A DNA stretch of 39,526 nt from Pontiellaceae bacterium B1224 (lineage in GTDB: Bacteria; Verrucomicrobiota; Kiritimatiellia; Kiritimatiellales; Pontiellaceae): the NCBI GenBank assembly GCA_029432815.1, contig JAROBA010000045.1, positions 1-39,526 on the forward strand. The letters are read 5' to 3'. Of this stretch, positions 1 through 39,526 are shown in pieces. Position 1 is the stretch's first letter. Each line of letters starts with the position of its first letter. Position numbers and translations under genes: made by a program. The notes beneath the pieces were generated by a model, which saw only the letters and a program-made list of their open reading frames with translations, made no database searches and was not told the origin of the DNA.

Positions 1-959
1 GGTTTAACATCCGCAATGCTTTCGGTTTTCATGAGGTTGGCGCGCAGCTCGGCAGCCCCATGAAAACCTTTTGAATAGATCGAATAATAGCGGCGAAGGA
101 TGTGGAAGTTTTTCGAGCTTCCCCAAACGCGGTCGAAAAGCTCGGTATGCTTCCAGAGCATGTCGAGTTTTTCCTCTGGCGTGCGCTCCCGCTGATCTTC
201 CATAAACAACCAGGGATTGTTGAAAATACCGCGTCCGATCATGGTCCCATCGAGTTCGAATTCAGCGCATTTGGAACGCGCTTCTTCCAGGGATTGGATA
301 TCACCGTTTCCAAGGATTGGAAGATCGAGCCCGAGCCGATCGCGCAGTCGCGCGGCCTTCGCAATTTCGCTCCAGTCCGCAAGGCCCTGCGACATCTGTT
401 TCTGGGTCCGCCCGTGGATGGTTAGCGCGGCAGGTTTGGTTTCTAGTATATGGCCAATCCACTCTTCGGTGGCGATGGACTTTAAGCCAATGCGGGTTTT
501 GACTGAGACCGGTAGGTCGGTGGCTTCCTGTGCCGCCTGAATGATTTCTTTGGCTAAGGTCGGATTTCCGATCAGTCCGGAGCAACAGCCCCGGGCCACC
601 ACTTTCGGGACGGGACACCCCATGTTGATGTCGATTCCGTCGAATTCCATCTCTTCGCTAATCTCTTTAACAACCTGCTGATAGTTTTTCGGAGTATTTC
701 CCCAGATCTGCGCCACGATTTTAACGTTTTTTTCTTTCAGCAGTTTGCGTTCTTCATCGGTAACCTGCAGGCGATGAATAACGCGCTTCCTTGCTTTTTT
801 ATGCACGAGCCCATCGGTCGAAACAAACTCCGTCATCACGACGTGCAATGCGCCTGGATCGGCCACATCGAGCAATAACTCGCGCAAAACCGTATCCGTA
901 ACGTCTTCCATCGGCGCCAGTGCGATGATGGGGCGGTCAATGGTGTTCCAGAAGTTCAT
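1..959 (-). CDS. dus: tRNA-dihydrouridine synthase (Dus), 3' end cut by window edge
   Basis: FMN-dependent enzyme that reduces uridine to dihydrouridine in the D-loop of tRNAs. Read on the minus strand from ATG at 959, an open frame of about 319 codons runs off the window without a stop. It begins MNFWNTIDRPIIALAPMED, the usual Dus start (APMxxVTD). Further family motifs follow in order: NMGCP (the cysteine is the expected catalytic residue), KTRIG, HGRT, GNGDI and DGTMIGRG (FMN phosphate binding). The gene lies 92 bp downstream of bioB on the same strand and may be cotranscribed with it. It carries one exact copy (308-322) and one near copy (285-299) of the TTCCA-N5-TGGAA dyad. The DusA/B/C subtype cannot be settled from these motifs, and the C-terminus is missing. 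Confidence 0.93.
   Translation of the reverse strand, partial: MNFWNTIDRPIIALAPMEDVTDTVLRELLLDVADPGALHVVMTEFVSTDGLVHKKARKRVIHRLQVTDEERKLLKEKNVKIVAQIWGNTPKNYQQVVKEISEEMEFDGIDINMGCPVPKVVARGCCSGLIGNPTLAKEIIQAAQEATDLPVSVKTRIGLKSIATEEWIGHILETKPAALTIHGRTQKQMSQGLADWSEIAKAARLRDRLGLDLPILGNGDIQSLEEARSKCAEFELDGTMIGRGIFNNPWLFMEDQRERTPEEKLDMLWKHTELFDRVWGSSKNFHILRRYYSIYSKGFHGAAELRANLMKTESIADVK
308..322. repeat. TTCCA-N5-TGGAA dyad inside dus
   Basis: TTCCAAGGATTGGAA; on the coding strand read as LPILGN. A near copy, TTCCAGGGATTGGAT, is 23 bp away (285-299) and read as IQSLE. Confidence 0.85.
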
Positions 960-1029
960 AGAAGAAATGACACGTGACGATTGAGTCGTGATTGTTTTTG
1001 TTGGGGGGTTCTCATTGAGCAGGATTCGT

Positions 1030-1054
1030 TTCACGTTTCACGTTTCACGTTTCA
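1030..1054. repeat. TTCACGT heptamer tandem repeat (3.5 units) over the bioB stop codon
   Basis: Three perfect TTCACGT units plus a partial one run into the bioB stop codon, so the TGA of bioB is part of the repeat. The bases between 965 and 1000 hold looser relatives (ACGTGACG, CGTGATTG). The same heptamer recurs at 27266. Confidence 0.9.
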
Positions 1055-2062
1055 GGCGAGTGCGGGTTCTTCAGCCCCTTTGGCTGCCTGAATTTCGATT
1101 TCAAAGCCGGCGTCTTCAATCATTTGTTTGTCAGCTTCATATTCCTGGCCACCAGTTGTCAGATAGCCGGCAGTGAAGATGGAGTTGGCCGGATAGAGGG
1201 CCAGCGGCTGGAGATCGCGCAGGGTGGTTTCGCGGCCGCCCGCCATGCGGACTTCCGCGGCCGGAATCACGAGGCGCATCATGCAGAGGGCGCGCAGGGC
1301 ATCGTTGGGTTTCAGCGGGTTCGGTTTGCCGTAGAACGGGGTTCCAGGCCTTGGATCCAGAAAGTTTACCGGGACCGAATCAACGTCGAGATCGGCCAGT
1401 GCAAAGGCGAGGTCCACGCGGTCCTGCAGGCTTTCGCCCATGCCGTAAAGTCCGCCGCAGCAGAGGTCGAGCCCCATCTTTTTGGCAACCTTGGCCGTGT
1501 TCACTCTTTCTTCAAAGTCGTGGGTGGTGACCACTTCCGGGAAAAAGTTTTTGGAGGTTTCGAGATTGTGGTTGAAGCGGTCGACGCCGGCTTCTTTCAG
1601 CTTCAGCGCTTTTTCTTCATTCAGCAGGCCGAGCGAAGAGCAGATTTCGAGGTTGGGATATTTCTGCTTAATCTGAATGGTTGCTTCGCAGATGGTTTCG
1701 AGCTCGTTCGGGCTCGGGGAGCGGGTGCTGGAAACCATGCAGTAGCGCTTCGCATTGCGGTCGGCCGCAGCCTGGGCTCCGGCAACAATGGTTTCGACGG
1801 TCTGCATGTCGTACCGCTCGACATCGTTCATGGCGCGCGTGGACTGCGAACAGAAGGTGCAGTCTTCCGGGCATTTGCCGCTTTTCACATTCTGCAGCAG
1901 GTGGAGGGCGACGGTTTTGCCGTAATATTTTTTGCGCACGCGATAGGCCGCCTGCAGTACTTCAAGGAGTTCGTCGTCCGATGACTCCAGTACGGCCAGC
2001 GCTTCTGCTTCGGTAATTTGTCCGCCTTCAAGTATACGATCTGCGATTGCTTTCCAGTCCAT
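1052..2062 (-). CDS. bioB: Biotin synthase
   Basis: Radical SAM enzyme that inserts sulfur into dethiobiotin, the last step of biotin synthesis. The 336-residue product has the cluster motif CPEDCTFC with cysteines near 64, 68 and 71 for the radical-SAM [4Fe-4S] cluster. It continues with the typical YYGKTVALHLLQNVKSG lead-in and the C-terminal ILTAGYLTTGGQ-like block (here SIFTAGYLTTGGQ). Length matches the family. The ATG at 2062 is preceded by GGAGAG at good spacing. It is divergent from the thiC unit and upstream of dus. No other biotin genes are nearby. The stop codon lies in the TTCACGT repeat. Confidence 0.97.
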   Translation of the reverse strand: MDWKAIADRILEGGQITEAEALAVLESSDDELLEVLQAAYRVRKKYYGKTVALHLLQNVKSGKCPEDCTFCSQSTRAMNDVERYDMQTVETIVAGAQAAADRNAKRYCMVSSTRSPSPNELETICEATIQIKQKYPNLEICSSLGLLNEEKALKLKEAGVDRFNHNLETSKNFFPEVVTTHDFEERVNTAKVAKKMGLDLCCGGLYGMGESLQDRVDLAFALADLDVDSVPVNFLDPRPGTPFYGKPNPLKPNDALRALCMMRLVIPAAEVRMAGGRETTLRDLQPLALYPANSIFTAGYLTTGGQEYEADKQMIEDAGFEIEIQAAKGAEEPALA

Positions 2063-2164
2063 GATTTCTCTCCAAAATGATTAAGGGGGCGGATAATAGC
2101 ACGAGAATCCCGGTTGTAAACCGCGCAAGGTAGTAAATATGATGGTATTAGTCATGAATAAAAT

Positions 2165-2192
2165 TTGACTCGTGAGCGCAATGGGGTAGATT
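2165..2192 (+). promoter_or_regulatory. Candidate sigma-70 promoter for the thiC transcript
   Basis: TTGACT (2165-2170), a 16-bp spacer, then TAGATT (2187-2192). It sits just upstream of the TPP riboswitch, so transcription would start near 2199 and include the whole aptamer. Inferred from sequence only. Confidence 0.5.
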
Positions 2193-2202
2193 GCTCGGGA
2201 TT

Positions 2203-2288
2203 CATTGCTAGGGGTGCCCGGTTTAAGAGGAGGCGGGCTGAGATTAACCCTTCGAACCTGTTCGGATAATGCCGGCGTAGGGAAGCAG
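2203..2288 (+). promoter_or_regulatory. TPP riboswitch (THI element) upstream of thiC
   Basis: The conserved THI-box blocks occur in order: GGGGTGCC (about 2211-2218), CTGAGA (2239-2244), ACCC with GAACCTG (2247-2260) and GGATAATGCCGGCGTAGGGA (2263-2282). Short flanking complementarity (TTGCT with AGCA) gives P1. It lies about 125 nt upstream of the thiC start, where thiamine pyrophosphate binding would lower thiC expression. The region between aptamer and gene holds a dyad hairpin and an AT-rich repeat and lacks a clear run of T, so translational control or Rho is as likely as a classical terminator. Confidence 0.93.
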
Positions 2289-2313
2289 ATTTTCTGCCTC
2301 CGTTCCCCGTGTT

Positions 2314-2328
2314 TTCCAGACATTGGAA
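2314..2328. repeat. TTCCA-N5-TGGAA dyad between riboswitch and thiC
   Basis: TTCCAGACATTGGAA, extended by flanking TT/AA to a 19-bp inverted repeat. It falls in the thiC leader, where it can fold as a hairpin in RNA. One of 22 exact copies in the window. Confidence 0.85.
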
Positions 2329-2330
2329 AA

Positions 2331-2394
2331 ATAATTCGTAATACGTAATTCGTAAGGTGCTTTTGTCACGCATTACTCATTACGCATCACGGTC
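2331..2394. repeat. Low-complexity CGTAAT/TCACGCATTAC repeat in the thiC leader
   Basis: Alternating short words (ATTCGTAATACGTAATTCGTA, then TCACGCATTACTCATTACG) fill the last stretch before thiC. The composition resembles the other CGTGA/TCACG intergenic repeats in this window at about 965-1054, 8757-8815 and 27192-27333. It shows no coding potential. Confidence 0.6.
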
Positions 2395-2401
2395 TGACTG
2401 A

Positions 2402-4327
<1,926 letters not shown>

Positions 4328-4339
4328 CCGAAGGGTGTA

Positions 4340-4360
4340 AATGCGGCTTCCGGCCGCATT
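4340..4360 (+). terminator. Hairpin after thiC (weak terminator)
   Basis: Perfect 8-bp stem AATGCGGC/GCCGCATT with a 5-nt loop starts 13 nt after the thiC stop. No T-run follows, so it may act as an mRNA-end stabiliser or need Rho. Confidence 0.45.
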
Positions 4361-4385
4361 GCGAACGCCATGTGCTCTGGGCCAC

Positions 4386-4418
4386 GCCGATCCCGTTGGC
4401 GCTTTCTGCGGGATCGGT
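4386..4418 (+). terminator. Second hairpin between thiC and the GNAT gene
   Basis: GCCGATCCCG (4386-4395) pairs with CGGGATCGGT (4409-4418), a 10-bp stem with one G-U and a 13-nt loop, followed by CTTGT. It is probably the transcription end of thiC, though the T-tract is poor. Confidence 0.45.
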
Positions 4419-4510
4419 CTTGTAAGTGTATGCGCCTCGGCTCTTAGGTGCTGAATCCCTGTTCAAATTAACTTGTAAGCGATATCTATTTGAAATAGAG
4501 AGATCGCACT

Positions 4511-4990
4511 ATGAATATTGAGAACAGTAGCATTGAAATCCGGACTGCGACGATTGATGACCTCGCGGATATTTTTCATCTGGGCGAAAAGGTGTTTACG
4601 CCGCAATCCGCATCAAACCTGTATCGCACCTGGGATGAGTATGAAGTGACATCGTTGTTTAACAGCGAACCGGAATATTTACTCGTTGCCGAAGTCGACG
4701 GGTGCGTCGTCGGTTTTGCCATGGGAACCACCATTGAAAAGGTGCGTACGGCGTGGAACTACGGCCACCTGCTTTGGCTCGGGGTCGATCCGGAGGCCGG
4801 GCGGATAGGTGTTGGAAGCATGCTTTTTGATCGATTTCGATCCATTATGGAAGAGAAGGGCGTGCGCATGCTGATGATTGATACGCAGGCCGATAACGTG
4901 CCTGCCATCAAGTTCTTCAAGTCCAAGGGCTTTGATAATCCGACCGACCATATTTACATGACGTGCTATCTGCAAAAGGATGAGTCATGA
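4511..4990 (+). CDS. GNAT family N-acetyltransferase
   Basis: The 159-residue product has a single GNAT fold, which transfers acetyl from acetyl-CoA to an amine. The acetyl-CoA pyrophosphate-binding motif A is visible as LWLGVDPEAGRIGVGSMLF (R/Q-x-x-G-x-G form). It is followed by the usual strand-helix end with IDTQADNVPAIKFFKSKGF. The last four bases overlap the start of the M20 gene (ATGA), so the two are translated together. The pairing suggests an acetylation/deacetylation pair acting on one small amine or peptide, but the substrate is not visible. The Shine-Dalgarno (GAGAG) is weak. Confidence 0.85.
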   Translation: MNIENSSIEIRTATIDDLADIFHLGEKVFTPQSASNLYRTWDEYEVTSLFNSEPEYLLVAEVDGCVVGFAMGTTIEKVRTAWNYGHLLWLGVDPEAGRIGVGSMLFDRFRSIMEEKGVRMLMIDTQADNVPAIKFFKSKGFDNPTDHIYMTCYLQKDES

Positions 4991-6096
4991 CCTCTCCGAA
5001 AATTAATAGCGTCCGGATGCTTGAGCTGTTTCGCGGCATGGTGGATATCTATAGTCCGTCCGGCAAAGAGGAAGAGCTGGCCGGCTACCTTGAGGCCTTT
5101 CTCGACGAGCAAAGACTCTCGTATATCCGGCAGTTTGTTGATGAGTCGCGCTACAACCTGATCATTTCGCGCTCGCGCAGCGCTGATACTCTTTTTCTGG
5201 GGCACTATGACACTGTTCCGGCTTTCGATATCGAGCAGTTCAGTTTTTCGATGAAAGGAAACATCTGCGCGGGGCTGGGCACGGCGGATATGAAAGGCGG
5301 CTGTGCCGCGATGATCGAGGCCTTTGTCTCCGCCAGTGAAGCCGAGATCCTGCCTGACAACGCGGCATTGGCGCTGGTGGTCGGTGAAGAAGAGACGGGC
5401 GACGGCACGCAGGCTTTGCTTAAAGAGTACACCTATGAGCAGGCTGTTGTGGGGGAGCCGACCGAGCTGAAGCCATGTCTTAACCACTATGGCTATGTTG
5501 AAATGATCCTGCGTTCGTTCGGCTATCGACGCCATGCGGCCATGTCCGGCCACGAGACCAACGCCATCCGCTCGATGCTGCGTTTTCTGTTGCAGCTCGA
5601 AGACCACGTGAATGAAATTGACCATAAAGTTGTTCTCAACATGCGCGACCTGCACAGTTCCGAAGCGGGATTCGCCGTTCCCGATCGCTGTGCCGCGAGT
5701 GTCGATCTGCATATTCCGCCAAAGATCCAGGCCAAAGCGTTCGCCGACGCTCTGCAGGATTTTGTTGAAAAACAGGTCATTGAATGTGGTGCCTCCAACT
5801 ACGAGCTGGATTTTCCCACTTTGGCCGATGGCTACAGTATCGATGAGGGGCACCCCTTCGCGTTGCAGTTGATGAAGGTCTATCGCGCGCGTTCGATCCC
5901 ATGGGAAGCCGCGCCGTTCAACAGCCACTCCGATGCGAATCTGCTGCGCGATGCCGGCTGCTGTCCGGTCGTGCTCGGCCCCGGACAGCTCGCCAAGGCT
6001 CACACCCGCGACGAATCCATCGATTTCCAGCAGGTGGAAGGTGCGGCCGGTATCTACCTCGACCTGCTGCAGTCGATGCACGAAGCAGAAGGCTGA
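4987..6096 (+). CDS. M20 family metallopeptidase / N-acyl amino acid deacylase (ArgE/DapE/LysK-like)
   Basis: Zinc-dependent hydrolase of 369 residues. Family motifs in order: GHYDTVP (metal-ligand His and catalytic Asp), GTADMKGG (bridging Asp), VGEEETGDG (catalytic Glu pair), GEPTELKPCLNHYGY (lid-domain entry) and HSDANLLRDAG. Near the end, GPGQLAKAHTRDE carries the last metal-binding His. The middle third is the dimerisation/lid domain. It overlaps the upstream GNAT gene by 4 bp. ArgE, DapE and LysK activities cannot be told apart by eye. No arginine or lysine genes lie beside it, so a dedicated GNAT-deacylase pathway is inferred only from the coupling. Confidence 0.88.
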   Translation: MTSPKINSVRMLELFRGMVDIYSPSGKEEELAGYLEAFLDEQRLSYIRQFVDESRYNLIISRSRSADTLFLGHYDTVPAFDIEQFSFSMKGNICAGLGTADMKGGCAAMIEAFVSASEAEILPDNAALALVVGEEETGDGTQALLKEYTYEQAVVGEPTELKPCLNHYGYVEMILRSFGYRRHAAMSGHETNAIRSMLRFLLQLEDHVNEIDHKVVLNMRDLHSSEAGFAVPDRCAASVDLHIPPKIQAKAFADALQDFVEKQVIECGASNYELDFPTLADGYSIDEGHPFALQLMKVYRARSIPWEAAPFNSHSDANLLRDAGCCPVVLGPGQLAKAHTRDESIDFQQVEGAAGIYLDLLQSMHEAEG

Positions 6097-6117
6097 GCAA
6101 AGGGCCGGAGCCGGCAC

Positions 6118-7743
6118 CTAATTTTGGAACACAACAAGCGCGTTGAGCAAGGCGTTGTTGGCGCTGGCGCTGAAGGCGATGTTCAGCGTGCCGTCGGAAA
6201 CAGTGACGGGGAAATCGAGGTCGTAGGCGACCCATTTGCCCGGGGCGGTTGTAAAGAGATCCAGATTCTGAATGACCGGGTTTTCCTCGATCCATACACT
6301 GAAGACGCGTTGGTTGGATGCGGTCCAGTAGGTTTCGGCAAACTGCAGGAGGACGGTATAGCTGCCGTTCGTGACCGGAATGTTATAGCCCGTGAAACTG
6401 GATTTTGAACGCGCGGTGTTATACAGCGGGTCGTCCTCGGTGTTGGCAACCGGATTTCCCGGAAAGGAGTCAATGCCACCTCCGGAGAACAGGGTGTCGG
6501 CTTCGTAGATGATTCCGGTGGCGGCCGAAAAAGCTCCGCCGCCGCAGTTGATGGCGCGGACAATGTTTGCGGTGTTAGTGGGGGTGTTGTTTGTCGCGGC
6601 GAAGAGGGCGACGCGGGCAAAGCGGTTGGGATTTCCAGAGATTGGAAGAAGGCGCACAGTAGCGAGCTCGGTTTCACCGTCGGCTTCCGGAACTGTGGAG
6701 ATTGCTTCAATCCAGTTTGAGTTTGATTGCCACGTTTCGCTCAAAAGGTTGGTGCGTTGTTGGACGGTAAAGCGGTTGTTGTGTGCAACATAGTCATGAC
6801 CGGGGGTTCCGGTGCCGCCGCTCCATTGGCGATAGGTCAGTTCGAGACCACCGGTGCTTTCCAGATTCAGCCATTCGGACGAGTTGCCGTAGTCGCGGGC
6901 AAGGTAGCGAACGATCCGCCGGAGTACTTCCTTATTATCCTCTTCATTGATGTCGGAGCCAGGGCCGTTATTCCACATTGGCTGGCGGTCGAAGATGGCG
7001 ATAATATTTCCGTTCTCGACCGGGCAATGGGCCAGGACGGCCCACTCCGGATTGGAAATTGTGATGCCGCTGGTGCCGGGGTTCATGGTGCTGCCGGAAA
7101 TCTTGTGTGCATCGTTAAACGGAATCAGTGCCTTGGCAGCTCCGGCGGGATCAATGGCAACGGGGGAAACTCCTTCACCTTCAAAGATGGGCTGGTCCCA
7201 GACGATTGGATTCGAGGAGTTTGCTGGAGACGTGTAGGCGCGTATGCCCCCGCCCTGGTCCACGGTTACTTCCATCCCGTATTGTGAGAGGATGTTGTTT
7301 ACAGCGTTTTGGCCGGTCGGGTTGTTGATGCCGACCACGTTGTATTTTCCTCCTGCAGCAGAGTCGCTGTACATCATGATACCGCCCCCCGAACGGATCC
7401 AGCTATCGAGCGTGTTTATTTCTGCCGGGCTCCAGATTTTCTGATGCAATCCGAAGATGATGACATCGAAGGCGTTCAGGAAGGAGGCCGTGAGCGTGGT
7501 GGTCTGATCGTAGTACTGGCTAATGGTGTAACCCTGAGCCTCGACCATGGTTTTAAATTGCGAGCATCCTGTATTGCCGGAATCGGAAAGCAGCATTTGA
7601 TCGTAGGGTGTTGCGGAACCGGCGGGCATGGTGCCGTCCTGGGCAATGTCGCCATGGATATAGGCCACTTTCTTTGTGGCCGTCGTCTGAAGTGCACTGA
7701 AGAAAAGTGCGGCTGAAGCGAGGATCAGGAGTTTCGGATTCAT
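6118..7743 (-). CDS. Secreted protein with GATase/ThuA-like N-terminal domain and C-terminal malectin-like domain
   Basis: A signal peptide (MNPKLLILASAALFFSALQTT) precedes about 260 residues that look like a class I glutamine-amidotransferase/ThuA-like fold. Signs of this are YIHGDIAQDG, FDVIIFGLHQKIWSPAEINTLDSW, GGGIMMYSD and the repeated 'remaining text of a gauge of wealth' pattern WAVLAHCPVENGNIIAIFD. A middle segment ends with NRFARVALFAA, a pattern common in secreted proteins of PVC bacteria. The last 150 residues are malectin-like: RAINCGGG, YNIPVTNGSYTVLLQFAETYW, RVFSVWIE, and a final LNALVVF. Malectin domains bind carbohydrates, so a role in polysaccharide binding or turnover outside the cytoplasm is inferred. 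The ATG at 7743 is chosen because it begins the signal peptide; another in-frame ATG lies at 7755. No PEP-CTERM tail is present. Confidence 0.7.
   Translation of the reverse strand: MNPKLLILASAALFFSALQTTATKKVAYIHGDIAQDGTMPAGSATPYDQMLLSDSGNTGCSQFKTMVEAQGYTISQYYDQTTTLTASFLNAFDVIIFGLHQKIWSPAEINTLDSWIRSGGGIMMYSDSAAGGKYNVVGINNPTGQNAVNNILSQYGMEVTVDQGGGIRAYTSPANSSNPIVWDQPIFEGEGVSPVAIDPAGAAKALIPFNDAHKISGSTMNPGTSGITISNPEWAVLAHCPVENGNIIAIFDRQPMWNNGPGSDINEEDNKEVLRRIVRYLARDYGNSSEWLNLESTGGLELTYRQWSGGTGTPGHDYVAHNNRFTVQQRTNLLSETWQSNSNWIEAISTVPEADGETELATVRLLPISGNPNRFARVALFAATNNTPTNTANIVRAINCGGGAFSAATGIIYEADTLFSGGGIDSFPGNPVANTEDDPLYNTARSKSSFTGYNIPVTNGSYTVLLQFAETYWTASNQRVFSVWIEENPVIQNLDLFTTAPGKWVAYDLDFPVTVSDGTLNIAFSASANNALLNALVVFQN
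6633..6647. repeat. TTCCA-N5-TGGAA dyad inside the malectin-domain gene
   Basis: TTCCAGAGATTGGAA; on the coding (minus) strand it is read as LPISGN. Confidence 0.85.
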
Positions 7744-7897
7744 GTCGAATCTCATACGGTGTATTCATATATAAAGCAAGTATTGGCGTGTTTTTCATGT
7801 CGCTAAAATGAGATAAAATACCTATTATTCCCCGGTTGCATTAAACGGGTGAAATGATAGGTTTGCGCCCGCTTTTAAAGAATAAGGAGTTCGCACG

Positions 7898-8752
7898 ATG
7901 ATTGAACCAGGTAGTACGTATGTTGTTATGGGTCTGCTCAACACAGACTCGATTGCTTATGCCGCAGGCAAAATGATTGAAGAAATGGGCGGGAATGTTA
8001 TCTATTCCGTTCAGAGTGAGCGTATGAAGCGTATCTTCTTCGATCGCAGCACGGATCTGACGCAGGAACAAAAAAATGCCATGCGCTTTGAATACTGTGA
8101 TGTGACGGTTGAAAACGAAGTGCGTAACCTTTTTGATAGAACCGGTCCGATTAATGGCGTGCTGCATTCGATTGGATTTGCCAATCCGAAAACCTGCCTG
8201 GGTCCGACGATGTACACACCGGCCTATGAAGATATTAAGCAGGGCTTCCATATCAGCTGTGCCTCTTTGGCTACCGTGTCACACTTTGCTTTAGAAAAAA
8301 TGGAAAAGGGTGGTTCAATCGTTACCTTGTCTTTCGAGTCGCAGGTTGCATTCCCTTATTACAACTGGATGGGTGTAAACAAAGCGGCTTTGGAAGCGCT
8401 CGTTCGTGCTCTGGCCCGTGAATACGGCCGTGAGCATGTTCGTGTGAATGCCATTTCTGCCGGTCCGCTGGCTACCAAAGCAGCAAAATCGATCCCGCAT
8501 TTTGCCCATCTCGCCAAGACCTGGCGGCAGATGAGCCCTTTGCCGTGGGATGTGATCGGCGACAAGCAGGAAGTGGCAAATGCGGTGCTGTTCATGCTCG
8601 GTAAATATTCCAAAAAGATTACGGGGCAGACGATCTATGTGGACGGTGGAGCTAATAATATAGGTGGTGCGCTCCTGCCGAGCGAAAAGCCGCTCAAAAC
8701 AACAACCGCTAAAAAAGCTGCGCAAAAGAAAGCAGCGACGAAAGAGAAATAG
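7898..8752 (+). CDS. fabI: Enoyl-[acyl-carrier-protein] reductase, FabI type
   Basis: NAD(P)H-dependent reduction of trans-2-enoyl-ACP, the last step of each fatty-acid elongation cycle. The 284-residue product is a short-chain dehydrogenase with FabI signatures: a divergent N-terminal dinucleotide loop (VMGLLNTDSIAYAAG), LHSIGFA, and the catalytic pair Y155 and K162 (Y-x6-K, in YNWMGVNK). Then comes RVNAISAGPL and ITGQTIYVDGG. The C-terminus extends past the normal end with a Lys/Ala-rich tail of about 22 residues (TTTAKKAAQKKAATKEK), unusual for FabI. AAGGAG lies 8 nt before the ATG. It is followed by ychF on the same strand. Confidence 0.92.
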   Translation: MIEPGSTYVVMGLLNTDSIAYAAGKMIEEMGGNVIYSVQSERMKRIFFDRSTDLTQEQKNAMRFEYCDVTVENEVRNLFDRTGPINGVLHSIGFANPKTCLGPTMYTPAYEDIKQGFHISCASLATVSHFALEKMEKGGSIVTLSFESQVAFPYYNWMGVNKAALEALVRALAREYGREHVRVNAISAGPLATKAAKSIPHFAHLAKTWRQMSPLPWDVIGDKQEVANAVLFMLGKYSKKITGQTIYVDGGANNIGGALLPSEKPLKTTTAKKAAQKKAATKEK

Positions 8753-8756
8753 CGGA

Positions 8757-8815
8757 ATGACCAGTGAAACGTGAGGCGTGATGTAGTGTCACGGCTCACT
8801 TTTCACGTATCAGAG
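8757..8815. repeat. CGTGA/TCACG repeat between fabI and ychF
   Basis: GTGAAACGTGAGGCGTGATG is followed by GTGTCACGGCTCACTTTTCACG. The two halves are loosely inverted and made of the same words as the TTCACGT heptamers. They fill the whole fabI-ychF gap. Confidence 0.6.
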
Positions 8816-8823
8816 GATTCATC

Positions 8824-9924
8824 ATGGGACTGAGTGTCGGAATTGTCGGACTTCCAAACGTTGGAAAGTCGACCATCTTTAATGCGTTGACGCGCGAACA
8901 GAATGCGGAAGCAGCCAATTATCCGTTTTGTACGATTGAACCGAACAAGGCCGTTGTGCCGGTTCCGGATTTCCGCTTGGCTAAACTAGCAGAGATTGCC
9001 GGTTCGCAGAAAATTCTCCCGGCTACCGTAGACTTTGTGGATATTGCCGGGTTGGTTAAAGGAGCGAGTCAGGGCGAGGGATTGGGAAATAAATTTCTGA
9101 CCAATATTCGGGAAACCGATGCCATTCTTCAGGTCGTACGCTGTTTCGATGATGGTAACGTGGTGCATGTAGACGGCTCTATTGATCCGGTTCGGGATAT
9201 TGAAATTATTGAGGCCGAGCTGATTATTGCAGACTTCCAGATGATGGAAAATCGGCTGAGCCGCGTTAAGAAAGCTGCTCGTACCGATAAGGCCATGGCA
9301 GCCGCGATGCCGACCTTTGAAGCTTTGTTGAAGCACTTGGGCGAAGGCAATATGGCCTATAAATTTGTAGAGAAAGATTCGGAAAAGGGACGGTTAATCT
9401 TCAAGGAATCCCAGTTTCTGACCGATAAAAAAGTGATCTATTGCTGCAATGTGGATGAGGACGGTCTGGGCGAAGACAACGACTATGTAAAAGCGGTAAA
9501 GGCGTATGCAGCGGAGCGCGATTCTGATGTGGTTAAGATCTGCGCGAAAATGGAAGAGGATCTTAATGGTATGTCGGATGAGGAGCGGGTTGAGTTTCTG
9601 AAGGAATACGGCGTGAAAGAGAGTGGTCTCGATCAGATTGTTCATACGGGCTACCGTACGCTTGGTCTTATCAGCTATCTGACGCAGGGACCTAAAGAGA
9701 CGCGTGCCTGGACGATTCATCAGGGCGATACGGCACCTAAGGCGGCTGGGGTTATCCATAGCGATTTTGAGCGGGGCTTTATTCGGGCACAGGTCATGGC
9801 CTACTCCGATTTTGTCGAGAATGGCGGAGAATTAGCCTGTCGTGAGAAGGGGCTGCTCCGAACTGAAGGGAAAGAATATGTCGTTAAGGACGGCGACGTG
9901 ATTGAGTTTCTGTTTAATGTATAG
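8824..9924 (+). CDS. ychF: Redox-regulated ATPase YchF (Obg family)
   Basis: Universally conserved P-loop ATPase that binds ribosomes. The 366-residue product opens with GIVGLPNVGKST (G1), then VDFVDIAGLVKGASQGEGLGNKFL (G2/G3). The G4 motif is NVDE (in YCCNVDEDG) in place of NKxD, the change that gives YchF its ATP preference. A TGS domain forms the C-terminus (AWTIHQGDTAPKAAGVIHSDFERGF...KDGDVIEFLFNV). Length is canonical. The P-loop codons form an exact TTCCA-N5-TGGAA copy at 8852-8866. A strong terminator follows at 9968. Confidence 0.97.
   Translation: MGLSVGIVGLPNVGKSTIFNALTREQNAEAANYPFCTIEPNKAVVPVPDFRLAKLAEIAGSQKILPATVDFVDIAGLVKGASQGEGLGNKFLTNIRETDAILQVVRCFDDGNVVHVDGSIDPVRDIEIIEAELIIADFQMMENRLSRVKKAARTDKAMAAAMPTFEALLKHLGEGNMAYKFVEKDSEKGRLIFKESQFLTDKKVIYCCNVDEDGLGEDNDYVKAVKAYAAERDSDVVKICAKMEEDLNGMSDEERVEFLKEYGVKESGLDQIVHTGYRTLGLISYLTQGPKETRAWTIHQGDTAPKAAGVIHSDFERGFIRAQVMAYSDFVENGGELACREKGLLRTEGKEYVVKDGDVIEFLFNV
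8852..8866. repeat. TTCCA-N5-TGGAA dyad inside ychF (in the P-loop codons)
   Basis: TTCCAAACGTTGGAA, an unbroken palindrome apart from the central base, read as LPNVGK. The protein is strongly conserved here, so this copy may be partly coincidental. Confidence 0.7.
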
Positions 9925-9967
9925 AGGTTTTTCAACTCGCTTTGATTTAGACCGGATCTAGGTTTAG

Positions 9968-9998
9968 AGCTCATGTGGATTCAGCATGAGCTTTTTTT
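9968..9998 (+). terminator. Rho-independent terminator of ychF
   Basis: AGCTCATG/CATGAGCT 8-bp perfect stem with a 9-nt loop; the 3' arm runs straight into seven T. It starts about 44 nt after the ychF stop. Confidence 0.9.
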
Positions 9999-10008
9999 GT
10001 GTAGATAT

Positions 10009-10051
10009 AAAAAAACGATGCATGGAAAAGAGGAGAAAAAACCATGCATCG
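10009..10051 (-). ncRNA. Hairpin with CUCCUC loop and U-run on the minus strand (candidate sRNA end / terminator), copy 1
   Basis: Perfect 10-bp stem CGATGCATGG (10016-10025)/CCATGCATCG (10042-10051). On the minus strand the 16-nt loop reads TTTTTTCTCCTCTTTT and the hairpin is followed by seven T (10015 down to 10009). This has the form of an intrinsic terminator presenting an anti-Shine-Dalgarno-like CUCCUC in its loop. Read on the plus strand, the loop instead presents GAGGAG. No promoter was recognised with confidence. Confidence 0.5.
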
Positions 10052-10166
10052 GAAACAATCAGCCCAAGCGGGAATCATGTTTTCAGGGAATTGTTACAGG
10101 GGGTTAGACCGCCTTGTGCAAAATAGTTCAAAATTATTCTGATTTTTGTCGAAGGGTGCTGAGGGC

Positions 10167-10208
10167 AAAAAAACAGCGCAAGGAAAAGAGGAGGGAAACC
10201 TTGCGCTG
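10167..10208 (-). ncRNA. Hairpin with CCCUCCUC loop and U-run on the minus strand (candidate sRNA end / terminator), copy 2
   Basis: Perfect 10-bp stem CAGCGCAAGG (10174-10183)/CCTTGCGCTG (10199-10208) around a 15-nt loop. On the minus strand the loop reads TTTCCCTCCTCTTTT and the hairpin is followed by seven T. The stem differs completely from copy 1 at 10016, whereas the loop and U-run are alike, so the loop appears to be the conserved part. Confidence 0.5.
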
Positions 10209-10232
10209 AAAAACGGGAACCCAACAAGATAC

Positions 10233-10305
10233 CCATTTTTAAAATGATTCGGTCGTTGCTGACCATTGTTCCTGAAAACGGATATAACTCACCATTTTTG
10301 AAATG
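10233..10305. repeat. Two CCATTTTTnAAATG direct repeats upstream of skp
   Basis: CCATTTTTAAAATG (10233-10246) and CCATTTTTGAAATG (10292-10305) are 59 bp apart. Each is itself a short AT dyad. The role is unknown. The rest of 10310-10400 shows nothing recognisable. Confidence 0.5.
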
Positions 10306-10403
10306 TGTTGGCGAGTACTATTTTTTGAGTCACCGGAAAAGTGTGTCATGTTACTTCGCTAATAGGCCAATTTGAAGGCTTTGTGATTACGGGACGTGCA
10401 TCG

Positions 10404-10432
10404 TTTTATTTCGGAAAGTTTCCGCTTATAAA
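10404..10432 (+). promoter_or_regulatory. Candidate promoter for skp-lpxD with a dyad in the spacer
   Basis: TATAAA (10427-10432) with a weak TTTTAT 17 bp upstream. The spacer holds the perfect dyad CGGAAA-G-TTTCCG (10412-10424), a possible operator. Inferred from sequence only. Confidence 0.35.
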
Positions 10433-10581
10433 AGGGAATTGTCCTTTTTTTGAGAGGAACGGGGCATGACACACAAAGCCGCCAAACTATGCTGAGGCTT
10501 GGAAAGGTGCATGAATTGGTTGTCAGGATTAGGCGGGTTGGGTACAGTTTTCGTTTAGATTCTACTGAAAGGATGCTTCAT

Positions 10582-11199
10582 ATGAAAAAGACATTAACCT
10601 CCCTTGTTTTAACCGCCTTCATATTGCTTGGAACCGCGCATGCCGCCGAAGAAATTGCCTTTATAGATCTGCAGGAAGTATTCAAGCAGTTCTATAAAAC
10701 CCAGTTGGCGCAGGATCAGATTCGGCAGCAGGCTGACGACATCAAGATGGAACGGGAAGAGATTGAGGATGAAGTTAAAGTGATGAAGGAGATGATTGAA
10801 GAGCTTCGTACTGATTCGCGGGATGAAACCCTGAGTCAGGATGTGCGCGATAATAAGCGCGATCAGCTGGAGGAAAAACTCGTTGAACTCCAGAAAAAAG
10901 AACAGGACATGATCGATTTCGAAAAGCTCCGTATGCAGCAGATGGAACAACAGAATACGCGCATGACCAAAAAACTGTTCGATGAAATTCATGAAGTGAT
11001 TATTCAATATGCCAAGGTTCAGGGTTTTAGTGCGGTGATTGATCGTTCGGCTCAGAGCAGAATTGGAACCGATATGGTGCTTTTTACCAGTCCCCAGGTC
11101 GATGTGACCGCTGATGTGCTCGCCGTTCTAAATGAAGGCCGCGAAAGCACGAAAGATGTTGAACCTGAACTTGCAGTCGAAACAAAGGTTGAGGAATAA
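10582..11199 (+). CDS. skp: Periplasmic chaperone Skp/OmpH family protein
   Basis: The 205-residue product starts with a clear signal peptide (MKKTLTSLVLTAFILLGTAHA), then EEIAFIDLQEVFKQFYKTQ. A long charged coiled coil (roughly residues 45-145) follows, then IIQYAKVQGFSAVIDRSA, the Skp-type C-terminal strand. Skp holds unfolded outer-membrane proteins in the periplasm. The frame stays open upstream to 10450, but ATG 10582 is chosen because the signal peptide begins there and AAAGGATG lies just upstream. lpxD follows after 3 bp, the classic skp-lpxD neighbourhood of LPS-bearing bacteria. The short acidic tail after the last strand (KDVEPELAVETKVEE) is extra. Confidence 0.88.
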   Translation: MKKTLTSLVLTAFILLGTAHAAEEIAFIDLQEVFKQFYKTQLAQDQIRQQADDIKMEREEIEDEVKVMKEMIEELRTDSRDETLSQDVRDNKRDQLEEKLVELQKKEQDMIDFEKLRMQQMEQQNTRMTKKLFDEIHEVIIQYAKVQGFSAVIDRSAQSRIGTDMVLFTSPQVDVTADVLAVLNEGRESTKDVEPELAVETKVEE

Positions 11200-11202
11200 A
11201 TC

Positions 11203-12231
11203 ATGAAGCTTTCGGAAATAGCGGAACAGGTTGGAGGTATACTTGAGGGACGCGGTGATATTGAGATCAATGCTGTCGCCGGTTTGAAAGAGGCCTCTTC
11301 CGGGGATATCAGCTTTCTGGCAAACCCGAAATATGCGGCTCAGGTTGCGGAAACTGCGGCCTCTGCCGTTATTGTGCCGAACGACTGGGATCGCTCTGTA
11401 AAGTGTGCAGTTATCCGTTCCGAAAATTCTGATCAGGCTTTTGCAAAAATCGCCGAACTTTTCTACGAACCCGTGCCTGCGGCGGCACCCGGCATACACG
11501 CCTCTGCCTCGGTAGCTGAATCAGCTCAGCTGGGCGAGGGTGTTTCAATCGGCGCCAATGTGGTGATTGAAGCAGGTGCAGTGATCGGCGCGAATACCGT
11601 CATTCAGGCGAATTGCGTCATAGGGTATAAAAGCGTTATCGGTGATGACTGTCTGCTCTATCCGCTGGTCTCCACCCGCGAATTTACAGAGATTGGAAAT
11701 CGCGTCATCATTCATAACGGAACCGTGGTCGGCTCCGATGGTTTTGGCTACGCCGTGCAGAAAGATGGGTCGCGCACGAAGATTCCACAGATTGGAAAAG
11801 TGGTCATTGGCGACGATGTCGAGATCGGTGCAAATGTTGCGATCGACCGGGCTCGTTTTGGCAAGACCAAAATCGGTAACGGTTCGAAGATCGATAATCT
11901 GGTTCAGATTGCACATAATGTTGTGATTGGTGAACATACGGTGATGTGTGGCCAGTCCGGGATCTCTGGAAGCACCACGATTGGTTCCAAAGTGATCCTG
12001 GCCGGGCAGGCCGGGCTGGCAGGGCATCTTGAAGTGGGCGATGGTGCCATTGTCGGTGCTCAGGCCGGGGTCATGAAAGACGTGAAGGCGAAGGATTTTG
12101 TAATCGGTTCTCCGGCAATGACTCACCTCCTGACCAAAAAGATGATTGCCAGTATGATCACCCTGCCGAAGTTGAAAGACAAAATGAAGCGGCTTGAGGT
12201 TCAGATGGCCGAGCTTCAAAAAGAAAAATAG
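11203..12231 (+). CDS. lpxD: UDP-3-O-(3-hydroxyacyl)glucosamine N-acyltransferase
   Basis: Third step of lipid A synthesis: adds the second 3-hydroxyacyl chain to UDP-acyl-glucosamine. The 342-residue product has an N-terminal uridine-binding domain (about 1-100, with SSGDISFLANPKY) and a left-handed beta helix of hexapeptide repeats (GVSIGANVVIEAGAVIGANTV onwards). The catalytic His sits in VQIAHNVVIGEH. A C-terminal helix ends RLEVQMAELQKEK. Its presence shows the cell makes lipid A. It is joined to skp by a 3-bp gap. An exact dyad copy at 11783-11797 encodes IPQIGK. Confidence 0.96.
   Translation: MKLSEIAEQVGGILEGRGDIEINAVAGLKEASSGDISFLANPKYAAQVAETAASAVIVPNDWDRSVKCAVIRSENSDQAFAKIAELFYEPVPAAAPGIHASASVAESAQLGEGVSIGANVVIEAGAVIGANTVIQANCVIGYKSVIGDDCLLYPLVSTREFTEIGNRVIIHNGTVVGSDGFGYAVQKDGSRTKIPQIGKVVIGDDVEIGANVAIDRARFGKTKIGNGSKIDNLVQIAHNVVIGEHTVMCGQSGISGSTTIGSKVILAGQAGLAGHLEVGDGAIVGAQAGVMKDVKAKDFVIGSPAMTHLLTKKMIASMITLPKLKDKMKRLEVQMAELQKEK
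11783..11797. repeat. TTCCA-N5-TGGAA dyad inside lpxD
   Basis: TTCCACAGATTGGAA, read as IPQIGK. It is the only exact copy whose first spacer base is not a purine. Confidence 0.8.
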
Positions 12232-12528
12232 TCTTTCAAATAAGAGGTTTTAATACGTCATTTATGTATCGATATCGATTATTGAGATACAATATTGTTA
12301 TTTATTGACAGGCACGCTGCTTTCGGAAAAAATTGTAACTATCTAGTCTGCTTATGGATAGCACTATCAGTTTTGATTGGTATACTACATGCTCATACGC
12401 AAGCTCTTTTGAATTGTACTGAATTGTATAGTAGAGCCGGTGTTTCCAGAGTCTGGAAGGCTGGACTTGTTTAAAGTAGGGTGCATTGCCGCCGGCTTCC
12501 GGGGGCAATTAATTATTAAGGAGATAAC
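12232..12528. other. Gene-free stretch between lpxD and glnA
   Basis: AT-rich, with no coding frame or strong terminator seen. It holds a TTGACA at 12305-12310 without a matching -10 at 17 bp, a TATACT at 12381-12386 without a good -35, and an exact dyad at 12444. GlnA is read from ATG 12529 with AAGGAG just upstream. Confidence 0.5.
12444..12458. repeat. TTCCA-N5-TGGAA dyad upstream of glnA
   Basis: TTCCAGAGTCTGGAA is a perfect palindrome (7-bp arms around one base), 70 bp before the glnA start and downstream of the TATACT box. Confidence 0.85.
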
Positions 12529-14562
12529 ATGAAGAATACCATCGAAGGATTCGGCGAACTCGTATTTGGCCTTCCGGTCATGGAAGCCCGTTTGTCGGCT
12601 CCGACTTTTGCCTCGATAAAGAATACCATTGACGCCGGTTCTAAACTGGACCCGGGCATTGCTGATGAAGTGGCAGAAGCCATGAAAGAATGGGCCATGG
12701 AAAAGGGTGCAACACATTACACGCACTGGTTCCAGCCGCTCACCGGTTCCACCGCCGAAAAACACGACTCTTTCATCTTTCCGGATTTCAAAGGCGGCGT
12801 TGTTACCGGTTTCTCCGGCGATGAGCTGATTCAGGGCGAGCCCGATGCTTCGTCGTTCCCTTCCGGCGGTCTGCGCGCCACCTTCGAAGCCCGCGGTTAT
12901 ACCGGTTGGGATCCCTCCAGCCCTGCGTTCATCAAGTATGATTCCGTGGGTGCGGCCACACTTTGTGTTCCGACCGTATTCTGTGGATACAACGGGGAAG
13001 CGCTCGATAAAAAGACTCCGTTGCTGCGTTCCATGAATGTGCTTTCTGAGCAAACCGTTCGGCTCGGCAAACTCTTCGGTATCGATTGCGGTGACACCAT
13101 GGCTAAAGCGACTCTCGGTGCTGAGCAGGAATATTTCCTGATCGACCTCGACCTTGTTGCTGAACGCCCTGATATCCTGCGCACCGGCCGCACTCTGTTC
13201 GGTAAAGGTGCCACCAAGCACCAGCAGCTCGACGATCACTATTTCGGTGCAATCAAACCGCGCGTTGCCGCTTTCATGGCTGAGCTCGATGCCGTGCTCT
13301 GGCAATATGGTGTTCCGGCTAAAACCCGTCATAACGAAGTGTGTCCGGCACAGTTCGAAATCGCTCCGGTTTTCGAAACGCTCAACATTGCTGTTGACCA
13401 CAACATGATCACCATGGAAGTTCTTCCCGTAACTGCGGCGAAGCACGGTTTTGCCTGCCTGTTGCACGAAAAGCCGTTCGCGGCCGTAAATGGATCCGGA
13501 AAACACAATAACTGGGCCATCTCCGGACCGGATGGAAAGAACTGGCTGAAACCGGGCGACAACCCGCACGAAAATGCCAAATTCATGACCATCGTCGTTG
13601 CGCTGATGAAAGCCGTTGACACCCATGCCGACCTGATGCGTGCATCTGTTGCATCAGCCGGAAACGATCACCGTCTGGGAGCCAACGAAGCGCCTCCTGC
13701 GGTTGTATCCATTTTCCTCGGCGACCAGCTCACTGATATCGTCGAGCAGATCGAAGCCGGTGGGGCCAGTGCTTCGAAAGATGGCGGAGCCATTCACCTC
13801 GGCGTTGATCTGCTGCCGGAACTACCCCGTGGTAATACCGACCGTAACCGTACTTCACCGTTCGCGTTTGTCGGAAACCGCTTTGAGTTCCGGGCCCTCG
13901 GTTCGAACCAGAGTCCTGCCGGTGCTAACATCGTGCTGAACACCATCGTTGCTGAAGCCTTCGATTACATCTGCACGGAAGTAGAAGCGGCTGTTGAAAG
14001 CGGTAAAGAATTCAATGATGCCCTGCAGAGTGTTCTGGCTGCTGTCATTAAAGAGCACAAGCGTATTCTTTTCAACGGCGATGGCTACACCGACGAATGG
14101 CTGGAAGAAGCTGCCAAGCGCGGACTGCCGAACCTCGTGACTACCGAAGATGCTCTCCCGGCCCTGCAGACGCAGAAAGCCAAGGATCTGTTCTCGAAAT
14201 ACGGCGTGCTTTCAAACGCCGAGCTCGAGTCCCGCTTCAACATTTACGAGGAAACCTACGAAACCCTCATCGGTATCGAAGCTGCGACAGCAGCCGACAT
14301 TGCTAAAACCATGCTGATTCCGGCTGCGGTTATGGCGATTAACGAATACGCCTCCGTTCCGGCGGTTGCAGGAATCACGGCTGAAATGTCCAGTCTGCTG
14401 GAAGCAGCTGTTGCCGGCGTTGCCAAACTGGAAGCCGCTGAAAAGCCGGCCGATCAGATTGTAGCGATGAACGAACTCCGTGCATCAATCGATGCGCTGG
14501 AAGCCATCGTTCCATCAGAACTCTGGCCGTTGCCGAGCTACGACGAGCTGCTCGAAGTCTAA
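12529..14562 (+). CDS. glnN: Glutamine synthetase type III
   Basis: ATP-dependent amidation of glutamate by ammonia. The 677-residue product is the long GSIII form, found in Bacteroidetes, cyanobacteria and PVC bacteria, as opposed to the ~470-residue GSI. Signs are the N-terminal FGELVFGLPVMEARL, THYTHWFQPLTG and KHDSF of GSIII, AEQEYFLID (metal-binding glutamates), VNGSGKHNNWAI (glutamate/ATP loop) and GNDHRLGANEAPPA. A long C-terminal helical region of about 200 residues follows. The start has AAGGAG at 12519 with good spacing. It has its own terminator at 14585. No PII or other nitrogen-regulation genes are adjacent. Confidence 0.97.
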   Translation: MKNTIEGFGELVFGLPVMEARLSAPTFASIKNTIDAGSKLDPGIADEVAEAMKEWAMEKGATHYTHWFQPLTGSTAEKHDSFIFPDFKGGVVTGFSGDELIQGEPDASSFPSGGLRATFEARGYTGWDPSSPAFIKYDSVGAATLCVPTVFCGYNGEALDKKTPLLRSMNVLSEQTVRLGKLFGIDCGDTMAKATLGAEQEYFLIDLDLVAERPDILRTGRTLFGKGATKHQQLDDHYFGAIKPRVAAFMAELDAVLWQYGVPAKTRHNEVCPAQFEIAPVFETLNIAVDHNMITMEVLPVTAAKHGFACLLHEKPFAAVNGSGKHNNWAISGPDGKNWLKPGDNPHENAKFMTIVVALMKAVDTHADLMRASVASAGNDHRLGANEAPPAVVSIFLGDQLTDIVEQIEAGGASASKDGGAIHLGVDLLPELPRGNTDRNRTSPFAFVGNRFEFRALGSNQSPAGANIVLNTIVAEAFDYICTEVEAAVESGKEFNDALQSVLAAVIKEHKRILFNGDGYTDEWLEEAAKRGLPNLVTTEDALPALQTQKAKDLFSKYGVLSNAELESRFNIYEETYETLIGIEAATAADIAKTMLIPAAVMAINEYASVPAVAGITAEMSSLLEAAVAGVAKLEAAEKPADQIVAMNELRASIDALEAIVPSELWPLPSYDELLEV

Positions 14563-14584
14563 CCGACCTCGACAGATCAAAGAA

Positions 14585-14612
14585 AGGCCTCGCTTCGGCG
14601 GGGTCTTTTTTT
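14585..14612 (+). terminator. Rho-independent terminator of glnN
   Basis: AGGCCTCGC/GCGGGGTCT 9-bp stem (two G-U) with a TTCG tetraloop and seven T. It is almost the same sequence as the degP terminator at 25284. Confidence 0.93.
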
Positions 14613-14648
14613 GTGTCCGTACGGAATCGGGGTGTGAAAATTTGACCT

Positions 14649-14697
14649 ATCCAGGCATTGGAAGTGTGACATTTTTTCACGCTTCCAAGGTCTGGAA
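14649..14697. repeat. Paired TTCCA-N5-TGGAA dyads upstream of the hsp20 operon
   Basis: A near copy (ATCCAGGCATTGGAA, 14649-14663) and an exact copy (TTCCAAGGTCTGGAA, 14683-14697) are 34 bp apart. Between them GAAGTGTGA and TCACGCTTC form an inverted repeat (8 of 9 bp). They lie about 40-90 bp before a possible promoter at 14734. Confidence 0.75.
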
Positions 14698-14704
14698 ATT
14701 ACAG

Positions 14705-14729
14705 AAATCGCAGTTTTACGCGATTTTTT
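14705..14729 (+). terminator. Small hairpin plus T-run between glnN and hsp20
   Basis: AAATCGC/GCGATTT 7-bp stem with an 8-nt loop and six T. It may back up the glnN terminator and isolate the stress operon. Confidence 0.6.
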
Positions 14730-14733
14730 CCAT

Positions 14734-14749
14734 TGGCACATTTTTTGAT
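14734..14749 (+). promoter_or_regulatory. Possible sigma-54 (-24/-12) promoter of the stress operon
   Basis: TTGGCAC, then TTTGAT at the right distance (GG-N10-GA where GG-N10-GC is the consensus). The -24 half is perfect and the -12 half has one mismatch. It sits about 70 bp upstream of the first hsp20 start. No sigma-54 activator gene is in the window. Confidence 0.35.
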
Positions 14750-14778
14750 ATAGGGCAGTCGAAGCCATTGGGCACTCC

Positions 14779-14795
14779 ATCACGATGGTCGTGAT
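14779..14795. promoter_or_regulatory. 17-bp perfect palindrome in the hsp20 leader
   Basis: ATCACGA-TGG-TCGTGAT, just 25 bp before the first hsp20 start. It could be an operator or an mRNA hairpin covering the start region. It does not match CIRCE. Confidence 0.5.
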
Positions 14796-14819
14796 CGGAG
14801 AAACGAGAGGAACGAAAAA

Positions 14820-15254
14820 ATGTATTGGACAAATGCCAGAACATGGAGCCCGTTTGAAGAGCTTCGCGGCCTTCAGCGGGAAATGAACCGTCTGTTCGAC
14901 GGATACGATAACGGAACATCCCTGTCCCGTTTCCCGGCACTCAATGTGTGGGGCAATGCTGATCAGGTTGTAGTCACGGCTGAGTTGCCCGGTCTCGAAA
15001 TCGAAGATCTGGATCTTAACGTGGTCAACAATCAGCTCACCATCAAAGGCGATCGCAAGAGCGAGAAGCCGGCCGAAGATGCCGTATGCCATCGAAACGA
15101 ACGCAACTTTGGTGCATTCGTACGCACGGTGAAACTGCCCTTTGCGGTGGAGAACGACAAGGTTGCGGCAAAATATGAAAACGGTCTACTGACCGTAATG
15201 ATGCCGCGCCAGGAAGCCAGCAAACCCAAACGTATTGAAATCAAATCCGCTTAA
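14820..15254 (+). CDS. Small heat shock protein, Hsp20 family (1 of 4)
   Basis: ATP-independent holdase of 144 residues. A short N-terminal arm (WSPFEELRGLQREMNRLFDGY) is followed by the alpha-crystallin domain (about 45-135) with NADQVVVTAELPGLEIEDLDL and the family hallmark YENGLLTVMMPR. The C-terminal I-x-I motif (IEI) used for oligomer assembly is present. It is the first gene of the stress operon. AGAGG lies upstream of ATG 14820. The next gene's ribosome binding site overlaps its stop codon. Confidence 0.95.
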   Translation: MYWTNARTWSPFEELRGLQREMNRLFDGYDNGTSLSRFPALNVWGNADQVVVTAELPGLEIEDLDLNVVNNQLTIKGDRKSEKPAEDAVCHRNERNFGAFVRTVKLPFAVENDKVAAKYENGLLTVMMPRQEASKPKRIEIKSA

Positions 15255-15267
15255 GGAGGTGCATGAA

Positions 15268-15672
15268 ATGAAAGACACAAAAGATACTGCAGTCGAAAAA
15301 GTGGAACAGCAGCAGCCGGAGGAACCTGTTCAGGAAGGTCGCGTGTATGTTCCGTATGCCGACATCTATGAAAAAGACGATGCCATTCTGGTGCGTTGCG
15401 ATATGCCCGGCGTGGCGCAGGATCAACTCGATATCCGGCTCGACAACAACGAGCTTGAAATCACAGGAACGCAGACGGCATCGGTTTCAGAAGGGATGGA
15501 TCTGCTGATGGGTGAATATGAAACCGGCACCTATCGCCGCAAGTTTAATATTCCGCAGCTGATCGATCGCGAAAAAATCCGCGCTCGTCTGCATAACGGT
15601 GTGCTTGAGCTCGAACTGCCCAAAGAAGAGCAGGCCAAACCGCGTAAAATCGAAATTACAACCGGAGGATAA
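15268..15672 (+). CDS. Small heat shock protein, Hsp20 family (2 of 4)
   Basis: The 134-residue product has a polar Glu/Gln-rich N-terminus (about 25 residues) replacing the usual hydrophobic arm. The alpha-crystallin domain follows (VPYADIYEKDDAILVRCDMPGV ... HNGVLELELPK) and ends in an IEI motif. ATG 15268 is chosen because the perfect site AAGGAGGT (15253-15260) precedes it at 7 nt; the frame is open further upstream only through non-ATG codons. The loss of the hydrophobic arm suggests it works with the other three Hsp20s in mixed oligomers (inference). Confidence 0.92.
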   Translation: MKDTKDTAVEKVEQQQPEEPVQEGRVYVPYADIYEKDDAILVRCDMPGVAQDQLDIRLDNNELEITGTQTASVSEGMDLLMGEYETGTYRRKFNIPQLIDREKIRARLHNGVLELELPKEEQAKPRKIEITTGG

Positions 15673-15693
15673 GGTATAAGGAGGTGATGTTAT

Positions 15694-16176
15694 ATGAAAG
15701 ACAAGTTGATGCCTTGGCGTAAGCAACCCCTTCGGAATGAGCCGAGGTGGAACGAGAATCCGTTCGATGTTCTGCACCGGGAGGTTAACGAACTGTTCGA
15801 AACCTACTATCGGGGCATCGGCGGGTTCGGGCGGCGTATGGCCGGGTCGGCCGGGTTCGAGGTATCGGAAACCGACGATGAGATCCGCGTGAAGATTGAG
15901 CTGCCCGGCATGGATGAAAAGGACATCGAGGTGACACTCGATGAAAACAACCTGGTCATCCGTGGGGAGCACAAAGAACAGAGCGAAAAGAAAAAACGGA
16001 ACTATCATATCTCTGAAATGAGCAGCGGTAGTTTCCATCGCTCCATTCCGCTGACGGCCGAGGTGGATGTCGCTCAGGCTAAAGCCAAATTCAAACGCGG
16101 TGTGCTCACGCTCACACTGCCGAAAACAGAGCTCGCTAAAGAGCGGGGTAAACACATCCCCATAAGCATTGACTAA
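15694..16176 (+). CDS. Small heat shock protein, Hsp20 family (3 of 4)
   Basis: The 160-residue product has a basic N-terminus (MKDKLMPWRKQP), then NPFDVLHREVNELFETYY and a canonical alpha-crystallin domain (FEVSETDDEIRVKIELPGMDEKDIEV ... FKRGVLTLTLPK). The C-terminus is IPISID, containing the I-x-I motif. A perfect AAGGAGGT (15678-15685) lies 8 nt before the ATG. Spacing to the upstream gene is 21 bp. Confidence 0.95.
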   Translation: MKDKLMPWRKQPLRNEPRWNENPFDVLHREVNELFETYYRGIGGFGRRMAGSAGFEVSETDDEIRVKIELPGMDEKDIEVTLDENNLVIRGEHKEQSEKKKRNYHISEMSSGSFHRSIPLTAEVDVAQAKAKFKRGVLTLTLPKTELAKERGKHIPISID

Positions 16177-16242
16177 AACTGCAGGACGGGAGCGGAACGC
16201 CCCGTTTCCTCCCGTCCAATCAACGACAAGGAGGTAAATAAC

Positions 16243-16938
16243 ATGACAATGCAGAACAATAGTAAACTGTTCATGCTTCTGGTCGGAGTCTTGGTTGTCG
16301 TAGTCGCGGTACAAAGCGTAGTGATGGCGAAACTCTACCAAAAAACGAATGTGGAGCCTCTGGTTACTGAGGCGGGGGAACCTGTTCAGATGCAGCTGAA
16401 GCCCTGGGCGGTAGGTACAGCTTCTGCGGGAGCAAAAAAACCGGGCGCGCAAAATCCGGTGAACCCGTTTGGCGGTTTCCAGCTTGATCCCGGCACGTGG
16501 GATCCATTCAGCGAGTTTCGCAACATTCGGCAGCAGATGGATCAAATATTCAATGATTCATTCGGACGCTTCCGCATGAATCCGGACTTTGAATCGCTCT
16601 GGGGCGGAACGGCATTTTCTCCGAATATGGATATTGAGGAACAGAATGGGAACTATGTTGTGCGTATGGATATTCCCGGTGCCGACAAATCGGATATTTC
16701 GGTCAACATCAAGGACCGTGTTCTGGAGGTTTCCGGCAAAACGGATGAAACGGTTGAGGAGCAGGGACAGCGCCAGTTACGCAAAGAACGCCGCTCGGGT
16801 CAGTTCAAACGTGCGTTTACGCTGCCCGGCCCCGTCAAAGTCGATGAAATGGAAGCCAGATATGAAGATGGCGTACTGGTGGTAACGGTGCCCAAGGCGG
16901 ATGAGGAAAAAGAAAACCGTACGATTGAGGTAAAATAA
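16243..16938 (+). CDS. Membrane-anchored Hsp20 family protein (4 of 4)
   Basis: Unusual small heat shock protein of 231 residues. Residues about 8-28 form one hydrophobic transmembrane helix (LFMLLVGVLVVVVAVQSVVM). A Gly/Pro-rich linker follows, then FSEFRNIRQQMDQIFNDSFGRF and a complete alpha-crystallin domain (NMDIEEQNGNYVVRMDIPGADKSDISV ... YEDGVLVVTVPK), ending IEV. A short basic-poor N-terminus precedes the helix, so the topology (periplasmic or cytoplasmic side) cannot be read with certainty. It begins after a perfect AAGGAGGT (16228-16235). An anchored sHsp placed with DnaJ and YfdX suggests protection of the envelope or of membrane proteins (inference). Confidence 0.9.
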   Translation: MTMQNNSKLFMLLVGVLVVVVAVQSVVMAKLYQKTNVEPLVTEAGEPVQMQLKPWAVGTASAGAKKPGAQNPVNPFGGFQLDPGTWDPFSEFRNIRQQMDQIFNDSFGRFRMNPDFESLWGGTAFSPNMDIEEQNGNYVVRMDIPGADKSDISVNIKDRVLEVSGKTDETVEEQGQRQLRKERRSGQFKRAFTLPGPVKVDEMEARYEDGVLVVTVPKADEEKENRTIEVK

Positions 16939-16940
16939 GA

Positions 16941-17873
16941 GTGGCTGTGAAATATAAAGATTATTACGACGTGCTGGGCGTTCCGCGGAATTCAACCGAA
17001 GCGGCGATCAAGAAGGCCTATCGAAAACTGGCGCGCGAGTTTCACCCCGACGTCAACAAGGACGCCGGTGCGCAGAACCGTTTCCAGGAAATCTCCGAAG
17101 CTTACGAGGTGTTGGGCGATCCCGAAAAACGGAAGCGCTACGACGAACTCGGCGCCAATTGGAAACAAGGGCAGGACTTCACGCCACCGCATGGCTGGGA
17201 AAATGTGCACTTTGATTTCGGCGGCAGCAGAGGCGGGCAGGGCTTTGGCTTTTCAGGCGGCGGCTTCAGCGATTTCTTCGAATCCATGTTCGGCGATATG
17301 ATGGGCGGTCGAAGATCCGGTTTCCAATCTTCGGAAAACTTCAGTGCCCGCCCGCCGCGTCGAACGCACGACGAGGTTGAGCTGAAGCTGACCCTCGAGG
17401 AGGCGTATCGCGGTGGAAAAAAACGAATTTCCGTCTACACGTCGGATAAGAGTAAACCAAAAACCTACGACCTCAATATTCAGCCCGGCACGCGCGACGG
17501 TGCCAAACTGCGCTTGCGCAACCAGGGTCAGAATGGCGATCTGCTGATTCGTATTTCCATTGCGCCGCATAATCAGTTTACGGTCGATGGAGCCGACCTT
17601 TGGACCGAAATTAAGCTCGCCCCGCATCAGGTGGTGCTGGGCGATAAAGTAGACCTCAAATTAATCCATGGCCGTGCAAGTCTGAGCATACCGCCCGGTA
17701 CGCAGCCCGGTCGTAAATTCCGGCTCAGCGGAAAGGGTTTGAAAAAGCCCGGCGGCGGACGAGGCGATATTTTTGTGGTTGCGAAAATTCAGATCCCTCA
17801 GAATCCGACTTCCGAGGAACGCAAACTTTATGAGCAACTGGCCAAGATCTCAGAAAAGAAGTCTAAACCTTAA
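16941..17873 (+). CDS. DnaJ/CbpA-type J-domain co-chaperone
   Basis: Stimulates DnaK ATPase and delivers substrates. The 310-residue product has a J domain (1-70) with the HPD motif at residues 35-37. A Gly/Phe-rich region follows (about 80-135, FGGSRGGQGFGFSGGGFSDFFE), then two C-terminal substrate-binding beta domains (about 140-300) with YDLNIQPGTRDGAKLRLRNQ and GRKFRLSGKGLKKPGGGRGD. There is no Cys-rich zinc finger, so it is the CbpA (type II) class. The start is GTG, 2 bp after the Hsp20 stop, so translational coupling is likely; an in-frame GTG lies two codons later. No dnaK or grpE is nearby. The stretch 17322-17336 is a near copy of the dyad (FQSSE). Confidence 0.93.
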   Translation: MAVKYKDYYDVLGVPRNSTEAAIKKAYRKLAREFHPDVNKDAGAQNRFQEISEAYEVLGDPEKRKRYDELGANWKQGQDFTPPHGWENVHFDFGGSRGGQGFGFSGGGFSDFFESMFGDMMGGRRSGFQSSENFSARPPRRTHDEVELKLTLEEAYRGGKKRISVYTSDKSKPKTYDLNIQPGTRDGAKLRLRNQGQNGDLLIRISIAPHNQFTVDGADLWTEIKLAPHQVVLGDKVDLKLIHGRASLSIPPGTQPGRKFRLSGKGLKKPGGGRGDIFVVAKIQIPQNPTSEERKLYEQLAKISEKKSKP

Positions 17874-17890
17874 CCGATGAAAGGAGGAGA

Positions 17891-17917
17891 TGCGTATGGC
17901 TGTCTATATTGGATGAC
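17891..17917 (+). CDS. Possible 8-codon leader ORF between dnaJ-like gene and yfdX
   Basis: ATG-CGT-ATG-GCT-GTC-TAT-ATT-GGA-TGA is preceded by the strong site AAAGGAGGAG at 17881-17890, but its spacing to the first ATG is too short. The second ATG, 6 nt later, is better placed. It could be a decayed gene start or a translated leader. Weak call. Confidence 0.2.
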
Positions 17918-17957
17918 TGACACGTTAAGCAATGAACATTAGCAAGGAGGTATAGAT

Positions 17958-18869
17958 ATGAAAAAACAATGGAATTCATTCGTTCGCTGGATGGTTGCCA
18001 TTTTCATGCTGGCACTATCCTCCTCTCTGGTTGGTGCGGAGGATCAGCAGGTAGAACAACCCGAGCCTGAAGCCCAGTCGGAGGAAACACAGGCCGTCCA
18101 GTCGGAGGTCGATACCCAGACAGGGAATAAGGTCGATGATAAACGAAAGGAAATCCTTAGCGAGGCTGTGGATGCCGTAGCTCAGACGCGCGCTGCACTC
18201 AAGGCTCTCGACGAAGGCAGGAACGAGGAGGCACTGGCTGCGCTGGAAAAAACAACCGGCAAGCTTGAGCTGATCATTGCGCGCGACCCCTCGTTGGCTT
18301 TGGCACCACAGGGGGTAGCGGTTGTAACTCACGATCTGTTCGCAACCCCAAAAGCGGTGAAAGAGCGGGTCAAGGCCGTGGAGAATTTCCTCGAGGATGG
18401 GGATGTGCAGATAGCCCGCGACATGCTCACCATGCTCGCTAGCGAAATTCGTATCCAGACCACGAACATTCCACTCGCCACCTACCCGGATGCCATCAAG
18501 GCCATTGCACCCTTGATTGACGAAGGCAAAATCGAAGAAGCCAAAGTCGCACTGCAAACCGCGCTCAATACTCTGGTGGTAACGGAAGAAATCATCCCGC
18601 TGCCGGTGCTGCGGGCGCAGGCACTACTTGCTATGGCTGAAAAACTGGCTGAGGACAACGAGCGCACGATAAAGCAGAACGATGAGCTGGCTGATATGTT
18701 GGTCGAAGCCCGCAACCAGATCCAGCTCGCCGAAGCACTTGGCTATGGCGAGAAGAACATGTTCAAGCCGATCTACAAGGAAATCAAGGAGATCGAAAAG
18801 AAGACCCCGGGCGGTAAGAGCGGCACGGGCTTCTTTGATACTCTCGGTCCTATGTTCTACAGCTTCTAA
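17958..18869 (+). CDS. YfdX family periplasmic stress protein
   Basis: The 303-residue product has a signal peptide (KKQWNSFVRWMVAIFMLALSSSLVGA), an acidic Glu/Gln-rich linker of about 40 residues, and then a YfdX domain. Family blocks visible are DAVAQTRAALKALDEGRNEEALAALEKTTGKLELI, IQTTNIPLATYPDAIKAIAPL, TLVVTEEIIPLPVLRAQALL and AEALGYGEKNMFKPIYKEIKEIEKK. YfdX in E. coli belongs to an acid-stress regulon, and YfdX copies are standard members of the transmissible heat-resistance locus of proteobacteria. A perfect AAGGAGGT (17944-17951) precedes the ATG. It ends the stress operon; a strong terminator follows. Confidence 0.88.
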   Translation: MKKQWNSFVRWMVAIFMLALSSSLVGAEDQQVEQPEPEAQSEETQAVQSEVDTQTGNKVDDKRKEILSEAVDAVAQTRAALKALDEGRNEEALAALEKTTGKLELIIARDPSLALAPQGVAVVTHDLFATPKAVKERVKAVENFLEDGDVQIARDMLTMLASEIRIQTTNIPLATYPDAIKAIAPLIDEGKIEEAKVALQTALNTLVVTEEIIPLPVLRAQALLAMAEKLAEDNERTIKQNDELADMLVEARNQIQLAEALGYGEKNMFKPIYKEIKEIEKKTPGGKSGTGFFDTLGPMFYSF

Positions 18870-18880
18870 TTCATAACCGT

Positions 18881-18916
18881 ACCGCAGTGCGCGCAGACGC
18901 ACTGCGGTCCATTTTT
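18881..18916 (+). terminator. Rho-independent terminator after yfdX
   Basis: ACCGCAGTGCG/CGCACTGCGGT, a perfect 11-bp stem with a 6-nt loop, then CCATTTTT. The AAGGAAG just after it serves as the yggT ribosome binding site. Confidence 0.8.
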
Positions 18917-18929
18917 AAGGAAGACTGCC

Positions 18930-19190
18930 ATGTTTATTGCCCGCATACTGGAATTTGCTTTCAGCCTCTACGAATTCGGGCTTTTAGCCTACGTCCTGTG
19001 TTCATGGATTATGCATCCGGCGGCCTGTGCAATCCGTCAATGGCTTGCTCCGGCTTACGAGTTGGTGCTCGTCCCGATCCGCCGCTGGATTCCTGCGCCG
19101 CGGCTTGGCGGTACGGCCATCGACCTGAGCCCGATCTTCCTCTTCATCGCCCTCGGGCTGGTTCGGCGGCTGGTGATTGCGATTTTCTGA
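18930..19190 (+). CDS. YggT family small membrane protein
   Basis: The 86-residue product has two hydrophobic helices: residues about 5-27, and about 62-86 (LSPIFLFIALGLVRRLVIAIF). They flank the characteristic amphipathic P-x-R-R-W-I-P stretch (LVPIRRWIPAPRLGGTAIDLSPIF), typical of YggT/Ycf19. The family is linked to osmotic tolerance and, in plastids and cyanobacteria, to membrane or division functions; here the role is unknown. AAGGAAG lies 8 nt upstream. It sits just behind the stress-operon terminator. Confidence 0.85.
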   Translation: MFIARILEFAFSLYEFGLLAYVLCSWIMHPAACAIRQWLAPAYELVLVPIRRWIPAPRLGGTAIDLSPIFLFIALGLVRRLVIAIF

Positions 19191-19328
19191 TTAAAATTTT
19201 GAACGCGGGCTTCACTTGCGAAGTCTGCTTTTGTGTTCCTGACCTTGGAAAGGTTTGGAAGGGGTGCGAAACGAATGTTCCACCAACGGAGAGGATAAAC
19301 TTATACGTTAAAACAAGGAGAAGTTGAG

Positions 19329-20267
19329 ATGATCAAAGCAAAGGATTTGGTCAAAGATTTCGGACCCCGCCGTGCGGTGAACGGCGTTTCGTTCGAAGTC
19401 GAGAAAGGAACCGTATTGGGATTCCTCGGGCCAAACGGCGCGGGTAAAACCACCACCATCCGCATGGTGGCCGGGTTTCTGCCGCCCACTGAAGGAACGA
19501 TACACGTCAAAGGCATTGATGTGGCGAATGATCCGGTTACGGCGCAGAAGAGCATCGGTTACATGCCGGAAACCACGCCGCTTTATGAAGATATGACCGT
19601 GTCCGGTTTTCTGCGTTTTCTCGCCGAGGTGCGCGGATTCCGCGGCACCGAGCGCAATAACCGGGTCGACTACGCCATAGAGCGCTGCTTCCTGCAGCCC
19701 GTGCGCAACCAGACCGTCGACACGCTTTCGAAGGGATACCGCCAACGCACCTGCCTCGCGCAGACGCTGCTGCACGACCCCGACATTCTGCTGCTCGACG
19801 AACCGACCGAAGGGCTCGACCCCAACCAGAAACAGGTTGTGCGCGAAATGATTAAAGAGATGGCCGCCGAACGCGTCGTGATGCTTTCGACGCATGTGCT
19901 CGAAGAGGTCGAAGCCATCTGCACGCGGGCCATCATCATCAGCGCCGGAAAGGTGGTGGCCGACGACACGCCCGCTGCGCTCAAAACGCGGAGTACTCAA
20001 TACAACGCCGTCACCCTTTCCGCGAAAGGCAAGGACATCGTCCCGACGCTCGAAAAACTGCCAAACATCGGAAAGGTCCAGTCCTTGGAAAACGGAAAGA
20101 TCCTCGCGTTTCCCGAAAAGGGGCAGTCCATTGCCGCCGAGATTCTCGGCGCGGCGCAGCAGCATAAATGGACGGTCTCCGACATCAAGGTCGATGAAGG
20201 CCGGCTCGACGATGTGTTCCGGCAGATCACCGCCACAGAAGACACGAAGAAGAAGGAGGTGGCGTAA
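19329..20267 (+). CDS. ABC transporter ATP-binding protein, GldA type
   Basis: The 312-residue ATPase has Walker A GPNGAGKTT, signature LSKGYRQRTCLAQTLLHDP, Walker B DILLLDEPTEGLDP and the H-loop LSTH. A C-terminal extension of about 90 residues is typical of GldA/NatA-like exporters. AAGGAG precedes ATG 19329. The stop codon overlaps the next ATG (TAATG), so it is coupled to the permease. In Bacteroidetes GldA-GldF-GldG support gliding and type IX secretion, but the same module is widespread in non-gliding bacteria, so gliding is not implied. Confidence 0.92.
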   Translation: MIKAKDLVKDFGPRRAVNGVSFEVEKGTVLGFLGPNGAGKTTTIRMVAGFLPPTEGTIHVKGIDVANDPVTAQKSIGYMPETTPLYEDMTVSGFLRFLAEVRGFRGTERNNRVDYAIERCFLQPVRNQTVDTLSKGYRQRTCLAQTLLHDPDILLLDEPTEGLDPNQKQVVREMIKEMAAERVVMLSTHVLEEVEAICTRAIIISAGKVVADDTPAALKTRSTQYNAVTLSAKGKDIVPTLEKLPNIGKVQSLENGKILAFPEKGQSIAAEILGAAQQHKWTVSDIKVDEGRLDDVFRQITATEDTKKKEVA

Positions 20268-21013
20268 TGAACGAATCGGCATCCCATGTGTTCGCCGTGG
20301 CCAAACGCGAATGGCGTGCATATTTCGACTCTCCGGTCGCGTACGTTTTCATCATCATTTTCCTGATGTTGGCCGGATTTTTCACGTTCTCGCTCGCCCA
20401 GTTCTACGAGGCGCGGCAGGCCGATCTGAACGGGTTCTTCCAGTGGCATCCGTGGCTCTACATGATTCTGGTGCCCGCCGTGGCCATGCGTCTCTGGGCG
20501 GAAGAGCGGCGCTCGGGCACGATTGAATTGCTCTTTACGGTTTCGGTTACCCCCTTGCAGGCGCTGCTTGGAAAGTTCGCGGCCGCCTGGCTCTTCATGC
20601 TGCTGGCGTTGGCGCTGACGTTCACCGTGCCGCTGACGGCGGTTTATCTCGGCTCGCCCGATATAGGCGCGATATGGTCCGGCTATCTGGGTAGCGGTCT
20701 TCTGGCCGGCGCCTACGTTGCGGCCGGCATGTTTACTTCCGCCCTGACGCGCAATCAGGTGATCAGTTTCATTCTGGCGGTGGTGATTGGTCTGTTTCTG
20801 ATCCTGGCAGGCTACCCGCCGGTGACTGATCTCCTGGCGCGCTGGGCACCGATGTGGCTTGTGGACGGCGTGGCTTCGTTCAGTTTCATGCCGCACTACG
20901 AAGCGCTGCAGCGCGGCGTGATTGATCTGCGCGATCTCGTCTACTTTGCGTCCGTGATGGTCTTCATGCTCTTCGCCACGCAGGTGGTGCTTAAAAATAA
21001 AGTGGGCCGCTAA
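20267..21013 (+). CDS. ABC transporter permease, GldF type
   Basis: The 248-residue product has about six transmembrane helices, beginning VFAVAKREWRAYFDSPVAYVFIIIFLMLAGFFTF. It carries the family's AMRLWAEERRSGTIELLFTVSVTPLQALLGKF cytoplasmic loop, which contacts the ATPase. It starts within the stop codon of the ATPase gene and is followed 17 bp later by the GldG-like gene. Confidence 0.9.
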   Translation: MNESASHVFAVAKREWRAYFDSPVAYVFIIIFLMLAGFFTFSLAQFYEARQADLNGFFQWHPWLYMILVPAVAMRLWAEERRSGTIELLFTVSVTPLQALLGKFAAAWLFMLLALALTFTVPLTAVYLGSPDIGAIWSGYLGSGLLAGAYVAAGMFTSALTRNQVISFILAVVIGLFLILAGYPPVTDLLARWAPMWLVDGVASFSFMPHYEALQRGVIDLRDLVYFASVMVFMLFATQVVLKNKVGR

Positions 21014-21030
21014 CAGGGAGGTTTTAACCG

Positions 21031-22863
21031 ATGAATCAGATGAAAAAAATGACCGGCCTGGCGGGAATCGTTCTTTTGCTGGGCATACTCATCGCGTTCA
21101 ACGCGGTGCTGCGTCCCATCCGCGCACGGGTGGATGTGACAGAAGATAAACTCTACACGCTTTCCGATGGAACCAAACAGCTGCTGGGCAATCTGGATCG
21201 CGATGTGACGTTGAAATTTTATTTTTCCAAGAGCAACGACCGTCTGCCGGTGCCCACGAAAAACTTCGCGGCCCGTGTGCGGGATCTGCTCAAGGAATAC
21301 GAATCCCGCTCGGATGGATATCTGGTGGTGGAAGAATTTGATCCGAAGCCCGATTCCGATGAGGAAGAATGGGCGCAGCGCTATGGCCTGCAGGCGCAAT
21401 CGCTCGATATGTTCGGCATGGGCGGCGGGCTCTATTTCGGCATCGTGGCCGTGTCCGGAAATCGCGAGGCTGCCATTCCGGTGCTGGCGCAGCATGCCGA
21501 ACCGCGGCTGGAATATTTGCTGACCCGCATGATCTCGGAAGTCTCAACCGAGAAGACGAGCAAGGTGGGCATCATGAGCGCGCTGCCGGTGAACGGAGCG
21601 GCGGCGATGAATCCGTATATGATGCAGCAGAGCGGTGCGCGTAAATGGGCCGTCGTTTCTGAAATCGAGCGGCAATACGACGTGGAATCCATCGAGATGA
21701 CCGCCACCAACATCGCGGAAGATATCGACACGCTGGTGGTTATTCACCCGGCGGATATTTCCGAGGACACGCTGTATGCCATCGACCAATTCGTCTTGCG
21801 CGGCGGGCATCTGCTGGCCTTCACCGATCCGATGAGTCTGGCGGCGCAGGAAAGCGCGAATCCGCAACAGATGCAGATGGGTATGCCTCCGCCGCAGGAC
21901 GCCTCCGATCTGAATCAGCTGACGTCGGCCTGGGGCATCGAAATGACGGAAGGCCAATTGGCGGCCGACGAAGCGGCGGCGAGTCTGCTTTCCACGGGCA
22001 ACGGGCAGGCGCAGCGTAACGCCACGTGGCTTTCGCTCCGCACTCCGAATATCGATCGCGACGATGTTGCCACCGGATCGCTCAACGATCTCATGCTGCC
22101 TTTTGCCGGTGTATTTGAAGGAAGTGTGAGCAACGGACTGGAAATGACCGAGCTGCTCTTCACAGCCGACGACGGTTTCACCGCCAGCACCATGGCTGCT
22201 CGTAGCGGACGGGTCGAAATTCCCGCCGCCAAAAAACGCATTCCGCTGGCGGTACGGATTACCGGAACGTTCAAAACCGCCTTCCCGGACCGGGAAGGGG
22301 GGCTTCAGGAAAGCAAAGAGCCCGGCGTGGTGGTGCTGGTGGCCGATGCGGATATGGTGGCCGACCGGTTTGCGACGCAGAGTGTGAATCTGCTGGGGCA
22401 GACGATTGTGCAGCCGCTGAACGACAACCTGACTTTTGCGGTTAATATGGTCGAGCAGCTCTGCGGCAGTGAAGCGCTGATCGGGCTGCGCAGTCGGAAC
22501 GCGTTTGACCGTCCGTTTGATCGCGTGATCGAACTGGAGAAAGAAGCGTCGTTCAAATGGCAGGCCGAAGAGGAGCGCCTCAACGCCCGGCTGCAGGCCA
22601 CGCAGGCGAAACTCGCACAGCTGCAGCAGACGAACGACGACGGCCCGCAGCAGTTCCTGAGTCCTGAGCAGGAAGCCGAAATTAAAAAATTCCGCGAAGA
22701 GGTTTTCCAAACGCAGCAGTCGCTCAAAGAAGTGCGTAAAAGCCTGCGCCGCGATATTGAAATGCTGGGCGTGCGCCTCAAGGCGATGAACATCGTGGCG
22801 ATCCCGATCCTGGTTGCTTTGTTCGGCCTCGGACGCGGACTCTGGATGAAAAAAACACGTTAA
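21031..22863 (+). CDS. GldG family ABC-type auxiliary component
   Basis: The 610-residue product has one N-terminal transmembrane helix (GLAGIVLLLGILIAFNAVL) and the family start VDVTEDKLYTLSDGTKQLLGNL. A large extracytoplasmic region includes YGLQAQSLDMFGMGGGLYFGIV and TLVVIHPADISEDTLYAIDQFVLRGGHLLAFTDP. A coiled coil follows (about 505-575), and a second helix at the C-terminus (IVAIPILVALFGLGRGLW). It works with the upstream ATPase and permease. The cargo is unknown. GGGAGG lies 10 nt before the ATG. Confidence 0.9.
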   Translation: MNQMKKMTGLAGIVLLLGILIAFNAVLRPIRARVDVTEDKLYTLSDGTKQLLGNLDRDVTLKFYFSKSNDRLPVPTKNFAARVRDLLKEYESRSDGYLVVEEFDPKPDSDEEEWAQRYGLQAQSLDMFGMGGGLYFGIVAVSGNREAAIPVLAQHAEPRLEYLLTRMISEVSTEKTSKVGIMSALPVNGAAAMNPYMMQQSGARKWAVVSEIERQYDVESIEMTATNIAEDIDTLVVIHPADISEDTLYAIDQFVLRGGHLLAFTDPMSLAAQESANPQQMQMGMPPPQDASDLNQLTSAWGIEMTEGQLAADEAAASLLSTGNGQAQRNATWLSLRTPNIDRDDVATGSLNDLMLPFAGVFEGSVSNGLEMTELLFTADDGFTASTMAARSGRVEIPAAKKRIPLAVRITGTFKTAFPDREGGLQESKEPGVVVLVADADMVADRFATQSVNLLGQTIVQPLNDNLTFAVNMVEQLCGSEALIGLRSRNAFDRPFDRVIELEKEASFKWQAEEERLNARLQATQAKLAQLQQTNDDGPQQFLSPEQEAEIKKFREEVFQTQQSLKEVRKSLRRDIEMLGVRLKAMNIVAIPILVALFGLGRGLWMKKTR

Positions 22864-22875
22864 AGGAGATTTCCA

Positions 22876-23856
22876 ATGACAGGAAAAAAACTAATTGGAA
22901 TGGTGATCGCGCTGGCCGTTTTACTGGTGGTGGTCGTGGTGCAGCAAAGCGGGAAAAAAACGGGCCGGGCCGGGACGGATAACGGGGCAACCCTTTTCCA
23001 GGGGTTGGAACTTAATCTGGTGGACGGGCTGGAAATTGCCGACGGATCCAATACCGTTTCGCTTGCGAAGCAGGATGGCAAATGGGTCGTGGGCTCGCTC
23101 TATAATTATCCCGTGGACTTCAGTAAGCTGGCCGAAGCGTTGCGCGCCGCTTCCGAGGTTAAAATGGGCGCTCCCGTGCGCACGTCGAACGTCGATGCGG
23201 CTGAGTATGGCCTGAACGAAGCCAAACGGGTGGAGCTGAAAAGCGGCGGGAAAACCGTGGCGTGGGTGGAGATCGGCGCGCGGCGCGAAGGTTCCGATTC
23301 CGTCGGCTGGGCCAATCAGCATTTCATCCGTAAAGATGAGCAACCCGAAATTTATCTGGTCGACTACGACTTCCGTCCGTTTTCGGAAAGTTCCAAAGAC
23401 TGGATCAATACGGAACTGCTGAATGTTCGGTCGGCCGACATCGTTTCGGTCAACGTCGGCGATGTGGAATTGCATACGGTGAGCAACGCCTGGACGCTGG
23501 CCGATCTCGATGAAGAGACGGAAGAGTTCCAATCTTCGGAAGCGAACAAATTGCGGATGGCTCTGCAATATCTTAACTGCACTTCCATTGCGGACCCGGC
23601 TCTCTCGGACGCCGAGCTCGGTTTTACAAATGCAACAGTCTACACCGCCTCAACCACGAATAAGACCTACACGGTAACGGTCGGTGGCGAGGCCGAAAAC
23701 GGCCGCTATCTTCGTTTCAGTGGAGATGCACCTGAAAAACTGAACAATTGGACCTATGTGGTGAGCAGCTATGAAGCGGGCGATTTCCTGATCCCGCGCG
23801 AAAAGCTGGTCAAGCCGAAAGAAGAACCTGAAGCAGAAGAAGGAGAGGAACCATGA
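22876..23856 (+). CDS. DUF4340 domain-containing membrane-anchored protein
   Basis: The 326-residue product has an N-terminal transmembrane helix (LIGMVIALAVLLVVVVVQ), then a beta-rich region characteristic of DUF4340. Signs are VSLAKQDGKWVVGSLYNYPVDFSKLAEALRA and YLVDYDFRPFSESSKDWINTELLNVRSADIVSV. It ends in an acidic tail. DUF4340 proteins typically follow GldA/F/G modules, and that order is kept here. The last 4 bp overlap degP (ATGA), tying the transporter to the protease. An exact dyad lies at 22996 and a near copy at 23527. Confidence 0.88.
   Translation: MTGKKLIGMVIALAVLLVVVVVQQSGKKTGRAGTDNGATLFQGLELNLVDGLEIADGSNTVSLAKQDGKWVVGSLYNYPVDFSKLAEALRAASEVKMGAPVRTSNVDAAEYGLNEAKRVELKSGGKTVAWVEIGARREGSDSVGWANQHFIRKDEQPEIYLVDYDFRPFSESSKDWINTELLNVRSADIVSVNVGDVELHTVSNAWTLADLDEETEEFQSSEANKLRMALQYLNCTSIADPALSDAELGFTNATVYTASTTNKTYTVTVGGEAENGRYLRFSGDAPEKLNNWTYVVSSYEAGDFLIPREKLVKPKEEPEAEEGEEP
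22996..23010. repeat. TTCCA-N5-TGGAA dyad inside the DUF4340 gene
   Basis: TTCCAGGGGTTGGAA, read as FQGLE. A near copy, TTCCAATCTTCGGAA, lies in the same gene at 23527-23541 and is identical to the one at 17322. Confidence 0.85.
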
Positions 23857-25259
23857 GAAAGATCGTATCTGTCCTGAGCTTGTTCATCCTGATGGGGGGT
23901 GGAGCCGTTTCGGCCCAAGCCGCCGCCGAGAGAGAGGTGTTGCGGGAAACCGGAAATGCATTTGCTCAAATCGCGAAAGAGGCGCTGCCCGCAGTGGTTT
24001 TCATTGATGTGGAATCCACGATCGAGGTCCCGCAATATGGCTACCGCTATCAGCCGTTCCGGGATTTGTGGGGCCGCCGCGGCCAGTTGGCCATTCCGCA
24101 GGAGCTGGAACCGAAAAAATACAGTAAAGAAGGGCTGGGTTCCGGATTCATCATTTCGAAGGACGGCTACATCCTCACCAATAATCACGTGGTGAACGAT
24201 GCCGACCGAATTACGGTGATTCTGGCAGATGACCGCAAGTTTTCCGCCAAGGTGATTGGAAGCGATCCGAAGACGGAAGTGGCGCTGATTAAAATCGACG
24301 ATCCGCATGAACTGCCGTTTCTGGAGCTTGGCGATTCCGATGCGCTCCAGGTGGGCGAGTGGGTGCTGGCGGCGGGAAATCCTTTCGGACTGTCGCAGAC
24401 GGTTACCGCCGGAATCGTCAGCGCGAAAGGGCGCGATGAGGTGGGCATTGCGGAATACGCCAATTTCATTCAAACCGATGCCGCCATCAATCCGGGCAAC
24501 TCGGGCGGACCGTTGCTGGATATCGACGGCAAGGTGGTCGGCATCAATACGGCCATCTATTCCCGCAGCGGCGGCTATATGGGCATTGGCTTTGCGATTC
24601 CGATTAATCAGGCCATCCAAATTAAAGATCAACTGATCAAACACGGAAAAATTTCGCGCAGTGTGCTGGGCGTCTACATTCAGGATGTGAACGAAGAGCT
24701 GGCCAACAGCTTCGGGCTGGATGAGCGCGGCGGCATTTTGATTTCGCAGATTATTGAAGATTCCGCGGCGGAAGAAGCCGGTCTGCAGGGCGGAGATATT
24801 ATTGTGGAACTGAACGGGAAGAAGGTGGGCAAAATGGCTGCCTTCCGGAACCGGATTGCCGCAACACCGCCCAATTCAAAGATTACGCTCAAGATTTTCC
24901 GCGACGGAAAATATAAAAATATTTCGGCCATCACAAAGGCGATGGAAGGAGAGTCGGGGGCCCAGGCATCGGCCATTCTCGATGAAATAGGAATTTCCGT
25001 TGAAGATCTGGGTCGTGCGACAGCTCGGCAGTTTGGCTACACGGAAAACAGCGGCGTGCTGGTTACCGCGGTGAAACAGGACAGCCCAGCCTGGGAGGCC
25101 GGATTGCAACCGGGCCATCTGATCACCAGCGCAAACCGTAAATCGGTTGAAGACGCCGATGAATTTGCCGAGGCCCTTGCAGATGCAAAAGGCCGACGGA
25201 TCCTGTTTCTCGTTTCCGATGGCCGCAGCTCGCGGTATATCGTGGTGAACCGGGAATAA
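23853..25259 (+). CDS. degP: DegP/HtrA-family periplasmic serine endoprotease
   Basis: The 468-residue product has a signal peptide (to about residue 24), a trypsin-like domain (about 30-245) and two PDZ domains (about 260-350 and 375-465). The active-site His is H112 (TNNHVV) and the nucleophile is S217 (GNSGGP). At the place where HtrA proteins usually have the catalytic Asp (T/S-D-hydrophobic-A), this protein reads TEVALIKI, with Glu at about 142. The enzyme degrades or refolds damaged envelope proteins. It overlaps the DUF4340 gene by 4 bp, so it is part of the transporter operon and lies about 5 kb after the Hsp20/YfdX operon. A strong terminator follows. Confidence 0.94.
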   Translation: MRKIVSVLSLFILMGGGAVSAQAAAEREVLRETGNAFAQIAKEALPAVVFIDVESTIEVPQYGYRYQPFRDLWGRRGQLAIPQELEPKKYSKEGLGSGFIISKDGYILTNNHVVNDADRITVILADDRKFSAKVIGSDPKTEVALIKIDDPHELPFLELGDSDALQVGEWVLAAGNPFGLSQTVTAGIVSAKGRDEVGIAEYANFIQTDAAINPGNSGGPLLDIDGKVVGINTAIYSRSGGYMGIGFAIPINQAIQIKDQLIKHGKISRSVLGVYIQDVNEELANSFGLDERGGILISQIIEDSAAEEAGLQGGDIIVELNGKKVGKMAAFRNRIAATPPNSKITLKIFRDGKYKNISAITKAMEGESGAQASAILDEIGISVEDLGRATARQFGYTENSGVLVTAVKQDSPAWEAGLQPGHLITSANRKSVEDADEFAEALADAKGRRILFLVSDGRSSRYIVVNRE

Positions 25260-25283
25260 GCTAAACCGCTAACCAACCCACGA

Positions 25284-25313
25284 AAGGCCTCGCTTCGCGC
25301 GGGGCCTTTTTTT
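25284..25313 (+). terminator. Rho-independent terminator of degP
   Basis: AAGGCCTCGC/GCGGGGCCTT 10-bp stem (one T-G pair) with a TTCGC loop and seven T. It is nearly the same as the glnN terminator. The pdxA start lies only 12 nt beyond the T-run. Confidence 0.95.
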
Positions 25314-25325
25314 ATGTTCCCCGCT

Positions 25326-26279
25326 ATGAAACGCATTGGAATCACGATTGGAGATGTAAACGGCATCGGCCCGGAGGTCGCACTCAAGGCGGTTGTGCAG
25401 GAGAAATGGGGACACGAGGTGGAGTTTATGCTATATGGCCCCGTGACTGAAATGAAACGACAGACGCGGGCCTTGGAATTAGAGGTTCCCGAGTATGTGC
25501 ATTTTCGCGATGTCGGTGTCGACATACGATGGAATCCCGGAGAAGTGGAAATTGATGCCTCTCTGGCTGCGGAGCAGGCGATTCGTATGGCCGTTGAAGG
25601 CTGTCAGAACGGGAATCTGGACGCCATGGTCACGGCACCGATCTGCAAGGAAGGCTTCCATGAAGCAGGGATTAAATTTCCCGGTCATACAGAATTTCTG
25701 GCGGAACTCACGAATACAAAAAATTTCGGAATGATGCTGCTCGGCGGCGGCCTGCGCGTAATGCTGGTGACCCGTCATCTGCCGCTTTCCAAAGTGGCAG
25801 CGGCACTGACGCAGGACATGATTGTTGAGCACATCGAGTTGACGGGCCAAGCGCTGAAATTATTCGGTATTGAAAACGGAAAAATTGGCGTTTGCGGACT
25901 CAATCCCCATGCGGGCGATGGAGGAGTGCTCGGAAATGAAGAAATCGAGCTGATCAATCCGGCGATCAAAAAAGCGCGCGAAAAAGGATTTAACGTATCC
26001 GATGCCATTCCGGCCGATACGATTTTCTATGAAGCACTGCGCGGTGACTATGATGCCGTGGTTGCGATGTATCACGATCAAGGGCTGGCTCCGCTGAAAA
26101 TGGTCGGTTTCGATGAAGGGATCAATGTAACGCTCGGCTTACCCATCATTCGCACCTCGCCCGATCACGGCACCGCATTCGGTATTGCAGGACAAAATAA
26201 AGCCTCTGCAAAAAGTATGAAGTGCGCCATTGAATTGGCCATCGAAATGGCTGGCAAACCCAACCCCTGGAAACATTAG
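25326..26279 (+). CDS. pdxA: 4-hydroxythreonine-4-phosphate dehydrogenase
   Basis: NAD-dependent oxidation step of the DXP-dependent pyridoxal phosphate pathway. From ATG 25326 the product is 317 residues: KRIGITIGDVNGIGPEVALK, then GHTEFLAELT (metal-binding His), GLNPHAGDGG and MYHDQGLAPLK, all PdxA hallmarks. An in-frame ATG four codons earlier (25314) is possible. Neither start has a convincing Shine-Dalgarno, because the degP terminator occupies the space. ksgA follows, as in many bacteria. The stop codon overlaps an AGGCAGAAT repeat. Confidence 0.95.
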   Translation: MKRIGITIGDVNGIGPEVALKAVVQEKWGHEVEFMLYGPVTEMKRQTRALELEVPEYVHFRDVGVDIRWNPGEVEIDASLAAEQAIRMAVEGCQNGNLDAMVTAPICKEGFHEAGIKFPGHTEFLAELTNTKNFGMMLLGGGLRVMLVTRHLPLSKVAAALTQDMIVEHIELTGQALKLFGIENGKIGVCGLNPHAGDGGVLGNEEIELINPAIKKAREKGFNVSDAIPADTIFYEALRGDYDAVVAMYHDQGLAPLKMVGFDEGINVTLGLPIIRTSPDHGTAFGIAGQNKASAKSMKCAIELAIEMAGKPNPWKH

Positions 26280-26337
26280 GCAGAATTATTTTTAACCCGG
26301 AATGATCGGAATTATTCTGCCTACAATCATTCTGCCT
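26278..26337. repeat. AGGCAGAAT/ATTCTGCCT inverted repeat at the end of pdxA
   Basis: AGGCAGAATTATT (26278-26290) pairs with AATTATTCTGCCT (26310-26322) at 12 of 13 positions. A third arm, AATCATTCTGCCT, follows at 26325-26337. The first arm starts inside the pdxA stop codon. A second element of the same family is at 32188. Confidence 0.8.
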
Positions 26338-26354
26338 AAAAAACGGAAGTAAAG

Positions 26355-27194
26355 ATGTCCGAAGAATTTAAATTAACGAGCCCGAAAGAAGTACGCGCCC
26401 TGTTGGAAAAACTGGGGCATCGTCCGAATAAAGGGTTGGGGCAGAACTATCTCATTGATGCCAACATTCTCGATATTATCGCGAATACGGCGAATATTCA
26501 GTCGGACGAAAATGTGTTGGAAATCGGACCGGGGCTTGGCGCCTTAACCGAACGGATACTTCCAAAGGCTGGAAGCGTAACCTGCATCGAAAAAGATCCA
26601 ACCATGGCCAGCTATTTAAAAACCCGCTTCAGCGATTTTACGCTCATTGAATCTGACGCGCTGGATGTCGATCTGGATCAGCTCTTTGCGGAGGGCATTT
26701 CCAAAGTGGCGGCCAATCTTCCGTATTCTGTGGCCAGCCGGCTGATGGTTGATATTTCCGAATGCGAGCATCGTCCCGAATTGATGTCGCTTACGATTCA
26801 AAAGGAAGTGGCGGACCGTTTGTGCTCTCCGGCAGGAGGCAAACACTATGGAGTGCTCTCTGTGCTTACTGGTGCCTTCTTTAAAAACACGATGGTCAAA
26901 AAAATCAGCCCAACCTGCTTTCTTCCGCCACCCAAAGTCTGGTCGGCGGTGGTGAAAATGGAACGTCGCGAAGTTCCAATCATTGGAAACGACGAATATC
27001 CCCTATTCAAGCATTTGGTGAAATCCTGTTTTTCCCAACGCAGGAAACAGATCGGAACCATTCTGAAGAAAATGGAAATTTCGCCGGTGGATGACATTCT
27101 GTTCGATGCTGGCATTGAACACACCGAGCGTCCCGAGAAAATCGAGATCGAGCGCTGGGCCGAGCTGGCGAGGATATTGAAACGCGACGATTGA
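26355..27194 (+). CDS. ksgA: 16S rRNA dimethyladenosine transferase
   Basis: SAM-dependent dimethylation of two adjacent adenines near the 3' end of 16S rRNA. The 279-residue product has GLGQNYLID at the N-terminus and the SAM-binding motif VLEIGPGLGALTERIL. The catalytic motif IV is NLPYSVASR, and the C-terminal helical domain contains CFSQRRKQI. The gene sits 75 bp after pdxA, a common pairing. It contains two exact dyads (26560, read LPKAGS; 26974, read VPIIGN). Confidence 0.96.
   Translation: MSEEFKLTSPKEVRALLEKLGHRPNKGLGQNYLIDANILDIIANTANIQSDENVLEIGPGLGALTERILPKAGSVTCIEKDPTMASYLKTRFSDFTLIESDALDVDLDQLFAEGISKVAANLPYSVASRLMVDISECEHRPELMSLTIQKEVADRLCSPAGGKHYGVLSVLTGAFFKNTMVKKISPTCFLPPPKVWSAVVKMERREVPIIGNDEYPLFKHLVKSCFSQRRKQIGTILKKMEISPVDDILFDAGIEHTERPEKIEIERWAELARILKRDD
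26560..26574. repeat. TTCCA-N5-TGGAA dyad inside ksgA (1)
   Basis: TTCCAAAGGCTGGAA, read as LPKAGS. Confidence 0.85.
26974..26988. repeat. TTCCA-N5-TGGAA dyad inside ksgA (2)
   Basis: TTCCAATCATTGGAA, read as VPIIGN. The identical 15-mer in thiC is read FQSLE, in another frame. Confidence 0.85.
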
Positions 27195-27333
27195 GGCGTG
27201 ATGCCGTGATGAGTGACTATTGATACGTGATTCCTCTTGAACAGGAAGTTCTGTCAGCCAGAATTTTCACGTTTCACGTTTCACGTTTCACGTTTCACGT
27301 TTCACGTTTCACGTTTCACGTTTCACGTTTCAC
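27192..27333. repeat. CGTGAT words and nine TTCACGT heptamers between ksgA and the glycosyltransferase
   Basis: Nine perfect tandem TTCACGT units (27266-27328) plus a partial one. They are preceded by TGAGGCGTGATGCCGTGATG and GATACGTGATTCC starting at the ksgA stop codon. The array runs over the stop codon of the convergent glycosyltransferase (27316-27318). Seven-base units without unique spacers are not a CRISPR. Unit number would be expected to vary among strains. Confidence 0.93.
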
Positions 27334-28062
27334 TTTCGGTTTCCGTCGGAACCCGTTGCGGATGGCGAGCGTCCAGACGACCCAGAGGGCTTCGTAGACA
27401 ATGTTGCCGCTCATTTTTGACGTGCCTTCCTGACGGTCTTCAAAAACAATCGGCACCTCGCCGATGCGGAATCCTTTCATCCAGGCCTTGTGTGTCATTT
27501 CAATCTGAAAGCCGTAACCGTTGGCTTTGACGTGATCGAAGTCGTAGGCGGCGAGTACTTCGCGGCGGAAGCATTTAAAACCACCGGTCGGATCAGAAAC
27601 AGGCATGCCGGTGATCACATGGACATAGATGGCGGCGCCGCGGCTGAGCAGCAGGCGGTTCATCGGCCAGTTCAGTACGCGAATGCCGCCGCAATAGCGC
27701 GAGCCGATTACAAGGTCGTTACCTTCGAGAATTTTATCGCGGAAGTTCGGGATCTCTTTGGGGTTGTGGGAAAAGTCGCAGTCCATTTCCATGATGTAGC
27801 TGTAGTCCCGTTCCAGCGCCCACCGAAATCCGGCAATGTAGGCCCGGCCCAGCCCGTCTTTGGAGGTTCGATGCAACACATGCACGCGGTCGGATTTTTC
27901 AGAAAGTGCATCCGCCATATCACCGGTGCCATCGGGAGAGTTGTCATCCACAAAAAGGATGTGAACGTGCGGGGAGGTCTCCAGCACGGCCGCAGCGATT
28001 TTATTGATGTTCTCTTTTTCGTTATAGGTCGGGATGATGACCAAGGTGTCGATTTCGCTCAT
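27316..28062 (-). CDS. Polyprenol monophosphomannose synthase-like glycosyltransferase (GT2)
   Basis: The 248-residue GT2 enzyme resembles Dpm1, which moves a sugar from a nucleotide donor to a polyprenyl phosphate. Motifs: VIIPTYNEKENI, FVDDNSPDGTGD (first DxD region), EMDCDFSHNP (metal-binding DxD equivalent), DPTGGFKCFRREVL and FEDRQEGTSKMS. There is no transmembrane tail, so it is the short Dpm1 type. The acceptor and the sugar are not proven. The last codons and the stop are part of the TTCACGT repeat, so the C-terminal residues KRET are repeat-encoded. It lies 51 bp downstream of the addA-like gene on the same strand. Confidence 0.88.
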   Translation of the reverse strand: MSEIDTLVIIPTYNEKENINKIAAAVLETSPHVHILFVDDNSPDGTGDMADALSEKSDRVHVLHRTSKDGLGRAYIAGFRWALERDYSYIMEMDCDFSHNPKEIPNFRDKILEGNDLVIGSRYCGGIRVLNWPMNRLLLSRGAAIYVHVITGMPVSDPTGGFKCFRREVLAAYDFDHVKANGYGFQIEMTHKAWMKGFRIGEVPIVFEDRQEGTSKMSGNIVYEALWVVWTLAIRNGFRRKPKVKRET

Positions 28063-28113
28063 AGATCAGAAATGTAGGATGAAAGACGTGGCGACATCAA
28101 GTGAAGAACGGAA

Positions 28114-31100
28114 CTACATACACTTTATAAACCGAGTTCCCTTGCTCGAAATCACAACCAGCAGAGTGGAAGCTTCGTCGGCGGAGGGATATAGTTTTTC
28201 GGCGGCTTTACGGTAGATATTCATCTGTTCCTGATAGTTGGCGGCTACCGTTTGATCGGTAGCTTCCGTAAATTTATAATCAAAGATGGAGAAGCCGCTT
28301 GCGGTCTGGCAGAGGAGGTCGATGGTGCCGTCGATCAGGTTGTTGCCTTCCTGCAGGACAAAGGGGAATTCCGGTCGCAGTTCCGACATGCCACGGGTGG
28401 CATCGATCATTTGAGCTCTTGCATCTTCAATGCGCGGAGCCAGCGTCAGTGCTTCCGTTTTAGAGGCATCGAACTCATGGCGAAAAATTTCCAACCATTG
28501 GAAAATATCACCGTCCCAGTTGTTCAACGCCAGTTGTTCCAGCACGGTGTGACCGAGCGATCCGAGCGCCGCCGCATTTTCCAAGGGTTGGAAGTTCGAG
28601 CTTTCGTACTGCAGTTCGATTTCGATCTCGTCCTGTTCTTTTGCGAAACGGGTGGCGGGCATACGCTGCAGCGCGGGAATAGCCGGTACAGCGGATAGGG
28701 CGTTTAAAGTGCTGGCCAGTTGTGCCGGGTCGGGAATTGAAATTTCGGCCAGCGGAGCGGCTTTGGCCTCGGCGGCAAGGGAGGAGAAGGGGATGGCCGG
28801 AATTTCTTTTCCAATCATGGGTTCCAGAGTTTTCATCCAGCCGCTTGGGTTGCGACCGATCGTCCCGGAGGTGATTACCAGATCGCGCGCCCGCGTCATG
28901 GCGACATAAAACAGGTTTTTCAGCTCATGCTCTCGCACGAGTTTAGCGCGCTCATTGGCTTTTTTGAATCCGGGAGAGGCTGCCTGGTTTTTATTGGGCT
29001 CCGTGATGCGGATTCCAAGGGCCGGAATCTTTTGCTCATCCAGAAAAATGCGCGCAAAATCGCGGTCGGAATCAGGCTGGAAGCTGGTGTCTGGAATCAC
29101 GACCACGCGCTTGGTGAGGCCTTTGGATCCGTGCACGGTCATGATGGTTACAGCATTCTGCGCGGGATCAAGCAAGGCGGCTTCCGGCACCTGGGGCGGC
29201 GAGGCAATTTGCTCCGCCAGTTTGCGGGCGACCATGGCCGGGGTGGTCTGCGCACCGCGCTCGGTTTCGCGCAGCCAGTCGAGCACTTTACGCAGGTTGG
29301 CCAGCCTCTGAGTGCCGCGCGGCAGTCCGGCCAGCACCGCATCATAGTCGGTTTCTTCGATGAGCATGCGCACCAGTTCGGACGCCAGCTTTGTGCCGGT
29401 TAAGTTTCGGTAGCGCTGGAGCAGCTCGGCGGGCTGGCAGACAGGAATGTCTGCCTCACCGAGTGTGGAGCAGACATTCCTGTCTGCTCTTTCGGAGGAG
29501 AAGTAGGCTTTAAGGGTTTCAATCGAAAACCCTTTTTCGCTCCAGGCCAGTTCGGCAATGATTTGATCAGAAAGGCCGATCCACGGAGAGCGCAGGAAGC
29601 CGATCAACGCGTAGGCATCGTCGGGGTTCGTGATCGCGCTCAGGAAGAGGGCGACATCCCTTGTTTCCTGCCGGGTGAACAGGCCGCGTCCTTTTCCGCC
29701 GAGGGTGTAGGGAATACCGGCATGCCGGAGGGCCTGCTCCAACGTCGACTGGTGCGATGTGCGGCGCAAAAGAATGAGCACATCGGAATAGCGGTAATCG
29801 TTGGTTCCAGAGGTTGGAAGAAACGCATCCGAGTGGCGGAACGCGGGTTTCCAATCATTGGAACCGTTTACGAGCAGTTGAATACGGTTCGCGACGGCTT
29901 CCATTTCCGCAGCGACCTTTTCCGGTTTATCGAGGTCTTCATCGCCGTCGTACTGCAGAAACTCAACGCAGGGTTTTTCACCTTCGGTTTTAAAGTCGGG
30001 ATTCGCTTCGAGTCGATCGCCTGCGGCATACTCTTCGGGCCCGTAGACATCTGAGAAAAGGGTATTAACCACATCGAGAATCGGAGCCTTGGAACGATAA
30101 CTGGTCTGCAGGTTTTCAAGGCAACTGTTTTCCCGCTCAAGAATGGCGGCTTCCAGGTCGGGCATCACCTGCGGGTCAGCCCCTCGCCAGGTGTAGATAC
30201 TCTGTTTTTTGTCCCCGCAGATCACGAGGTTGGTTTCTGCGCCCCATAACGCCTGAATCAGATCGCATTGGATGCGCGACGTGTCCTGTACTTCGTCGAC
30301 GATGACGTATTGGAATTCCGGCTTCGCTTTCCCGGAGGTTAACAGCGCGGAGGCCATTTGCAGCTGATCGTCAAAATCGACGGAGTCCATGTCGTGCTTG
30401 GCCTGTTTAAACCGGGTTGAAACGGCCTGCAGATATTCGGCAAAGGATTTGGCTGCGGGGAACCGAGCGCGGTAGCGCTCGCGCGCGACAGTTTCTTCTT
30501 TCAGTTCCTTGAAGCGGGGATAGATGGTTTTGGCTTCGCCATAAGAAAAGTGGCCGGAAAAACTGTTGTTGAATAATTCAATCAGCGTTTCCGGTTCGTC
30601 GGTTTGTTCCAGCGCATTTTCCAACGTTTGGATGGCTTCTTCGATTTTCTTCGTCCGCTTGGACAGGTTTTTAAGGTCGTTGCTGATTTGAATAAAATCA
30701 ACGATGGAAACCGGCGGCTGTGGTTCAGGCAGCATGGATGTGGCCTGATCCAGTGCAATGCCTAAACTTCCGGCATCGCCGATCAGTTTTGGTACGGTGT
30801 CGGTGATGCTGGAGCCAAACCCTTTGCCGGTTCCGATCATCTGCATGCCGGAGCAGAAAATCCGGAAGTGGGCGTCGGTATCCAGCTTCTTCAGCAGTTC
30901 ATCGCGGCAGATTCGGCTGAGCAGCTCATCGCGTTCGTCGCCGATCAATACGGAAAAGCCCGGCGACAGGCCGGCTTCCAGCGCATGTTCGCGCAGCAGG
31001 CGGGTACAGAATCCGTGTATCGTTCCGATCGGGGCCGAGGGCAAGCGGGACAGGGCGGTGATTGTCCGTTCTACGGTTTCAAAATCATCAGCCTGTTCAG

Positions 31101-31287
31101 CGGTTCGGCGCGCCTTCTGAAAACGATGCGCCACGCGCATGCGCAGCTCAGCCGCTGCGTTATCCGTAAAGGTCATCAGCAGGATCTTGCGCGGATCGAT
31201 GCCTTCCTCTAGGACCAGTTTTTCATAGAGGCTGGTGACCTGATAGGTCTTACCGGTTCCAGCCGAAGCGTTGTAGACAATGTTCAT
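28114..31287 (-). CDS. addA: UvrD/AddA-like ATP-dependent helicase-nuclease
   Basis: The 1057-residue protein belongs to the RecB/AddA group of recombination helicases. Motif I ASAGTGKT is at residues 7-14, then LLMTFTDNAAAEL (Ia), VIVDEVQDTS (II), CGDKKQSIYTWRGA (III) and MTVHGSKGL (V). LFYVAMTRARDLV is motif VI. The C-terminus is a PD-(D/E)xK nuclease (GTIDLLCQTASGFSIFDYKF ... YQEQMNIYR). It processes double-strand ends for recombination with an AddB partner, which is not in the window. Residues encoded by 29437-29487 derive from an inserted palindrome. Four exact dyad copies (28489, 28579, 29805, 29849) and one near copy (30619) lie inside. The ATG at 31287 begins MNIVYNASAGTGKT. Confidence 0.9.
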   Translation of the reverse strand: MNIVYNASAGTGKTYQVTSLYEKLVLEEGIDPRKILLMTFTDNAAAELRMRVAHRFQKARRTAEQADDFETVERTITALSRLPSAPIGTIHGFCTRLLREHALEAGLSPGFSVLIGDERDELLSRICRDELLKKLDTDAHFRIFCSGMQMIGTGKGFGSSITDTVPKLIGDAGSLGIALDQATSMLPEPQPPVSIVDFIQISNDLKNLSKRTKKIEEAIQTLENALEQTDEPETLIELFNNSFSGHFSYGEAKTIYPRFKELKEETVARERYRARFPAAKSFAEYLQAVSTRFKQAKHDMDSVDFDDQLQMASALLTSGKAKPEFQYVIVDEVQDTSRIQCDLIQALWGAETNLVICGDKKQSIYTWRGADPQVMPDLEAAILERENSCLENLQTSYRSKAPILDVVNTLFSDVYGPEEYAAGDRLEANPDFKTEGEKPCVEFLQYDGDEDLDKPEKVAAEMEAVANRIQLLVNGSNDWKPAFRHSDAFLPTSGTNDYRYSDVLILLRRTSHQSTLEQALRHAGIPYTLGGKGRGLFTRQETRDVALFLSAITNPDDAYALIGFLRSPWIGLSDQIIAELAWSEKGFSIETLKAYFSSERADRNVCSTLGEADIPVCQPAELLQRYRNLTGTKLASELVRMLIEETDYDAVLAGLPRGTQRLANLRKVLDWLRETERGAQTTPAMVARKLAEQIASPPQVPEAALLDPAQNAVTIMTVHGSKGLTKRVVVIPDTSFQPDSDRDFARIFLDEQKIPALGIRITEPNKNQAASPGFKKANERAKLVREHELKNLFYVAMTRARDLVITSGTIGRNPSGWMKTLEPMIGKEIPAIPFSSLAAEAKAAPLAEISIPDPAQLASTLNALSAVPAIPALQRMPATRFAKEQDEIEIELQYESSNFQPLENAAALGSLGHTVLEQLALNNWDGDIFQWLEIFRHEFDASKTEALTLAPRIEDARAQMIDATRGMSELRPEFPFVLQEGNNLIDGTIDLLCQTASGFSIFDYKFTEATDQTVAANYQEQMNIYRKAAEKLYPSADEASTLLVVISSKGTRFIKCM
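28489..28503. repeat. TTCCA-N5-TGGAA dyad inside addA-like gene (1)
   Basis: TTCCAACCATTGGAA; on the coding strand read as FQWLE. Confidence 0.85.
28579..28593. repeat. TTCCA-N5-TGGAA dyad inside addA-like gene (2)
   Basis: TTCCAAGGGTTGGAA; on the coding strand read as FQPLE. Confidence 0.85.
29437..29487. repeat. Nested palindromic repeat inserted in frame in the addA-like gene
   Basis: GCAGACAGGAATGTCTGC (29437-29454) and its exact reverse complement GCAGACATTCCTGTCTGC (29470-29487) flank a 15-nt spacer. Each 18-mer is itself a palindrome (7-bp arms around GGAA/TTCC), so the unit can form one long hairpin or two short ones. It is read on the coding strand as ADRNVCSTLGEADIPVCQ. The reading frame is kept. 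Confidence 0.9.
29805..29819. repeat. TTCCA-N5-TGGAA dyad inside addA-like gene (3)
   Basis: TTCCAGAGGTTGGAA; on the coding strand read as LPTSGT. Confidence 0.85.
29849..29863. repeat. TTCCA-N5-TGGAA dyad inside addA-like gene (4)
   Basis: TTCCAATCATTGGAA; on the coding strand read as SNDWK. It is only 44 bp from copy 3. Confidence 0.85.
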
Positions 31288-31324
31288 GGGTGCACTATAG
31301 GTTTTGAGGGCGCAGGTCTAAAGT

Positions 31325-31491
31325 CGAAAGGACAGGTGAATCCATCAGATGTCGTCCCAGAACAAACCCCGTCGGTCCCGCCTCGAAACCGATTTGCAGA
31401 TCATCATTTTTCAGGTCGTGCATCATCGGGATGTTTTGATCGTATCGCTTTCAGCTTTATGTGCATCAATCCCTGCAGTACGTTCCTTCAT
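31325..31491 (-). pseudogene. Remnant of an IS110-family-like transposase N-terminus
   Basis: On the minus strand, ATG at 31491 reads MKERTAGIDAHKAESDTIKTSR then a stop. In another frame the next stretch reads MMHDLKNDDLQIGFEAGPTGFVLGRHLMD. GIDxHK followed by EAGPTGFxLxRxL is the order seen at the start of IS110-type transposases (catalytic DEDD domain). The two parts are out of frame with the intervening sequence missing, and nothing of the C-terminal domain is present. This decayed piece fills most of the 336-bp gap between the addA-like gene and the next gene. Confidence 0.5.
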
Positions 31492-31623
31492 GGTGACTTA
31501 GGTTGTTAATGGAGCCGACAGGTATCGGAGCCGCCCGCGATTCGTTCGCAGGTACGCCATTTTTTTAACAAACCAACGCCCGTGGCGGAATCAACTTCAG
31601 CCATAGGGTCTGGAAGGATAAAT

Positions 31624-32111
31624 ATGAATATACAGAAATATATATATGCCCTCTTGATATGCATATACGCATCAATTTCATTTGGAGACGAGAACCTAAA
31701 ACCTTTCGCTATAACCCTAGAGAGTTCCCCTGAAATATCCCTGATTCTTGATCGGAAATATGAAGTAATGTCCTTTAAAAAACCCGAGCAAAATTTAGTA
31801 GTATTTATGTTTATTCCTGAAGATGACCAATCGTCAGCAATACTGGGAATAGGAAAAGGTGGTAATAGAAAAACAATTGAATCCATCAAAAAAGGATATG
31901 AAGGAGCTGTTGTACAAATAGTTAAGGGACGGTTGCAGGAGTTAAAGTTGATTGGTGGGACTATGAAGATTCAAAGCATTATTACAGTACCTGCTATGTG
32001 AATCTAAAAGATCAATCCGGCAAACAACAATTTTTCACATTTGACTTAGTCGCTAACTCAAAACAACGGCTAGCGGCATTGAAAAAATCTTTTTCTGAAA
32101 TCACATTATAA
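31624..32111 (+). pseudogene. AT-rich secreted protein gene split by a frameshift
   Basis: From ATG 31624 (AAGG upstream) the frame gives 125 residues: a signal peptide (NIQKYIYALLICIYASISFGDE), then a beta-rich segment, ending at 31999-32001. From about 31950 the neighbouring frame reads DWWDYEDSKHYYSTCYVNL and on to LAALKKSFSEITL, stopping at 32109-32111. This looks like the true C-terminus of the same protein. A single-base indel between about 31926 and 31950 explains both. Base composition is much more AT-rich than the neighbours, suggesting foreign origin. Family not recognised. Confidence 0.6.
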
Positions 32112-32187
32112 CCAACTGTCCGGATATAGAGCTGTGGTAAACTTGGCAATGGAAATCCATTGAAGAGGAAGCGCGTTCGTGCGGGGG

Positions 32188-32236
32188 AGGCAGAATAACT
32201 TCTCTTCTCAGGTGCCTGAAAAAAAATATTCTGCCT
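32188..32236. repeat. AGGCAGAATA/TATTCTGCCT inverted repeat with inner palindrome
   Basis: Perfect 10-bp arms (32188-32197 and 32227-32236). The loop contains TCAGG-TG-CCTGA (32208-32219), so the element can form a two-tier hairpin. Same family as 26278-26337. The rest of 32112-32308 shows nothing else. Confidence 0.8.
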
Positions 32237-32308
32237 GATCCGGTGGAGCTGAAAATCCGACGCAAAAATGATGGGATTTGAATCGAGAGGGGCTAAGGTG
32301 GTGTGCGG

Positions 32309-32914
32309 ATGTTGCTTAACAAAATAATCGGGACGGTGTTGTCGGTCGCGCTTTTGTCGGGCTGTGCAACGCAGAAAGTCAGCTTTACCTCATTTCCCAC
32401 CGGCGTGGATGTGATTGCGGGCGAAAAGCGTGGAGTCACGCCCTGCACGTTGCGGGTTCATGAAGATCTGACGCATGCGACGTTCATTCTGCCTTCGGGC
32501 GAAACTCAGATTCTGCCCATGCCTGAAATGGATTCGGATATGCAGGAAGCGGGCGAGGGGCTGGCTTGGGCCACGGGTGGTATTCTGATGGTTGCGGGCG
32601 GGATTGTGGGCATTGCCGGGGCTGGCCTGTTTTTTCTGGGATCAGCCAGTCTGGATGATGATTCGGATTGGTACGGAGGGGATTCAGATTCGGACGACAA
32701 TTCGGACGAATACGCGGCGATGGGCATCGGCCTTGCAGGTATGGCGGTGGGAGTGGGCGTTATTTTGGTGGGTAAAGGGATTTATCCAGATGACGATACG
32801 CCTGTTCTTCATGCCGAGTTCAATCTTTATGAAGAGGGCAAGCCTGTCGAAGGAGAGGATCGATATGAAGATGTCGGTTTTGGTGCCCGGCGCCTGAAAA
32901 AGGCGACTCCCTGA
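32309..32914 (+). CDS. Lipoprotein with two glycine-rich hydrophobic segments and an Asp-rich loop
   Basis: The 201-residue product has a lipoprotein signal (LLNKIIGTVLSVALLSGC, lipobox LSGC). A short beta segment resembling a PEGA-type surface domain follows (VSFTSFPTGVDVIAGEKRGVTPCTLRV). Then come two Gly/Ala-rich hydrophobic stretches (about residues 85-110 and 133-155), separated by a highly acidic loop (LDDDSDWYGGDSDSDDNSDE) that could bind cations. ATG 32309 is preferred over GTG 32303 because AAGGTGG lies 7 nt upstream of it. The function is unknown; the hydrophobic segments might insert into the membrane. Confidence 0.7.
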   Translation: MLLNKIIGTVLSVALLSGCATQKVSFTSFPTGVDVIAGEKRGVTPCTLRVHEDLTHATFILPSGETQILPMPEMDSDMQEAGEGLAWATGGILMVAGGIVGIAGAGLFFLGSASLDDDSDWYGGDSDSDDNSDEYAAMGIGLAGMAVGVGVILVGKGIYPDDDTPVLHAEFNLYEEGKPVEGEDRYEDVGFGARRLKKATP

Positions 32915-33003
32915 GCAGGGTTGAACGGTTTTTCGACTTGTGCCTGCTTCCACAAAGCGACAATCTGCGCGGCTGAACTTTAGTAACCAAATGGAGAGAT
33001 ACA

Positions 33004-33285
33004 ATGGCATCAGCAGCAGCAAGACATATTCTGGTCGCATCCGAAGCGGATTGCGCAACACTGAAAAAGCAGATTGAAGAAGGTGCGGATTTCGCAGAAC
33101 TGGCGAAACAGCACTCCAAATGCCCGTCGGGTGGAGATGGCGGAGCCCTCGGTACGTTCGGTCCGGGCCAGATGGTGAAGGAATTCGACGAAGTCGTTTT
33201 CAGTGCGCCGGTCGGCGAAGTGCAGGGTCCGGTGAAAACCCAGTTCGGCTATCATCTGGTGGAAGTCACCGCCCGCGTTGACTAA
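33004..33285 (+). CDS. ppiC: Parvulin-type peptidyl-prolyl cis-trans isomerase
   Basis: The 93-residue single-domain parvulin is close in size to E. coli PpiC. It has ARHILVASEADC (active-site His near residue 8), FAELAKQHSKCPSGGDGGALGTFGPGQMVKEFDEVVF and the closing FGYHLVEV, all typical of the family. It lacks a signal peptide, so it is cytoplasmic. GGAGAG precedes the ATG. Three phased dyads follow its stop codon, then hisB. Confidence 0.95.
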   Translation: MASAAARHILVASEADCATLKKQIEEGADFAELAKQHSKCPSGGDGGALGTFGPGQMVKEFDEVVFSAPVGEVQGPVKTQFGYHLVEVTARVD

Positions 33286-33288
33286 AGT

Positions 33289-33337
33289 TTCCAATCTCTG
33301 GAAGGTTCCAATGGTTGGAACTTTCCAATGGTTGGAA
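33289..33337. repeat. Three tandem TTCCA-N5-TGGAA dyads at 17-bp spacing
   Basis: Exact copies at 33289-33303, 33306-33320 and 33323-33337, centre to centre exactly 17 bp. Spacers are ATCTC, ATGGT and ATGGT. They occupy the ppiC-hisB gap starting 4 bp after the ppiC stop. Confidence 0.9.
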
Positions 33338-33405
33338 AGCCGCGCTTTCAAGCTTGATGGTGGCGGCAGTGGATTCGTAAGTTATCGCGAACCAAAGGAA
33401 TGGAT

Positions 33406-34014
33406 ATGGAAAAGGCGCGGACATCGCATATTGAACGCAATACCAAAGAGACGCAGATCGACCTTTCGTTAAATATTGACGGTAAGGCGAACTATGACAT
33501 TTCGACGGGGGTTCCGTTTTTCGACCACATGCTGGATCTGCTGGCGAAGCATGCGCTGCTGGATCTGACGATTAAAGCCTCTGGCGATATCGACGTGGAT
33601 TATCACCATCTGGTGGAAGATGTCGGCATTGTGCTGGGCGAGGCGTTCAATGAAGCGCTCGGCGATCGCAAGGGCATCAATCGCTACGGCTTCTGGGTGT
33701 TGCCGATGGATGAGGCGCAGGCGCAGGCCGAGGTTTGTCTGGATCTGGGAGGACGCCCATTCTTTGTCTATAAGATGGACCATGAGCAGAAGTATATCCG
33801 CGACTTCGATGTGATGATTATCAAGCATTTTTGGCGCTCGTTCTGCGACTCCGCGAAAATGAACCTGCATATTGAACTGAAATTCGGCGAGGATCTGCAC
33901 CATTGTATTGAGGCCATTTTTAAATCCGTTGCCCGTGCGCTGCGAGTGGCGTGCGATTCCGACCCGCGGGCGCTAGATCTGCTGCCGTCCAGTAAAGGTC
34001 GAATTGGAGCATGA
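33406..34014 (+). CDS. hisB: Imidazoleglycerol-phosphate dehydratase
   Basis: Sixth step of histidine synthesis, manganese dependent. From ATG 33406 the product is 202 residues and monofunctional (no histidinol phosphatase domain). Motifs: GVPFFDHMLDLLAKH, DVDYHHLVEDVGIVLGEAF and the mirror repeat HHCIEAIFKSVARAL. ATG 33406 is chosen over 33400 because AAAGGA lies 6 nt upstream of it. The stop overlaps the next gene's start (ATGA). No other his genes are adjacent. Confidence 0.95.
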   Translation: MEKARTSHIERNTKETQIDLSLNIDGKANYDISTGVPFFDHMLDLLAKHALLDLTIKASGDIDVDYHHLVEDVGIVLGEAFNEALGDRKGINRYGFWVLPMDEAQAQAEVCLDLGGRPFFVYKMDHEQKYIRDFDVMIIKHFWRSFCDSAKMNLHIELKFGEDLHHCIEAIFKSVARALRVACDSDPRALDLLPSSKGRIGA

Positions 34015-34805
34015 CCGCAGATTCCACAATTGAATCAGGCGATGATTTAGGCTTGGCTGCAGAAACGACCTATTGCGGTTTACTCGAAGATATCGAGAGC
34101 TACCTTGAGTATCAGCGCGATGAAGGCGCGGTGCGTCTGGAAGTGGACCGGGCCGTTCTCGAAGAGCTCGCCAAAGAGCCGGAGCCCGAAGCGGAAGTTG
34201 AAATCACGGTTGATGCCACAGCCATCCCGGATGACTTCCAAACATTGGAAGCGGTTTCGGCTCATATTTCCACGTGCACCAACTGCGAATTATGCAAAAC
34301 ACGTACCTCCACCGTTCCGGGCGAAGGCTGTGGAGACGGACCGGATATTATGTTCGTGGGTGAAGGGCCCGGTGCCGAAGAAGATGTGCAGGGCCGCCCG
34401 TTCGTGGGTAAGGCGGGGCAGCTTTTAACGAAAATGATTGAAGCCATGGGCTATGAGCGCAGTCAGCTCTATATTGCCAATGTGGTGAAGTGCCGTCCGC
34501 CGAATAACCGCAAGCCGGTTAAGGAAGAGATGGAGCTGTGTCTGCCCTATCTGCGGCAGCAGATCGGCCTGATTAAACCGAAAATTATTGTCGGGTTGGG
34601 CGGAACCGCAATGGAAGGTCTGCTCGGGCATCCTGTTGGAATCACCCGGATGCGTGGCGTTTGGCAGGATTATGAAGGGATCAAGCTGATGCCGACCTTC
34701 CATCCATCGTATCTATTACGCGATCCATCGAAGAAAAAAGAAGCCTGGGCGGATTTGAAACTCGTTTTGGCGGAACTCGGGAAAGAACCGCCCGCCCGGA
34801 AGTAG
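34011..34805 (+). CDS. Family 4 uracil-DNA glycosylase (iron-sulfur)
   Basis: Removes uracil from DNA. The 264-residue product has an acidic, non-conserved N-terminal extension of about 85 residues, then the family 4 core. CTNCELCKTR and VKCRPPNNRKPVKEEMELCLPYL supply the four cluster cysteines. VGEGPGAEEDVQGRPFVGKAGQLL holds the catalytic motif A, and TFHPSYLLRDPSKKKEAW is motif B. It overlaps hisB by 4 bp, so the two are cotranscribed. The dyad at 34236 lies in the linker before the core. The N-terminal extension resembles those of UDGs once annotated as phage SPO1 polymerase-like proteins. Confidence 0.94.
   Translation: MTADSTIESGDDLGLAAETTYCGLLEDIESYLEYQRDEGAVRLEVDRAVLEELAKEPEPEAEVEITVDATAIPDDFQTLEAVSAHISTCTNCELCKTRTSTVPGEGCGDGPDIMFVGEGPGAEEDVQGRPFVGKAGQLLTKMIEAMGYERSQLYIANVVKCRPPNNRKPVKEEMELCLPYLRQQIGLIKPKIIVGLGGTAMEGLLGHPVGITRMRGVWQDYEGIKLMPTFHPSYLLRDPSKKKEAWADLKLVLAELGKEPPARK
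34236..34250. repeat. TTCCA-N5-TGGAA dyad inside the UDG gene
   Basis: TTCCAAACATTGGAA, read as FQTLE. Confidence 0.85.
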
Positions 34806-34912
34806 GCTTTTAAGGATGAATCAGAAGCTTTTTTTGAACGGATTTCATCCTTTTCAGGTCTTGAATGTTTTTACTGGCAAGGGGGCCGCTTTGCTCTAAC
34901 ATAGCGTTACGT

Positions 34913-35581
34913 ATGGTTGTTGATCTAAAATCTGATCCGGAAGAAGTTCCGGAAGAAAAAAAAGTGGAGCTCGAAGCTGCCGCTTCCAATGAGGAAGTGC
35001 CGGAGCTGGACGGACCCTCTGATGACGAACTGGTGTTGAAATCGCAGCAGGGCGATGTGCAGGCATTTGATATGCTGGTCGAGCGATATCACGGAAAAAT
35101 TTATGGTCTAACCTACAATATGACCTCCAATCGAGAAGATGCGGAAGATCTGACTCAGGAAATTTTCATTAAAGCCTTTGAGGCGCTGCCGCGCTTTAAA
35201 GGGAAGTCCTCTTTCTACACCTGGCTCTACCGCATTGGCGTCAATAAAACCATAAACTATAGGAAAAAGCGCAATCGTAAGCGTGCACTGAGCCTCGATT
35301 CCTTTGATCAGGACATCAAACTCGACGAGGCATATTCGGATCTGACGACCAAAGGATCGCCGCTTCGGAGTATTAGTTTGTCGGAATTACAAATAAAATT
35401 GAACGAAGCTCTGCAAGCCCTGTCAGAAAAGCACAGAACCGTTGTGGTTATGCATGACATGCAGGGAATTCCACACGATGAAATCGCGAAAATAGTTGGG
35501 GCTTCGGTGGGAACAGTAAGATCGCGGCTGTTTTATGCCCGAAGACAAATGCAGAACGAACTGTCGGAATTCATGAAATGA
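34913..35581 (+). CDS. ECF sigma factor (RpoE-like)
   Basis: From ATG 34913 the product is 222 residues: an acidic leader of about 35 residues, region 2 (LVLKSQQGDVQAFDMLVERYHGKIYGLTYNMTSNREDAEDLTQEIFIKAFEAL ending with the WLYRIGVNKTINYRKK DNA-contact stretch), then region 4. Region 4 reads LSEKHRTVVVMHDMQGIPHDEIAKIVGASVGTVRSRLFYARRQM, a helix-turn-helix. Regions 1.2 and 3 are absent, as in ECF factors. No Shine-Dalgarno is seen near 34913, and the frame is open back to 34865, so the start is uncertain. It overlaps the next gene by 4 bp, which suggests that gene is its regulator. Confidence 0.9.
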   Translation: MVVDLKSDPEEVPEEKKVELEAAASNEEVPELDGPSDDELVLKSQQGDVQAFDMLVERYHGKIYGLTYNMTSNREDAEDLTQEIFIKAFEALPRFKGKSSFYTWLYRIGVNKTINYRKKRNRKRALSLDSFDQDIKLDEAYSDLTTKGSPLRSISLSELQIKLNEALQALSEKHRTVVVMHDMQGIPHDEIAKIVGASVGTVRSRLFYARRQMQNELSEFMK

Positions 35582-36042
35582 TGAATGAAAAAGCACCTGT
35601 AGAAACACCAGCCGAGGAAGCGGCTGACGTACTGTTGCAAAAGCTGTTGCACCTGAAACAGTACGAAAGACCCGAAGACTCCCGAATGACGCGCAACAAG
35701 CAGAATATTATGCGCTCGGTCCGTCAGGCTCAGTCTGAGAAGCGTAAACCTCTGCTGGATATGCTCGCAGTAAATATCCCCTGGTTCTTTGCCGAACCCA
35801 AATACGGAATTGCCGCCCTGTTTGTGGTATTCATCGGGTTGCAGTATGTGGGCATTAATTCGAGAAATTCTTCAACAAGTACCGGCATTTATACCTCGCC
35901 GGGCAGCGTGGCCGCCTACGATCAGCAGACAACGACCGTTATATCAAATCGCTATCCCAACCTTCCAAGCAACTATCCGCTCTTTGCCGACCCGCAGGGC
36001 GACCAGTCCGTGATTCCGGCCGGGTTCGAGCTTCAAAGATAA
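35578..36042 (+). CDS. Small membrane protein coupled to the ECF sigma factor (putative anti-sigma)
   Basis: The 154-residue product has a cytoplasmic N-terminal half of about 80 charged residues (EEAADVLLQKLLHLKQYERPEDSRMTRNKQNIMRSV). One transmembrane helix (about 83-97, KYGIAALFVVFIGLQYVGI) and an extracytoplasmic Ser/Thr/Pro-rich tail follow. The ATGA overlap with the sigma gene and this topology fit an anti-sigma factor, but no zinc-binding HxxxCxxC motif is visible. Anti-sigma function is therefore inferred from position only. Confidence 0.65.
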   Translation: MMNEKAPVETPAEEAADVLLQKLLHLKQYERPEDSRMTRNKQNIMRSVRQAQSEKRKPLLDMLAVNIPWFFAEPKYGIAALFVVFIGLQYVGINSRNSSTSTGIYTSPGSVAAYDQQTTTVISNRYPNLPSNYPLFADPQGDQSVIPAGFELQR

Positions 36043-36071
36043 TATTTTCCTCCACATCCTGACCCCTGCAG

Positions 36072-36098
36072 AAGCACGCGGAGATTCCGCGTGCTTTT
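36072..36098 (+). terminator. Terminator of the sigma-factor operon
   Basis: AAGCACGCGGA/TCCGCGTGCTT 11-bp perfect stem with a GAT loop, then TTTTGCTTTT. Confidence 0.9.
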
Positions 36099-36112
36099 GC
36101 TTTTATCCACAC

Positions 36113-36144
36113 AAAAAAAACGCCGATGTTTTCACATCGGCGTT
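36113..36144 (-). terminator. Terminator of the rpiB-glyA fusion gene (minus strand)
   Basis: AACGCCGATG/CATCGGCGTT 10-bp stem; on the minus strand it runs into eight T. It lies back to back with the plus-strand terminator at 36072. Confidence 0.9.
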
Positions 36145-36151
36145 GTTGCAC

Positions 36152-36166
36152 TTCCAATGGTTGGAA
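36152..36166. repeat. TTCCA-N5-TGGAA dyad just after the rpiB-glyA stop
   Basis: TTCCAATGGTTGGAA, 2 bp from the stop codon at 36169-36171. The same 15-mer is repeated at 33306 and 33323. Confidence 0.85.
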
Positions 36167-36168
36167 GT

Positions 36169-37848
36169 TTACGGAATCGGGAACTGCGCGGTCAGTGCAA
36201 TGACTTCCTCGCGTACCTGAGCGATTACCGCATCGTTGTTAATGTTGCGCAGCACGCGTTTAATGAAGTCGGCAATCTTTTCCATTTCCGGTTCTTTCAT
36301 GCCGCGGGTGGTAATCGCCGGAGTGCCAATACGAATGCCGGAGGTAACAAACGGGCTCTTCTTGTCGAAAGGAATTCCGTTTTTATTCACCGTAATCGCC
36401 GCTTTGTCCAAAGCAATTGCCGCGTCTTTGCCGGTAGTGCCCGCACCGGTCACGTCGATCAGCATCAGATGGTTATCGGTTCCGCCGGAAACCAGACGAA
36501 TGTCGTCGTCTTCCAGCGCCGCCGCGAGTGCCTGCGCATTCTTCACAACCTGCTGCTGATAGGTTTTAAAGGAAGGTTGCAGATCTTCGTGGAAGCAGAC
36601 GGCCTTGGCCGCAATTGTGTTCATCAGCGGGCCGCCCTGAATGCCCGGGAACACCTGTTTGTCGATATCCGCCGCAAATTTTTCCTGACACAGAATCATT
36701 CCGCCGCGCGGGCCGCGCAGGGTTTTGTGCGTGGTGGTAGTCACAAATTCCGCATACGGAACCGGGTTGGGGTGGCAGCCAGCCGCAACCAGCCCGGCGA
36801 TGTGGGCCATATCGACCATCAGGTAGGCCCCGCAACTGTCGGCGATCTTACGCAGACGCTTGAAATCGATGATGCGGGAATACGCAGAAGCACCGGCCAC
36901 GATCATCTTCGGCTTGTGCTCATCGGCCAGCTTCTGGATATTATCGTAGTCAATCTGCTCGGTTTCTTCGTTCACGCCGTACGGAACAACATTGAAGAAA
37001 CGGCCCGAAAAGTTCATCGGATGTCCGTGCGTCAGGTGACCGCCTTCCGCCAGGCTCATAGCCAGCACAGTATCGCCCGGATTCAGCATAGCGAAGTATA
37101 CGCCCATGTTGGCACCGGAGCCGCAATGCGGCTGCACGTTGGCGTGCTCAGCACCAAAGAGCTCTTTGGCGCGGTCGATGGCCAGGCGTTCGGCTTCGTC
37201 CACCCACTCGCATCCGTTATACCAGCGCTTGCCCGGATAGCCTTCCGCATATTTGTTGGTGAAACGCGATCCGCCCACTTCGCGGACGGCTTTGCTCACG
37301 ATATTTTCAGATGCAATCAGCTCCAGATTTTCTTTTTGGCGCGCATCTTCCTTTTTCAGCAGGGCATAGATTTCCGGGTCGCCATCGTACACCGCAATCG
37401 TACCCGCCGTTTCGGAGGCGTAGTCCTTAATTTTTTTGACGCGGCGCTCGTGGCGGCCCCCTTCAAAGTCTGCCGCCAGCCAGGCTTCAAGAATACCTTC
37501 AACATCGGCGTCGGCGGTGTACTTGCCGGAAAGGCAGAGAATGTTGGCATCGTTGTGCTGTCGGGTCATGGAAGCCATTTCGGCATTCAGGCAGAGGGCG
37601 GCGCGAACGCGCGGGAATTTGTTGGCGGTAATGCTCACGCCGATGCCGGTGGTGCAGCAGATAATACCCTGATCGACCGTTGCGTTGGAAACTTCTTCGG
37701 CGACGGCGGCCGCGTAGTCTGAATAGTCGACCGATTCCGTGCTGTCGCATCCCATATCTTCGACAATGATGCCCTTATTCAGCAGGATTTCAGCAATCCG
37801 GGTTTTCAGTGCAAATCCACCGTGGTCCGAGCCAATAGCAATCTTCAT
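36169..37848 (-). CDS. RpiB-GlyA fusion: ribose-5-phosphate isomerase B + serine hydroxymethyltransferase
   Basis: The 559-residue two-enzyme protein starts with RpiB (about 1-145): [15 protein letters not shown], then [23 protein letters not shown] (usual form CGTGIG; here CTTGIG), [11 protein letters not shown] and RHERRVKKI. After a linker of a few residues comes a full GlyA (about 155-559): [50 protein letters not shown] and [14 protein letters not shown]. The Lys in THKTLRG holds pyridoxal phosphate. Together these make ribose-5-phosphate from ribulose-5-phosphate and glycine/methylene-THF from serine. ATG 37848 is chosen because GAGGAA lies about 8 nt upstream and it begins the canonical RpiB start. 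The upstream neighbours are a LMW phosphatase and tsaC. Confidence 0.94.
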
Positions 37849-37864
37849 AAATGGGTTCCTCAAG

Positions 37865-38323
37865 TTACGTTTGTTTACTTCGAATAAAAAGAATCAGGTC
37901 CGAAAGGGCCCGATCAATTTCGTCACGCGTTTGTTTGTAAGTGTTTAGCGATCCGCCGAACGGATCGGAAACATCGGCGGGGACTTTCGATGTTCCGAAG
38001 GAGTTAATCAAGCAAACTTTGTTTCCAACCTCTGGAAACCAGTCCAGAATCTGCGCCGCATGGCCGGTCGTCATCGCCACGATCAGTGACGCCTTTTCAA
38101 CCAATTCAGGCGTGACGGGTTGACTTCGATGTGTTGAAAGATCGATTCCAAGCTCCCGAAGCGCTTCAATGGCGTTCGAGCTGGCTGGCGAACCGGAACC
38201 GGCATAAACCCCGGCCGACTGCGCCACCAGGTTCATATCCGATCCGATCCGATGCCGGAAAAGTGCTTCCGCCATCGGGCTCCGGCAGGTATTTCCGGTG
38301 CAGACAAATAAAACCATGCTCAT
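37865..38323 (-). CDS. Low-molecular-weight protein tyrosine phosphatase (YwlE-like)
   Basis: The 152-residue product has the active-site loop [10 protein letters not shown] (C8-x5-R14) and the general-acid loop SDPFGG. This is the form seen in Bacillus-type arginine/tyrosine phosphatases rather than the usual DPWY. It could dephosphorylate protein arginine or tyrosine; the substrate is unproven. It lies between tsaC and rpiB-glyA, the same order as ywlC-ywlE-ywlF in Bacillus. An exact dyad at 38023-38037 is read FPEVGN. Confidence 0.9.
38023..38037. repeat. TTCCA-N5-TGGAA dyad inside the LMW phosphatase gene
   Basis: TTCCAACCTCTGGAA; on the coding strand read as FPEVGN. Confidence 0.85.
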
Positions 38324-38340
38324 TTCTTCTCTCGTAAATT

Positions 38341-38401
38341 AAACACGAAGGCTCGAAGTTCACAAAGTTGTTTACTTAGAGTCCTTTGTGCCTTGGTGTT
38401 T
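38341..38401. repeat. CACGAAGG/CTTTGTG imperfect inverted repeat over the tsaC stop codon
   Basis: AAACACGAAGGC...CACAAAG (38341-38367) faces CTTTGTG-CCTTGGTGTTT (38384-38401). The tsaC stop (38372-38374) and last residues (FKHQGTKDSK) are encoded by the repeat. It resembles the CTTTGTG/CTTCGTG low-complexity repeats common in environmental genomes. Confidence 0.75.
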
Positions 38402-38995
38402 AAAAACCTGTTCAATCTCCGAAAAGGGAACTCGTCCCTCGCGCAGACACTCGATTTTGTTTTGATTCACTTTAATGACCGTACTCGGAATTGCTTTTTC
38501 GGCTGAAGGCCCGCTATCGAGTACGAGGTCCGCTTCGACGGAAGCGATGGCCTCCTGTGCGGTTTTCGTCTCGGGCTCGCCGCTCAGGTTGGCGCTGGTT
38601 AGCGCCAGTGTCCGGCCGCAGAGCTTCGCCAGCTCAATCGCCACTGCATGATCCGGCACGCGATAGCCCGTCCAGCCATTGGAAGTTTCCAGCACGATCG
38701 TCAACGGGCCGGGCCACCAATTGGCCGCGAGTGCATCGAGCCCGCTGTTCCAATGTTTGGAAGCCGCCTTCACCTGTTCACCGTCGGCCGCCAGTCGTGC
38801 AATCGGTTTATCGCCATCCCGTCCCTTGGCCGCAATCAGCCGTTCCATCGCACCCGGAACCGCCGGATCGCACGCGATTCCATAAACGGTTTCCGTCGGT
38901 ACAATCACCAATCCGCCGTCCAGCAGCACGGCCTTCGCTGCCGCGAGCCGTTCCGGTTGCGGCGCCTCTCTGTTAATTTCCAATACCTGAATCAT
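38372..38995 (-). CDS. tsaC: L-threonylcarbamoyladenylate synthase (TsaC/Sua5, YrdC domain)
   Basis: Makes threonylcarbamoyl-AMP for the t6A modification of tRNAs. From ATG 38995 the product is 207 residues: a single YrdC domain with VIVPTETVYGIACD, KGRDGDKPI (substrate-binding K-x-R), WPGPLTIVL and LTSANLSGEP. No Sua5 domain follows. ATG 38995 is chosen as the only ATG near the domain start; the frame is open to 39040 only via TTG. Its Shine-Dalgarno is unclear. The C-terminus is repeat-encoded. An exact dyad at 38748 is read SKHWN, and a near copy lies at 38670. Confidence 0.93.
   Translation of the reverse strand: MIQVLEINREAPQPERLAAAKAVLLDGGLVIVPTETVYGIACDPAVPGAMERLIAAKGRDGDKPIARLAADGEQVKAASKHWNSGLDALAANWWPGPLTIVLETSNGWTGYRVPDHAVAIELAKLCGRTLALTSANLSGEPETKTAQEAIASVEADLVLDSGPSAEKAIPSTVIKVNQNKIECLREGRVPFSEIEQVFKHQGTKDSK
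38748..38762. repeat. TTCCA-N5-TGGAA dyad inside tsaC
   Basis: TTCCAATGTTTGGAA; on the coding strand read as SKHWN. A near copy, GTCCAGCCATTGGAA, is at 38670-38684. Confidence 0.85.
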
Positions 38996-39209
38996 CCCTG
39001 GGATACTACTGGTGTCGGCCGCCAAATCAACCGAAAACAAATACCACGCATATGGAGCGGATGACGGTTATGACGTAAAGAACCACTCACCTTTATCTAG
39101 TAAAAAATACTAAATAAAAAATATGAAAATAAAAGTAGTAAAAGTGTGAGGGGGGGGTAAAAGGAATAACCATCTCGTAAAAAGGAAAAATTATAAAAAA
39201 GGTAGAGAT

Positions 39210-39526
39210 ATGTCAAAGATAGCATTATTAAAGACGAAGTCCTTCCGGTTGTTGTTTGTAATAGCCATTTTCGCGGGGATCGGATTCGCCTTTGCGGTGG
39301 ACACCGATAACGACGGGATGAGCGATCTGTATGAAGAGTTTTTCAAACTCGACCCGACGAGCAGCACGGATGCCACGGAAAACTATGACACCGATCTGCT
39401 CAATAACCTTCAGGAATCCCAGATCTGGACCGATCCGGCCATCGCCGATACTGATGCCGATGGTTTTGCGGATCATGAGGACGATCAACCGCTCAGCCGT
39501 GCAGTAGCCATTTGGGGCTACCCGGA
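39210..39526 (+). CDS. Secreted protein with thrombospondin type 3-like calcium repeats, 5' part
   Basis: The first 105 codons are seen before the window ends. A signal peptide (SFRLLFVIAIFAGIGFAFA) is followed by DTDNDGMSDLYEEFFKLDP and then DTDADGFADHEDDQPL. These D-x-D-x-D-G loops are typical of TSP3/dockerin-like calcium-binding repeats in extracellular proteins of PVC bacteria. AGGTAGAG precedes ATG 39210. The upstream gap (38996-39209) is AT-rich with a run of eight G at 39152-39159 and no other recognisable feature. The rest of the domain architecture is outside the window. Confidence 0.85.
   Translation, partial: MSKIALLKTKSFRLLFVIAIFAGIGFAFAVDTDNDGMSDLYEEFFKLDPTSSTDATENYDTDLLNNLQESQIWTDPAIADTDADGFADHEDDQPLSRAVAIWGYP

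Follow-up and report, generated by a model that had tools for sequence, protein, structure and literature searches.

Two minus-strand hairpins between ychF and ompH/lpxD

The window, by which we mean the whole stretch of DNA analysed (39,526 nt, positions 1 to 39,526 of contig JAROBA010000045.1 from Pontiellaceae bacterium B1224), holds two hairpins on the minus strand of an intergenic region that is flanked by a ychF GTPase gene on one side and by an ompH/skp-like gene on the other. The features of this region are as follows:

8824 to 9924, plus strand: ychF GTPase gene flanking the pair (Pfam YchF-GTPase_C, 2.8e-37)
10009 to 10098, minus strand: type A small RNA, predicted, about 90 nt; leader and terminator conserved in the type A alignment
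10015 to 10009, minus strand: U-run of the type A terminator, seven U
10016 to 10051, minus strand: type A terminator hairpin, 10-bp perfect stem CGATGCATGG and 16-nt loop
10026 to 10041, minus strand: type A terminator loop, reading UUUUUUCUCCUCUUUU
10083 to 10094, minus strand: conserved type A leader from the alignments, here ACAAUUCCCUGA, family form ACAACUCCCUGA
10104 to 10133, minus strand: predicted ECF-like promoter of type A, -35 box TTTTGAAC at 10133 to 10126, -10 box GTCTAA at 10109 to 10104
10167 to 10277, minus strand: type B small RNA of roughly 110 nt, a prediction based on aligned type B members and with a tentative 5′ end
10173 to 10167, minus strand: U-run of the type B terminator, seven U
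10174 to 10208, minus strand: type B terminator hairpin, 10-bp perfect stem CAGCGCAAGG and 15-nt loop
10184 to 10198, minus strand: type B terminator loop, reading UUUCCCUCCUCUUUU
10209 to 10240, minus strand: upstream hairpin of type B, AAAAAUGGGUAUCUUGUUGGGUUCCCGUUUUU, from folding and alignment
10284 to 10312, minus strand: tentative type B promoter, GCCAAC at 10312 to 10307 and AGTTAT at 10289 to 10284
10582 to 11199, plus strand: ompH/skp-like gene, the opposite flank of the pair (Pfam OmpH, 5.7e-19)
11203 to 12231, plus strand: lpxD (Pfam LpxD, 9e-21), following the ompH/skp-like gene in an order that is the same in the other species with the pair

The original prediction had described two hairpins with perfect 10-bp stems, a nearly identical loop and seven U behind each, and all of this was confirmed. 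The stems are unlike each other apart from an outer C and an inner GG, features that are found family-wide. Written on the plus strand, the loop letters are AAAAGAGGAGAAAAAA for the hairpin at 10016 to 10051 and AAAAGAGGAGGGAAA for that at 10174 to 10208. Both hairpins fold more stably than shuffled sequence (z of -8.0 and -7.6, respectively) and both have the form of intrinsic terminators, a G+C-containing stem followed by a U-run. Folding also gave z-scores of -3.7 for the predicted type A transcript, the 5′ end of which is estimated from the promoter position, and of -4.3 for a 125-nt stretch containing the type B RNA. The two hairpins are the predicted 3′ ends of two small-RNA genes on the minus strand, with type B first and type A about 160 nt further on.

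In five species (that of the window, G027, G024, G016 and G008), the interval between ychF and ompH/lpxD contains the tandem pair in antisense orientation. The ychF neighbor is kept at loci L065, L075 and L081 and, as judged from translated sequence, at L203. In a further genome (G004), a similar tandem pair adjoins a Na/Pi-cotransporter gene. Rfam 15 has no match at gathering score to positions 10009 to 10208, and searches of seven family loci with E-values up to 1 returned sub-threshold matches only; identity with a known Rfam RNA was rejected on this basis. The sole Rfam match in the window is a TPP riboswitch at 2200 to 2300 on the plus strand (71.3 bits).

A terminator loop kept across the genus Pontiella

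The loop shared by the two hairpins reads GG-UUU(C)nUCCUCUUUU-CC on the minus strand and is followed by the U-run. Within the family it takes the form UUU(C)nUCCUCUUUU or UUCUUCCCCUUU, with UCCUCU or UUCCCC as core. Searching the genome of origin with positions 9950 to 10350 revealed four more places, and the pattern GGTTTN{0,8}TCCYYTTTTCC matched this genome 8 times as opposed to 0 for the reversed pattern. Many species of Pontiella each carry several copies of the same pattern; in an exact-pattern scan of GTDB genomes, multiple copies were seen in Pontiella and Kiritimatiellales and scattered single ones elsewhere, the contigs with the pattern including those of Pontiella sulfatireligans F21, Pontiellaceae bacteria B12219 and B12227, and Kiritimatiellales MAGs. 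A covariance model built from 44 distinct terminator hairpins (R1), which scores the type A and type B terminators of the window at 59.9 and 69.2 bits, respectively, has matches in 25 of 29 Pontiellaceae genomes and up to 17 in one genome. Across 288 genomes of the phylum, its matches outside the genus were weak and nearly always single, the highest score being 37 bits when the best true members reach about 70, as chance terminators would give. The expectation that the loop would be repeated elsewhere was thus borne out. At one locus (L235, G000:C121:79600-83900), four type A copies lie within about 1.4 kb, two of them nearly identical.

The stems of the 44 hairpins are paired in 99.1% of their cells, and 8 of the 10 stem pairs show compensatory changes on both sides, with the closing GG/CC and the loop core unchanged. 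The covariation score of 0.583 compares with 0.190 in shuffles, none of 500 reaching it, and with at most 0.192 when the pairing partner is slid. A loop that stays constant while its stem evolves freely is what one expects of a functional loop, and the earlier observation that the loop is kept while the stems change, made on two copies, holds for the whole set.

It could be argued that these are ordinary terminators whose loop, spread by duplication, plays no role beyond termination. Their form is that of intrinsic terminators and some copies directly follow protein genes. However, the loop is kept as the stems diverge with compensation, most members have a recognizable promoter of their own, and other terminators of the genome lack such a loop: among 38 strict intrinsic terminators in 833 kb of the genome of origin, the only pyrimidine-rich loops (at least 8 bases, at least 85% pyrimidine) are the two in the window. 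We therefore regard this explanation as improbable. The other terminators near family loci also show little pyrimidine bias and, together with the survey of 38, led us to reject pyrimidine-rich terminator loops as a genome-wide habit. The original prediction had allowed that the hairpins are just two minus-strand terminators; terminators they are, but not merely so, since they appear to end small-RNA genes, of which type A at least has its own predicted promoter.

The analysis took in 122 distinct family members. In those inspected for strand, the U-run comes after the loop in its pyrimidine-rich reading, which makes the minus strand of the window the one to be transcribed, as originally supposed. 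A further reading takes the plus strand as the working strand, with GAGGAG loops that might be bound by a CsrA-like protein or serve as a decoy for ribosome binding. A GGA in a hairpin loop resembles a CsrA site, but because the U-runs of every member examined and the recognized promoters lie on the pyrimidine strand we reject this reading, which strikes us as very remote.

Upstream sequences, promoters and mRNA 3′ ends

The terminator hairpin is joined to at least six unrelated upstream types that have no evident common sequence between groups, although their 5′ parts are conserved inside each type. Type A consists of the leader ACAACUCCCUGA, a small hairpin and the terminator, often with the loop UUCUUCCCCUUU; type B carries the hairpin AAAAUGGG..UUGUUGGGUUCCCGUUUU. 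The upstream sequence is UGAAACUCGGGUUUGGGUUUCACUUGGGC in type C, CCCACACGAC..GUGUGGGUAU..GUUCCCGCGGGAAC and variants in type D, GAAGCUUGCAACAGUUUC in type E and GUUUCUUCUUCCU in type G. That at least six types unrelated to one another end in the same loop suggests that selection acts on it directly, and its constancy, next to stems, 5′ parts and promoters that vary, makes the loop the probable working part.

Of 38 type A members, 36 have the promoter motif TTTTGAAC-N16/17-GTCTA, found in the window at 10105 to 10133, ahead of the RNA, compared with a mean of 0.18 in shuffles; tandem type A copies each have a promoter of their own. TGTCC[AC]-N-CGT is common to types D (12/12), E (8/9) and G (6/7). 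In all four types the -35 and -10 boxes stand at a fixed distance from the RNA; as inclusion in the type A and D sets depended in part on the motif, the independent evidence comes from E, G, the leader-defined part of A and the genome-wide scan. In that scan, covering four genomes, the type A pattern matched 20 times: 13 times before type A RNAs, twice before a Zn_peptidase_2 gene, once before a nitroreductase gene and 4 times before another conserved stretch. With GAAC and TCTA as for RpoE, and CGT in the -10 box, these boxes resemble promoters of ECF sigma factors. The tentative type B motif, a different one that was picked by eye from the type B alignment, lies 26–27 nt from CGTTYTC in the six or seven members having it. 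An envelope-stress setting would fit, as the neighboring ompH/skp and lpxD serve the envelope and a putative metallopeptidase gene likewise has the type A promoter in front of it.

Some copies come immediately after the stop codon in PEP-CTERM genes (hairpins that are type B-like or related, with no recognizable promoter of their own, at L062, L077, L084, L210, L225 and L237) or lie right behind EF-hand-like genes (loops of the UUCUUCCCC kind at L231, L239, L243, L244, L253, L254, L256 and L259), both gene classes having been assigned by eye from the DNA. Because the terminators of the EF-hand-like genes carry such loops, the mRNA 3′ ends behind them may release similar small RNAs.

Two other kinds of intergenic sequence were noted in these genomes. 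Short TTCCAATNATTGGAA-like palindromes recur between genes (L004, L005, L079 and other loci). In four species, a conserved and apparently structured stretch reading CCACGGAAUC....CACUUGGGGCCACGAGGUCAGGUCA....CCGUGGUUU lies directly after the end of a conserved ORF (L281 at G000:C193 about 31223, and L262, L267 and L269 in G027, G024 and G021); it has no Rfam match up to an E-value of 0.1 and is possibly another unannotated RNA.

Pairing partners and RNA chaperones

The 3′ end of the 16S rRNA reads GGATCACCTCCTTTCT, and the loop, as far as its letters go, resembles an anti-Shine-Dalgarno sequence. The original prediction had proposed pairing with ribosome-binding sites, including perfect AGGAGG sites, which the comparison with shuffled loops does not support. 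In the window the loop pairs better with start regions than with coding controls (p = 0.0017), and it has no advantage there over shuffled loops, 58 of 200 being as good. Of 215 genes whose ribosome-binding site is clear, only 5 show 7 or more contiguous matches to the loop, and 295 of 300 shuffled loops give a higher number, which argues against perfect AGGAGG sites as special targets. General blocking of ribosome-binding sites is therefore unsupported, and the loop would either bind a protein or pair with a small set of sites of the GAGGAG or GGGGA type. Exact 11-nt complements of the loop before an ATG number 12 in 28 genomes, compared to 2 in the control; no target recurs among these 12, each falling before a different gene or at no plausible start site. 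The strongest loop pairing in the window (-15.4 kcal/mol) is at the start region of a trypsin/PDZ (HtrA-like) protease gene at 23853 to 25259 on the plus strand, which is a candidate target only.

Hfq was searched for in 28 Pontiella genomes and gave no match, although the search controls were detected, and no ProQ was found in the genome of origin; KhpA is present. This brings in a second reading, that the shared loop and terminator stem form a handle for an RNA-binding protein (e.g., KhpA or a cold-shock-type protein) that stabilizes or delivers the RNAs in place of Hfq, with the type-specific 5′ parts pairing with the targets. The recurrence of a single loop both in many RNAs unrelated to each other and at mRNA 3′ ends, the conservation of the 5′ parts within each type, and the lack of enrichment of loop matches at start regions all agree with it. 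Because the loop matches ribosome-binding sites no better than shuffles do, it stays a serious rival. On the other hand, the loop alternates between UCCUCU and UUCCCC and varies in length by a few nucleotides, which is looser than a typical strict protein site, and C/U-rich terminator loops are already known as pairing sites. We consider the protein handle the less likely of the two and favor mRNA pairing as the mode of action.

A proposed Hfq-independent class of small RNAs

We propose that the RNAs form an Hfq-independent class, made from stress promoters, whose terminator loop pairs with purine-rich mRNA sites, and we put the probability of this reading at roughly 55%. The window would hold two tandem minus-strand genes of the genus-wide set, each ending at its intrinsic terminator, with type A starting at an ECF-sigma-like promoter of its own, probably in response to stress on the envelope or of another kind. 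In the terminator hairpin, the U/C-rich loop of 15–16 nt with its UCCUCU or UUCCCC core would lie exposed. Without Hfq, the RNA would act through this exposed loop, and type A perhaps also through its unpaired leader ACAACUCCCUGA, by pairing with a limited number of mRNAs at purine-rich sites close to their starts and reducing their translation. The gene anatomy, orientation, conservation, covariation, promoter motifs, synteny and absence of Hfq matches can be read directly from the genomes; we infer from them that the RNAs are transcribed, induced by stress, pair with mRNAs and repress them.

More tentatively, and with the odds somewhat against it, there could be a cell-wide Hfq-less RNA regulon in Pontiella that uses one terminator loop as a shared module. 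Several stress-specific promoters would feed RNAs with different 5′ parts, some mRNA 3′ ends would carry the loop as well, and the loop would serve either as a pairing seed used by all of them or as the place where an RNA chaperone docks.

A large, promoter-linked group of RNAs can be recognized from sequence alone in a genus that includes cultured species and in which no Hfq was detected. With such a group one could test how small RNAs locate targets or partners without Hfq, and whether unrelated RNAs converge on, or swap, one functional terminator loop.

Comparison with known systems

Small RNAs of this lineage are scarcely known. We found none from Kiritimatiellota or Pontiella in the open-access literature, and one survey of the PVC group contains only 8 annotated small-RNA families (PMC9029176). 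The genomic evidence strongly supports a real genus-wide set of small-RNA genes in marine Pontiella (Pontiellaceae, Kiritimatiellales), apparently undescribed so far.

The best-matching precedents lie in the Alphaproteobacteria. In the alpha-r14/NfeR1 RNAs, identical CCUCCUCCC seeds sit on three hairpins whose stems differ, and NfeR1 is Hfq-independent and pairs at translation starts (PMC10746234). CcsR1-4 of Rhodobacter share an operon with the gene of a small protein, and an RpoHI/RpoHII promoter precedes it (PMC10253847). Like these CCUCCUCCC ("cuckoo") RNAs, the Pontiella hairpins keep a C/U-rich, anti-Shine-Dalgarno-like loop on changing stems, as the covariation test found, and they share with CcsR the tandem copies and, as their promoters predict, the link to stress sigma factors. 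The likeness to CCUCCUCCC RNAs drawn in the original prediction is apt as an analogy, but membership fails on two counts: the ultraconserved CCUCCUCCC motif is absent from the loops of the family, and instead of several same-motif hairpins per transcript each predicted RNA has a single such loop, that of the terminator, with the sequence UUUCCCUCCUCUUUU or UUCUUCCCCUUU, in another phylum and behind many 5′ parts. Pairing with translation starts has been demonstrated for the NfeR1 type, whereas for the Pontiella RNAs it is a proposal.

The sigma-E dependent small RNAs of enterobacteria, RybB, MicA and MicL, are made from a GAAC/TCTA-like ECF promoter and use Hfq. The Pontiella RNAs resemble them in lying behind such a promoter, here in an envelope-gene setting, and differ in that RybB, MicA and MicL have other seeds as well as Hfq, which was not found in Pontiella. 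Another close parallel is RepG of Helicobacter pylori, in which a C/U-rich terminator loop is the pairing site (PMC8295292); it is RepG and the alphaproteobacterial RNAs that the Pontiella RNAs would most resemble in mode of action. RepG is one RNA that reads a G-repeat, whereas Pontiella has a large set of both paralogous and non-homologous RNAs with a loop of this kind.
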